Assembly: GCF_033115175.1 (NCBI RefSeq)
Contig: NC_084832.1
Coordinates: 13,257,342-13,321,341, forward strand
Source: Lepus europaeus
Taxonomy: Eukaryota; Chordata; Mammalia; Lagomorpha; Leporidae
Direction: 5' to 3'
Length of the DNA: 64,000 nt
The notes below the pieces were generated by a model. That model was not told the DNA's origin. It worked only from the letters and a program-made list of their open reading frames with translations, and ran no database searches. Both the position numbers and the translations under genes were made by a program. This document shows, in pieces, positions 1-64,000 of this stretch. Each line of letters starts with the position of its first letter. The stretch's first letter is position 1.

Positions 1-292
1 GGTTAAATGCTGTTCAAGATGGCTGCTTCTCACGAGGAGGGGAGTACCTGGGTTTGATTTCTGGCCCTGGCTCCTGACCCCAGCTTCTGCTAACGTGGAT
101 CCCAAGAGGCAATGGAGGTGGCTCGAGGAAGTAGGTTCCTGCTCAAGGAATCAGGGAGACCTGGACTGCGCTCCCAGCTTCTGTCTGACCACTGCTGACA
201 TTTGGGAACGAATCATAGGACAGGCAAGTCCTCTCCCTCTCCACCCTCCCTTCCTCTCTCCCTGCCTCTCAAATAACTAAATAAAAAAAAAT
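1..292 (+). mobile_element. Old CSINE, cut by window start
   Basis: GGCTCCTGACCCCAGCTTC, GCATTTGGGA-like sequence and a CTCTCAAATAACTAAATAAA tail mark the 3' part of a degraded sense copy. Confidence 0.7.
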
Positions 293-429
293 GTAAAAAC
301 AGGAAAAAAAAAAAAAGCAAACTGAAGAAACAAAAAATAAAACAAAAACCCAAGATGGATTTTTAACCCAAAATTTAAAAATCTTGACTATACATAAACA
401 GTTCTATAGTTATTTTTAAAAGCAACTAA

Positions 430-708
430 TCGGGGGCTGTGGCATGGTGGGCATCCCATGTGGGCGCTGGTTCAAGTCGCGGCTGCTCCACTTCCTATCC
501 AGCTTCCTGCTGGAAAAACAGTGCCTGGGAAAACAGTGGCGGTCAAGCGCTTGACCCCCATGGGAGACCCGGAAGAAGCTCCTGGCTCCTGGCTTTGAAA
601 TGGCGCAGCTCCAGCCCTGTTGGCCATTTGGGGGAGTGAACCAGTGGATGGAAGGTCTCACATTCTGTCTCTCTCTGTAATTCTCCTTTCAAATAAATAA
701 GTAAATCT
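430..708 (+). mobile_element. CSINE
   Basis: GGGGGCTGTGGCATGGTGGG head, GGAGTGAACCAGTGGATGGA and a TTTCAAATAAATAAG tail. Slightly deleted at the 5' end. Confidence 0.85.
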
Positions 709-1531
709 CTAAGAAAGCATAAAATAACTATTGTTCAATTACAGAGAAGTGCGTGTTTGATCAAACATTGAGTAGGCAAAAATTTGATATTCAGTGTATT
801 TTTTTCCAAAACTTACATCCGCAGTGTTTTCTCTCTCGCTTCCTGTCTAACAAATCTAAGTAGCTGAGTGTCAGCCGCAGTACGGCGTCCCCAGGCAGAT
901 CCACGCGCACAGGCTCAGCAAGGCGCGTGCGCAGGAAGGCTCGGCTGCACTGTGCGTAGCAGCCCTGCCGAGAGCCAGCCGATGCCAAAGTGCGGCTCAC
1001 ACACACAGAGGAGACCGTACGGCAGGGTGAAGGCAGGCGCTCCGGCTAGTGACAGCACAGAGCAGGCACAGCTGCCCAGGCTCAGAGCCCAGGGCAACCA
1101 CGTGGCCGTCATGTCAACTGAGAAAAGTCACAGCGGGGTGACCTTGCTGAGCGTGTGTGTGAGAGAACTGCCCACAGTCTTAGAGGAAGCCTCGAACCCA
1201 CTTTGCCTGAGCCGGGTCAAGGCCTTCACTCCAGGGGTCCTGCCCTGCCCATGCGGGCTGTGGCCCCCTGCGCCCGGCTGCTCACCCTCGGGCCACCCCC
1301 TCTTGGTCCTGTCGTGTTCCCCACGACTGCCCTGTCGTCAGCCAACCTAAGCACCCAACTGCAGCTGTCCCCGGGTTTGCCGCAATAGCCGTGCGTGCTT
1401 TTCTCTTGTCATTTGTCCTTTATTAGGTGGCGGCCACGAGCCTGGTGAGGAGTGAGGAAAGGTCCGACTTTTCTCTCGTACACTCCAAGACAAGCTCAAG
1501 CACAGGAAGCCAGCATTGAAAGAACATATCC
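709..1531. other. Intergenic, nothing recognised
   Basis: Unique GC-rich DNA with no coding signal or repeat I can name. Confidence 0.5.
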
Positions 1532-1841
1532 TGGGGCTGGCACTGTGGCATAGTGGGTAAAGCTGCCGCCTGCAGTGCCGGCATCCCATATGGGCACCAG
1601 TTCGAATCCCAGCTGCTCCACTTCCGATCCAGCTCTCTGCTATGGTCTGGGAAAGCAGTGGAAGATGGCCCAAGTGCTTGGGCCCCTATACCCTTGTGGG
1701 AGACCTGGAAGAGGCTCCTGGCTTTGGATCGGCCCATCCGGCCTTTGCAGTTATCTGGGGAGTGAACCAGCAGATGGAAGACCTCTCTCTCTGTCTATGT
1801 CTCTGTCTCTAAGCCTGCCTCTCAAATAAATAACTAAAATA
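1532..1841 (+). mobile_element. CSINE, full length
   Basis: GGGGCTGGCACTGTGGCATA head to a CTCTCAAATAAATAACTAAA tail. Confidence 0.92.
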
Positions 1842-2538
1842 AGAAAGAACACATCCTGAAAGATTCCATCTGTAGGAAGTTCAAGACCGGGCAACACTCA
1901 CCTAGGGCGTAGCGCTAACCTGGGGCTGAGACCACATGGGGCCTCTGGGTGCACAAGATGTTCTACTTTGTGCTGGGGGTTACACGGGCACCTTGCTGTG
2001 TGACAATGCACTGGGGTTGTGGCCTCTCTGTGAGTACTGTCAAGGCTTGAACACGATATCCCCAAACACAGCACTGTGGCGCACTCAGGATTTGAAGCTG
2101 CAGGAAATCAAGACGACCCCAGAAGCTAGGAGGCTGCTCCCCCAAAGCACTGCCTTAAAGGAGCTCTGAGCTGGGAGAGCGGGGGCTCACAGACGGCGCC
2201 CGGCCAGGCGTGTCCATCCTGCGCCTGCAGGGCTGTGCTGCCGGACACGGCGGAGTCTCGGGCCAGGGACGCTCAGGGAGAGAGCGCAGGCCCAGGGATC
2301 TCCCAGGACTTGCTCTTCCCACCCTCTCCGTGGGGCATTTTCTTGTGAAATTTTGGCCGAGTGCCCGCATGGCCTGGATCACTCCCGTGGCATTTCCCTT
2401 AAGGGCCTGGTTGTGCGGCAGGTACCTGGGTCTTGTCCCCGTGGCCTGGACCAAGCAAGGGTTTTTTCTCTTAAGTCTTTGATGGTGTCCAGCAGCGTGC
2501 ACTAAACACAGGCGATGCTTGACTCACAGTCACTGATT
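1842..2538. other. Intergenic, nothing recognised
   Basis: Unique sequence between two SINEs. Confidence 0.5.
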
Positions 2539-2551
2539 AAAAGAGAGGAAG

Positions 2552-2864
2552 GGCCGGCGCCGCGGCTCACTAGGCTAATCCTCCACACCCCGGGTTCTAG
2601 TCCCGGTCAGGGCGCCAGATTCTGTCCCGGTTGCCCCTCTTCCAGGCCAGCTCTCTGCTATGGCCCAGGAGTGCAGTGGAGGATGGCCCAAGTGCTTGGG
2701 CCCTGCACCTGCATGGGAGACCAGGAGAAGCACCTGGCTCCTGGCTTTGGATCAGCGCGGTGCACCAGCTGCAGCGTCCATTGGACGGTGAACCAACGGT
2801 AAAGGAAGACCTTTCTCTCTGTCTCTCTCTCTCTCACTGTCCACTCTGCCTGTCAAAAAAACAA
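2552..2864 (+). mobile_element. CSINE, young type, with TSD
   Basis: GGCCGGCGCCGCGGCTCACT head, B-box-like GGTTCTAGTCCCGG, TCTGCCTGTC and A tail. The 13-bp duplication AAAAGAGAGGAAG flanks it at 2539-2551 and 2865-2877. A short deletion removes the CCTTGCGGCGCC segment. Confidence 0.95.
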
Positions 2865-3017
2865 AAAAGAGAGGAAGAAGAAATGATCCCATTCAGTTGT
2901 GACTTCCTCTCTAATGAAGGATGCAGGAGAAAACACAGTAGCTCCGGCTGAGGTTGTCTCCTGTTCTTCGGATGTCACGTCGAAGTGGGAGGTACCTGTG
3001 TCACCTTTTTTTTCTTT

Positions 3018-3342
3018 TTTAAAGATTTATTTATTTTTATTTGAAAGGCAGAGTTACAGAGAGAGAGGGAGTGACAGAGAGAAAGAGATCTTCCATCAGC
3101 TGGTTCACTCTCCAAATGGCTGCAACAGCCAAGGCTGGGCCAGACCAAAGCTGGGATTCTGGAACTCCATCCGGGTCTCCCACGTGAGTGCAGGGGCCCA
3201 AGGACTTGGGCCGTTTTCTGCTGCTTTCCCAGGAGCATTAGCAGGGAGCCGAATCAGAAGTGGAGCAGCCAGGACTCCAACCTATGGGATGCCAGCATCG
3301 CAGGCTGCGGCTTAACCCTCTGCACCCCTCCGCCAGCCCGGG
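3018..3342 (-). mobile_element. CSINE
   Basis: Reverse copy: AAAGATTTATTTATTTTTAT tail side, GGCTGCGGCTTAACCCTCTG near its 5' end. Confidence 0.9.
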
Positions 3343-5555
3343 TCTTCTTTTTCTTGAAGGGCTTTGCTTCAGGGGCGCCGGCAGGTACAGGGTGACTTGT
3401 TCACCTCTTGGGCCTCGGTACCCTCAGCTGCAGCCTGGGTGGGCTGGACAGGAGCCTTGATCGACTCCACCAGGCAGGGGGCTTCTCCCCCAGCTGTCAT
3501 CCCCACGGTGAGCGCCGCGTGGTTCTCAGTGACCTGTGGGTATCTCAACTTCCCATTCAACCTAGCACCTCCCAGAAGTGTGTCCGAGTCCACAGCGGTC
3601 CCCCCCCCCCTGGGGGGGGGGCTGGCACGAGGCGATGCCTCACAGGAAGGCGGCTCTGGGGGAAGTGAGCTGCACGAAGTACTCAGGTCCCTGCCACCAC
3701 TGCCCTGCACCCAGCATATCATCAGGCACCTCTTCTGTGGACCCCTGGCCCAGGCCTAGAGAGACCACAGTGAGCCAGAGCCTCCATACAAACATGGGAG
3801 GTGCCCCGGGACTACAAGGGGAGCATGTAAAGGAGGTGGGAGACTGGGAGCAGTCACGGAAGGCTGCTTGGAGGAGGACTAAGTCTTGTGAAGGAGGGTC
3901 TGAGGGCAGGAGGAGGAGCCAGGGCTGCACCTGTCAGTCAGAGCCCGTTGTATGGGGCAGTGGCAACGGGAGGTAGCAGGTGTTTCAGAGGCAGGGAGGG
4001 GCTGGTATTTCACTGTCCCTTCCCAGCGCCAGGCTGGAGTCCACGTCCTTGGCTCCTGGAAGTCAGGCGCGGGCATATGACCTGTAGCGGCCAATGAAAC
4101 ACGAGTGAATGTGGCCTGGCTGCTTCCGGGGCCCAGAGTGGGCGCACGGTCCACCACACGCTCCCCTCCGCTTCCGTGGTGGGCAATGTCTATGAAACTG
4201 CTCTGCCCAGCCAGGAGCCTCCTCCCGGGTGCCCCTGGCACCCTGAACCCGCACCCTCGGCAGCGCCTGTCCCCTGCTGTGCCAGCAGGCGGGTTCTGTC
4301 CCCCTGCCTCACAGTGAGGTCTGGGTGCCCAGCTGGGGGTGGTGCTCGAGGGTGACGAAATGGAGGAGGGGCGCGGGCAGAGGAAAGACGCAAATACATC
4401 ACTCCCACCCCTGTCCCCCCACACACACCTGTTTCCTCCACAACGGTGTAAGAAAGAGACAGCGCAAGCAGTGCCTTAGTGTGTAGCGATGCCCTGGGCT
4501 AACCCCCGCCAGGGCCGCGGCAGCACAGGGAGAGGAGGGCGCCCAGATCAAGGCGGGAATCCCTGCCTCGTGGAGCCGCCCACGGGGCCCCGCCTGGCTC
4601 AGACAGCAGCCAGGGGGTTCCACGTGGCCCCGGCCCGTGGAACCACAGCCCAGAGTATGCGAGTCCTGCAGATCTGGCCAGACTCCTCCCCGGCCGCCTC
4701 CCCGCCTCCAGCCCCTCCACTGCCTCCTTAAGTCTAAGTGCACCTGTCAGAAGCAGCCTTGAGCAGACCACCCGCTCGGCCTGCCTTTCCCCATCCATTA
4801 GTGGGGTGAGGGCTCCGTGTGGATGGAGAGATGAGCAGGTAGCGCGCCAGCGCCCTCACAGGTGCGCTCAGTTACAGGGGTCCTTAGTTTCAACAATCTC
4901 TGTTCTGGGTCTCTGCCTCTCTGTGTTGACTGGTGCTGGTTCAGGGCAAGGCAGAAGGTGACCAGTGCCAAGGGCAAAGGAGACCCAGGAAGCAGGACAC
5001 ACAGGAAGTCACAAGTTGGGGCCAAATCCCAGGCAGTAGGGAGGGACACTTGCTTTGTTCAGGGCTGTGAGGAGGTGGGAGCGAGGGAAGGGAGGGGGCT
5101 GCCTGGTAGGGGGACCCCTGGAACACAAGAGGGTTCCTGGCAGCCAAGCTTGCGGCCTCGTCTCCGTGGTTAAGCACAAAGCTCTAGGAATGGCCACAGA
5201 CCCCTCAGGGGTAGCCCATGCACTGCTTCCTGGAGCAATGGTTTATAGATGCTCGAAGTGAAACACGTGAGATTTCAAAAGACCTCCTAGAATCCAGCAG
5301 GGTTACCAAAAGGTCAGAGTGGAGTTTTGCTACAACATTACATAAGCTGCTTCATTCACTGTGACATGTCTAGTAGTGACAGTGATTTCAAAGTAGCGAC
5401 GTGCGTGAACAATACCTCAAGGTACCTGTGTCACCGGCAAGGTGTGGCCTCTCTCCGTGACAGTCCCACTTCATGCCACAGCGGCTGGCTGCTCGCATAC
5501 GTGCTCAAAGGCCACATTTCCCCTGGAGTCTGGTGGAAAGAGGTCTTTTTGTTTG
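3343..5555. other. Intergenic, GC-rich
   Basis: No gene. The segment about 4060-4120 (GACCTGTAGCGGCCAATGAA) vaguely recalls an old mammalian repeat but is too short to assign. Confidence 0.5.
3599..3621. repeat. C-run/G-run near-palindrome
   Basis: A run of about 12 C, then T, then about 9 G. It could fold into a GC hairpin or quadruplex. Length is uncertain because such runs are prone to sequencing error. Confidence 0.8.
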
Positions 5556-5874
5556 TTTAAGGATTTATTTTACAGGCAGATTTACAGAGAGAGAGAGGGA
5601 GAGACAGAGAGAAAGATCTCCATCTACTGGTTCACTCCCCAAATGGCTGCAACAGCCAGGGCTGGGCCAGGCTGAAGTCAGGAGCCAGGAGCTCCTTCTG
5701 GGTCTCGCATGTAGGTGCAGGGGCCCAACTATTTGGATTGTCCGCTGTTGCTTCCCCAGGTTCATTAGCAGGGAGCTGAATTGGAAGTGGAGCAGCCAAG
5801 AATTGAACCAGTGCCCACATGGATGCTGGTGTCGCCAGTGGCGGTTTTACCCACTATGCCACAACACCAGCCCC
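5556..5874 (-). mobile_element. CSINE
   Basis: Reverse copy: TTTAAGGATTTATTTTACAG at the tail side, ATGCCACAACACCAGCCCC at the head. Confidence 0.92.
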
Positions 5875-6393
5875 AAGGTCATCTTTTCCCATCCAGGACC
5901 CCAGACCTCCTGAGTTCTGGACCCCTGGACTGGATACTGGCCCTGATACCCCCCCCCCCCAGCTGCTTATTATATAAAAGGGGCAGCAGCAGTTTGTACC
6001 CTGAGGAACTCACCCCCTGGCTGCACACAAAACTGACACTCACCAAGACAAGGGGGCGTCGGGTGGTGACACCGCCGGGCAGCTCAGAAAGGAGGGGCCG
6101 GGGGCTGCCGAGCTGGGGGCAGCGTCTGGTCTGACCCCAGGGGAAGCAGCCAGCGTAGGCAGCCGCTTCCAGGATGGGTTAGAGGCCAGGCCGAGCACAG
6201 GTGCAGGGAGTCCCCTCCGTGTGCCACGCGCTTGCCAATCACGCGAGCACCTGGGCTGACGGCGCGCGCCTGGCTCGAAGCTGTAACTCCACAAATGCTT
6301 AATGAACGAATGAGGAATCAACACAGTGTGTGGGGGGTGTCCTACAATTTCTTGCCGTTCTTGGGCCTTCTAGATCTCTCCTTTTTTTTCTTA
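5875..6393. other. Intergenic, nothing recognised
   Basis: Contains a short C-run near 5950 and otherwise unique sequence. Confidence 0.5.
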
Positions 6394-6742
6394 TTTTTTA
6401 AAAATGTATTTATTTTACTTGAAAGTCAGAGTTACACAGAGAGAAGGAGAGGCAGAGAGAGAGAGAGAGAGAGGAGGGAGGGAGAGAGAGGTCTTCTATC
6501 TGCTGGTTCACTCCCCAGATGGCCGCAACACTGGAGCTGCGCCGATCCGAAGCCAGGAGCCAGAAGACTCCTCCCCGTCTCACACGCAGGTGCAGGGCCC
6601 AAGCACTTGGGCCATCTTCTACTGCTTTCCCAGGCCAGAGAGCTGGATCGGAAGTGGAGCAGCCAGGACTAGAACCGGTGCCCATATGGGATGCCAGCGC
6701 TAAAGGCGGTGGCTTTACCCGCTACACCACAGCACCAGCCCC
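6394..6742 (-). mobile_element. CSINE with expanded GA tract
   Basis: Reverse copy from TTTTTTAAAAATGTATTTAT to ACACCACAGCACCAGCCCC. Confidence 0.92.
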
Positions 6743-6895
6743 TAGATCTCTCCTTTTAACAGGAGCATCCTGAAGGCCTGGAGGACACGAATGGTGTTTT
6801 TGGTGGATTCTGGGAACTGCCCCAGCTCTTCTTTCTGGGGGTGGGGGAGGTGGGGCAGTTTAGGGTAAAAAGTTATGGTAAAGTAGATACTTTTT

Positions 6896-7083
6896 TGAGG
6901 TTCTTTTTAAATGTATTTGAAAGGTAGAGATACAGAGAGGGAAAGACAGACAGACAGACAGACAGACACACACACACACAGAATCTTTCATCTGCTTGTT
7001 CACTCCCCTGCAAGGTTGCACACCTAGGACTGAGCTAGACCGAAGCCAGGAGCCAGGAGCTCCATCCAGGTCTCCCACATGGA
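6896..7083 (-). mobile_element. CSINE, 5' truncated
   Basis: Reverse copy running from TTTTTAAATGTATTTGAAAG to CCAGGTCTCCCACATGG. It contains CAGACAGACAGACAGACACA. The 5' (head) half is missing. Confidence 0.85.
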
Positions 7084-9379
7084 TGGTGGGGGTTCAGAGA
7101 AGGCCCCAGGAGAAAGCAGGCCACTCCCATCTCCAGGACAGCGGCTGAGCCGGGGAGGCACAGTCTTGATCGCCGGAGGTGTTGATGCCGGATCCCTGGC
7201 CAGCAGCCAGCGGAGCGGAGGGAAAAGCCACCGCCTGGGGAGTGAGCAGAGAGGAGAGCCAGCAGCTTCAGCCTCCACCTCCCCTGCAGGGAGGCGCGGT
7301 TTTATTGGCGGTGCAGCCCCTTGCCCGGATCCCAAAGCCCAGGAGACACAGAGCCAGGGTCCAGTCCCCCATCCACCTGCGTGCTCGGGGCTGAGCCCCT
7401 CCGGGTCCCCAGACAGCACCTCCAGACTGACTCAACTCAAGGCGCCCAAAGGGGGCTGAATGGCAGCTCGGTTGTCACATCTCCAGTCTAAATCCCAGCC
7501 TAGGGGTGAGGGGGATGGGGCGTGGCACAGGACCAGAGCTGAAAGGAGCCAGCCCCCTGGAGCGACTTCCTCCTCCTCTTACTGGGAGCCGCTGTAGGGG
7601 CCTGGGGACCCTGCGGCCTGCCGGGAGATCACCGGGCTGACGCCTCCCATTTTCCTTTGTTCTCTTCTGGGCAGCTCACCAGGACCCTCCCTGTTCCAGT
7701 CCGGGCGGAAGGACAGGTCAGGCTGAGGGACCAAGGCCAGAGCCAGCCTCAGGTGGCTGAGCAGGACCTGCAGACGGGCACCTGCTGGGCCAACCCTGGG
7801 TGCCAACCTCAGAAGCCTTCCGCGAGTCCTGGCTTGTTCTTTCCAGGAGGCTGGCAGAGCACCGGTACCAGACGCCAGCCAATGTCCCTCATTGAGCCGG
7901 ACACCCAGGGGTGACCTCACGTCCTGAGGGGGGCGGGGACGTGAGTGGGCGGCTTTGTGCCCGGGAGGGGAGGGTCAAGGACACAGAGCAGCTGTGGGCC
8001 TTCGGGCAGCTGTGGGCCCAGAGGGACTAAAACACAAGCCCCTTGGCGGCTCCAGGAGTCGGCACCCCCTCCCCGACATTTGCATAGGCATCAATGGATG
8101 GAGGAACAGGGCGCACCTGCTACCAGCACAGGGGACGGAGGTCGGGAGCCGGCCCTTCCCAGGGGGCTCTGTTTCTGTCCAGCCTGGCCCTCCCTGGACG
8201 CCCTGCTGTGACAGCTCCCACCCATGGCTAAGGACAGATGGACAGACCAGTTGGGACTTTTCTGTGACTCCCAGCGAGGGCCAGCCTGGTGAGCACTTGC
8301 TTTGTGCTAAGTACCAAGAAAAGGAAGTGGGCGGGGCAGTCTCTGAGGCTCAGGTTGGCCGAAGGGGCAGAGGTCACTGCCCCCTACCCCCGAGGGGGAG
8401 GGGCCGCCACCTGGGCAGCCAGCGGGGAGGCTGAGGAAGGCGGCACCAAGGGCCAGCCCCGAGGCGGGAGCTTGAGGGCCTGGCAGGGCCAAGGCGGGGA
8501 GGCGAAGTGTCCCGGGGCTGGCCCAGGAGGAGTCAGGGAAGGGGACCCTTGCCAAGGGCATTGGTGGGACAGGAGCCGTGAGTCCCAGACGAGCAGCAGA
8601 CACAGTTTCCCCGCAGCCCTGGGACGGCTGCCCGCTCCGTGCGTGGCGCTCCGCGCGTTGGCCTGCTCAGCTGAAGTTGCCCCTTGGCAGCCGGCCGCTC
8701 TCCTCACCCACCTGCTCAGGTTTGGAAGCCCCCACCCTGCTGCCCCCCACCAGGCACGGCCAGCAAGGGGCGCTGGCTTGGGGCAGGAAGGGGGGAGGAA
8801 GAAGAGGCTCCCTCTTGGTTGGGTGTTGGGGGAGGCCCTGGGAGACTGGGGCATTTACCCAGGGCGCTGCTTCTCCAAAGAGCCAGGGGTGTGTGGGTGC
8901 CAGGGAGGCAAACCCAGCTGGGCAAGGAGGCCGGGAAGCAGAGTTTATGCAGGAACTATCGCAACAGCGGAGAGCTCGGGGCAGCCTGGGCTCCCTTCCG
9001 CTACAGGAAGGGCCAAGGTGGGGCGGGGCGGGGATTCCTGGCTGGGAAATACAGCAGCGAGGGGTCCTGTGAGCCCCCTGCCCCCAGCCCACCAGGGCTC
9101 CTGCCGCAGGCCCCCCGCAGGATCTCTGCAAACTGGCTCCGTGGCAGACTCCGTACACCTGGGACAAGGACATCGCCAGGGCTCGGAGCCGGGCTTGGAG
9201 GGCACCTTCGTCAGTGTGTGTGTGCGTGTGCACAGGACGAAGAGTGGGAGCGGATTTCTAGGCTCAGAGAGATGCAGGCAAGGACTGTGGTCTGTGGGGC
9301 CGGTGGGGGCAGGTGAAGGAACGGGTCTCTCTGGAGCCCTCCCCTCCCCCGTCTTCTCTCCTCCCGGGGCTCCCTGTCC
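7084..9379. other. Intergenic, very GC-rich
   Basis: Many long open frames occur on both strands at once (up to 364 codons at 8289-9383), as GC-rich non-coding DNA gives. No motif, splice pattern or homology is recognised. Confidence 0.6.
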
Positions 9380-9612
9380 TTGAAAGGTAGAGTGACACAG
9401 AGAGCGAGCGAGCAAGCGAGCGACAGAGAGAGGTTGTCCTTCAAATGGCTTCAATAGGCGGGGATGGGCCAGGCCCAAGCCAGGAGCCTGGACCTCCGTC
9501 TGGGTCTCCCATGTTTGTGGCGGGGGCCAAGCACTTGGGCCATCTTCGAGTGGGACTGGAAGTGGGGCAGCTGGACTGAGGGACATCGGCATGGCAGGTG
9601 GCTGTGGCACAG
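9380..9612 (-). mobile_element. CSINE, degraded
   Basis: TTGAAAGGTAGAGTGACACA, AAGCACTTGGGCCATCTTC and GGCTGTGGCACAGCCC show a shortened reverse copy. Confidence 0.8.
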
Positions 9613-9744
9613 CCCTGACCTTTTCTGTAGCCACTCCAGGGCACCCATTCTTCCTGTTGTCAAGGCTTGGAGTCTCAGACAAACAACCTGCTTGTGAGAG
9701 AGTTGGAAAAGAACCATACAGAAGTAGCAAAGAGACACTTCCTC

Positions 9745-10037
9745 AGATTTACCAATTTCTTTGAAAAGCAGAGCATCAGAGAGGGAGGGAGAGACAGAGA
9801 GAGAAGGAGAGGTCTTCCACCTGCTGGTTCACTCCCTAAATGCCCACAACAGCCGGGACTGGGCCAAGTCAAAGCCAGGCACCAGCAACTCCCCTGTGGG
9901 TGTCAGGGACCATCATTCTCTGCCTTCCTAAGAGGCTGGACTGAAAGCAGAGGAGCCAGGATTCGCACCTGCTCCCCAAAATGGGATGCTGAAGTCCAGT
10001 GTGGTGGTTTAACCCACTGTGCCTCAATACTGTCCAT
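9745..10037 (-). mobile_element. CSINE, old
   Basis: TTTGAAAAGCAGAGCATCAG, CTGCTGGTTCACTCCCTAAA and TTTAACCCACTGTGCCTCAA. Diverged reverse copy. Confidence 0.8.
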
Positions 10038-10105
10038 GCAAAGGTATAATTGCATGGTTTTTATCATATTTATTGTTATAGAGTTGTTGTGCTTTTTAAG
10101 AATGA

Positions 10106-10432
10106 CTTTTTAAAAAAGATTCTTACTTTTTTGGTTTTCATTTTATTTGGAAGGCACAGAGACAGATACTGAGAGATCTTCCATCCACTGGCCCACTCCC
10201 CAAATGCCCCCAACAGCTGGGGCTGGGTCAGGCCAAAGGCAGGAGCCCGGAACGCCAGTCTGTGTCTCCTGGGTGGGTGGCGGGGACACATATTTGAGGC
10301 ATCAGCCACTTGTCCCCAGGGTACACACCAGCAGGAAGCTGGGTCAGAAGCTAGCACTCAAACCAGGTGTTCTGATATGGGCTGTGGATGTCCCAGGCAG
10401 CACCCAACCGCTGCTCCCGACACCCACCCCTG
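10106..10432 (-). mobile_element. CSINE, old
   Basis: TTTTATTTGGAAGGCACAGA, CACTGGCCCACTCCCCAAAT and AGCAGGAAGCTGGGTCAGAA. Reverse copy with a poor 5' end. Confidence 0.75.
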
Positions 10433-10655
10433 GAGTGCTGTTATATTGTTAGGCCAGAGGAAAGGATAGAGCCCTAATCCCAGGTCCCATTTAGCAATTC
10501 TCACCACACCACTGATTTCCTCAAACAGTTCACAGCCCACAGACAGCAAAGCTGCTACTCTTAGACACCTTCTGAATGTAACCAGTGGCTGGCACAGCAC
10601 TTGAGAAATTCTGGAGAGAGTTAAAAAAGTGTCTTTTCATTTCCGATTTCACAAA

Positions 10656-10656
<1 letters not shown>

Positions 10657-10695
<39 letters not shown>
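10657..10695. repeat. (TA)n microsatellite
   Basis: About 39 bp of uninterrupted alternating AT, followed by a GGTAATATTATATATATC extension. Confidence 0.97.
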
Positions 10696-10697
<2 letters not shown>

Positions 10698-10744
10698 TAA
10701 TATTATATATATCACATCTAATGCAGCATCTTTCTATTTCTTTT

Positions 10745-11417
10745 TTAAAAAGATTTATCTATTTTTTTAAAGATTTATTTATTTATTTTTTGAAAGTCAG
10801 AGTTATATTGAGAGATGGAGAGGCAGAGAGAGAGAGAGAGAGAGAGGTCTTCCATCCACTAGTTCATTTTGGCCACAGTGACCGGAGCTGAGCTGATCTG
10901 GATCCAAAGCCAGGAGCCAGGAGCTTCTTCCAGGTCTCCCACGCAGGTGCGAGGCCCAAGGACTTGGGTCATCTTCCACTGTTTTTCCAGGTCAAAGCAC
11001 AGAGCTGGATTGGGAGTGGATCTGCTGGGACTCGAACTGGCACCCATAAGAGATGCCGGCACTGGAGGTGGCAGCTTTACCTGCTATGCCACAGTGCTGG
11101 CCCCAAAGATTTATCTATTTATTTGAAAGCCAGAGCTACAGTGAGAGAAAGAGAGAGAATCTTCCATCTGCTGGTTCACTCTCCTCATGGCCGCATTGGC
11201 CAGGTCTATGCCAGGCTGAGGCCAGCAGCCAGGAGCTTTCTCAGGATCTCCCACATGGGTGCAGGGGCCCAAGCACTTGGGCCATCTTCTGCTGCTTTCC
11301 TAGGTGCATTAGCAGGGAGCTGGGTGGGAAGTGGAGCAGCCGGGACTTGAACCAGCACCCCTATGGAATGTCGGTGTCACAGTCGGTAGCCCCACCAGTT
11401 ACTCCACACGCCGGCCA
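10745..11417 (-). mobile_element. CSINE split by a second CSINE (outer element)
   Basis: The outer reverse copy begins AAAAAGATTTATCTATTT at 10747 and resumes at 11105 with AAAGATTTATCTATTTATTT, running to CTCCACACGCCGGCC at 11417. The repeated AAAGATTTATCTATTT is the target duplication of the inner SINE. Confidence 0.85.
10767..11104 (-). mobile_element. CSINE inserted into the tail of another CSINE
   Basis: Reverse copy from TTAAAGATTTATTTATTTAT to ATGCCACAGTGCTGGCCCC, flanked by AAAGATTTATCTATTT. Confidence 0.9.
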
Positions 11418-11884
11418 CAGCATCTCTCCTTCTCTGTCTTTATATCTACCTACGATGTAATCCAGCCCCTGGTCTCTCGCTAGCCATCCATCCAGTCTGC
11501 GTTCAGAAGCCTCCTGGGTGCCCCTCTCTCTGCCTTCCAGCCCGACGGCCCTTCCTTGCCCTGTGAAGAGAGGCCCTTCTCACCTCTGCAGACCCAGACA
11601 GCAATTTCCATGGCTGGGTTGACAAGCGGCACAGACTCCAGCAAGGCTCTCTGCCAGGAGGGCACGGCTGGGTCTGACCCAAGGGGGCTGGGGGGCTTGT
11701 GGACCTGGGGCCCTTCTCATCAACATCTCACTGCACATGCCAGCTCTTCTTGCCCTGACTCCATGGCCCCGGCTCTCGGGCAGGCCACACCCATCAGCGA
11801 TGAGAACCGGGAGACTGAGGATGGGCCACACTGGTTTGTTCACTTTGTGCAAATTGTCAAGATGCGCTTTGATGGCTTGCACGT
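11418..11884. other. Intergenic, nothing recognised
   Basis: Unique sequence between SINEs. Confidence 0.5.
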
Positions 11885-12193
11885 ATTTTTAAAAGATTGG
11901 TTTATTTGAAAGGCAGAGTTGTAGAGATGGAGGGAGAGACCCGAGAGAAAGAGAGATCTTCCATCTGCTGGTTTGCTCCCCAAAAGGCTCCAATGACCTA
12001 GGCTGATCCAGGAACCAGGACCTCCATCTAGGGCTCCCACATGGGTGCAGGGACCCCAGCTCTCAGGCCATCTCCCACTGCTTTCCCAGGCACATTAGCA
12101 GGGTGCCGCATTGGAAGTGATACAGCCAGGACTGTGACCAAGGTGCACATGGATGGCAGTGTCTTAACCCACTGCACCACAGCGCCAGACCCA
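11885..12193 (-). mobile_element. CSINE
   Basis: Reverse copy from TTAAAAGATTGGTTTATTTG to GCACCACAGCGCCAGACCC. The flanks share GCMCGTATTTTT. Confidence 0.9.
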
Positions 12194-12240
12194 ATTTGCC
12201 CGTATTTTTGCATGTGTGTATTGTGGTGTAAAAAAGTGGC

Positions 12241-12517
12241 TGGGCCAGTATTGTGGCATAGCCAGCAGAGCTGCCTCCTGCCTAGCTGGCATCCCAAATG
12301 GGCACCGGTTGCTCCACTTCTGATCCCTGCTAATGGCCTGAGAAATCAGCATCAGATGGCCCAAGTGCTTGGGCCCCTGCACCCACATGGACACAGGAGA
12401 CCTGGATGAAACTCCTGGCTTCAGCCTGACCTAACCCCAGCTGTTTCGGCCATCTGGGGAGTCAACCTGCAGGTGGAAGATACCTCTGTCTCTCTCTCTC
12501 TTCCCCTGTAACTTCTT
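12241..12517 (+). mobile_element. CSINE (tail to tail with the next)
   Basis: GGGCCAGTATTGTGGCATAG head, CATCTGGGGAGTCAACCTGC and a CCCTGTAACTTCTTTT tail. It lies less than 400 bp upstream of the GPCR exon. Confidence 0.85.
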
Positions 12518-12820
12518 TTAAAAAGATTTATTTATTTATTTGAAAGGCAGAGTTACACACAGAGAGAAGGAGAGGCAGAGGCACAGAGAGAGAAAAAGAG
12601 AGAGAGAGAGAGAGAGAGAGGTCTTCCACCCACTGGTTCACTCCCCAGATGGCTGCAATGGCTGGAGCTGGGCAGATTAGAAGTCAGGAGCTTCTTCCAG
12701 GTCTCCCACGTGGGTGCAGGGGCCCAAAGACTTGGGCTATCCTCTACTGCTTTCCCAGACACGTCACAGGGAGATGGATTGGAAATGGAGCAGCTGGGAC
12801 TAGAACCGGCCGGCATTAAC
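12518..12820 (-). mobile_element. CSINE immediately upstream of the GPCR exon
   Basis: Reverse copy from TTTAAAAAGATTTATTTATT to ACTAGAACCGGCCGGCATTA. It has a long GA tract and its head is truncated. It ends about 20 bp before the splice-acceptor tract of the receptor and forms an inverted pair with the SINE at 12241. Confidence 0.92.
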
Positions 12821-12839
12821 CATCTCTATTCCAGAGGCG

Positions 12840-12870
12840 TGTTTTCTGTCTCCCCTAGGACCTGAAGCAG
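12840..12870 (+). promoter_or_regulatory. Probable 3' splice acceptor and short 5' UTR before the GPCR start
   Basis: A pyrimidine-rich tract (TGTTTTCTGTCTCCCCTAG) ends in AG at 12857-12858, leaving GACCTGAAGCAG before the ATG at 12871. This is a strong acceptor and suggests that the receptor mRNA has an upstream non-coding exon spliced to a single coding exon, as in many GPR183-type genes. The start context is moderate (C at -3, G at +4). No upstream exon can be identified from sequence alone. Confidence 0.55.
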
Positions 12871-13917
12871 ATGGCCTCCACGCAGGCTGACCCAGGCAGC
12901 CTGCCCCTCAGCGTGGACCTGTGCCTTCCTCACGTCCCGGGCCGGGCGGCCTGCCTGACGCTCTGCCTGTTCTACGCAGCCCTCCTGGTCCTCGGTGTCC
13001 TGGGGAACGGCCTGGCCCTTTGCCTCGCCTGTCGAGGGGGCAAGAAGATCAACTCGGCAGGTGTCTACCTGGTCCACCTGGCCCTGTCCCACCTGCTGTG
13101 GACCTCGGCCCTGCCGGGAACCATCATCTACTACGCGCGGGGCTTCCACTGGCCGTTCGGGGACGGGCTGTGCAGGCTGACGGCGTTCCTGGTCAGTGCG
13201 AACGCCTACGGGGGTGTCTATCTCAGCATGTGCCTGAGCGTGGACCGCTACCTGGCGGTGGTGCGCGCCCACGGGCGCCCGCGGCCCCGCAGCGCCCACC
13301 AGGCGGGGCTGGTCTGCGCCGCTGTGTGGAGCCTGGTGCTGCTGCAGACGGTGCCCTTGCTCTGGACCCCCCTGGCCGAGCCCGCGGCGGGCAAGCCGAC
13401 CTGTGTGGAGCACGTGGGAGCCGAGCCCACGCTGGGGCTGCCCCTCCCGGCCCTGCTGGCCTGCGCCATCGGCTTCTGCGGGCCCGTGGGCGTCATGCTC
13501 TTGTGCTACGTGGCGATGGCCTCGAAGCTGCACAGGGCGGCCCAGGGCAGCCCCAGGGCGCGCCGGCGGGGACTGCCCCGGAGGGCCTGCCTGCTCTCCC
13601 TGCTGGGGCTGGTGGCCGTGGGGTTGTGCTTCGGGCCCTACCATCTGCACCTCTTCCAGTTCACGGTGCGGGCGGCGCTGCGCCCGCCGTCCTGCGCCGA
13701 GCGGAGGGCGTTCGCGTGGACCCTGCAGCTCACCGCGGCGCTCAGGAACGTGAACTGCGGCCTTGACCCTGTTGTCTACTTCTTTACATCCACGCGTGAC
13801 AGGAAGTGGCTCCTGCGCGTTTTAAAGCTCAGAGCCTTCTCCTCCTCTGGCCCCGGGGAAAAGCTTCTTCAGAAACAGGGCGGGAGGCTCGGGGTGCTGG
13901 CCCACAAGGAGGTCTAA
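12871..13917 (+). CDS. GPR183/EBI2-like class A G-protein coupled receptor, intact
   Basis: Uninterrupted 348-codon frame encoding a seven-helix plasma-membrane receptor. Seen: TM1 about 28-53 with G45-N46; KKINS in loop 1 (58-62); TM2 about 63-87; TM3 about 99-131 opening with C101 and ending D125-R126-Y127; TM4 about 144-167; C178 in ECL2, likely disulphide partner of C101; TM5 about 190-220; TM6 about 236-267 with LCFGPYH (252-258); TM7 about 279-305 with DPVVY (299-303); basic helix 8 and a Ser/Lys-rich tail. Established: KKINS, the IYYARGF-type end of TM2, LCFxPYH and DPxxYFF match GPR183 (oxysterol receptor guiding B cells and dendritic cells) and its relatives GPR18 and P2Y. Odd: the TM2 sodium-site Asp (2.50) is His74, the N-terminus has no N-X-S/T, and the coding region is far more GC-rich than its surroundings. 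I infer a divergent paralogue, not GPR183 itself; the ligand is unknown. Confidence 0.9.
   Translation: MASTQADPGSLPLSVDLCLPHVPGRAACLTLCLFYAALLVLGVLGNGLALCLACRGGKKINSAGVYLVHLALSHLLWTSALPGTIIYYARGFHWPFGDGLCRLTAFLVSANAYGGVYLSMCLSVDRYLAVVRAHGRPRPRSAHQAGLVCAAVWSLVLLQTVPLLWTPLAEPAAGKPTCVEHVGAEPTLGLPLPALLACAIGFCGPVGVMLLCYVAMASKLHRAAQGSPRARRRGLPRRACLLSLLGLVAVGLCFGPYHLHLFQFTVRAALRPPSCAERRAFAWTLQLTAALRNVNCGLDPVVYFFTSTRDRKWLLRVLKLRAFSSSGPGEKLLQKQGGRLGVLAHKEV
13080..13780. other. CpG-rich tract inside the GPCR coding region
   Basis: The central part of the receptor gene is dense in CG dinucleotides and has GC-biased third codon positions. Flanking intergenic DNA is GC-rich but depleted in CpG. It could act as an orphan CpG island or reflect GC-biased gene conversion. 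Confidence 0.55.
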
Positions 13918-14033
13918 CCTGTCGCTGACCACGGCGGAAGCTGGGGCACCCGGGCCGCGGGAGCAGGAAGCTGGTGCCATCTGCGGTGGGGGGTGGGAGT
14001 AGGATCTTTAAGAAAAATTCCAAAATAAGACGT
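13918..14033 (+). other. GPCR 3' flank, possible 3' UTR
   Basis: No AATAAA is visible; the nearest variant is AATAAG at about 14025. A 3' UTR running through the Tigger-like fossil is possible. Confidence 0.35.
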
Positions 14034-14318
14034 ACAGGTTGAGTGCTCCTTATCCAAAATGCTCGGGATATGCATTTGGGGTTTGTTCTCGGATTTGGGA
14101 ATATTTGCATATACGAGATATCCGGGGACTGGAACCCAAGTCTAAACACAAGATCCATTTGTGCTCCAAATCCACCTTATACCCATAGCCTGGAGCTAAT
14201 GTTATGCAATGTTTTTAATACTTTCGTGCAAGAAACAGTTTCGTGGTGTAGAATGTTCCATTGTGGAACATGTCAGCGCTCAAAACCTCGAGGGGTTTGG
14301 AGCATCTCAGCGGTCAGT
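14034..14318 (+). mobile_element. Tigger/MER-type DNA transposon fossil
   Basis: Starts CAGGTTGAGTGCTCCTTATC after a TA and continues with GGAATATTTGCATATACGAG and ACCCAAGTCTAAACACAAG, ending near TTTGGAGCATCTCAGC. These are landmarks of ancient TcMar-Tigger-derived non-autonomous elements (family name uncertain). It lies just 3' of the GPCR and may be part of its 3' UTR or flank. Confidence 0.6.
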
Positions 14319-15660
14319 TTTTGGCTTCGGGACGCTGGCCCTGGTCGCATTAGATTCGGGACGCAGGCAGGCAGTGTGCGAGAGTCGCGCCCTGAAGCTC
14401 GGGTTGCCTTAGCTCCCTGAGGAGTCCACCTCTCGTGTTTCAGAGTAAATACCAGTGGCACTGCTTGGCGTCTGGATGGGCACCCAGTGGTTTTTTTTTT
14501 TTTTTTCCTGGGAAAAGAGTGTTTCTTCTGTAAGTGCAGACAAGTTGGGAAGGGCTGGCTGAGGGCCACATCAGGCACACAGAGCTGCTCTCCAAGGTGG
14601 GAGGATGAAGCTGCAAAGAACAAACGCGCCTCAATGCTTAGCACTACCGTTGACCAAATGGCGTTTGCCAAGACGCCAAGGTTTGCTGACAAAGCCGGAA
14701 CACGTGGGGCGATGCCCACCAGGTGGTCGAGGTGAAGCCCTCTGAGCAGTGGCTGGGGGGTCTTGTGCACTCACAGACTGCTTGTGTAGCTGGAGCGACA
14801 TCGGGAGGAGGGGAAAAGGCAGCAAACAAATCCTCTCACTCGCTTTGCAGGTGCACACGCTTATTCACCTCGCTGTTTACCCGAGACCCAGGCAAGCCGG
14901 TCAGTGCAAGTTGTTGGGTCTCAGGCAATTGACAGAGCGTTTTGGCTGCAATGACTTCTGGTTTTGTGACCTCCCCAGGGTGACAGGGCTGAGAGCAACA
15001 TCCTTTGTTCTTCATCATAAATGCCTTTCCAACCGTACCTGAGTTTCGATGATGAAGCCGGTTCTGTGGGAACCGGCTCACCCAACCATGCCAGAAGTGG
15101 GAGTTTCAGCGCCAGGAGTCGGCTCCAAGGAAGGGAGGGGGTTGAGGATGGAGTTCAGTCCTTCCTGGCAGGTGATTTGATCAGTCACGCGTGCGTAAGG
15201 ACAGCTCCACAAACCCCCAAATCCTGGGTTCAGAGCCTGGATCAGTGAGCTCCATGCACTTGCAGGGTGGCACACCCCAATGTCTCGGGGACAGGGACAC
15301 CTTGGTCAGGAGCCTGCTGGGCCTGGCCCTCTCTGATATACTTCATAGCTGGTGATGGGGAGAAAGGCGTTCCCTGGCTGTGCGAACTGTTCCAGCCAAG
15401 TCAAAGCTGGGAGGGCATCGTGGGAGCCCATGCATTGGAGCGAGTCGGACCTGAGACCCACCCACTGCTTGTGGTTGGCGTCCCAAGGGTGGGCGTCTTG
15501 TGGGGCTAAGCCCTCTCCCTGCGGGGTCTGGGTCCACCCTGGGTAGGCAGGGTCAGAACGGGACGCCCCGGGGTGACTGCCGAGAGCTGGTTGTTGGGTG
15601 CCCATCTGTGTCCTGACACGTGGACTGGGCGCTCCTGGAGATGAGGTGTGTGGCTGGAGC
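14319..15660. other. Intergenic, nothing recognised
   Basis: Unique DNA with a T-run at about 14490-14506. Confidence 0.5.
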
Positions 15661-15901
15661 ATCCTTTTTTTTTTTTTTTTTAAAATTTATCAGGTAGAGT
15701 TATGGACAGTGAGAGAGAGAGACAGATAGAAAGGTCTTCCTTCCATTGGTTCACTCTGCAAATGGCTGCTATGGCTGGCACCCTCCCGGGCCACAGCAGA
15801 GAGCTAGACTGGAAGAGGAGCAACCGGGACTAGAACTGGTGCCCATATGGGATGCTGGTGCAGCAGGCTGAGGATTAACCAAGTGAGCCGCGGCGCTGGC
15901 C
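15661..15901 (-). mobile_element. CSINE, internally deleted
   Basis: A T-run, AAAATTTATCAGGTAGAGTT, then ACTAGAACTGGTGCCCATAT and GAGCCGCGGCGCTGGCC. The middle third is missing. Confidence 0.9.
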
Positions 15902-16839
15902 ATAGAGCATCCTCTTTTTACCTTTCAGGGCTCCTGCTCTGCAGGGCAGGGCTCAGGGCTCAGCGTGTGCCCGTAAGCGAGGATGGTGTCTCAGTGAGTC
16001 CCCCTCTGTGCCTGGGAAGACCCTCGAGGCTCCTAGTGGGCCCCCGGGCGCAAGTCTCCCCCACTCAGGCTCTGCTGGCGGGGAGGGGGGAGGCCTCTCA
16101 GCTTCAAAGTGACCCAGACATGTGGCTGTGGCCCCTGGGACGGCTGAGGCCCCAATGCTGAACTGCAAACCCGGGATCTGATGCCCAGTGCCCATGGGGG
16201 TGGGGTGCGCATAGCCAGCCTGGAGGCCGAGGCACTGAAGGTGCAAGGACCCCAACTCCTCCCTGGGGGCGCAGCTGAAGTCCACACCCCTGGCCTCAGA
16301 GGCGTGCACTCCCCCAGGTGCTCAGCACAGTGCTGCCCGGGCTGCAGGTTGGGAGCACATGGTGGGCAGGGAGGAGGAAGTCACACCGGAGAGGGTTGGG
16401 AAGGAAACAAAAGCAGGAAAGAGGCCTGGCAGGAAGAAGCAGCAAGGGGAGGAGGTGGCTGCACACGGAGGGCCGGCCGTGAGCCCCCTGCAGAGCTCCG
16501 AGGACTCAGGGCGTCCATCAGGGGTGGGGTGCTCCAGGGCTGAGCGCCAGCTGGACCCTGCACTCGGGGGTCTGGAGGGAGAGGGCCTTGCTGGGGATGT
16601 GCACCCGCACCGCGGCCCCTTTTCCTTCTGAAAAGGAAGTGATCCCGTCTGTACAAGGAACAACACACCTGCCACGTGGGTTGTCATGGACAAGAAAGAA
16701 ATCGTTCAAGACAAAAACGCTCCGTGGACCCCGAGGCTTTCTGAGGGCGCTGGCTTGGCGCCTGTGAGTGAGGACAACGCACAGCTCTTTTCACTGCTGG
16801 GACTCAAAGTCCCACACCCAGGCCACGCCGAGGCCCTAG
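15902..16839. other. Intergenic, nothing recognised
   Basis: GC-rich unique DNA without repeats or coding signal. Confidence 0.5.
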
Positions 16840-17020
16840 AGCCGCGGTTCTCCACGTGTGGTCCCCGCACCAGCAGCAGCCCTGCCTGGGGACTTGGTAG
16901 AAAGGCAAGCACTGGGGGTCCGACCCCGGCCGGCCGGACCCGCTGAGCCGCCCCCTGCCCCGGGGCTGCAGGCCAGCGCTCTGAGCGGCTCTGCACCACG
17001 TCCCAGTCTGAGGACTGCTG
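16840..17020 (+). mobile_element. MER5A-like hAT DNA transposon fossil
   Basis: Begins GGTTCTCCACGTGTGGTCCC, continues ACCAGCAGCAGC and GGGGACTTGGTAGAAAGGCA, and ends CAGTCTGAGGACTGCTG. This matches the MER5A layout (hAT-Charlie) from memory, with GC-shifted substitutions. Confidence 0.7.
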
Positions 17021-17718
17021 GCCAGGACCACAGCAGGCAGAGCTGTAGGAGCGGGGACTTGGACGTGCGTGTTTGTAAAGTTCCTTGCTGTGCCCGGAGC
17101 AGGAGCTGAGGATGGTGTGATCCACATGGTGGTCCTGTCCTGAGAACATTGCTACTAGGTCTTGAGATTTGCAGAGGGTGGGACAGCGCAGGTTGGGACT
17201 GGAGTGTCCACCTCCTTGCAGGAAGTGGAAGGCGACACTGGCAGCAAGGAGAGAGGGGAGGAGGAGGTGACTGGGGGGGGGGGGGACCAGAACCCAGCTG
17301 GCAGAATTGAGGCTTTGCCAAGGTGAATTCTAGCTTCTCCCTGAAGGAGGGGGCTTTGTGCCGGCCCTGCTGTTCCCCCTAATTCCCTGCTTCATCGCAA
17401 CACCAGACCCGGGCCGAGTGCCTGTCCCCTCACAGGAGGGGCAGAGCCGGGTGCCTGGATCGGCATGGGGCGTGTGGGAGGGGGTAGCTCTGAGCCTGTG
17501 GTGGGGCTTGCCCACGGGGCGGCTGTTGCGGCCACGCCACGCTTGGGTGGGCTTCGAGGATACGTGGAATAGACGAGGAAGGCAGGAAGAGCAGGACCCT
17601 AGTGTGTGTGTGTTGGGCGGGCTGTTATTTGGATTTGGGGCAGAGATGGGGTGGGGAGGGGCTCTGTGTCACCTGTGACATGGACTGGGGATGAGACCCA
17701 GGAATCGGGGAAGGAGGA
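17021..17718. other. Intergenic, nothing recognised
   Basis: GC-rich unique DNA with the G-run at 17273. Confidence 0.5.
17273..17285. repeat. G homopolymer
   Basis: About 13 G in a row within a GA-rich stretch. Confidence 0.9.
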
Positions 17719-18729
17719 GTGGGAGGAGCAAGGGGAGAAAGGGCAGAGAGGAGGTTGTGGAATCACGCCCAGGTGCTGTGGAATGGGCTGGCCGCTGACA
17801 GCGACTCAGGCCACACCTCTGGTCGCCTCCTCGGTCCGCAGCAGTCCTCTCCCAACAACAGTGGCTTTGGAGGCGCCATCAATCAGCCCTGTTCCAATGA
17901 CCAGCTTCTGCCACCACAGATCTGCGGGGAACGCATCAAAGCCGAAGTCACCAAGCTTGCGAGGCAGGGGGCCTTCATTCAAGGCCACGGTGATGGCCGA
18001 GAGAGGCCAGCTCTCAGTCCGAGGCGACACAGGGCAGGCACCGGGGCTGTGCCTGTCTGGGAGCGACGCCCCAGGGCACGGTACCATTTCTGGGAGGGCC
18101 GCGTGATGGCTTCCAAGAACATCAGTGACTTGGCGTTTGAAGAACGGAGGTTTCACATCCAGTTCCTGGAGACTCAGCTGCTCCTACCGGCTCCGGGCTG
18201 TCCCCAGGAAGTGCAGTTCCCCGAGTGCCACTACGTCCCGGGCACCACTGCGTGCCCCAAGGTAACCGTGGCCCGGCATTCGCTACAGTTTTCTCTCACT
18301 TCACCAATGACTGAGAATGGGACAGGCACAGAGGCAGAGATGCCCCGGGCACAGCAGGTGCTGGCTCCAGCGCGGACCATGCCACCCTGGGGCCCGCTGA
18401 CTCTGAGGCACAAAGTCACCTCTCTGGCAACACGCATGGCCCCTGGCACAGGTGCCCTGGTCCCTCGCTATTCGTCAAACTCTGCCGAGTGGAGTTTTCC
18501 GATGCCGAAGCTCCCCACGGTCGCAGGGCCTGGGATTGCACGGAGCCACGGCACAGGCTCTGTGGCTCTGGCTCTGCAGGGGGACAGGCGCTGGCCCCGG
18601 GGGAGTGAGGAGCCCTGTGTGTGTGCACCCACACGCCTGTGTTCAGGCACACTGCGTGACTGCTGTACAGGGCAGTGTTTTCTTTCCCACTCATTTCTGC
18701 AGGCATTTTCAGGGGCCAGCACTATGTGA
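17719..18729 (+). other. 336-codon open frame of unknown status
   Basis: Open from ATG 17719 to TGA 18727-18729 in non-repeat GC-rich DNA. The product has no signal peptide, membrane segment or motif I recognise. It is rich in Arg, Pro, Gly and Ser, as GC-rich chance frames are. The reverse strand is also open for 116 codons at 17806-18156. No Kozak, CpG promoter or splice evidence was found. Most likely non-coding; an old retrocopy cannot be excluded. Confidence 0.2.
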
Positions 18730-19023
18730 CAACTGAAGCGGGTGTGGCATTTATGCTGGCCTGCGAGCCTGGGCCGTGTGTTCTAGATGGTCAGTGACCC
18801 CAAGGATGAGGCCGATGGACTCAGAGCTGTGGCAGACACGGAGCACCGTTGTGTGTCCTATGCCCACAGGACCGTGGCCATTGTACGGTACCGGCCAATT
18901 TCTCATAGAGCCAGCCCCAGGGCCTAGAGACTCTCCCAGCTCCTGGACTGTGGTCCCGTGCTCAGCTGGCTTGTAGGAGTCTCAGTCTACCTTGTGCTTG
19001 AGCCTTGGCCCGCCTTCCCTCCC
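18730..19023. other. Intergenic, nothing recognised
   Basis: Unique sequence. Confidence 0.5.
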
Positions 19024-19313
19024 TCATTTATTCATTCATTCATTCATTTATTTATTTGAAAGTCAGAAAGAGGATCTTCCATCTGCTGCTTCACTCCCCA
19101 GATGGCTGCAGTGGCTAGGGCTGGGCCAGGCTGAAGCCAGGAGCCTGGAACTCCATCCGGGTCCCAGGGGCCCAAGCACATCTTCCCCTGCTTTTCCCAG
19201 GCCACAAGCAGGGAGCTGGATGGGAAGTGGAGCAGCCAGGTCTTGAACCGGCGCCGCCATAGGATGCCAGTATCACAGGCGGCAGCTTTATCCGCACGCC
19301 ACAGTGCCAGCCC
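19024..19313 (-). mobile_element. CSINE with (ATTC)n/(ATTT)n tail
   Basis: TCATTCATTCATTTATTTAT, ATCTGCTGCTTCACTCCCC and CGCCACAGTGCCAGCCCC. Confidence 0.9.
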
Positions 19314-20284
19314 CTGGCTCATCTTTCCAAGTCACACAGAGTTCCGGTGTGAGTCGAGGATGTGAGAGGCCAGCAGGAGCCTCACCCACAGAGTCGGAGG
19401 TGCACTTCTCGGGGCACAGCCCGTAAAACCAGGCAGCTCCCAGGTGGGCAGGGAGGTAGAGGCCAAATGGCTGAGTTAGCCTTGGGAGTCACTGCGGGCT
19501 CTGAAGGCAGGCTTCATGGGAGCAGTGGGGGCACTCTGACGTCCCATCCAGCTCTGATGGCCTCGATCGCAAGTCTGCCGGAGGCCGGATTTCCCCGCGC
19601 GTTCGTGGTTTTGGCATACGTCTTTAGTGGTGTGTGTGTGCGCACGCGTGTGTGTGTTCTGTGTGGGTGGCCTGCCTCCCAAGCTGTTGCTGGTGCTGCT
19701 GATGTGTCTTGGCAGCCACATCAACACAGAATCCTGGAAAGAGAGGGGAGGGGAGAGGAGGGCAGGGGAAGGGAGGGGAGAGTGGAGGACCGAGCCCGAC
19801 CAAGGAGGTCTGGTTTAGGCGCTGATGAGCAGCTGTCTCGTACCTGCTTGGTGGGGGCCCTGCCCTGCCCCCTGAGTGTGCAGACAGCAGCAGCTGGGGA
19901 GTTGGGCAAGGAGCCCCCCCAGTCCCTACTCTTGGCACCAGGAGCTGGGAGGTGCTGCTACCCGTTTGTTCAAGCTTAGTGAGGTTTGGGGAGCCCATCT
20001 GGAAAGCAGGGGAAGAAATCAGGGCCGAGGTCCCCAACTTCTTAAAGCTGCCCTTCGGGGGGCCTCTTTCCTGACCCTGCCAATGTGAGCCACATTCTGC
20101 ACTTTTCCATCCCAGTGCCTGGAGCGAGTCCCGTGGGCGGCACGGCTGGTCCACGGCCAGCGCTGCCCCAGAGGCCTGTGGTCAGTCCCATCCACTGGCA
20201 TTCAGATTACAAGCTAACACTCGCTGCGAAAGGGACAAAATACAGAGGTGAGAATGAGTGGCTTCTGCTCTTCTTAATTATTAC
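19314..20284. other. Intergenic, nothing recognised
   Basis: A TG-rich stretch lies at about 19629-19665 and a GGGGA-rich tract at 19744-19790; no gene is seen. Confidence 0.5.
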
Positions 20285-20337
20285 TTTGTTAAAGATTTAT
20301 TTATTTATTTGAAAGAGTTACAGAAAGGGACAGGCAG

Positions 20338-20382
<45 letters not shown>

Positions 20383-20963
20383 CTTTTATCTGCTGGTTCA
20401 CTCCCCAAATGGCTGTAACGGCCAGGGCCAGGCCAGGCTGAAGCCAGGAGCCTGGAACTCCATGTGGGTCCCAGGGCTCCAAGCACTTGGGCCATCTTCC
20501 TCTGCTTCCCCAGGCACATTAGCAGGGAGCAGGATTGGAAGTGGAGCAGAGGCCGGCGCTGTGGCGCAGTGGGTTAAAGCCCCAGCCTGTAGTGCTGGCA
20601 TCTCATATGGGGGCTGGTTCGAGTCCTGGCTGTTCCTCTTCTGATCCAGCTCTCTACTATGGCCTGGGAAAGCAGTGGAAGATGGCCCAAGTGCTTGGGC
20701 CCCTGTACCCATGTGGAAGGCCTGGAAGAAGCTCCTGGCTCCTGGCACTGGATCAGCGCAGCTCTGGTCGTTGTGGCCATTTGGGGAGTGAACCAGAGGA
20801 AAGGAAGACCTCTCTCTCTCTGTAACTCCATCTTTCAAATAAATACAATAATTCTTTAGGAAAAAAAAAGGAAGTGGAGCAGCCAGGACATGAACTGGTG
20901 CCCATACGGGATGCTGGCACATCACAGGTGGTGGCTTAACCCGTTGCACCACAGTGCTGGCTT
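20285..20963 (-). mobile_element. CSINE split by a second CSINE (outer element)
   Basis: Reverse copy: TTAAAGATTTATTTATTTAT at 20291 through GGATTGGAAGTGGAGCAG at 20549, resuming at 20870 with GGAAGTGGAGCAGCCAGGAC and ending CACCACAGTGCTGG. It carries a (GA)n tract at about 20343-20378. Confidence 0.95.
20550..20869 (+). mobile_element. CSINE inserted in opposite orientation, with 13-bp TSD
   Basis: AGGCCGGCGCTGTGGCGCAG head, TTTCAAATAAATACAATAAT tail and A-run. It is flanked by GGAAGTGGAGCAG at 20537-20549 and 20870-20882, sequence that belongs to the outer SINE. Confidence 0.96.
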
Positions 20964-23900
20964 CCAGAGTAGCTGTTATAAGAACTGAGTTGAATACTCT
21001 GGAAAGTCTGATAAAAGTGAACTGCTAACAAAGCCACACCTGTGGTCAAAACGGCCACGAGGGCAGCCACTAGGAGAGACTAGGGCCCACCTGTTCTCAT
21101 TGGAACCCCCACACTGGAATCCATACCTGACCTCACTAACGGGGCCCTGGGGTGTGGACTGTGAAAGACCACCCAAACTCCCAGCCAGCAGAATGGGCTT
21201 TTTTTTTTAAGGTCCTGGCCACACCCGTACGGAAGATTAGCAAATGGATCACATTGTCTTATTTTAAATTAAATATTGACGACATGGGCACATGGGTGTT
21301 GTTTCTGCACTCTGCCCAGCGCAGGAACCAAATGTATGAAAACAGTGGTGGCTGCCCCTGGAGGCACCTCACTCTGGCTCTCCAAAGGCGTGCCAGCACC
21401 CCAGGCTTGGCTGACGCAGCTGGGCTAGCGCTCGATTCGTGCTGCTGTGTACAGCCTTCGGTGCCTGGCGGCGTTCAGCAGTGAAACCCTGGCCTTGCTA
21501 GGCTCTCTGGGCTACCCGTCCGTATGTACCACGGGCACCACCTGGCTCAGGTTCCTGAGGGCGTCCCCCCAGACGCCAGGGGCTGGTTGCAGACCTCAGA
21601 CCCCAAGACCCAGCAAGGCCCCTCCCGCAGCCCTGCCACCAGCAGCCCGCACCCCGCGCCTCCCTGAAGCGGCTCCTGACCCCCACCCGGCCAGGCCAGG
21701 AGAGCATGCAGGGGACTGAAGGGGTCTAACTCCCACCAAACCACAAGCCCCGGCCACACGTTGTTTAAGTGAGGGGCAGCTTGGGCTGGGCCCCTCTCTG
21801 AGGCTACCCACCCGCCTTGGTGGGCCATGGTTTGGGGACTAACAGGAATCTCCTGGAAAGCATCAGCATCCATGGGTAAGCTCTGAGGAGAGGCAGGGCT
21901 GTCTCCCAGGCCCTGGCTGGGGGCTGGACCTGTGTCTTCCCTGTGAACAGAGGTTGGTATTAGCGGGTCCCCCACCCCATATCCTGCCTCATGGGGGTCC
22001 ACGAGAAGGGGCCACCAGTGCTCCTGGGCACGATGTGGGATCAGGACAGTCCCAGGGGCATCTGCAGCTCCAGCCCAGGGCTCTCTCTCCTCCCCCTGAC
22101 AAGCGTGGCCGCTTGAGGGACGGTGCCATGGGGGTTGAGTGTGCTGGCCCGCTGCGCTATAGCCCTGGCCCAGTTCTCTTGGCTCCTCCTCTGACACGGG
22201 CTTAGCTGGGAACAGCATTCTCTTCCAGGTGGAACCTGTGCATCCTTGGGTTTACGTCAGGCAGTGGGGCAGGCAGAAGCCGGGTGGAGACTCCCACCTG
22301 GGCTGAGCGTGCAGAGGGCGCTAGAAGTTTCCTCTGCTTTGCCTGCTGGGAGTCACGTGACCCTGGAGCCGCCGCGGGGTCTTGCTACGGCGAAGCTGGA
22401 GGCCCTGCAAGCTGGTCTGGCCGTTGGGGAGAGCCTCCGCGATGCCCAGGGAGCTTCTGGGTTTGGGTTTGCGTCTCCAGAGCCCCTCTTATGGTTGCGG
22501 GGCAAGCAGCTCGGGGTGTCTGTCGCGGGCTCTTCCTCATTCTTCTGCTGGAGCCTGCGCCTCTCCACGTTGGCCCTTCCCTTCCTGCCCAGCCCCTCCC
22601 TCCAGGTCCCACTGTTAACCCTCCTTCCTGCCACGTTCCCGACCTCCACGTCCAGGGCTGCTCCTCAACCCCCTCTCTGGCCTGAAGCCCCACCCTGTGG
22701 GCGGCACCTGTGATGCGGCTGTCATCAGGGCAGGGTCCTAACACAGAGGGTTCTGGCAGTTTTTCTCGGTGCAAGATCTCCATTTCAGCACCAACGCTGC
22801 AGCCCGAGCCACATGCTACTCCGTGCCCGTGGTCCATCTCTACACGTATGAGGAGGCTGCTCCAGGGGCTGTTGGGGTTGGGGGGGCGACCTTCCGATTC
22901 CCACACGTTACACCTCACTGACACCTGCTTCAGACCAAGCTCCGAAGGTCAGGGTCGTGGCCATTTCCACTTGAATTCAACAACTGCAGACACATACGCC
23001 GGGACTCAGAGGACATTCTGAGCGACACCAGAATGCACTCACAGTTTTGTGCTCAACTTCTCTAAAATTTTTACTTTCTAAATCCCCAACTCCGTCTGGG
23101 TTTATGAATGGGGATTTGAGAAGCAAGTCTAAATTTGGAATGGGGCCGGGGGCCGTCACAGACTTGTTTTCCCCTGTTCCTTTCTCATTGCACAGTCTGG
23201 AATCTACTTGCTTGGAACTTAAGTCCCATCTGTTCGTGCAGGCACAGCCAAGAGCTTCAGCGATTTTAATGGAAGGGAACGGAGGCGGCCGGCTCACTGC
23301 CGCCCCACTCCGGATGCCTCTCCAGCACAAGGTCTTCCTTTGGGGTGCACAGCCCAGACTTCCTGGTGTCTTAAACAACAGGGGCGGCTGTTCTTGAGGA
23401 TTCAAAACCCACATTGCAGGAAGCAAGGGTGGGCCAGCGATGAGGACCCCCCGTCAGGCACGGAGCACGTGCCCCTGGCGACCGAGTGGGGGAACAGCCT
23501 GGTGAGCGCAAGACGAAGGGCAGAGGGGATGGTGTCTTCTCACACACGGTTGTTCTATGCCTGTGGCCCTTGGCATGGGAAGCACCCGGGGTGGACTTGC
23601 ACCTGCCTCCACCGTGGTCCACGCACCCCTCCTCAGAGTGCACACACCTTGGTCAGGGAATGAGGTTAGGATGCTGGAGACTGGGCCAGCGGGGTTCCCA
23701 GAAAACCCTTCAATCCCCAGCCGGCAACCCCCTGGCCCTGCTGGCCCAAGGGAGAGCCCCGCCCCGCCCCGCCCAGGCCCCAGGCTCTAGCTTCAGGGGC
23801 CCCGCCGGCCTGGCAGACCCCGTGCAGGGCTGCCTCCAGGAGCAGCGGCACTTCCCTCAAAAAGCACCCGGCTTCTGAAGACAGACGAGCGGTGGGAATT

Positions 23901-24819
23901 CTCTGGGGGTGGGAACCCTGCAGCTGAGGAAGGACATCTTATTGAGCTGTGTCTAATGCGCACTGCAAGACAGAACACGTTAACCTCTTGTGGCAAGTAC
24001 CACACATCCGAACCCGCATCAGCCTGATGGGCCCTGTTCCTTGTGCCGAACCGGACAGCTGCTTGGGCTGCGGCCATCACAGCGGGTGGCCCCCTTTCCA
24101 GCCTTCCTTGCCCCGTGAAGCTGGCCTCACCCCTGCCGGCCCCCTGCACTGCCTCCGGGCCTGGGGTCCAGGGCCACCCTGCTGCCAGTGGAGCTGGCCG
24201 CGAGTGGAAAGGGCCGGGGGGCCGGCTCGGCAGCAGGCACAGGGTCGGGCGAGGCCCCTCCTCTCTGTTCCTGCTGGGCAGCGCGGAGCTCTGGGCCAGC
24301 AGCCTGCTCAGCTCTTTCCCTCTGTCCCATTCCAACCCCAGCTTGAGTGACCAACTCTGGATAATCTGAGCAAAAGCGGCCCCTGGTAAGTGTCACAGAG
24401 AGTTCCAGATCGTCCAGTGGTGCTGCTGGGTCACTACCAGTATTCTTTAGTCGGGGCGGGAAGGACTCGGAGTGAGCCTCCCGTCTGGACAGGCTGCAGG
24501 GAAGTGGAGTGGGCCTTAGCTCCTCGCTCCTCCCTCATCCCCTGGGAAGTGTGGATAAATGACAAGCCCCGGGGCTTTGAGAACAAGTCTGAGAGAGACA
24601 AACAGCAATTAAAGCGGGTCATGAAGAACTGTGTGATAGATCCTCTCTGAACACAGCCACCTGCCCCACAGGTGGGCGAGCTTACGGTGGCGGCCCCACC
24701 GCGGCACACTCCGGCTGCCTGCACAGACCAGCTGCTTTGATGCACTTTTAAACACTCAGGGAGTGAGTGGTGATTCTTCAAACTAAGCCCATTAAAGAAA
24801 AAAAACTAGACAAATAAAG
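20964..24819. other. Longest SINE-free stretch, downstream of UBAC2
   Basis: About 3.9 kb of unique, GC-rich DNA with no recognised repeat and no convincing exon. It lies just past the UBAC2 3' end and may hold distal UTR or regulatory DNA. Confidence 0.5.
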
Positions 24820-24962
24820 ATAGAAAATACATGCTAATTTAATGGCAAACTTATTTTGATACTAAAACAGTAACAATCTCGCAGTTAAGGACGGTGCAGT
24901 GGGGCCACCTTCTCCCCATGAGAGCGTGGTGGGGACCACGCCACTGTCACTGGGCAGGGCGG
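24820..24962 (-). other. UBAC2: Probable short UBAC2 3' UTR with ATTAAA poly(A) signal
   Basis: Downstream of the UBAC2 stop, the reverse strand carries ATTAAA (24838-24843), about 120 nt past the TGA in an AT-rich stretch. It is the nearest recognisable poly(A) signal, so a short 3' UTR is inferred. A longer alternative 3' UTR cannot be excluded. Confidence 0.4.
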
Positions 24963-25070
24963 TCAGTGCTGCAGCAGGAAGTTGGTGGCCACGTTGAGGT
25001 CGTTATTTGAAGCTCTCAGGGCTTCCAGGGCATCGCCTCTGGAAAATCCCATCTCCATGAGCCTCGCCAC
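24963..25070 (-). CDS. UBAC2: UBAC2 last coding exon with UBA domain and stop
   Basis: Thirty-five codons plus TGA, preceded by a TTTCCAG acceptor at 25071-25072. The product begins V-A-R-L-M-E-M-G-F-S-R and ends N-F-L-L-Q-H. This is a UBA three-helix fold: the MGF loop (residues 7-9 of the exon) and the C-terminal L-L motif form the ubiquitin-binding patch. With the exons at 37452 and 62853 it gives a 158-residue C-terminal part, the length expected for residues 187-344 of human UBAC2. No damage is visible. Confidence 0.96.
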   Translation of the reverse strand: MARLMEMGFSRGDALEALRASNNDLNVATNFLLQH

Positions 25071-25289
25071 CTGGAAACAGACACAGAGCAGAGCCTGAGG
25101 ACACGCCGGCAGCGTAGCTGACTCCCCCGGGCCTCATGGAGCTTCCTGGGAGGGCAAAACCCAACTAGTTGTCATTTCAGTGTGAAATCTGCTGTCTACA
25201 AACTGTAATGGGTAGAAACTCGCCAGCGCTTGCCATATGCAGCCAATACGAATGCCTCATCCCACGTCGTCCTCGTTTTAGGATGATGC

Positions 25290-25450
25290 ATTCCTTTCAT
25301 CTACGTGAAAGGCAGGGGTAGACAGAGAACAAACATCTTCCATTCTCTGGTTCTCTCCCCGAATGCCGGCCACAGCCAGGCCTGGGACGTGTTGAAACCA
25401 GGAGCCCAGGACCCAGCCTCTGGCGAGGCCCAGGTGAGCACACAGGACTC
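25290..25450 (-). mobile_element. CSINE fragment, old
   Basis: ACGTGAAAGGCAGGGGTAGA, CTGGTTCTCTCCCCGAATGC and AAACCAGGAGCCCAGGAC. Diverged tail half. Confidence 0.65.
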
Positions 25451-27757
25451 GTGTCCCAGGCGTCAGCAGGCTTCCGGGCTCTGGGTTCTGGCCGGGAGAG
25501 GCCGGCCCAGCACGCTGTCACTGTGACTTTGTCCCGTCAGGCTGGGGTGACCGACAGGGCTTGGCCACCAGGACTGTGGTGGAGCCTGGCCATGCACGGG
25601 CTGTACGCGACAGGTATGCATCCCGAGGACGCCCTGGCAAAGCCGGGAAGACGCGGGAGGGGACCTCCGGGAAGTGCAGGGTGGCGCCCATGTGAGGCCA
25701 CGTGCCCTGCACCTCTCCCATTGCTGCCCCGACTCACTCACAGCCCTGTTTGGAAAACTTAAAAAGCGCCCCACAGAATTCCCTGAAAGCTCTTTCCTTC
25801 CACTCCCTCGGCCCATGTCAGGGCATCACAACAGAACGTGAGACGAGAGGTCAGCTTGCTTTGCAGCCCCACACCTGACCGAGCCTGTCCGCGCACTTTG
25901 TTGGGAAGCTAGCCGTGGGGGTCACTGCCCAGCAGGGTTCTGGACATCTCTCCTGCACATCTATGTATTCGTACACACCCAGGGATGTAAACGGCCCACA
26001 AATGGACCCCTGAGCCACGTTTCCGGCCTGGAGAGAACGCGGCTGCTTGGACGCCGCGGGGCGGCTGGTACCGGGGTCCCCGTGCGTGTGGTCATGTCCC
26101 AGTGCCCCCAGGAGCAGATGGCCACTCTGCTTTTCGTCAGCGGCACTCGCTGCAGGCCCAGCGTGACGCAGCCCGCCGCCGGCTGACCCCAGGCCGGGGA
26201 AGGCAGCCGGGAACAGCGCCGTCACCGTCAGCTGACGCGTTCCAGAGAAGGCGGTGGGATGTGTTTTTCCGCTATGAAGCTTTTCAAAGGGAGACCACAC
26301 TGAAGGAGGGAAAAACCCCGCAGAGACGGAGAGAAATCTGCACCAGCTTCCCCTTCTCCGTTTAATTAAGAAGGCCGTCAGCCTCCTGTGGGGACTGGGC
26401 CCGTGCCTCTACGTCTCAGCCACGTTCACCCAGGGCAGCGCCGGCCCCGGCGTGCACTCTACGGCTCACCACGCAGTGGCCCTCGGCACACGCATGGCAG
26501 CACCTTCTCTCCGGAGTCCCAGCAGCCCCCAGCGCACCTTGCCCCGAGGGCTCTCTTCAAAGGCTGTGGTTTTCTTTAACTTCCCTTTAGCTCTGGGTGT
26601 CAAAAACAAATGGTTTTGGGGTTCTTACTTCCTAAATTCTGATGCTAGCAGAAAGCAATGGCCACCTCAAACAGCCGCCACCTGATTCCCAGCTGGGCTG
26701 CGCTTTCTTAGTAACAGGATCCCACGCACATCCTGACCTGTCCTCTGGCCTGTCACTCCCGGCACTTGTGACCTCCCACGTCAGCCGCCCCCGACACGAA
26801 GGCAACGTCACCCTGCAGATCCCGGAGGGGCCCACGGTGCCTCCTTCCCCACAGCCCCTGGCCAGCTCAGGCCCTCACGGGGTGCAGGGTCAGGGTCAGG
26901 GATGTCACAGTGCTCAGTAGATCCTGGGTGCGTCCTGGGCCGTGTCGTTGCGAGCACCCTTCGAAAGCTGCTGGGCTGACTGCCACCCAAGAGCCTTGTG
27001 TTGCCTCGTCAGGAAACACTCCCACCCCCTGGACTTGGAGGCTCCAAGAGCTGGCCTACAGCAACCCTTGATCCCGTCACGACTGAACACACGCCTTCTG
27101 CGAGGGATGCCCATGGACCTCTGGCCAGGCGGGCACAGCTTTCTAAGGCCAGCGTTTTAGAGTTTAGGCGGGCTTCTAAGAGACGGTGGCAAGGACACCA
27201 GAGCTGAGAAGAGACGAGAAGAGCTAGGAAGATTCAGCTTCTCCAGTCCTGAGCACAGTTTGCTACTTCTCAGCCAAGACTGGAAGTCCCTTGTGGGCCA
27301 CTCTCTCTCTCCAGGGGCTGACGGAAATCTCAGGGTACACGAGTACCCTCAGGCTGCACTTGGGCTGTCTTGTGTTACAAGCACCCCATTAAATGCACCA
27401 AGAGGTGAAGTCTTCTGAGCGCCAGTTGCACCACGGTCCCTGGGCAGAGGTGTGATGGTGCTGAGATGCCTCTCCTCCTCCCAGCTCACCACTCCTCCAG
27501 GGAAACCCGGTGATGCCATTTCCTGTTAAACACCCTGCCCCAGTTCCTTAGAGCCCTTGGTGCTGGCGCATGCTGTGCCTCCTCAGCGTCAGCTTCTCTC
27601 CCGGCAGTGCTCTGTCCCAACAACCACCCTCTGATCTGACCTGAAAGGTCATTCACAAGAGACAACCATGGCGAGTCCCCCACTTTCATTTAAAAAAAAC
27701 ATTTGGAAGCACATGTGACAAAATTGCATTATTTGTTAGTTTTGAGTATGGGTATCT
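25451..27757. other. Intronic unique DNA
   Basis: UBAC2 last intron, GC-rich, no repeat or gene recognised. Confidence 0.5.
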
Positions 27758-27773
27758 AAAAAATACCCGATTT

Positions 27774-28094
27774 GAAGCTGGTGCTGTGGCACAGAAGGTT
27801 ACGCTGCATGTAGTGCCAGCATCCCATATGGGTGCCAGTTCATGGCCCAGCTGTTCGGCCTCCGATCCAGCTCCCCACTAATGCACCTGGGAAAGCAGCA
27901 GGAGATGGCCTAAGCGCTTGGGCCCCTGTACCCACATGGGAGTCCCGGAAGAAGCTCCTGGCTCCTGGCTTTGGCCTGGCCGTTGTGGCCATTTGTAGAG
28001 TGAACCAGCAGATGGAAAACTCTCTCTCTCCTTCTATCTATCTCTCCCTTTCAAATACATACATACATACATACATACATACATAAATATTTTT
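27774..28094 (+). mobile_element. CSINE with (CATA)n tail, same target site as the L1
   Basis: GAAGCTGGTGCTGTGGCACA head, CCCTTTCAAATACATACATA tail. It is flanked by AAAAAATACCCGATTT (27758-27773) and AAAAAATACCCAATTAG (28095-28111). Confidence 0.93.
28053..28084. repeat. (CATA)n microsatellite in a SINE tail
   Basis: Eight CATA-type units that grew out of the AAATACATA tail of the SINE. Confidence 0.95.
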
Positions 28095-28111
28095 AAAAAA
28101 TACCCAATTAG

Positions 28112-29450
28112 ACCTATCAGAGCCATTGGTTGTGAACTGAAATTGATCACTTGGACTAGTGAGATGGCATTGGTACATGCCACCTTGATGGGATTGTATT
28201 GGAATCCCCTGGTACATTTCTAACTCCATCATTTGGGGCAAGTCTGATTGTGCATGTCCCAAATTGTACATCTCCTCCCTCTCTTTTTCCACTCTTAAAT
28301 TTAACAGGGATCACTTTTCAGTTAAAATTTAAACACCTGAGAATAACTGTGTGTTAATTACAGAGTTCAACCACTAGTACTAGAACAACAACCGATGGCT
28401 CTGATAGGTCTAAGAATCAAAGGGATCACACAAACAAGACAAGTGTCTGCTAATACTAACTGATAGAATCCAAAAGGGGGAGAAAGATCCAACATGGGAA
28501 GTGGGATACACAGCAGACTCATAGAATGGCAGACGTCCTAAACAACACTCTGGCCTCAGAATCAGCCCTTAAGGCATTTGGATCTGGCTGAAGAGCCCAT
28601 GAGAGTATTGTAGGCATGGAAAGCCAAGATACCATGGAAAAGAAGAAAAAAAAAAAGACCTAAATGAAAGATCTCTGCGAGTGAGATCCCAGTGGAAAGA
28701 ACGGGGCCATCAAAGAAGGAGGTACCTTTCTCTGAAGGGAGGAGAGAACTTCCACTTTGACTATGACCCTATCGGAATAAGATCGAAGTTGGTGAACTCT
28801 AAAGGCTTCCATAGCCCTGGCAACTCATGACTAGAGCCTAGGGAGATTACTGACGCCATGAACAGGAGTGTCAAATTGTTAAGTCAGCCACAGGAGTCAC
28901 TGTGTACTTACATCCCATGTGGGATCTGTCCTTAATGTGTTATCTAATGAGCAGTGATGCTATAACTAGTACTGAAACAGTATTTTTACACTTTGTGATT
29001 CTGCGTCAGTACAAACTAATGTGATCTTTACTAATTATATACTGAATCAATCTTCTGTATATAAAGATAATTGGAAATGAAAAAAAAAACTGGTGTTAAA
29101 TTGGAAATGGCATAGAAAATTAATTTTTTAAAAAAAATTATGTAGGATCTCTGTCTTTAATGTGCTGTACACTCTTATTTAATGCTATAACTAGTACTCC
29201 AACAGTATTTTTTTTTCACTTTGTGTTGCTATATGGGGACAAACTGTTGAAATCGTTACTTAATATATACTAAACTGATCTTCTGTATATAAAGAGAATT
29301 GAAAATGAATCATGATGTGATTGGAAGGGGAGAGGGAGCGGGAAAGGGGAGGGTTGCGGGTGGGAGGGAAGTTTTGGGAGGGGGAAGCCATTGTAACCCA
29401 TAAGCTGTACTTTGGAAATTTATATTCATTAAATAAAAGTTTAATTTAAA
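28112..29450 (+). mobile_element. 5'-truncated rabbit-type L1 with 5' inversion
   Basis: The right part (about 28387-29450) is sense L1 3' UTR: AGACCTAAATGAAAGATCTC, the G-rich tract GGGAGAGGGAGCGGG, then AAGCTGTACTTTGGAAAT and AAATAAAAGTTTAA before the A tail. The left part (28112-28385) is the same L1 in reverse orientation. Its first bases, ACCTATCAGAGCCATTGGTT, are the near-exact reverse complement of 28387-28411. It has no coding capacity. It is flanked by AAAAAATACCCAATTAG at 28095-28111 and 29451-29467. Confidence 0.88.
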
Positions 29451-29737
29451 AAAAAATACCCAATTAGGAGAAAATGAAAAAGAAGAAAAGCAGAGGAGAA
29501 AGAAACAGAACAATGGTTTTGTCACTGGGGAATGCCCCGATCAACTCTGAAGTCTGTCTTGACTCATTTCCAACTCCAAGCCCTCGCGATTCCCAAGCAC
29601 CTGCTGCCTGCCAAGCTGTTTTCAGTTCCGTTCCAGGGAGTGATGAGTCTCTAGCCACAGTGAAGTGGCTGGAACTCTGCCACAGGAGGAACCCCGCACA
29701 GGTGGGTCAGGGAATGTCCAAAAATTACACGTGATTT

Positions 29738-30072
29738 GGCCGGCGCCGCGGCTCACTAGGCTAATCCTCCGCCTTGCGGCGCCGGCACACCGGGTTCTAG
29801 TCCCGGTCAGGGCACCGATCCTGTCCCGGTTGCCCCTCTTCCAGGCCAGCTCTCTGCTGTGGCCCGGGAGTGCAGTGGAGGATGGCCCAAGTCCTTGGGC
29901 CCTGCACCCCATGGGAGACCAGGAGAAGCACCTGGCTCCTGCCATCGGAACAGCGCGGTGCGCCGGCCGCAGCGGGCTACCGCGGCGGCCATTGGAGGGT
30001 GAACCAACGGCAAAAGGAAGACCTTTCTCTCTGTCTCTCTCTCACTGTCCACTCTGCCTGTCAAAAAAAAAA
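29738..30072 (+). mobile_element. CSINE, young type, with perfect 18-bp TSD
   Basis: GGCCGGCGCCGCGGCTCACT head, CCTTGCGGCGCCGGCACACC, a B-box-like GGTTCTAGTCCCGG, then TCTGCCTGTC and an A tail. AAAAATTACACGTGATTT is exact at 29720-29737 and 30073-30090, which suggests recent insertion. Confidence 0.97.
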
Positions 30073-30094
30073 AAAAATTACACGTGATTTAATT

Positions 30095-30380
30095 CGTTAA
30101 AAATGTTTATCTGTGGCGGCGGAGAGAAGGAGAGAGAGATCTGCAGTCTACTGTTTCACTCCTCACATGCCTGCACGAGCTAGGGCTGGGCTGGACCAAA
30201 GCCAGGAGCCAAGAACTCAATGTAGGTCTCTCCCACGGGGAGCGGGGACTCAAGTACTTGAACTATCTCCACTCGCTGTCTCCCAGAGCGCACATTAGCA
30301 GGAAGCTGGAACCGGAGTGGAGGCTGAATGGGATGAGGGTATCCTAGGAGGCATCTTAATGGCTATGCCAAATACGCATC
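30095..30380 (-). mobile_element. CSINE, old
   Basis: AAAAATGTTTATCTGTGG, GCTAGGGCTGGGCTGGACCA and TTAATGGCTATGCCAAATAC. Diverged reverse copy. Confidence 0.75.
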
Positions 30381-30849
30381 CTGAACTTTGCGAATGCTAA
30401 GATGTCTGCCCCAGGAGGAGCTGAGCCTCATTTCTCCCATGACCTATGGGAGAGCGTGTTTCCACGCCATGCCCGAGGGAGCTCACACCTGCCTCTATGT
30501 CTAACAGCAAAACCTCCCCTTTCGGACACTCACTCCCTGGGTGAAGTAAGAGGTGCCTGCTGTCCCCTGCTCTGGGAATCTTTCCCTCTTTGCAAGTGGT
30601 TCCTTGTGGTCTCCTTACTGGCTGCAAATAAATATTCCTCTTGTAACAACAGCTTCTGGTGAGGTCTCTGATTTCCTCTAACTCACCTTGGGTAGGTAAC
30701 AGATATGTTTAAGTGGTGGACATTTGCGCACATTTGATTACTGAAAAGTATACTGGATCACCCATGGTTTTGGCACACTCCTTTTTCAACATTTTTTAAA
30801 CAATATTAAAGCTTATTAAACAAATTTAAAAAGTTTTATAAAATGTTTG

Positions 30850-31240
30850 ACTTTCATCAGTGTCAAGGTTTATGTTGCTCCCAAATTTTGAATATAACTG
30901 AACTTTCCAATTCGCTAACACCTGCTGAATTGATTCCTCCCTGGATTCTAAGGCGTCAATTTCTTCTTGCAAATTTTTCTTTGTGTCTTCGAACATTTCC
31001 TTGTTCTTCTTGTGACTGGCTGATAAAAACGTCAGCCATCTGATAAGGAATCATTAAGCAGTCGTCCTCTGCAAGCATGGTGAGCATGGCGTCGTCACAA
31101 GCATCTTCTAAATTTTGGAGTCGCCTCTTTTTCACTTCTGTTTCTTCCTTTGGTTCCGTGAGTCTACTCTTATTCCTTGCAAACTTGTTTATCTTTTGTT
31201 GATCTTCGAAAGTCACGGTGACATCTCCTGCAGCCGCCAT
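30850..31240 (-). pseudogene. PFDN4: PFDN4 (prefoldin subunit 4) processed pseudogene
   Basis: The reverse strand reads an intronless prefoldin-4-like sequence with FEDQQKINKFARN, EVKKRRLQNLEDACDD and DDCLMIPYQ. It lacks several N-terminal residues and has a three-residue duplication (M-L-T-M-L) after ACDD. The frame breaks after S-Q-S-Q-E-E, where bases are missing relative to the parent. The remaining coiled-coil part can still be followed in other frames to an N-L-D-T-D-E-S-like end near 30855, where the stop codon also appears lost. Prefoldin 4 is a cytosolic chaperone subunit. The absence of introns and the indels mark an old retrocopy in the UBAC2 intron; a degraded T-rich stretch near 30780-30800 is the likely poly(A) end. 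Confidence 0.9.
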
Positions 31241-31249
31241 CGTGGAACT

Positions 31250-32044
31250 GGACTGCGAGGCGGGGAGGGCCGCTTGGTGCAGTCACCCCTGGGCCCCCTC
31301 TCACGCCCTACTGGTCCAGGACTCCCAAAGAAATACAACACCATCTCCTCATCCCCTCCTGCTGGGCTCCTGACCCACGACGCCTCACGGTTGGCACCGG
31401 AGGAGGCCATGCCAACTAAAGAGAACAAACAGTCCTTTGTTCATTCTCCTCCTTGCCGTCTTTGTCTTCCTCTTCGACCTTTCCTAAGCATCCTGGGTGG
31501 GGCCCTTTGAGCCACCCCACTTCCCTTTCAGACAGAGTCTAGCAGCCCAACAGCAAGGCTGCTTCCCACGGATACTTGTTATTCCCAGCTCCCCCAGCCG
31601 CCTTGGTGTTAATAAAGCAGCCAGGGGCTGTGGATTCAGTCACGGGTGGGATTCCTAACAGAAGACGAAGGGGGCAGACAGTGGCCTGGGGGCATCAGGG
31701 TCTCTCCTGCCACTGCTCCCCCGGCCTGGGCGCTTCATTTCATCATCACGGAAGGCTTTATCTGCTTTGGCCTTATCAAATTCAGACTTCTCTGTCTCAG
31801 ATGCTGTTTTTCACCGCCCAGAAGCACTTGCAGCCCTGCAAACCTGACAGAGACCTCTGGGTTTGTCTTCCCATGTTCCTCTCTGCACAAAGAGGCATGA
31901 GCAGACACCTGGCCCTTTGGCTTCTCAGGGTTGTCTTCAGCCAACCTGACTGTCACTGGCTAGGTCTGGGTAGCTGGGGCACACAACACGGCTTGGCACT
32001 TGCACTAACTACCTCCATGACAACCACCTTCTTGGAACGTTCGC
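31250..32044. other. Intronic unique DNA
   Basis: Nothing recognised. The first part may include 5' UTR of the PFDN4 retrocopy. Confidence 0.45.
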
Positions 32045-32374
32045 TTTTTTAAAAAATTACTTACAAATTTAATTTATTTGATAGGCTCACACATACAGAG
32101 AAAGAGAGATAGAAATGATCACGCATCCACAGGTTCACCCTCCCCAAATGCCACTAACAGCAAGGGCTGGGTGAGGCTGAGGCCAGGAGCCAGGAACTCT
32201 TCCAGGTCTCCCATGCGGATGTCGTCAGAGACGCAAGGACTTGAGCCATCACCTGCTGCCTCTCAGGGTGCACAGTGGCAAAAAGTTGGAACTGGGAACA
32301 GAGCAAGGACATGAGCCAGGCACTCTGACATGGGAAGCAGGCAACCCACCTGGCATCTTAACCACAGTGCCAGG
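32045..32374 (-). mobile_element. CSINE, old
   Basis: AATTTAATTTATTTGATAGG, GCAAGGGCTGGGTGAGGCTG and TTAACCACAGTGCCAGGTGC. Confidence 0.8.
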
Positions 32375-32617
32375 TGCCTATGCTTTGGCATGTTTGTAAA
32401 AGGGGCCAGGATAGCAAAGAGATGATGAATTGGCAAAGCTGCTATGGGCCAATTCACAGAAAAATAGGAGTGCAATTTAATGAATTAAAAATCCAGAAAG
32501 TTAGTAAGAGCCCAAATAGCAAAAGGAAAAAAGGCAACAGAAGATGTGTAGGGCTGGATGTTAAATTACTAATGGACACAGGCTCTTTCTCAGAATATTC
32601 TGTTTCTAAAATACACG

Positions 32618-32872
32618 GCATAGGGACCACATTGCGGTGCAGTACCAGTATCCTACTTGAGCCCCGGTTAGAGTCCTGGCTGCTCCACTTCTGATCCAGC
32701 TCCCTGCTCACGCTCTTGGGGAAGCAACAGAGGATGACCTGGATGTCTGGGCCCTTGCACCATGTGGGAGACTCAGATGAGTTTCCTGGTTTCAGCCTGG
32801 CCCAGTGCTGACTCGTGTGGCCATTTGGGGAGTAAACCAGCAGATGGAAGATCTTTCTTCAAATAAATAAAT
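32618..32872 (+). mobile_element. CSINE, host of a second SINE in its tail
   Basis: ATAGGGACCACATTGCGGTG head, CAGCAGATGGAAGATCTTTC and a TTCAAATAAATAAATA tail. The tail sequence is repeated after the next SINE (TAAATAAATAAATCTTTAAA at 33203). Confidence 0.85.
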
Positions 32873-32874
32873 AT

Positions 32875-33202
32875 TTTTTTCAATTTTATTTATTTATTTG
32901 AGAGGTAGAGTTACAGACATTGAGAGGGGGAGACAGACAGAAAGGTCTTCCATCCGATAGTTCACTCCCCAATTGGCCACAATGGCTGGAGCTGCACCGA
33001 TCCAAAGCCAGGCACCAGGAGCTTCTTCTGAGTTTCTCATGCAGGTGCAGGGGCCCAAGCACTTGGGCCATCCTCCACTGCTTTCCCAGGCCACAGCAGA
33101 GAGCTGGATCAGAAGAGGAGCAGCCAGGACTAGAACCGATGTCCATGTGGGATGCCAGCGGCGCAGGCAGATGATTAACCTACTGTGCCACGGTGCTGGC
33201 CC
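32875..33202 (-). mobile_element. CSINE inserted in a SINE tail
   Basis: Reverse copy from TTCAATTTTATTTATTTATT to TGCCACGGTGCTGGCCCC, flanked by AAATAAATAAAT on both sides. Confidence 0.93.
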
Positions 33203-33441
33203 CTAAATAAATAAATCTTTAAAGAAAAATATATGGTACACATTTCTCATCCACTAGGTTTTCTTGAAGAACTCTTGTTAAAATTCTTAAAATGCTTGCT
33301 TATAGTAGAAAAAACTCAAATAAACATTTCTGTTTTACTTGGTTGGAAAATTAGGAAGTTTCTTAAGGCATTAAAATTATATGACTGTTACTTAAATAAA
33401 ATAGAAATATATTTGAAAGTTAAGCATAAAAAATTAACTCA

Positions 33442-33770
33442 AAGGGATGGTGCTGTGATGCAATAGGTTAATCCTCTGCCTCCGGCGCCAGCATCCCATA
33501 TGGGCACTGGTTCTAGTTCTGGCTGCTCCTCTTCCGATCCAGCTCTCTGCTGTGGCCTGAGAAAGCAGTAGAAGATGGCCCAAGTCTTTGGGTCCCTGCA
33601 CCCACATGGGAAGACCTGGAGGAAGCTCCTGGCTCCTGGCTTTGGATCGGCACAGTTCTGGCCATTGCGGCCATTTGGGGAGTGAACCCGCGGATGGAAG
33701 ACCTTTTTCTGTCTCTCCCTCTCGCTGTCTATAACTCTACCTCTCAAATAAATAAATAAAATCTTAAAAA
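33442..33770 (+). mobile_element. CSINE with TSD
   Basis: AGGGATGGTGCTGTGATGCA head to a CTCTCAAATAAATAAATAAA tail. The flanks are AAAAATTAACTCAA and AAAAAGTTAACTCAA (one mismatch). Confidence 0.94.
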
Positions 33771-33956
33771 AAAAGTTAACTCAAGCTATCTTAACATGTT
33801 ATTAACAAATAATAGATAGGGATTAGCATTAACAAGCTAACCAAGAGACTGTACATTCTATACATTTCTAGCTTTTATTGTAAACATCTTGAGGGCAAGA
33901 CCTGTTCTTTTATACCTTTCTTATCTTCTACAGCATCCACAATAAGAAATGCCGAG

Positions 33957-34291
33957 GGGCCAGTGCTGTGATGCAGTGGGTTAAAGCCGTGGCCTGCTGT
34001 GCCAGCATCCCATATGGGCGCCAGTTCTAGTCCTGGCTGTTGCTCTTCCAATCCAGCTCTCTGCTATGGCCTGGGAAAGCAGTACAAAATGGCCCAAGTC
34101 CTTGGGTCCCTGCACCCGCGTGGGAGACCCAGAAGAAGCTCCTGGTTCCTGGCTTCGGACTGGCGGCTATCTGGAGAGTGAACCAGCGGATGGAAGACCT
34201 CTCTCTCTCTCTCTCTCTCTCTCTATGGCTCTACCTCGCTATGTAACTCTGTCTTTCAAATAAATAAAATAAATCTTTTAAAAAAACAGTA
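33957..34291 (+). mobile_element. CSINE with TSD
   Basis: GGGGCCAGTGCTGTGATGCA head to a TTTCAAATAAATAAAATAAA tail. The flanks are AAGAAATGCCGAG (33944-33956) and AAGAAATGTCGAG (34292-34304). Confidence 0.95.
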
Positions 34292-34699
34292 AAGAAATGT
34301 CGAGAATCTGCTAATAAGCCATGCTAGAACCTGGCATCTTTAATGCCCTGATAGTCTCTAACTGCCATTCTCAGAAAAATCAAGAAACACAAAGAGCAAG
34401 ATGCAGAAGATCCACGCGTAAGAATCTACAGTTAAAAACAACCTGTCACGTTCTCACAGCTTCGCACAACACAGGCGAGGGTGGGTGAAGGCTGCCGCGG
34501 ACGGGCACTGATGTGTTAACCTCACTGCTGTCATGCCGGGGGGTCAAGGGAAAATGACTCATTTAGAAAAATCCCCTCCAGACTTCAATTACACACTCTC
34601 CTGGTCCTTGCCCTTTGACACTCTTTTCCCAAAGTGCCCAAACTAAGAAAGCTCTCACCTCCGAGCAGCATGTGTGCCCGTTAACGGCTGTTTGAGGAA

Positions 34700-34726
34700 C
34701 GTGACTCACTGTCGTGTGACGTCAAC
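34700..34726. promoter_or_regulatory. Adjacent AP-1 and full CRE motifs
   Basis: TGACTCA at 34702-34708 and the perfect palindrome TGACGTCA at 34717-34724 lie 15 bp apart (start to start) in unique intronic DNA. Such pairs bind FOS/JUN and CREB/ATF. Whether it functions as an enhancer is only inferred. Confidence 0.35.
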
Positions 34727-35019
34727 AGTCACTTAATCTCTACCTGAATCAGACGCATTGCCTTATTTTTTCACACGTTACTACAAAGATCTAAATATCA
34801 AGGTCACTGGGCTTCATTTTCTTACCTGGGGGGACAACAGCTGACTAGAAATTCTGGAAAGAAGGCAGGACAGAGCGACTCTGCCCCACGTCCACCTGCC
34901 AAGCCCAAGGAGCTGCCGTGGCGGCCGTCCAGGCCTTCAATTCAGGCGCAGGGCTGGCTCCGTTCTGCAAGCACGCTGGAGGGGTTTCTCTCAAAAGCGT
35001 TTGCAACCCAGAAGGCAGC

Positions 35020-35033
35020 GGGGGGGGGGGGGG
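35020..35033. repeat. G homopolymer
   Basis: About 13 G in a row, in the UBAC2 last intron. Confidence 0.9.
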
Positions 35034-36295
35034 CCTGCTGGGGCATCTCAGTCCCAGAAAGAGTCGTTGCAGAGGCGGGGACCCTGTGTCCCTGCTGTTT
35101 GCCTACCCTGGGGACCGGCGAGGGGCAACGGCCTGGGTGGTGTGGCCAGCCGTGACATGCTGACTGCCATGTGTGTGCTGAGAGGGCACCATGGAAAGTT
35201 TCAGAATAGTACCAAGGACCCCTGCTTATTCTTCATCCAGATCCACCAACTGGTACTTTGCCACCGTTGCTCTCTGTGTGCGCTGCACACCCACACACAC
35301 AGGCATGCACGACGCGGACACGGCACCCACGCGCGAGCTCACACGGATTGCTCCTGAGCCACGCGGAGCATGCTGCACCCACTGCACACTCACGCGTGTG
35401 TGTTCTAAGGGCAAGAATATTCTTCCTTAACCACAATCGGTACACACAAGGTCCCGGGAATCTAACATGCATTTCATCGACTGATCCTAACACGGCCTCT
35501 CAGCAGCACATGTCTCCCGCCACAGAATCCAGCTGGGGTCATGAGTCAGTGGGCAGCGTGCCTCCCCAGATGCTTTACTCCACGATGGCTGGTGACACGG
35601 GTACTTTTAAAAATACAGGCCATGCATTTTACAGGATGTCCCTCAAACCAGTGAGGTTAGGCAACGTGACTGTTACCCATGACCGCCCTGGCCTTTCCAG
35701 GAGCTGAGCCAAAGCCTCTTAGCTCCACTGCTGGTCATGCTGGCTCTGCTGACCTGGGTTAAGGGGCTGACCAGTTTCTCCCCTGCACTTACTATTTTCC
35801 TTTCACAACTAATCTGTAGTTAGTGGGAGATCCTTTGAAAGTGTACAAACAGCCTCATCTCCACATACTGATGATCCTTCCCTCGACTGGGTTATCTCTG
35901 ATGGGTGCACGACTGTGACTTTCCAGTGCCAGCGTGCTCTCTGTATTAGGTGACTTCCAGCATTTCCCTTCTCCTGTGCATGAGTTGGTGAAATATTTGT
36001 CTGTTATCATCAGTAGGAACTTATGGGGTCTCTCCTGCCAGTGGGTTGCATTATACTACTGTTCTTATTCATTCTGATGCTCAAAGTGGACACCCCAGAG
36101 GTGGCCGGGGGACCCCCGTAGTGGGCTCCGACATCCTTAGGATAGGCCCCGTGGTGATGGAGCTCTGCCTTACAACCTGGCCCAAGACATCCCACGGTCA
36201 TGGCTGTCCCTGCCCTGCCTTGCCCTAGGCCCTGGAGCTGTTTCCCTGAAGTGGCCTGTTCCTCCTTCCTGTCAGAACAAGGGCACACATACTTA

Positions 36296-36296
36296 C

Positions 36297-36325
<29 letters not shown>
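36296..36325. repeat. (CA)n microsatellite
   Basis: About 30 bp of pure CA, followed by further imperfect ACAC-rich sequence to about 36420. Confidence 0.97.
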
Positions 36326-36331
<6 letters not shown>

Positions 36332-36624
36332 ACATACGGCTGCACATTCACACGCTCTTACACATTCTGTTAGACACACACACATAACACACACTCACAC
36401 GTACACACCCATGTGCACACATGCCCAGTTAATCATGAATGAATGCTGACACAGCTAATGCCAATTCCTCCTTGCCTCCCCTTGTTCTGTATTTGTATTT
36501 TCCTTCTTCCAACCTATCTCCTCACCTGTCATACGTATCATACACCAAACATAATTTCAGAGTTGTACTCACTCCACTATGAAAAGTAAACCTAGGAAGC
36601 AGAGCGTAAGGTTCGTTTTGGGGT

Positions 36625-36915
36625 GGAGATTGGCCGCATGGGGAAGATTCTGGTTAGCATGCCCACGTTCCACATGGCAGTGCCTAGTTTTCCTTTTGTT
36701 TATTTATTGATTTTTTAACTAGCTCTGGTTCCTGATCCCAGCTTCCAGCTAACACAGATCTGAGAGGCAGCGATGGGAGCTCAAGTCATTAGGTCACTGT
36801 CACCAAGATTGAGATCCCAGTTCTGGGCTTTAGATTCCCGTCTGTTGTGGGCATTTGGGAGAGTGAACCAGTGGACCACAGCTTTTTCCCTGCCTGTCTC
36901 CCAAACAAAAAGATG
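36625..36915 (+). mobile_element. CSINE, very old
   Basis: GGTTCCTGATCCCAGCTTCC, GTGGGCATTTGGGAGAGTGA and CCTGCCTGTCTCCCAAACAA. The head is unclear and a TTTATTTATTGATTTTTT insert lies inside. Confidence 0.6.
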
Positions 36916-37451
36916 AAGACAGAAAGGTCTGTTTGCAGTCCTCCCGTCTTTAGATGAGGGTGCACCGCGTGCCCAGTCGCAGAGATGAGATCCCTGCAGT
37001 GCGACTGTTCTCTCACCGCCAGTGCAGCTGCATCGTTTGTTTCTTTTCAGTGTTGTGTTGCTCCCTGTCCCTGTTGACTCGCTTTTTGAGTAAATAAACA
37101 CTAACACGGTTTAAAATGACACAAAAGTGAAAACCACACCAGAGGTAAACTCAGAAGGGGCGCTCCCTCCCCACCCTTGGAAGGGAATCAACATGTTCAT
37201 TTCTCCCACATATAAAGCGCAACAATTTAAAATGAGCTACCACAGTACCTGCCCCACGCCTTCCACAAACCCCTAAGACCCACAGCTGCCAACGGCCCAC
37301 AGTCACTCTGAAGGGTGACAGGGCGGCTGTTAGGAACATCTCTGCACTTACGAGCTTCACTTCTTCCAAAACCAAGCTTTGATTTGCTGCTGACCAAAAC
37401 CTCTCGGAGGGCGAGCTGCGGGCGTAGGTAAGAGGGAGGTGCTGCGATTAC
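36916..37451. other. Intronic unique DNA beside the UBAC2 exon
   Basis: No repeat recognised. It ends at the UBAC2 donor. Confidence 0.5.
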
Positions 37452-37574
37452 CTGCTCCTCAGAAACCTCCAGAGGAGGGGACGCCTGCTGTTCAGACCGC
37501 CGGCCATCCGGGAAGTTTATATTCCGCCGCTGACGTAACGGGGGGAACAGCCGATTCCAATTGATCATTCCTCC
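37452..37574 (-). CDS. UBAC2: UBAC2 penultimate coding exon (41 codons)
   Basis: Reading leftwards, the exon follows a TTTGTAG acceptor (37575-37577), begins G-G-M-I-N-W-N-R-L-F-P-P-L and ends L-E-V-S-E-E-Q before a GTAATC donor at 37450-37451. Both boundaries are phase 0, so it joins the 62853-63098 exon and the last exon in frame. It encodes the proline- and charge-rich linker between the membrane domain and the UBA domain. The middle (R-N-I-N-F-P-D-G-R) differs from the human linker as I recall it, as expected for a disordered segment. Confidence 0.95.
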
Positions 37575-37577
37575 CTA

Positions 37578-38202
37578 CAAAGAGACCAACACAGCGTGAT
37601 GAGACCCGGAAGTGGCAGAGCATCGAATGCCTGTGGAAGCTTTCCCTCAATGCAGCCACATCTGCAGAATAGACAATGCAATGTCACACCGAAATGCTCT
37701 GGGTAAGCAAGTCACATCTCAGCACAACACCCTTCCACCGTGGGGCAGAGCTGGCAGCCTGTGGGGCGCACAGGAGAGAAAAGATGGTAGCAGCAGTGCG
37801 CAAGTTGAGCACTTTGGCTCTAGAAGGCAGCAGGAGGCGCTGCCGACATTCCTAGTCTCAGCCCCTGTGTCCCCACCGACTCTGTCCCAACAATGGCGAG
37901 CTCAGGGGCTCAAGGCCCCTGAGGCCAATTCACTGCAGGCTCCTTCAGCAGCTCCTGAAGACGCTCTTCCTCCTCCTCCTCTTCCTCTTTTCATCAGAGT
38001 ACATTCTGAGCATGCTCAGTGGTGGGAGACTGCAGACCAGGACAATCCTAGGTCCAGGCTAGTGTGCAAGGGGAATGTGACAAACAGGGCGAGAGGTTCA
38101 GAAGTTGGGATGTGTAACCACCCTCCTGAGAGGGGCTCTGGGGATAGTCACTATGAAAAAAAAGTCAGCGCAGGAAGAAAAATGCATCAATGAAGCTTTT
38201 TG
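37578..38202. other. Intronic unique DNA
   Basis: A CTTCCTCCTCCTCCTCTTCC tract near 37965 is the only simple feature. Confidence 0.5.

Positions 38203-38236
<34 letters not shown>
38203..38236 (+). repeat. A(34) homopolymer
   Basis: Uninterrupted adenine run. It lies on the wrong side to be the tail of the reverse SINE that follows. Confidence 0.97.
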
Positions 38237-38239
<3 letters not shown>

Positions 38240-38249
38240 ATGTTTTTAG

Positions 38250-38532
38250 TATGTGCCAATCTTTGAATTTAAAGGTAGGGGAGGGGAAAGAGAAAGTGTC
38301 ATCCACTGGTTCACTCCCCAAATGCCTACAATGACCAAAGTCAGCAGCCAGAGTCAGGAGCCAGGAACTTACCCCAGGTCTCCCACGAGGGCACCAGGAA
38401 CCCAAGTAATTGAGCCATCTCCACTGCTTCCCCAGGTGGTGGGAAGCTGGAGCTGGAGCCGGAGCCAGGACTGAACCTGGGCACTTGACCATGGGATGCA
38501 GGCATCTTAACTGCTAGGCTAAATGCCTGCTC
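38250..38532 (-). mobile_element. CSINE, old
   Basis: TTTGAATTTAAAGGTAGGGG, CACTGGTTCACTCCCCAAAT and TTAACTGCTAGGCTAAATGC. Confidence 0.8.
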
Positions 38533-39087
38533 CTTGAATTCATGAACTGAACTCTTGGTCTCTGTGTCTTCTAATGCCGGCAAAGTTCCAGACTAACATA
38601 ACTGGAAACTACTCCTTGGCGCTGAAGGAGAAGGTGACTCTGAGAGCCACTGTGCGCTGAAAGGCACAACCTTCATTGAAGAGGGAGAAGAAAGACCAAA
38701 CCCCAAAGCCCCACTTCCTCAGGGAGAGGGCAGGAATCTTGTCCCGCCCTTGGGAGCTGCAGGCAAACTCAGGGTTCAAGCTACACCACACAGTGGGCTC
38801 AGAACCACCGTGGCGTAGCAGGAAGGCTGGCTCCAGGACGGAGATGGTGGGGGCGCCGAGAGGGACAAAGGCAGAGTCACTCTGGAACTGGGATCGCACA
38901 ACAAACAGCAGTAGATCCCCTTCAGCAGAAAGATCAGACAATTCTAAAATTAGGCATCCATAAAAAACTAAGATGTAAAAGACTCAAACAGAAAAGAATA
39001 AGGTATTATGCAAAAACTCAGACTGTAAAAACTAAGGAACCCCATAAGACCCTGAACCCCCAACAGACAAGCCAAAAAAGTACCAGA
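38533..39087. other. Intronic unique DNA
   Basis: Nothing recognised. Confidence 0.5.
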
Positions 39088-39213
39088 GGCCTTCAAAATA
39101 TTCATGGAAAATGCATATAATAATAATAATAATAAACTCTGCATGGATTTCAATTTTTTGTCACTAAAATAAACTTATCTTTTATTTCCATTTCCAAGAC
39201 TTTTTGAAACGCC
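39088..39213 (+). mobile_element. Mariner-like short inverted-repeat element, copy A
   Basis: CCTTCAAAATATTCATGGAA at the left and CATTTCCAAGACTTTTTGAA at the right are imperfect inverted termini. The core is TGCATGGATTTCAATTTTTT followed by ACTAAAATAAACTTATC. An internal (TAA)n expansion interrupts it. Copies B-D share this layout. Confidence 0.6.
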
Positions 39214-39272
39214 CTTATAAAGACACAAACAAGCTTAAGAAATTACAGAGAAATATTGATCAAAAAAGCTGA

Positions 39273-39580
39273 TGTTGGGTTGCAGCTGTGGCATAGGTTA
39301 GTTGCTGCCTGCAGCACTAGCATCTCATATGGGCGCCGGTTAGAGTTCTGGCTGCTCCATTTCTGGTCCAGCTCCCTGCTAAAGCACTTAGGAAGACAGC
39401 AGAAGATGGCCCAAGTCCCTGGGTCTCTGTGCTCACATGGGAGATCTGGAAGAAACTACTGGCTCCTGGCTTTGGCCTAGCCAAGCTCTGGTCACTGAAG
39501 CCATTTGAGGGGGTGAACCAGTGGATGGAGGATATCTCTTTGTAACTCTGCCTATCAAGTAAATAAATAAATAAGCCTTT
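39273..39580 (+). mobile_element. CSINE
   Basis: GGGTTGCAGCTGTGGCATAG head to a CAAGTAAATAAATAAATAAG tail. Confidence 0.92.
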
Positions 39581-39904
39581 TTTTTTTTTTAAAGCAGTTG
39601 TTACCATGTTTATGTCAAATATGTAGCACAAAACGGGCATTAATGGGAATAAAATTGCTAAAGCAATCAGACATTAATATATACCATGACAGCTTCAAAA
39701 TAGAGAAATAAGAACATCCTGACATCCACTTAATTTTCAACATTTAACTGGGTAATTGATAGACCAAGCAGACAAAGCAACCCTAGAAAACATTAAGAAC
39801 AATATGTGAACATGGTCATATTTAGCCTAGAGCATACATACCCATCACACAAAATATTTATGAATAGTGACAGTGCCCTAGGTCCTATAAGAAATGTCCA
39901 CAAA

Positions 39905-40082
39905 CGGGGGCCACCACTGTGGCCTAGCAGGTTAAGCATCTGCCTGTGATGCCAGCATCTCCTATGGGTGCTGGTTCAAGTCCTGGCTGTTGCACTTCTG
40001 ATCTAGCTCCCTAATGAGCTGGCAAAGCAGTGGAAAATGGCCCAACTGCTTGGGCCCCTGCATCCACCTGGGAGACCAGGAA
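39905..40082 (+). mobile_element. CSINE, 3' truncated, inside the L1 fossil
   Basis: GGGGGCCACCACTGTGGCCT head; it stops at ACCTGGGAGACCAGGAAG with no tail. Confidence 0.88.
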
Positions 40083-40455
40083 GAAAAACAATTAGAAGAT
40101 ATCTTAGAAGATATCTTAGAGTGAATGAAACAAGATCATTACCCAGTAAAGTCTGTGGATCACAACCGACCAGTAACATAAGCTTTTAACACTCAACTTA
40201 AATACGGAAAAATGACGACTAAACATTTGCATTAAATACATTCAATTTAAGAAGTTTGAGACAGTCACAACAATGAGAAAGAACAGAGTAGGAAGTTCAC
40301 AGTGAATGTTAATAAAGTGAAAAGCAAAGACACAAAAGAGGGACTCAATCATTGAAATCAAATGTTGGTTGTTTAAAAAATTAAATAAAATGGATAAACC
40401 TGGCAATGTTGATGGTGGAGAACACAAATAATCAATATCAGGAATAACACAAGAA

Positions 40456-40757
40456 AGGGGCTGGCAGTGCTGTAGTGCCTGTAGTGCTGACATCCCGTAT
40501 GGGTACTGGTTTGAGTCCTGGCTACTCCTCTTCCAATCCAGCTCTCTGCTAAGGCCTGGGAAAGCAGTGGAAGATGGTTCAAGTTCTTGGGTCCATGCGC
40601 CCACATGAGAGACCTCGAAGAAGCTCCTGGCTCCTGGCTTGAGATCAGTCCAGCTCCAGCTCTTGCAGCCATGGGAGTGAACCAGCAGATGGAAGACCTC
40701 TCTCTCTCTGCCTGTCTATAACTCTGCCTTTCAAATAAATAATTTTTTTAAAAAAAG
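40456..40757 (+). mobile_element. CSINE inside the L1 fossil, with TSD
   Basis: AGGGGCTGGCAGTGCTGTAG head to a TTTCAAATAAATAATTTTTT tail. Flanked by GGAATAACACAAGAA and GGAATAACAGAATGA. Confidence 0.92.
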
Positions 40758-41290
40758 GAATAACAGAATGAATACATGATAGATTTAAAAATCATAAAAT
40801 AGTTTCATAACAATAATTTTCATGAAATAATTTTCTAGAAAAATATAAATAACTCACTCAGGAGAAACAGAAATTGATATTCAGAAACATCTACTAAAGC
40901 TGAACAAATGTATATGATTTAAAAACTCCACTCTGAGAAAAGCTCCCCACCTCTCTCTTTGAGGCTCCTATGATGTTTCCAAAACCAGACAAGGCCATCA
41001 CAAAAAAGAAAAATTCAAGAACAACTGTCTTTTGCTTATAGACAGAGGCAATGATCCTAAACAGAATAATAGCAAACTCGCTCTGTTTAAAAGATGGTCA
41101 TCTGGTATGAGTCACTGTGTTAGGCTCTCTCTCAGGTGTCTTGGAAAACACAGTAATAGAATTCACACAGTAACAGATGAAGGAGAAAAGCCAAATGCTC
41201 ATCTCAACAGACATAAAAACCACCTGACAAACTTCAGTGCCATTTACGAAGACACAAGAAGTCAAGCGGGATGAGAACAAAAACAAAGGG

Positions 41291-42451
41291 CTCCCCTAAG
41301 GGTGGAAAAGGAGAAACAAAACTCATTATTCACGTCCGAGGACTGCCCACCTAGGAAACCTGCGTGAACTAGTGAGCGAGGGGCCCTCTGCTGTGGTCAC
41401 TCAGGAAACAGGAGTACTTACGAACAGTACTAAGTCTACAGGGTGCTGAGCACTGAAACCCAGCAAGAGATGTGCAAGGTCCCCAGGGAGAAAACGACAA
41501 ACTTGAATGGCGGAACCAGAAGACCCAGACGAACGGTGCCTGGGAAGATGTGGTCCATGGTCTGTCACACACTGCCAATGCCAATCCGTGGCAGACACAC
41601 AGCTGGGGTGACTCCCCACAGCTGTATTCTCTTGTCTTTACAGGCTTATTTTTTCCTTTGGGACACACGGCTGCTACCTCCTCAGCTTCCTGCCACCTGG
41701 ACCGGGCTGTGGGACGGTACCCAGGCAGAAGGGGCCTACTGTAAGACCCCTGCTAAAATAACACCTGGACCGGGCTGTGGGACGGTACCCAGGCAGAAGG
41801 GGCCTACAAGGCCTGGAAATAGTCCTCAGAGGCAGAGGCCTAGCCTGCCTGGCTGGCGCTCAGGAAGTAGCGGCAGCGAGAGAAAAGGGCCGCGGGCTGC
41901 AGCTTCAGGACGCTGCCCTACCAGCCTGGGGCTGCCCACAAGTGGACTTCTCGTCTGTGATTTTGTGTTACTTTCTATCATTTGGAGTTAAACCTCTTCC
42001 TAACTGCTATACACTGAAAATTCCAAAGTGTGTGTATGTGTGGCGGGGGTGTGTGTGTAGGGAGGTGGGAATGGACCGACTGGAGCTGAGTTAAGGCTCA
42101 CAAGCAGGCATGGCTACTTGGAAGAAGTGTAGTAAGGGAGGGTTCTCCACCCGTTACCAGGGCTCACTCTTCAAGTGTAGTAATTAAAGCTCTGTGCTAT
42201 TAGCACACAAGCGGAAACACCCAAAGATAAGAACGTGTAGAAATCAGAAGCCAAAAAGGACACGTGGCCTCTGACGGAGGACACGTTACAGATCAGCAGG
42301 AAGAGGCCAGGCAGCTCACGCAACCGACAGGACAGGGCCAATGCTACAGATACGGGGAGCTACAATTAGACCCTTCCTCATACCACACGCAAAAGTGAAC
42401 TCCACTTATAAAACATCTGAATGGAAAGCTAAACTGTTAACAATTTTATTA
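41291..42451. other. Intronic unique DNA
   Basis: Contains the 68-bp tandem duplication and nothing else recognised. Confidence 0.5.
41694..41807. repeat. 68-bp-period tandem duplication
   Basis: A 46-bp unit (CACCTGGACCGGGCTGTGGG onward) is identical at 41694-41739 and 41762-41807, separated by 22 bp. Confidence 0.95.
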
Positions 42452-43070
42452 TTAAAATTATTTTATTTATTTGAAAGGCAGAGAGAGAGAATCGATCTCA
42501 CATCTACTGGCTTACCCCCATCAAATGCCTAATAACAGCCTGGGCTGGGCCAGGCAATGAAGCCAGGAGCCTGGAGTTCAAAGTGGGTCTCCCATGTGGG
42601 CGGCCGAGACCCAAGTGCCTGACCATCACCCACTGTCTCCTAGGATGCAAATTAGCAGGAAGCTGGAGTTGAGCGTGGTGCTGGGACTTGAACTCAGGCA
42701 CTCTGATATGGGATCTTGCAAGTGTCCCATGTGCAGTCTTTTTTTTTTTTTTTTCTAAAGATTTATTTTATTTATTTGAAAGAGTTACAGAGAGAGGTAG
42801 TGACACAGAGAGAGGTCTTCCATCATTGGTTCACTCTTCAGATGGCCTCAACGACCGGAGCTGCGCCAATCTGAAGCCAGGAGCCTAGAGCTTCCTCTGG
42901 CTCTCTACTACTATCCCAGGCCATATCAGAGAGCTGGGTCAGAAGAGGAGCAGCTGGGACTAGAACCGGCGCCCATATGGGATTCCGGCACTTCAGGCCA
43001 GGGCTTTAACCCACTGTGCCACAGCGCCGGGCCCCCATGTGCAGTCTTAACTGCTATGCCAAGTGCCTTA
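42452..43070 (-). mobile_element. CSINE split by a second CSINE (outer element)
   Basis: Old reverse copy: TTATTTTATTTATTTGAAAG at 42461 to GTCCCATGTGCAGTCTT at 42740, resuming at 43034 with CCCATGTGCAGTCTTAACTG and ending CTATGCCAAGTGCC. Confidence 0.88.
42741..43033 (-). mobile_element. CSINE inserted in an older CSINE, 15-bp TSD
   Basis: T-run, AAGATTTATTTTATTTATTT through CCACAGCGCCGGGCC. CCCATGTGCAGTCTT is exact at 42726-42740 and 43034-43048. Confidence 0.95.
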
Positions 43071-43900
43071 TTAAAATTTTATAAGAAATGAGAGAATATT
43101 TTTATGTCATTGGGATATAAGATTTCTAAAACAAAAATACAAAGCATAAAGTACAACCTAAAAGATGGCTAAGACCACTGTCTCACCAGTAACAACATTT
43201 GTATTTAAACCTCAATTGTTGCTGATTTAAAAAAAAAAAAAAACAAGTTAGAAGACAAACTATGGATTACGAGAAAACGTTTCCAACACAAACTGACAAA
43301 GAACAGCATTCAGAATACGTAAAGGACGCTTACAAATCCATGGGAAAAGTGACTGATGAGAATGCTGACTGTACGTGTGAACGCACCGCTGCCAGCAGAG
43401 GAAGCCCTGGGCCGATAACCGCATGATATGAAAGCGCAGGTTTCACTCACTGCTTAGGGAAGGCAGGCGAAGACAGCACTAACCGTCCCGGCCTCACAGC
43501 CTGGCAGACAGTCTGAGAATATCGAGGGGGATGAGGAGAAGCGGACGTGAGCTCCACAGACTGCTGAGGCGGTTACGGGCGCCAGTCCCAGTCTCTGTCC
43601 CAGCAGCGGCGTGGTGGGGTAGCTGCCAATGCGCAAGGGGCCGTTTAGGAGGGTGTCCTGTGAAGCACTGATCCCAACAGTAAGAAAACGTAAACAATGC
43701 ACCTGTCCCTAAGTGGCTCCGTTACATAACGGACTATTACATGAGCAGCCACAAGGAACCAGCTGGAGCTGCAAGAGTTCAGGGTTCAGTGAGCAGAGAA
43801 AGCTGAAGAGCTGTTTTGTGTACCTACAATGCCGATCACTCAGGACAACAGCCTGCGTGTTTACGTTTCCTTAATGGCTGGGAAAGAGCGGTGACTGTCC
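43071..43900. other. Intronic DNA, A-rich then unique
   Basis: ATACAAAGCATAAAGTACAA-type A-rich sequence at 43130-43300 could be a further eroded L1 piece; not assignable. Confidence 0.4.
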
Positions 43901-44071
43901 CGCAGCGGGCATTCGGTGATGTCTGGAGATGTTTGTTTCCTGGTGGCGAGGGAAGGGGGCACAGGAAGGAAGTGCTTTTGGCTGCTGCTGAATACCCTGC
44001 GACACACAGGCCAGCCCCCAAGCGACACCTGGCCCGGGTCAGAATGTCACCAGTGTCGCGCTCAGGAAGCT
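43901..44071 (+). mobile_element. MER20-like hAT DNA transposon fossil
   Basis: GATGTCTGGAGATGTTTG, then GGGGGCACAGG, GCTGCTGAATACCCTGCGAC, CACAGGCCAGCCCCCAAGC and AGAATGTCACCAGTGTCGC follow the MER20 order. Eroded, with no coding capacity. Confidence 0.6.
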
Positions 44072-45194
44072 CCGATGCATATTTTGGACGAGGCATGAAC
44101 GTCAGCAGTTTTTACATCACTAAACTCATCCTCTAATTCCAGTTTCCTGTGACCTTGGGGAAGTACCCTCATGTGTTTTAAGGATACAAAACCAGGCCTA
44201 AGCATTAATGGAACACACCAGCCACAGGACTGTGGGAAGGGACACGGGCCTCTAGTTGCACCTGTAACATCTCATTTCTTAAAAGGGAGTGAACGATGAG
44301 GCAAAACAAAACCAAACTTCAGTGCCCCTACTCCTGTGATAGTAAAAAAGTGCTTAAAAAGCAGAAAGTGAACAGGACCTCTGGGTTCTCGGATGTTTTG
44401 ACACGAATCTGCTCGCTACCCGGGGTTAAAATTGAGCCTCTACAAACAGGAAACGCTTCCTTTAGCTTGTCTTCTTCAAAAGCAATAACCGCACACTTTA
44501 CAAAGGAAGAGGAAGCAGCTTGCACGTTGGACAGATGTGTCATGAGGTATTTGTTACTGGCTGGCAAGGAGGTTTCCAAATGAAATCAAGATCCTTGGGA
44601 AAATAAACCAAGGGCGAAGTCTTCAACTGGGGAGCAGAGCAAGCGTCTAACGTCTCATCCCACAGAAGTTACAGGAAGTCAAAACCCATGCTGTCCAGCA
44701 GGCTTGGAAGCCATGCCAGGAGAGCTTGGGGGCTTTTCCTGGGCACTTGCCGCTCCCTGGGGAAGTAACACAAGGCACGCGGCCCCACCCTCGCCCCCAG
44801 AAGTGCACCCCTCCTGGGGGGAGGGGCACATGCAGAGATGTTCAGTTAAACATTCCTCACAGGGGGAAGCTGTGAGGCATAGATTGGAAGAACCAGAGAA
44901 TTTCAGAGCACGCCCTGACACACTGCGGCCAAGGCATGGGGCTAAAGCGCCAAAGTGTTGGGGCCTGAGTACATTGGAGAAGACAAGAACCATTCCAGCA
45001 ATGGAGGCCGCAGGCATTTCTGTCACGGTATTTAGAGGCAGAGTTCCAGGCGGCGACACACGCGCTTCAAAGAGCTAAGCAGGGGGAAGGAGAACGGGGC
45101 GGACAGGAAGGAGGATGCGGCACGCCAAACGGCAGCCTCCAGGGCCAGAACACCCTCTGGCGCTTGCTGGGGGCCCCTAGGCACGGTTTTTTAA
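44072..45194. other. Intronic unique DNA
   Basis: No gene or nameable repeat. Confidence 0.5.
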
Positions 45195-45300
45195 AAATAT
45201 CACTGAACCTCAGTTTTCACATCTGTAAAATGGGAACAATAACTGCACCCACAGGGCTATTCTAGAAATGAAATGAGTTAAGACATATAGATAAAACATA
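45195..45300 (+). mobile_element. MIR SINE fragment
   Basis: CTGAACCTCAGTTTTCACAT then CTGTAAAATGGGAACAATAA and GAAATGAAATGAGTTAAGAC is the classical MIR 3' half. It predates the placental radiation. Confidence 0.8.
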
Positions 45301-45387
45301 TAAATAAAACAGAGCTTAAAAACTTCTAGATCAACTACTATTGTTCTTATCTCTAACATTTGACCTTTATCTTTTAAAATGGGATTT

Positions 45388-45677
45388 TAAAAAAAGATTT
45401 ATTTATTTATTTATTTGAAAGAGTCACAGAGAGAGAGAGAGGGAGAGACAGAGATCTTCTATCTACTTGTTGACCCCCCAAATGGCTGCAACGGCCATAG
45501 CTGTGCTGATCCAAAACCAGCAGCCGGCAGCTTCTTCCAGGTCTCCCACATGGGTGCAGGGGCCCAAGCACTTGGGCTGTCCTCTGCTCCTTTCCCAGGC
45601 ACGTTAGCAGGGAGCTGGATCTGAAGTGGAGCAGCCGGGACTTGAACCGGCGCTCATATAGGATGGCGCCAGCCCCT
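45388..45677 (-). mobile_element. CSINE
   Basis: AAAAAAAGATTTATTTATTT to AGGATGGCGCCAGCCCC. A short deletion lies near the head. Confidence 0.92.
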
Positions 45678-46787
45678 TGACCTGAACGACACTGCTATTT
45701 CTCATGTCCCAGCAGACTTACAGGTCCCTGGAGGGCCATTACAGGGCAGGCAATGTGAACGCAATGCTTCAGAAACCCCCAACTGCCAAAGCACTCCCGC
45801 TTATTGTGAAAAGGGGGTCCACTGGGGAAAATGCATCCTCAGTCTCTTTGGGGGCTCTGAGAGCTTCTGTCATTCCATCAGTTCTGCCGCGTAAAGGATA
45901 CAGGCGGGGCCCCTCCGCCCCGCTGTCTGTGGCCGCCTCAGGACCACTGTGCTGGGAAGACTCCAGGGAGACTGGGCGGTGAGCAGCAAAGAGCGAGGAG
46001 GTCGTCTACGACATCTGCGCTGCACACAGGGGAGGCAACACGCAACCCAGATGGCCTCACTCTGCCTCAGAGCAAGGCCTCCCTCTGTGACACCTCAGGG
46101 CATGTCCAGAGACAGATCTGCACAGCGACCACCAGAGCAGCTCACGCCCAGCGCACAGCCTGGCCCTTCCCAGCTGCCCGAGCGCTGAGGGGCTCAGGAC
46201 ACAGACGCTGGGCGGCTCTGCCCAGACCAGAAGGAAATGCCCGCATACCGAGGGAAAGCAGTGTCCTGGGCGATGCCCGCCACGGAGCTCAGGGCAGAAA
46301 AGGCCCAACTGTCGCAGCTGTAGCAGAGAAGGGGCAGTCAGCCGCCACAGGTGCCGGCTACCGCGCCCGCAACTCCTGCAGCTTCTCAGAGCGCTGCTCC
46401 AGCATCCTAGCCGGAGACAGCCCAAGTGCACCTTCTGCCAGACCAGGGGTCGTCTTCGGTGCTCGGCTTTGAGCTCCAGCAGCCCTGGGCCCTACACCGA
46501 GCACCCCTCCTTTCCGGCACCCTGGCCACACGTTCCAAGTGAGGACTGCTGTCCTCAGCTCTGGGACTGACATCCATGTCCACCACCAACAAGCCAGGCC
46601 ACGCGTTCTGAATGACAACCCTACATTGTCTTCGGAACCCACTGCTGCTCTCCACCCGCTTCTCAGACCCTGCTGTACACATGACCCAGGGCAGAGCGGC
46701 CACAGAGGGATTCCCCAGCTCAGAACACATCACGTCCCTCCTCCACTTAAACCACATTCAAAGGCTCCCCTCTGCCTAACATTTCTT
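45678..46787. other. Intronic unique DNA
   Basis: No gene or nameable repeat. Confidence 0.5.
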
Positions 46788-46859
46788 TAAAATGATTTAT
46801 TTATTTATTTGAAAGACAGAGCTACAGAGAGGCAAAGGCAGAGAAAGAGTGAGAGCGAG

Positions 46860-46909
<50 letters not shown>

Positions 46910-47158
46910 CTTCCACCTGCTGGTTCACTCCCTAAATGGTTGCAACAGCTGGAGCTGGGCTTTCGGAAGCCAGGATCTTCTTTCGGTCTCCCACATGGCT
47001 ACAGGGGCCCAAGCACTTGGGCCATCTTCCACTGTTTTCCCAGGCCACAGCAGAGAGCTGGATTGGAAGTGGAGCCACTGGCACTCAAACTGGCATCCAT
47101 ATGTGATGCTGGCACTAGCAGATGGCAGCTTTACCCACTATGCCACAGCGCTGGCCCT
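46788..47158 (-). mobile_element. CSINE with long (GA)n
   Basis: TTTAAAATGATTTATTTATT to ATGCCACAGCGCTGGCCC. A GA tract occupies about 46863-46907. Confidence 0.93.
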
Positions 47159-47414
47159 GCCTTTAACATATTTTAAAAAATATTAATGCATTAATAATCA
47201 GAAGCCTATTACTTGCTAACATATTTATATAAAAGAACCACGCTTTCCAGACAGCTAACGAACGAGTGGAGCGTTTCCTATTTTTGCAGATCTCTTTGAT
47301 GTCTGACTTAATAGACGACAGCTGGATCTCAGTACCTGTTTCTCCATTCAAGTCTACGTTACTTTGCCTTTTGAAGTGTATGAGCAAAATCCAGCAGATA
47401 AACAGAAAAAAGGA

Positions 47415-47690
47415 GGGAGGGGCCGCGCCGTGGTGCAGTGGGCTGAGCGGCTGCCTGTGACGCTGGCTTTCCACATGAGCACCAGTTCCAGTCTTTCTGA
47501 TTCAGCTCCCTGCTGAGGTGCCTGGGAAAGCAGCAGAAGACAGCCCAAGTGCCGAGGCCCCTGCCAGCCACATGGGAGACCTGGATGGAGCTTCAGACTC
47601 CTGGCTTCAGTCTGGGCCAGCCCAGGCCATTGTGGCCATTTGGGGAGTGAACCAGTGGATGGAGGATCTCTCTCTGTAGCCCTTGCTCTC
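47415..47690 (+). mobile_element. CSINE
   Basis: AGGGGCCGCGCCGTGGTGCA head, GGGAGTGAACCAGTGGATGG, then a short TCTCTCTGTAG end with no A tail. Confidence 0.88.
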
Positions 47691-50055
47691 GGTACGGTGC
47701 CTTTCAAACAGCAGAAGTCCAGTCCGAGTTTACTGAGTGCCCGCCCTTGGCAACCCTTCTCCGATGCGACTCCACAACCCCATGAAGATGCAATGAGCAT
47801 CTGACTCTGGCTTCCCAGCCTCCTGTTTGTCATTCCAGCCATGGTTCTCAGCCCTCTGCCCTAGGATCCTCTCTCACGGGAGCCTGCATCTGCGGTCAGC
47901 GGCTCCTCTTCAGTGCGCGCTCGGCTCAGCGAACCGTCCCCAGGACGAAGAGGAGCCCCTCTGTGCCTGGCGTGCTCTCTGGCCTGCCTCTCACAGCTCA
48001 GCATCTGTGAGCTCCATGAGGGCCGACACCCCGATCTTGTCCTGCATGTGGGCCCAGACTGGTGTGCTGATGGGCAGAGCAGGCACCCAGGAAACGCTCG
48101 CCGAGTGATAAGCAAGTGGCCTCAATACACAGCTGAGCTCGGTCCAGTTGGGTTCTCCTGGCAAAGCCGTCCCGTTAGTTGGAACACGGAGACCTGAGTG
48201 GTTCATGCAGAAGGCGGGAAGGAAGGAGGGGTTACAGCAAGGAGGCTCACAAAGCACACGGCTGACGCATGCTATAAGCCTCGGAGCCCCCTCCTGCTAA
48301 ACCAAGCAGTCATTTCAAAGAGCAGTGTGCGAGACTATGACGTGCAAACTATGCCCTCACGCAGGACGTCACTGGTCACTCCCCGTCCTGCATCCAGCAC
48401 TGTGTAGACGTCATGGTGAAGGCACGAGTTTGCTCAGCTGCAGTCACTCACCTTCCGTGTGCAGCGTGCTGTCCCGAGGCCAGGTGAAGGGCAGAGCAGT
48501 GACTCAGCTCAGCTGAGTCGACAGAACACACGCACACTAGAAAGCAGACCGGAGGCACGCCGGGAGTGGCGTCACTAAGCTGAGAGGCAGCCCAGGAGAC
48601 AAGGCCTGACAGCGAGCGCCACCAGCGCAGAGGAGAGCAGCAGCACACGGCTTGCTGACATCAGCAAAAACTTCCTCACCAAACCGGAAAAAATAATCAA
48701 ACACAAGCAGAGCCCACCAGCAACACCACGTATGTGGACTGGCAAAACCTTCATCACTTGGAGACAAACTGAGGGGGCAGCCCGAGGATCTGAACACATC
48801 CTCTTCTGTATTTGAAAACGTCATTCATCAGTCATTCATCATCTTAGAGACCTGAGCCTCAGAGACTGGCTGACCAGGTCGCACGGAGCCGGCCCTCGCG
48901 TCTGTGCTAAGGGCTGCACAGGCAGTGCACACGCTGCCGACGGCTCTCTTCGCGGATGCTGGTGACAGTCACAAGCCAGAGACCGGATGATCATGTGAGC
49001 AAAACCCAGGCTGCTTTTACGCCCTCAATTTCACTTTTTATTTGTGGTTTGTCCCGCTGACCAGGCTGGCCGGCCAAGACCCTCCAAATGATAGCACTCT
49101 TCTCGGCCAACGGCAGCCACCGCGGCGCGATCACGAGACCCAGCACTTCTGCAGCTCGGCTTTCGGCCTCTGGCTCGGGAGGCACAGGTCTCTGCCGCGT
49201 CGCTCCTGTCACCTCCTTGTTGCTGTCGGCTGGAGTTCTGGAAGCCATGAGATTTGCCCATCTGATCCATCCTTGGTGGTGACTACGAGGAAGGTAAGCC
49301 ACAGCCTGGGACAGCACGAGGTGTGTGTTTCCACTGGTGTGCGAGTGAAGAGACTTCTGTCCTGAGGTTTGTTTTCATTACTGTCATCTCTCCAGAGGCC
49401 TGAGGTACCCGCATGGCTGATGTGATGTCTCCTGGGACATGGGGAGTACTTTACAAGCAGGGTGCGTTGGTTTCAACAAAGCATGGCACCTGGCACAGGG
49501 CTGCCTGGGGAGCCACAGCGGTGCAGGAGAGGGCTCTGGGAACAGGCTCAGGACACATTGCTGGCTTTCCCATTCTCGCTGCATGGCTGCAGCTTTCCCA
49601 GTTGGGCTCCTCCTTCATAGACTGGGTGCTGGCTCACTCCCCTCCACCCCTACCTCCCTGGAGGTGGGTTGTGGGCAGGGCTGTAGCTGTAGTGCTGTGG
49701 TAGTTTGGGTTCCTCCTGCCTCGTCAAGGCTGACCGACTGACCACTCCCCTCCAATGGTGACCCTTTCCTCTAGGGGCAGTTGGGGTCAGAGATGTCTTG
49801 CCCTTCTGGTTTCACGGGGTTTGGATTTGGTGAGAATGGGGATGCTCAGACTTGTCAGTGTGAAGGTGGTGGTGGTGCGGGGCGGTATAAGGGAGCTGAT
49901 GAGGTCCCACGCGTGGGAAGATCCCATCCACTCCCTGTTCTAGGTCCTCTTTCCTATCTTACCTGGACACCCACGCTCCTGACTCAGAACACAGGCCTGG
50001 GAAGGCTGGCACAAGGAAAGGCCTTGGCGCGGCTCTCCTGGAGACACGTCGATTT
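47691..50055. other. Intronic unique DNA
   Basis: TTTACTGAGTGCCCGCCCTT at about 47729 recalls an L2/MIR end but is too short to call. Otherwise nothing. Confidence 0.45.
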
Positions 50056-50066
50056 CTGCATGATAC

Positions 50067-50407
50067 TTTTTATTTTTTTGGACAGGCAGAGGGGACAGTG
50101 AGAGACAGACAGAGAGAAAGGTCTTCCTTTTCCGTTGGTTCACCCTCCAATGGCCACTGTGGCCAGCGCGCTGCGGCCAGCGCATTGCGCTGATCCGAAG
50201 CCAGGAGCCAGGTGCTTCTCCTGGTCTCCCAAGCGGGTGCAGGGCCCAAGGACTTGGGCCATCCTCCACTGCCTTCCCGGGCCATAGCAGAGAGCTGGCC
50301 TGGAAGAGGGGCAACCGGGACAGAATCTGGCGTCCCGACTGGGACTAGAACCCAGGGTGCCGGCGCCGCAAGGCGGAGGATTAGCCTAGTGAGCTGCGGC
50401 GCCTGCC
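50067..50407 (-). mobile_element. CSINE, young type, with 11-bp TSD
   Basis: Reverse copy: TTTTATTTTTTTGGACAGGC to AGTGAGCTGCGGCGCCTGCC. CTGCATGATAC is exact at 50056-50066 and 50408-50418. Confidence 0.95.
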
Positions 50408-50418
50408 CTGCATGATAC

Positions 50419-52028
50419 CTTCTGCTTCCCCCTCCTTCATCCCTTTGCTCAGTATCTGCTCATTGTCTTCCTCCTAACTGTAGCTCCACAGAAGAAGTGA
50501 TCAAATATTTCTCAAAGTTGCAATGAGTTCTGCTACTTGCTACCAGTAAATGTTTTGATAGAGGAGCTGAAACTCATTATTAAAAATGAGATTGGGGATT
50601 ACTCACGATTTCCCCCCTTTTTAGATCTCCTTCCCCAAAGCGTTCACCAGCCTCACTTATGTCTTCAGCAACCCCTCGCCCTTCAGCCAGCACTGTGCCC
50701 GGCCGGCTGGAAACCTGGGGCTCCACTGGACTCAGCTCCCTCCTCCGCACGGTCAGCCTAGCCGGCACTCCGAGACTGCTGGCTTCCCTTCTGCAGAGGC
50801 CTGCCGCCGGTGCAGGCCCCTGTCATCCCACTCGGAGCCTCTGCCACTTCCTGATGCCATTCCCACTTCCCCAGTCTGATCCTCACAGCAGCGCAGGAGA
50901 ATCCGCACTGCAGCTCCCCTCCCGACGCCACTGCCTGACAAAATCCTCTCCCAGCCGGGGCCTGAGGTTCTCTGTCCCGCTCTGCAGGTCTGCCCGAACC
51001 CACCCTGTCCTAAATGGTTTCTCACTTCTCCCCAGCACGCCGCTCCCGCTCACCGCGGCCCCCACGAACTGCAAGGCTACACCTGCTTGGATGGCGCCCT
51101 TGCTTCCTCCCCCACCTGTGTTTGTCCAGGGCACAGCTCTGTTTTCTGTCTGTGACTGGCTTCTTCCTCCACAAGCAAACCCTTCCCGCTCTCCCTCTGC
51201 CAGGCTGCCAGGCTGCCAGGGAACCCGGTCACGCCACCAATGGAAACGGAACAGAACAGAGGGTGGTTTCCTCGTGGGTAAAATGGAAAGCTGGACTAGA
51301 CAGATGATCCTTAAGCCAGTTAGGAGGTGCCTCCTCCCCATCAGTCTGTGGACACGCATCCCAGAAGCCACACAATTCTCTCTTGTCATGGGGGCTGCCT
51401 GCCACAGTCGCAGTCACAGGATCCTGGCCAGTCACTCCAGTTCCACTCTGCTATCTTGCTCACCACGGAGCTCCAACGAGACAGCGGCACCATGGGCAAC
51501 CATCTCTCCAAGGAGCACAGTGGCCGACAGCGTCCACCCGAGGCAGCACAGCAGCCTCTTCACCCCGAGCCTGGGCTCTGAGACACTGGCTGCTCGTGCG
51601 CCCCATGAACAGGTGCACCTCGCAGGCACCTTGACTACAAATCTCAGTGTGGCTAATCTGTGCTCTCATCTCAGAGCAGAGCGTGAGTCACAGCTCTGGG
51701 AACTCTTGGCCCCAGGCTGCTTTATTCACAAGCCACCTCTGTCAGGGCTGAGGCTCCAGCTGAGCCGCAGGGGCGGGGCAGGGGCAGGGGGACTTCCATG
51801 AAATCCAAGATCTCTCAAGGTGATCAGAGGGCTTTTCCAGGGATGCATATGGACGTCCCAGTGGCCTGTCCTGCTTTATGAGTATTTCCTGGTTTTGAAA
51901 GCCCACGGGGAAAGCTTTTTTGGGGGAGGAAAAAAAACTTGCAAAAATGCTTATGAGGATGATTTTTCTAATAATCCTCTACTTTACATTCTGCTGCCCT
52001 ACAGTACATCCATAAACTCAGGCGTGGT
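50419..52028. other. Intronic unique DNA with a 380-codon chance frame
   Basis: The frame 50659-51801 is rich in Ser, Pro, Leu and Arg with no domain. GTGGGTAAAATGGAAAGC at about 51274 recalls an old MIR. No exon signal. Confidence 0.45.
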
Positions 52029-52045
52029 AAAAAAGTGATGTATAA

Positions 52046-52385
52046 GGCCGGCGCCGCAGCTCAATAGGCTAATCCTCCGCCTTGCGGCGCCGGCACCCCG
52101 GGTTCTAGTCCCGGTCGGGACGCTGGATTCTGTCCCGGTTGCTCCTCTTCCAGGCCAGCTCTCTGCTGTGGCCGGGGAGTGCAGTGGAGGATGGCCCAAG
52201 TGGTTGGGTCCTGCACGCCATGGGAGATCAGGAGAAGCATCTGGCTCCTGCCATCGGATCAGCGCGGTGCGCCGGCCGCAGCGCACCGGCCGCGGCGGCC
52301 ATTGGAGGGTGAACCAACGGCAAAGGAAGACCTTTCTCTCTGTCTCTCTCTCTCTCACTGTCCACTCTGTCAAAAAAAAAAAAAA
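52046..52385 (+). mobile_element. CSINE, young type, with perfect 17-bp TSD
   Basis: GGCCGGCGCCGCAGCTCAAT head, B-box-like GGTTCTAGTCCCGG, A-run end. AAAAAAGTGATGTATAA is exact at 52029-52045 and 52386-52402, as expected for a recent insertion. Confidence 0.97.
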
Positions 52386-52402
52386 AAAAAAGTGATGTAT
52401 AA

Positions 52403-54451
52403 ACATGGCACAGGGAAATCCAGGAAAAGAACTCGGCTTGCTTGTAACTCCACGTCTCCCCAAGTTCCGAGTGTGTCCTCGTCACTTCCTTGTCCCCTGA
52501 GCACTGTGAGACTGCAGCATGCTCTTCTTTCTCATGAAGACACCAGGCAGGTGGAAAGCAGAAGTGATTTTCTCGGGCTCACTGAATGAGTCAGTCCTGG
52601 GAAAGGATCAGCATGTGGACTGATCCTATCTTTCTCTTCAGAACGTCATCAAAAGGCCAGGATGAGCAGCTGCACCAGCAACAGAACGGAGCAGCAGCCG
52701 CTGCAAGGGGCAGAGCCCCAGCCAGGGGCCCAGCCGCCGGCAGCTTCACTTGGACACAGGGCCCTGCACCTTATTTTCATTTCATCTGCAGATTTTTATC
52801 AACTACACCATGGTAACCTATCCCACATTTGGTGTTCTCTGCTCACGGCCCACGGAAGAAGAAAGTCATAAAAGGAACTGGCGCTCACTGATTAGATTGC
52901 TCTGGTGACAAAGAAGCAAGCAACCTGACAAGAATGGTTTTCAAACCAAACTGCACCAAAAAGTGAAAAGACGCAGCTGAAAAGGAAAAGTGCTGAGAGG
53001 CACACCCCGTGCCTGCTGGCTGTGCCTCTGGTGGCTCTGGTTAAACGAGGCCTGGCACCGCTTTGGGGTCCAAGAGGACTCCTCCGTGGCACACTCGGAG
53101 GTGGAGGTGGAGGCCCCAGAGGGCGCTGCCTCGTGCCCTGGGATACGGTACGTGGCAGGCACCGAGCATGCTCTGTGGAGCAGATGGCCATGGCATGGTG
53201 GTGCAGGTGCGGACAGGGGGTGACAGGCAGCCTGCTCAGAAAGCCAGCCAGACGTGGGGCAACGAGAGAGCGTGTGGTCGGAGGGCACTGAGCAAAGCCC
53301 TGCTCGGCAGGTCTGGCCTCCTACAACACACTGAGGGGATACCTGTGCGTGCTGCCACATGGGTGCACCTAGGAAATGGGATACCACATGAGTGATGCCA
53401 GTCTCAAAGCCTGCTTAGTGCCAGCTCCCCTTCCAGGAAATGTCCCAAACAGGCAAATCCACAGAAAGAGTAGGCTGGTGGCTGCGTGGGGTTGGGAGGA
53501 TGGGAGAACGGGGGAGGGGTGTGTGTGTGTGACTGATCATGGGGGGAGGAACTTCTTTCTGGAGTGATGAAGACATCCTAAAATGGGCTGCTGGGAAGGC
53601 TTGCACAGCTCAGTGGATACACGAAAATCACTGAATTATGCGCTCCAAGCAGGTGAATTGCATGGTAAGTGAGTTCTACCTCAAGAGAGCTATTACAAAA
53701 ATACATGGAGGACCTGGGAAGACTTTTATATGCAAAAAATAGTCCATTAAATTAAAAACACTTGCTGGTGACAGGCGCTCTCAGGGCCTGCAGGGCAGAG
53801 ATGACTCACGGTGGTGCCTAGTGAGATGGGGCCAGCAGCGACTGTTGCTGGGGGTGGACAAAGAGAGAAACTATTTTCACAGCCACAAAGCGTTGCTAAG
53901 GGAAGGTGAGAGAATACAGCCACCTCCACTTCAACCAAACCCGAGAGAAACTCAGCTGCATGTGTGAACCCTGGTGAGGAGCTCCGGGCACCAACACCAT
54001 CTTCCCTCGCAGGTGAACAGACCGCGGGTAACTGAAAACAGAGGCGACTGGGGACCTGGGGCATGAACCCCCCTGCATGGCTGGCCTGTCTCCCGCGTGG
54101 CCAATCCCAAGCACGATTCATCTGAGGTAGCCTTCACCTGAATTCTGCTTCTAAAACAAATGGAGATTCTGGAGAAATACCTTATGGAGCATTTGAGCGT
54201 CATGTTTATGTTGTGGTGTGGGATGGCATTATCTGATCAGCCAAGAGAAAACGGTGGTTCACACAGACAAAACTGTTGACAAATTCAGTGAGAATTCAGA
54301 CTTCCTGGTAAAAAGCTGCTCTCAAGTCTCCTGGCCAGACAGTCCTCTAGAGCAGGAGCAGAGAGTAAATGTCTTAGGCTTTGAAGACCAACAGGCAGGA
54401 ATTCAGGGGTCACGCGAGTACTTCCACAACCACGCAGAACGACAGAACCAG
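52403..54451. other. Intronic unique DNA
   Basis: Nothing recognised beyond a short TG tract at 53520. Confidence 0.5.
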
Positions 54452-54718
54452 GGGAGGCATTCGGTGCGGCGTGTAAACCACCCAGGGAGTCCACATCCCC
54501 TCCTGGGCCAGCTACGGCCGAGTCCTGGCCACGCTCCGCAATCCAGCTCCCTGCTGATGTGCGATCTGCGAGGCAGCAGGTGATGGCTCCACTGGGTCCC
54601 TGCCACTCACACGGGAGACCAGGATTATGTTCCCGACTTCTGGCTTCAGCCTGGCCCAGTGCCGGCTGTTCTCTCTGCCTGTTTCTTTCTGTCTTCAAAT
54701 AAATTAAATGAAAAAATG
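54452..54718 (+). mobile_element. CSINE, old
   Basis: GGCATTCGGTGCGGCGTGTA head, ACACGGGAGACCAGGATTAT and a TCTTCAAATAAATTAAATG tail. Confidence 0.8.
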
Positions 54719-54834
54719 TTAAATATAAAAACAGTTCTTAGCTTTGGACTTGACAAAAACAGCAGTTTGGCTCATGTGCCACAGCCCTCTGACCCTTGTT
54801 CTAGACACTATGAGTTTTTAAGAATAATGCGAGA

Positions 54835-54946
54835 GGTCTTCAAAAAAATCCACATTATGAATAAACTAGGCAGGGATTTCCAAATGTTCTGCTGCATAAA
54901 AATAAATGTCTCTTAACTCAACTTTCCACAAACAGTCTGAAGTATG
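54835..54946 (+). mobile_element. Mariner-like short inverted-repeat element, copy B
   Basis: Same layout as copy A: GTCTTCAAAAAAATCCACAT, then GCAGGGATTTCCAAATGTTC, GCATAAAAATAAATGTCTC and ACTTTCCACAAACAGTCTGA. Confidence 0.55.
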
Positions 54947-57900
54947 TCCACACTGTCGGGCTCACTCTCCAATCACGACCCTTCCCAAATGTCCAATGCC
55001 ATGCCAGGAACTAACTCTGGACAGGTCCTCTGACAGGCAGGGCCACTCCGTGCCTCTTCTGCCCTCATCAAAGCTGCACCCGTGTCACACAGACTGCGCA
55101 AGCATCTCCCTGCCCCCGGGACTGACCCCCTAACTGTCAACTCCTCACTCCGTTCCTGTCGGGGGCCATTCAATACCACACTTCTGAGACTTTTGGATTT
55201 TCACACTCCAAGCAGCTCCCCTGAATGCCCCAGAGCTTCATTCTGACCTGGAGGCGGCATGAGGTCCACAGGATGCTGGCAATCCAGATGCCAGTCACAA
55301 GTCTGTCACCTGTGCCATGACCAACAGCTGTAACTGGGGCTGCCACAACAATCGTTGGCCTCAGTTCATTTGGAGTGATGGCTCACGGAACCGAGGGAAA
55401 CTCTTCACTTGGGCTCACTGGTGCATTGTGGAGGACACTACAAAGGACAAATAGCCTAACGGAGGAGCTGCACAGAGCATGGTCGGGGCAGGGGCACCAG
55501 GCTTCCACATGCTCTGTGCGCCCCTGTCCAGGCCCCTCCACCTGTTCAGTGACCTGAAGCTCTTCTGTCCTGTTTTTGGGGTTTTTATAGAGATTTCATC
55601 AGGCAGACACAACTGATCCCATCACTGGGCATGGGTCATCAACTCAGCCCTCAGTCCTCTCCCACTAGGGAGGCTGGGGGTGGGGCTGATGTCCCAACCC
55701 TCCAATGCCATGGTTGGCTCCCCTGGCATCCAGGCTCCACCCCGAGGTTACCCAGGAGCCCCCAGCAAACTCATGAGTACACAGAAAGACACTGAGCACT
55801 GTGAGGATCTCAAGGGTTTTAGGGGCTGTGTGCCTGGAGCCAGGAGCCAGGGCAGACTAAACACATATTTCTACCTGTGTTACAGCATCTCAGGGCTACT
55901 TCCAATATGGTCAGCAACAGACAGAATCCACTCTGGCAAGTCGTGGCACTCCTGCCCAGCTGCACTGTGCAATGGTCACTGTTAGAGGAGAGTCCAGGGG
56001 GGCTGCCCTCAGGGCCCCACACCCCTGACAGCCTGCTACGGAGTCTGCGCTACCTCCCAACGGTTCTGCTTTAGCCTCACTTCTCAGTCGCCATGTGCAG
56101 CCTGGCCAAAGCAGTGGTTCGCATTACTGTGGTGCAAGACCCCTCTGGACAGCAGGATCTCAGGCAAAGGCAACTGCCTGCTGTCTCCACAGCTGTGTTG
56201 AGCCCCTGTGCCTCACCATCTGCCCCTAGGAAGGCAGGGGCAGGGTCTTATCCACTCCCGCAGGGCAGCGTCCTCCATCAGAGCCAAGAGACAGGAAGGA
56301 AGAAGACACACAGGGCCTGTCCTTTAAGAGCTCACTGATGACTGGGCACGAGTAAGACACAAACCTGGGACAAGTTATATAACGGCCCTAGCAGCAAGTA
56401 CATGACCCACCGCTGCAAGCAGCAAAGTGACTGAGATGCCACCCAGGGTGGAGCAGACACCTGCTAGGGGACGGCATGGTGAGGGAGGCAGAGGGCAGGA
56501 GAGCAGAGTCGGTGTGGGGCTGACATGTTGTCCCCCGAGGGATTCACAACAGGATGGGGCCACTGCGGGCATGGAGAGATGAGAAGCAGTCGCAGCTCAT
56601 AGTAATACAACATGGGAAACCCAGCTGTTACCGCGACAAACCCGGCGGCAGCTTCTGGATGCCAGTGACTTGTGGAAGTGTCCAGAAAGACGTGGGAGAG
56701 GGCAAAGCGCACTTGGCAACAGGGAAGGTTACTGTTAGACCCCAGCCCTGCGGCACGTAGGGCCCGAGGTGCAGGAGCAGCAAGGCTTGCGTGGCCAGGG
56801 CCGCTCCCGGTCCCCGAGAGCCGGGCACTGTGTGGCTGCTGCACAGTTGGGGTGGGGGTGTTGGGGGTGGGGGGGGGTGGGGCAATGGCAGCAGCAGCGT
56901 AAGCTCTTATGTTTCTGAGCAGGAAAAGTCACTTGGACAAGGGCAGGTGTGCCTTGCACAGGGGTGTCCCAGGACGAGGCCACTGGCTCCTCTGTGCCTG
57001 TGGCCAGGCAGCGGCCCAGCCCACTGCCCCCCTCCCTTCCCCACTAGGGAATTCCTGCAGTGTGGGGGCCGGATCTGGTGGCGGCATCTGACCCTGAATC
57101 TGTTCAATCTCACTGCTCCAGAAACGACCACTCTTCTCGCTCCCTGGTCATGGAGCCTTCCTGAGATCCTCCTCAACTGCTGGGGTTTCTCCCTTTCTCT
57201 TCCTCACGCCCTCTAAGCCTGGGTCTCAGCCTGGGTCTCGGCTGGCCTTTAGTAGCTTTCCGCTGGTCTCCCAGAGCAGGTTCCCGGGGTTTGCCAGCCC
57301 TGACTTCTCACTGTCTCCAGGGGGCCGGAGCACACGACTCGGTTCTGTGACTGCTCACTGCACACAGCTGCTACCTGCTTAGCCGGCTTCCGCCTGAGTT
57401 CTCACTGCGGCAGGCACCCTCAGTATCGCACACACAGAGAGAGGTCTCTGCCATCCCAGGACCCGCAGAGCAGACAGGGCGGTAAATCGATGGCGGGAGC
57501 TGGGCTGCTGAGCGCCACGGGAGACCGCAGGGTGCACCCAGTACCCCGCGGGGAGGCTGCCGGGAGGAGGAGGTGTTTGCCAGGGGAACCGAAGAGTGAA
57601 CAGGAGTCAGGCACACAAGAAAGGTGTGGGTGCAGGGCGTGGGGTGCAGAAGCTGGTGCAAGGGAAGTTTATTTTAGGCAGAGACAGGGGCAGATGTGAA
57701 GGCAAGAAAGTGTGAAACAAATGACACACACAGCCTGGCAGTTTGCCTAAGGGCTTGCGCAGGGCCACGGAAAGGAACCCAGTACAGAGCAGTCAGGGCC
57801 TTTTGTAGGAACTACCCTGAAAGCGCTGGCCAGCCGAGGACGGGGACCAGGACGGACTGTGGCCAGAGGGAAAGCACCAGCTCTGTGTTTTCCCAGCGCT

Positions 57901-58393
57901 CAACCCTGAGGAAGCTGATGGGGTCTGCGACAGGGCCAGTGAGGAGAGGCTGCTACAGACACAGGGCCAGCAGGGGCTGCAGCAGGGAGGGCGTGGCAGG
58001 CTCACCAGGGGATGGGGACAGCAGGGCTCCAGTGCAGGCCTCTGGGCAGATGGGTGCATTTCTAGAAGGCAGGGAATGAGGGAGAGGAGCACACTTAGGA
58101 GAGCAACAGGACTCTGCGAGTGCCCGCGAACATTCCATAGGGACGCCCAGCTCGCAGCCAGGGAGAGGGGAAGGTGCAGCTCACAGACCCGGGGGTGAGC
58201 AGCTTTAGCACAGCACCAAGGGCCATGGACTGGGGCTCACCTGCTGAGGAGCCAGGGTGCAAAGCTCAGCAGGTGACCGTGGAAGCCTGGGCAACGTTTC
58301 ATGGGTGCACAGAGGAAAAAGACTGGAATCACCCTGGCTAAGGGATTCTCCCTTTTGAGAGCTGGATTTGAAAACTACCTTCTACTGGCTGAG
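54947..58393. other. Intronic unique DNA
   Basis: No gene. A G-rich tract at 56850-56882 could form a quadruplex. Confidence 0.5.
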
Positions 58394-58472
58394 GGTGTTC
58401 CACAAGTTCACAGAAAAGGGAATTACAAGATTTTTTTTTGGCACAAGATAATTTTGAAATTCATGTATATGT
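58394..58472 (-). mobile_element. Mariner-like short inverted-repeat element, copy D (partial, reversed)
   Basis: GTTCCACAAGTTCACAGAAA then GGGAATTACAAGAT and TTTTGAAATTCATGTAT are the reverse orientation of the copy C core and terminus. It abuts copy C. Confidence 0.5.
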
Positions 58473-58473
58473 G

Positions 58474-58605
58474 AGGTCTTCAAACAGCTCATGAAGAAAC
58501 TTACATTTGGAAAAGAACCCTGCTTGGATTTCAAAATCTGGTTTTGCACCTATATAGACTTATCTCTTAATTCAAATTTTTCATGCATGAACTCTGTGAA
58601 GTCCT
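58474..58605 (+). mobile_element. Mariner-like short inverted-repeat element, copy C
   Basis: GTCTTCAAACAGCTCATGAA at the left; core GCTTGGATTTCAAAATCTGG and TATAGACTTATCTCTTAATT; right end TTTTCATGCATGAACTCTGT then GAAG. The termini are imperfect inverted repeats. Confidence 0.6.
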
Positions 58606-61169
58606 CTTCCACTGGGCTCCTCTCCCACCCACCGTACACAGGGAAATAAGAGGAGAGTTTCGGAGGGAACTGTCTGGCCATTGTTACTGAGTTGCTCCTT
58701 CAGCCTCCAGCGTCAAAAACAAACTCTTCACCTCCAGTTGCTGCGTGCTGTCTCCTTTCTCTCTATGCATTTGACAGAATTTCTGCACGTCCTGCTCTCA
58801 TAGGGTCTCAGGGCCTCCCCCACCCCGGGAGGAGGGGCTGCTCCTCTGCACCCAGCCACTCCCTGCCTGCCTGCACCCTGCCTGCCTGCAGCCAGCCTGC
58901 CTGGTGGGTGTCAGGCCGCACCCAGGACTTCCTTCTGGGATTCCTGCTGCCCTGGGCACTGCAGCGAGCATCTCGTTGTCCTGGGACATCTCTGTAAGTG
59001 CTGCTGCCTGATTTCCTAAACGCATCCAGGGAAAGGACAGATACTGCCCTCTTTCGTGCCCATGGAGGACACCCAGTCCTGTCAGAGCTTTGCAAGGGCA
59101 GTGGGGACAGTGACAGTGACAGCCGAGCAGCCGCCGGATGGCAACACAAGATGACAGACACAGGCGAGAGAAATCTAAAAGAATACATGGAAATAAGACT
59201 TTAGTGTTAGCTGGAACACCTGAAATCAAAGATGGCAGAAAGATCATTTTTAGTGTGCAGTAGTTAGTAACCGAATGGCTTTCTGACCTAATAAACTGAG
59301 TTTTATCAGAATAATCTGAAAGCCAACAGTTTTTAAACAAATAATATCCATTTTAACTGCAGTAACACAATTTTATTACCTATGATAAAAGATACAAGGG
59401 CATTAAAACAAAGAAAAAGATACTCTTGAAATGCAGAGGAGACGATGGAAACCAAAGTTTTAAGTTTGGGTCTAACAGCTTATTTGATTAAACCTTAAGC
59501 CTGGCACTGAGTTTCCTGTCAGCCAAAGTGAAAAAGGGAAAAAGCCATTACCAGGGAGCTCTCCGTGCTGCAGGCGGCAGGATGCAGGATCTGGATAGAG
59601 GCCCGGCAGTCCCCCTCTGGATCTCCCCTTGGCAGCTGCATATCCCTGGCAAGCAAGTACCCAAGACGCAGGAACTGGACAGGAAAAGTGCATTTCTCAA
59701 GCCCGTCCTAGGAGTAACTGACATGATACATGCCCAGTACCTAGTATGTGAACGGCACAATGCGTGGTGGTGGTAAACAGTGGAACTCTCACTCTGCGGG
59801 AGACAGGACCCAAACTCTGTCCTGGCAGCTTTTCCCAGCTGCCCCGCAGGGTCTGGTCCTCTGCCCGGCGTACACTGAGCACTGAGTACTTATCAGCTGA
59901 TAACCGCAAGCTGGCTTTTCCCCACTGGCATCACATTCCAGCCCAACTGAGCCAGACACAGTTCTCACGCACCATGCACACACAGCAGCTGCGCAGAGGA
60001 GTTCTCTGCATGGCGAGTTATCCCGTGTGCAAGACAAAAGGTTGAACACGGCCCCGTGAGGGAGGTCAGCAGGAGGCTCGGGTGTGCAAGTATCCGGGTA
60101 TCGGAGAGATGTGAAGGCTCAGGGACAGAGCAGCCGTGGGCTCTCGGCTGTTCAGCAGGCCACCCAACACAAGCTCGGGCAGAGCCTGGGGTGGTGTCCA
60201 GCCCAGCACTTCGGCCCGGAGGTTGGACCACTGTCAGAAAGTGGAGGAGCCTGAGGGCGGTGGGTGGAGCCGCATGGAGGCAGTGGCAACCCACGCTGTG
60301 GTGTTCACAGCCAGTCACAGCGGGAGAACCACAAGTGGGCCTGGGGTGCCAGAATAGGGCCGGGTGAGAAGCGGATACTTGCCAAACACTGCCACTGGAT
60401 CACAAAGTGCTTGTGCAGGAGGCACAGAGAGAGCACGGGGACAGCAGGGGACACACCTGCTAGCAGGACAGGGGCCCAGCCAAAAGCTACCATCGATGGA
60501 GGCGGGGCACTGGGGGTCGGCATAAGCAGAGCTGGAGGACACTGGTGTGCCAGACGTCAAGCTGCACACCTGGCTCACCACAACCTCCCCGGCTCACACT
60601 TCCTGTCCCTGCTGACCAAGCGGCCGAGGAGGAGAATGGTCAAGCCTGGCTGTTGGAAAAGAGCATGTGGGAGAAGAGAAAAGGGACCCTGGCTGTACTC
60701 AGGGGTGACCTTAAAGGATGGTAATGAGGAGAAATCCTCCCACTGGGCACGGCTGGGTGGGGCACTTGGTCAGGCACTGCAGTGGTAACACGCCCGGACT
60801 CCTGGGCATGGTCAGGGGCCTGGGAGGCCTGCGCAAGAGGCAGGTGGGGGCAGCTAGAGGAGCATGCAGCGTGATGGCTTTGTTTTGCAGATTAACACCT
60901 GCCACACGCACCCCCACAGCAGAGGCACCAAACGGAGGGCAGACAGCATGATCCGGGGGCTATCAGCGGCCATGCCATTACGGGCACCTGAACAGAGTGG
61001 CCCTGGTGGCAGGGGTGGAGGCTAGGCACAGGCTGTACTCACCCAACCCAATCAAGCGCCTGCCATTGAGGAACATCCACTGTGTCACCAACCGAGACCA
61101 CGCTGAACCCCACGATGCCACCACCTGCCACAACAAACAGCCGCTGTGTGCCACGTCGGCCATCCCGGG
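58606..61169. other. Intronic unique DNA
   Basis: Apart from the CCTG minisatellite, no repeat or gene is recognised. Confidence 0.5.
58856..58905. repeat. (CCTG)n/GCCTGCCTGCA short minisatellite
   Basis: CCCTGCCTGCCTGCA-type units repeated about three times. Confidence 0.8.
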
Positions 61170-61312
61170 CCCTTTAAGCTCGCAAAGGACTGAATCGTGC
61201 CTCCCTCAATTCCTAAGTGAAGCCCTAACCCTGCAATATGACTGCCACTGAAGAGTGGCCTCAGGTGGCATTGGAGGTTAAGGAGGCTATAGGGGATGGC
61301 CCCAACCAATAG
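61170..61312 (+). mobile_element. Ancient repeat fragment, LTR/MaLR-like
   Basis: ACTGAATCGTGCCTCCCTCA, GAAGCCCTAACCCTGCAATA and GGCATTGGAGGTTAAGGAGG resemble a widespread mammalian ancient repeat (GAATTGTG...CCCTAACCCC...GGAGGT). The family is not certain. Confidence 0.4.
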
Positions 61313-62852
61313 AACAGCTGTCCTGGGAAGAGTGCCAGGCTAAGATCACGACACCCCGAGTCGCGCCCCCGGCGTGCTGAGTACTTTGAACTGCAAGACG
61401 CGGGAGGACGTCAGAGGCAGTCTCCCTGGCTGTGTCCTGCCTTCCTGCCCCTCTGTCTCACGAACACCAGAAGCAGGTCACGAAAACCACGAGTCCTCCC
61501 GCCCGAGGCAGCTCATAGGATCGGGACTCCTTTTTTGCACAGCAAGCCACAAAACCCAGGAAAGTCACTCTCCCTTCCCAGGGAAGAGCCTCATTCCAGA
61601 GGAGTCCACCCCTGGGGGAGGGGAGGCGACAGCCAGGGGCCAAGAGGAATCCGCAGCCAGGCCCTGCTGGTCCCCTTCTGCCAGGGACACCGGGCCACAC
61701 CCTTTGGCCCTTTCCTTCTTCCCTTGGCCTCCCCACAGGATCTACCTTCTGCGGGTCAGCACAGGGCTTCCCCAATGGCCGGGGTGCACCTGGGGGGCAG
61801 CTCTTCTCCTAGAGAGCTCATCCAGTTCCCAGCTTTCTGCTGTCACCTCTACAGGGCCCACGCCATCGTCAATAACCCCAGCTCCTGCTCCCCAGGAGAG
61901 ACGTCTGTCCTCCATCCTTAAGGACGCCATGGGTGTCTACGGGATGTTCCAGGGGCCTCAAATTCCAGGGCCTCCTTAGGGAATAGCTTTGCTTCTCTTT
62001 CCCCTGTAGACGCAGACTCTTTGATAAGGGGCCCTTATTCCACCCCAGACCTAAACTCTGGGGCCTGTTCCTCCAAAGGGACTCCAGGGACATTGGACTC
62101 TGCTTCTCCAGGCCACTGAGCGCCCCGCAGCTCGCTTCCTACAGCTGAGCTGGCAGAAGACAGGGGCACGGCAAGAGAGAGCTGTTCTGTCTCTTCCTGG
62201 CCCTGAGGGTAAGAAGATGGAGCCGAGGCATGGAGAGCAAGGGTGCTGGGTCACAGGAGCACCTGTGGAGACCGGCCGAGGGTTCAGCCCGAGTGCAGGC
62301 GCACGCACACACACACACACACCCCCGCCATGGTGTCTGCGGACAGGTGTGCGGCAGCCCCGTCACTGATGCCAAAGCCAAGGGAACACAGCAGCGACTT
62401 CATTCCCTCATCGGCTGCTCCCTTCAACACCTTCATCTTCTCTTCATCTCAGACGAGGAAAATCACCAGGTTTTATATTTGTTCTTTATCCAGAGCACAT
62501 GATTCGCACTTTTTCACAGGAAGACTCTGTGGCTTTTCTAAGATTGAGAAACCAGATAAAAGCCCTGTCTTGCTAACTGGGTTGGTGTTTCTCTAAGAAG
62601 TGATGCTCACCTACTGTAAGTGGAACCAGTGTCCAGCTGGGCCATTCTTTCAGCCACACTTTGTTTTCTCACCTTGTAGACAAACGAAGACCAGCAGATG
62701 GCCGTGAGAGAGCTCCTGTCTGGGGAAGCGTGTCCCAGACCCTCTCACGGTGCACAGGAATGAACGGCAGTTTCTATCGCATGTTCGGTGACAGAGGAGC
62801 ATTACCGGGACCACGGGCACTGAAACCACTTTGACCATCATTCCTGTTTTAC
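61313..62852. other. Intronic unique DNA beside the UBAC2 exon
   Basis: A CA tract lies at about 62300-62322. No gene. Confidence 0.5.
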
Positions 62853-63098
62853 CTGCTGCTGCCTCTGTCGCCTCACTTGTGCGAACTGGGAGAGCATCAG
62901 CTGCCGATCCAGCAGCTCCATTCTTTGCTGTCTCTGGATGTCCACAGTGGCTCCCATCCCAATCCTAGCTTCGCTGGTGGGTTCTGAAGACGAGAAGATG
63001 GGCTCAAGTGTCCTAGAAAAGAACTTTGCCATCCAGCTGGGGACACGGAGCACCTGGTGAACCTGGAGCATTTTGCTATCATAGCACATTCCGGAAAC
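62853..63098 (-). CDS. UBAC2: UBAC2 internal coding exon (82 codons)
   Basis: UBAC2 is an ER membrane rhomboid-pseudoprotease-like protein with a C-terminal UBA domain. It acts in ER-associated degradation and tethers UBXD8/FAF2 at the ER. Reading leftwards, the exon follows a TTTTAG acceptor at 63099-63100, starts V-S-G-M-C-Y-D-S-K and ends R-Q-R-Q-Q-Q before a GTAAAA donor at 62852; both boundaries are phase 0. Motifs shared with human UBAC2 from memory include PSWMAKFFS, LEPIFSSSEPTSEARIG and MELLDRQLM. It covers the end of the membrane domain and the start of the linker to the UBA domain, roughly residues 187-268 of 344. The more 5' exons lie to the right of the window. Confidence 0.95.
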
Positions 63099-63537
63099 CT
63101 AAAAGAAAGAGTACAACTGGATTTTCTACATGTAAGACAATTTTAAAGACGATACTTAACCCAGAACTCGGTAACTACCGAATGGCCTGGGGGGCATTTC
63201 TCCCTTAGTTTTAGCAGTGTTAGGTGAAAGCTCTAGAATACACGGCAGACTAGTCAACAGAATGCTCTCTTCACTCAGGGAAATGCTGGTTTGCACTAAA
63301 GCAGGAGACAGCAACATCCTAGGGCTTAACACCTGAAGTGACAAAACACTAAGTGCAAGCAGTCTTCACAGAATCCATCCCCCCGTACTCACCGGCAGGC
63401 GGCCAGGAGAGATACGCTGGCTGAGGAGCTGACCTGTCACTTAATAAACTTACCAGGAAATAAAGACAACCTAAAGCCATGGCTTTTACTTATATGGTGT
63501 TTTAATCAATTTTCCAAATACTGATTTTTCCAATTTT
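63099..63537 (-). other. UBAC2: UBAC2 upstream intron, partial
   Basis: Unique AT-rich sequence directly 5' of the 63098 exon start; no further exon inside the window. Confidence 0.7.
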
Positions 63538-63812
63538 AGGTTTTTTATTTATTTAAAAGGCAGAGATACAGAGAGAGAGACACATCTCCCATCTGCCAGT
63601 TCACCCCCAAAATGTTTGTAGCAGCCAGGGCTGGGCTGGGGCTGAGAACACTCAATCTGGTGTCCCTCCGGGGTGGCAGGTACTTAACCACTTGACCTAT
63701 CACCTGCTGTCCCCCAATGTGGGCATCGGCAGGGGGCTAGAGTTGGGCGTGGAGCTCGGACCCAAACTCAGGCACTCTGATGCAGGATGCAAGCTATGCC
63801 ACTCACCCTAAT
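63538..63812 (-). mobile_element. CSINE, old
   Basis: TTTTTTATTTATTTAAAAGG to GCAAGCTATGCCACTCACCC. It lies in the UBAC2 intron upstream of the 62853 exon. Confidence 0.82.
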
Positions 63813-63861
63813 TTTTCCAGATTTTTAATTCCACATCAGTATTAGTTAACAACTAACAACT

Positions 63862-63914
63862 CTTTTTCTTTTTAAAGAGTTATTTACTTGAAAGGCAGCA
63901 TTACAGAGAAGGAG

Positions 63915-63946
<32 letters not shown>

Positions 63947-64000
63947 TCTTCCATCCGGTGGTTCACTCGCCAAATGGCCACAATAACCCAGCTAGGCCAG
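63862..64000 (-). mobile_element. CSINE, cut by window end
   Basis: TTTTTAAAGAGTTATTTACT, a GA tract, then GGTGGTTCACTCGCCAAATG. Only the tail half is inside the window. Confidence 0.9.

Follow-up and report, generated by a model that had tools for sequence, protein, structure and literature searches.

The window, the whole 64,000-nt stretch of Lepus europaeus DNA analyzed here (C8:13257342-13321341 of a 2.93-Gb genome), carries a 348-codon open reading frame (ORF) on the + strand at positions 12871-13917, which starts with ATG and has no internal stops. The translation matched the Pfam family 7tm_1 along the entire profile (8.4e-44; 1-260 of 260), and its alignment with GPR183 spans the full ORF length without a frameshift. 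Six of the seven class A anchors are kept (N1.50, R3.50, W4.50, P5.50, P6.50, and P7.50), the exception being a histidine at 2.50. The DRY motif (D125 R126 Y127), the C101-C178 pair, LCFGPYH, and DPVVYFF are all present; an earlier note on this DNA had described a full frame of this length with these motifs, and the frame, the Pfam match, and the GPR183 alignment confirm it. A second cysteine pair is also retained, formed by the N-terminal C18 and by C275 before TM7, positions at which 23 and 22, respectively, of 29 comparison receptors carry cysteine. These comparison receptors comprised 27 from the same genome (leporid GPR183 among them) together with human LPAR6 and GPR4; five human sequences with an orthologue in this genome were excluded from the set. 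Save for the 2.50 anchor, the predicted product thus classes as a class A (rhodopsin-like) G protein-coupled receptor.

A length of 348 codons was reached by none of 2000 first-order Markov sequences of the ORF's own make-up, scored in three forward frames each (95% point, 213; maximum, 341). The frame is taken as real because of its homology, however, and not its length, and the homology rules out a chance ORF. An overlapping antisense ORF of 272 codons (12826-13644, - strand) had no Pfam match and is probably a by-product of composition and high GC3, because GC-rich DNA here yields long chance frames. The longest ATG-initiated ORF of the window lies elsewhere (50659-51801, + strand; 380 codons) and encodes a Ser/Pro-rich product with no Pfam match. 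An Rfam search of the window returned no match, and a single-sequence AlphaFold2 model of the receptor was set aside (mean pLDDT of 46).

The receptor lies next to UBAC2, whose exons were located with a human UBAC2 protein sequence that may be imperfect, as may therefore the identities given here. The matched parts of three coding exons fall on the - strand at 24966-25073 (the last coding exon, 100% identity), 37449-37574 (79%), and 62880-63098 (89%). With the UBAC2 C-terminus ending at 24966, the receptor therefore lies 11 kb downstream of the UBAC2 stop codon and is encoded on the other strand, as the earlier note had placed it. That note had also seen no such receptor in the two UBAC2 introns of the window; a tblastn search with GPR183 (E up to 1) matched the receptor ORF and no second receptor site anywhere in the window. 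The genuine GPR183 of this genome, 89% identical to the human protein over 330 residues, starts approximately 102 kb to the right, and GPR18 starts approximately 148 kb away, 46 kb beyond GPR183. Both are encoded on the + strand, that of the ORF, in the interval bounded by the UBAC2 exons that encode residues 92-129 and 188-260; exons for residues 130-187 were not found. The arrangement known from human, with GPR183 and GPR18 inside UBAC2 on the opposite strand, therefore holds in this genome. On the far side of the receptor are exons of an EMP70-family gene (C8:13132112-13156894, - strand), which is probably TM9SF2, judging by synteny. The ORF is thus a third + strand receptor of the UBAC2 cluster, sharing region and strand with GPR183 and GPR18, but is located past the 3' end of UBAC2 rather than between its exons.

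Among receptors of solved structure, human GPR183 was the closest relative of the ORF (225 bits in a PDB search), followed by GPR17 (134 bits). Human GPR183, used as the query, reached at most 162 bits against other solved receptors, below its score with the ORF. Within its own genome, the second match to the ORF was the true GPR183 (37% identity) and the third was the GPR17 orthologue (33%), named by its 93% identity to the human chain, while the 109 matches, from a search in which 116 of the 185 candidates were scored, included no second copy of the ORF. Identity with GPR18 was 26%. A GPR18 query sequence matched GPR17 best in the PDB (121 bits, against 104 for GPR183), and no entry named GPR18 was among its best 60 matches. 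We built a tree of 35 sequences (the ORF, 27 other receptors from this genome, and seven human chains), in which GPR183 was represented by two sequences only. The ORF was the sister branch of the human-leporid GPR183 pair (support, 100/99), and this position was unchanged in a 29-sequence tree from which six long-branch sequences, including GPR18, had been removed. A clade of the ORF with GPR17 was rejected by the AU test (p = 0.024). Among the receptors examined, the ORF and GPR183 are thus closest to each other in both directions, as expected of paralogous sisters, with the caveat that a clade of the ORF with GPR18 was not rejected (p = 0.13). The tree suggested in the earlier note therefore does not return a one-to-one orthologue of GPR183, as the ORF falls outside the GPR183 pair and a separate GPR183 exists in the same genome.

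A catalogued home for such a sister may exist. The uncharacterized clade GPR197 is listed alongside GPR183, GPR17, P2RY, and CYSLTR, and the catalogue section that treats it records fishes, coelacanth, sauropsids, and five mammals, a patchy mammalian retention (PMC6504862). Gar ENSLOCP00000021877 is one of its members. The tree presented here likewise implies an old duplication surviving in few mammals, and the ORF may belong to this clade as its leporid copy, a reading compatible with the one we favor below. We nevertheless consider this assignment possible rather than likely: the catalogue section includes no synteny, GPR197 is represented here by its description alone, and P2RY16 and GPR205, other unnamed clades of that section, are also possible homes (PMC6504862). 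If the assignment is correct, the ORF would provide a locus and a sequence for a lineage catalogued only as an orphan clade.

The transmembrane core of the predicted receptor is unusual at four positions. The 2.50 residue is H74 (codon at 13090-13092, + strand), where 28 of the 29 comparison receptors have aspartate and one has asparagine. At 3.43, S119 (13225-13227, + strand) replaces the leucine, methionine, or isoleucine found in all 29. The codons from G246 (6.40) to V250 (6.44) occupy 13606-13620 (+ strand); 6.40 is valine, leucine, or isoleucine in 25 of 29 comparison receptors, and 6.44 is phenylalanine in 26 and valine in two. The earlier note had overlooked these non-canonical residues. 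A conservation of 94% is reported for D2.50 among class A receptors, and replacement of this residue changes or abolishes G protein signaling in a receptor-dependent manner (PMC12462484); the related CysLT2R with a polar residue at 3.43 is described as constitutively active and Gq-biased (PMC7948404). From H2.50, S3.43, G6.40, and V6.44 together, a poorly locked and sodium-insensitive resting state would follow, with raised basal activity or strongly biased coupling to be expected. We give raised basal or biased signaling a chance slightly short of even. The same four residues could instead be the first signs of relaxed constraint.

The surroundings of the ORF offer a tentative gene model. A candidate splice acceptor (polypyrimidine tract plus AG) at 12835-12858 (+ strand) ends 12 nt before the ATG and would make the receptor ORF a later exon. 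By an approximate scoring matrix, it ranked first among the 61 AGs of a 620-nt stretch and fell within the top 1.05% of the 5122 + strand AGs of the window; by the same scoring, the acceptor candidates of leporid GPR183 and GPR18, located 32 and 34 nt before their ATGs, ranked only third among 32 and fourth among 43, respectively. An exon upstream of the candidate acceptor was not located. Directly upstream of it, at 12520-12830, is a SINE resembling the lagomorph C-repeat, which may have altered the intron end; the motif of this element had 11 matches (up to three mismatches) and none in 100 shuffles. Downstream, no canonical poly(A) signal (AATAAA or ATTAAA) was found for 6.9 kb past the stop (13918-20838), the first being at 20838, whereas leporid GPR183 has one approximately 344 nt past its stop. 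Variant signals occur at 14444 (AGTAAA, 527 nt after the receptor stop) and 15016 (CATAAA). The stretch at 14030-14400, just 3' of the receptor, resembles an old eutherian DNA transposon.

The composition of the ORF is skewed, with GC contents of 0.68, 0.52, and 0.90 at the three codon positions, while ten flanking 500-base blocks ranged from 0.52 to 0.66 overall (eight at 0.59 or below). The CpG observed/expected ratio was 0.67-0.78 over 12871-14370, a CpG-rich patch that spans the receptor and 500 bases beyond it; the median for the window was 0.4 per 1 kb. The protein has no N-X-S/T glycosylation site along its whole length.

Several of these features would suit a once-functional receptor that has only just become a pseudogene, or that evolves under relaxed selection, and whose frame is still open by chance: the altered core residues, the lack of both a glycosylation site and a nearby canonical poly(A) signal, and a GC-rich frame that is hard to break, in which approximately 2.4%-2.5% of single-base changes are nonsense. 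Such an origin is nonetheless unlikely given the absence of frameshifts, the GC3 of 0.90, and the retention of both cysteine pairs and of 14 of 15 near-invariant positions (those at least 90% conserved). Because this retention is ordinary among the 30 receptors, in which the ORF ranked tenth from worst, decay is not evident; results were similar at cut-offs of 95% (9 of 10 retained), 80% (25 of 27; 16th of 30), and 70% (33 of 40; 13th of 30). The sole position lost at the 90% cut-off was D2.50. The earlier argument that motif conservation indicates selection consequently stands for the near-invariant positions but not for the core, where this aspartate is gone and 3.43, 6.40, and 6.44 are unusual. 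Under a neutral model with an assumed indel:substitution ratio of 0.1 and 5% nonsense, the frame would remain intact with a probability of 0.015 at 3% change and 0.0009 at 5%. These figures are somewhat too strict because the nonsense share of the ORF is only about 2.5%, a value with which the probability at 3% change becomes approximately 0.03 by hand calculation. Relaxation that set in recently, within only a few per cent of neutral divergence, is still conceivable. Taken together, the ORF is very probably a real, recently functional coding gene.

The ligand pocket combines conserved and replaced residues. In GPR183, R87, Y112, N114, Y116, E183, and Y260 matter for 7alpha,25-dihydroxycholesterol, and alanine at R87 or Y112 dramatically lowered binding (PMC4209795). 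The ORF keeps four of the six (the equivalents of N114, Y116, E183, and Y260), whereas R87 at 2.60 is replaced by T84 (codon at 13120-13122, + strand) and Y112 at 3.33 by S109 (13195-13197, + strand). With R2.60 and Y3.33 replaced but N3.35, Y3.37, Y6.51, and the ECL2 glutamate in place, the oxysterol response is predicted to be lost or weak, and we consider it probable that the product does not act as a 7alpha,25-dihydroxycholesterol receptor, or does so only weakly.

The four retained contacts would also be expected of a decoy or scavenger receptor, one that binds an oxysterol or a similar ligand but does not signal through G proteins. Replacement of D2.50 abolished G protein signaling in the A2A receptor (PMC12462484), and the proline and leucine found just after TM3 in GPR183 (aligned as 3.57/3.58) are alanine and histidine in the ORF. 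Alanine at that proline position, however, also occurs in seven of the 29 comparison receptors, and the DRY and DPxxY motifs of the ORF are intact. Several known decoy receptors lack intact DRY or DPxxY motifs. A decoy function is accordingly quite unlikely.

The age of the duplication bears on one further alternative, namely that the ORF is a fast-evolving, lagomorph-specific duplicate of GPR183 instead of an old lineage. It shares cluster and strand with GPR183, and its long branch (1.62, about twice the 0.73 + 0.05-0.06 of GPR183) and deviant composition could push such a duplicate to the base, for which reason its placement in the tree may be model-dependent. Yet a clade of the ORF with leporid GPR183 alone was rejected (AU test, p = 0.0036), identity with GPR183 is only 37%, and at 28 sites that differ between human and leporid GPR183 the ORF matched the human residue at five and the leporid residue at two, showing no leporid bias. 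A lagomorph-specific duplicate is thus very unlikely, and we hold with considerable confidence, based on the tree and these comparisons, that the ORF represents a GPR183 sister that arose before the human and lagomorph lineages diverged. A duplication of that age would imply that the human lineage has lost the gene. The proposal in the earlier note of a third, divergent cluster member is supported by the same rejection, along with the 100/99 placement and the existence of separate GPR183 and GPR18 genes. The further suggestion in that note, of retention here with loss or missing annotation in other mammals, would so far apply to the human lineage, and a few mammals may carry the gene as GPR197. 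Viral capture of the receptor is needless as a reading because synteny and tree suffice, and no relative was found among viral contigs (19 pattern matches to the protein) or, with an alignment of the ORF and leporid GPR183, among prokaryote contigs (14 pattern matches), both collections not being meant to hold vertebrates.

The best overall explanation, to which we assign a probability of roughly 0.7 on the sequence evidence, is that the ORF is an old tandem duplicate of the GPR183 ancestor that has been kept as a coding gene of the UBAC2 region. Under this explanation, a tandem duplication in the UBAC2 region would have given rise to the receptor gene long ago, and the gene would have been retained in this lagomorph lineage while disappearing from the human one. 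The receptor would be made from a spliced gene with its coding region in one exon, and its product would reach the cell surface and couple to a G protein; its relatives use Gi by default. A hydrophobic small ligand would presumably be bound in a pocket of the GPR183 type. We infer that the receptor folds and probably couples, and that its ligand and basal signaling are changed. A bolder version, in which a third UBAC2-cluster receptor of early-vertebrate or pre-human-lagomorph age has a rebuilt core without the sodium-site aspartate, signals constitutively or with bias, has a ligand of its own, and was lost in human, is doubtful as a whole.

GPR183 plays a central part in placing B cells within lymphoid organs, where they follow an oxysterol gradient (PMC4209795). 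If a rabbit-like animal has a sister receptor, this could confound work with rabbit models and would offer a natural experiment. Such a receptor could point to the pocket residues that determine oxysterol recognition, and could explain the working of a class A receptor whose 2.50 and 3.43 positions are histidine and serine. If a constitutive or biased third receptor of this kind exists, rabbits and people would have different signals for positioning immune cells.

Among known receptors, GPR183 (also EBI2), which guides immune cells as a chemotactic receptor for 7alpha,25-dihydroxycholesterol, is the nearest to the ORF, being its best full-length match and sharing its chromosomal cluster, its strand, the two cysteine pairs, a KKINS loop, N3.35, Y3.37, Y6.51, and the ECL2 glutamate. 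Unlike GPR183, the ORF has threonine in place of R2.60 and serine in place of Y3.33, in addition to H2.50, S3.43, G6.40, and V6.44; it also lacks an N-glycosylation site, has a GC3 of 0.90 and a branch about twice as long, and lies past UBAC2 instead of between its exons. GPR17 is the second-best solved relative and third match in the same genome, but is on a different contig, has lower identity, and is rejected as a joint clade. GPR18 shares cluster and strand, but has the lowest identity of the three and is not the sister in the best tree, though a pairing with it is not rejected. The GPR197 clade, compared by description only, resembles the ORF in being grouped with GPR183 and GPR17 and in being retained by few mammals (PMC6504862). 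No third UBAC2-cluster receptor is described in the titles and abstract openings listed for GPR183, UBAC2, and GPR197, and the main texts of the GPCR surveys of dog and rat do not contain the term EBI2, although a RefSeq or Ensembl model of this gene may well exist. Judged by its sequence, the ORF is a real and very divergent receptor gene, new or little noticed, with an unusual activation core.
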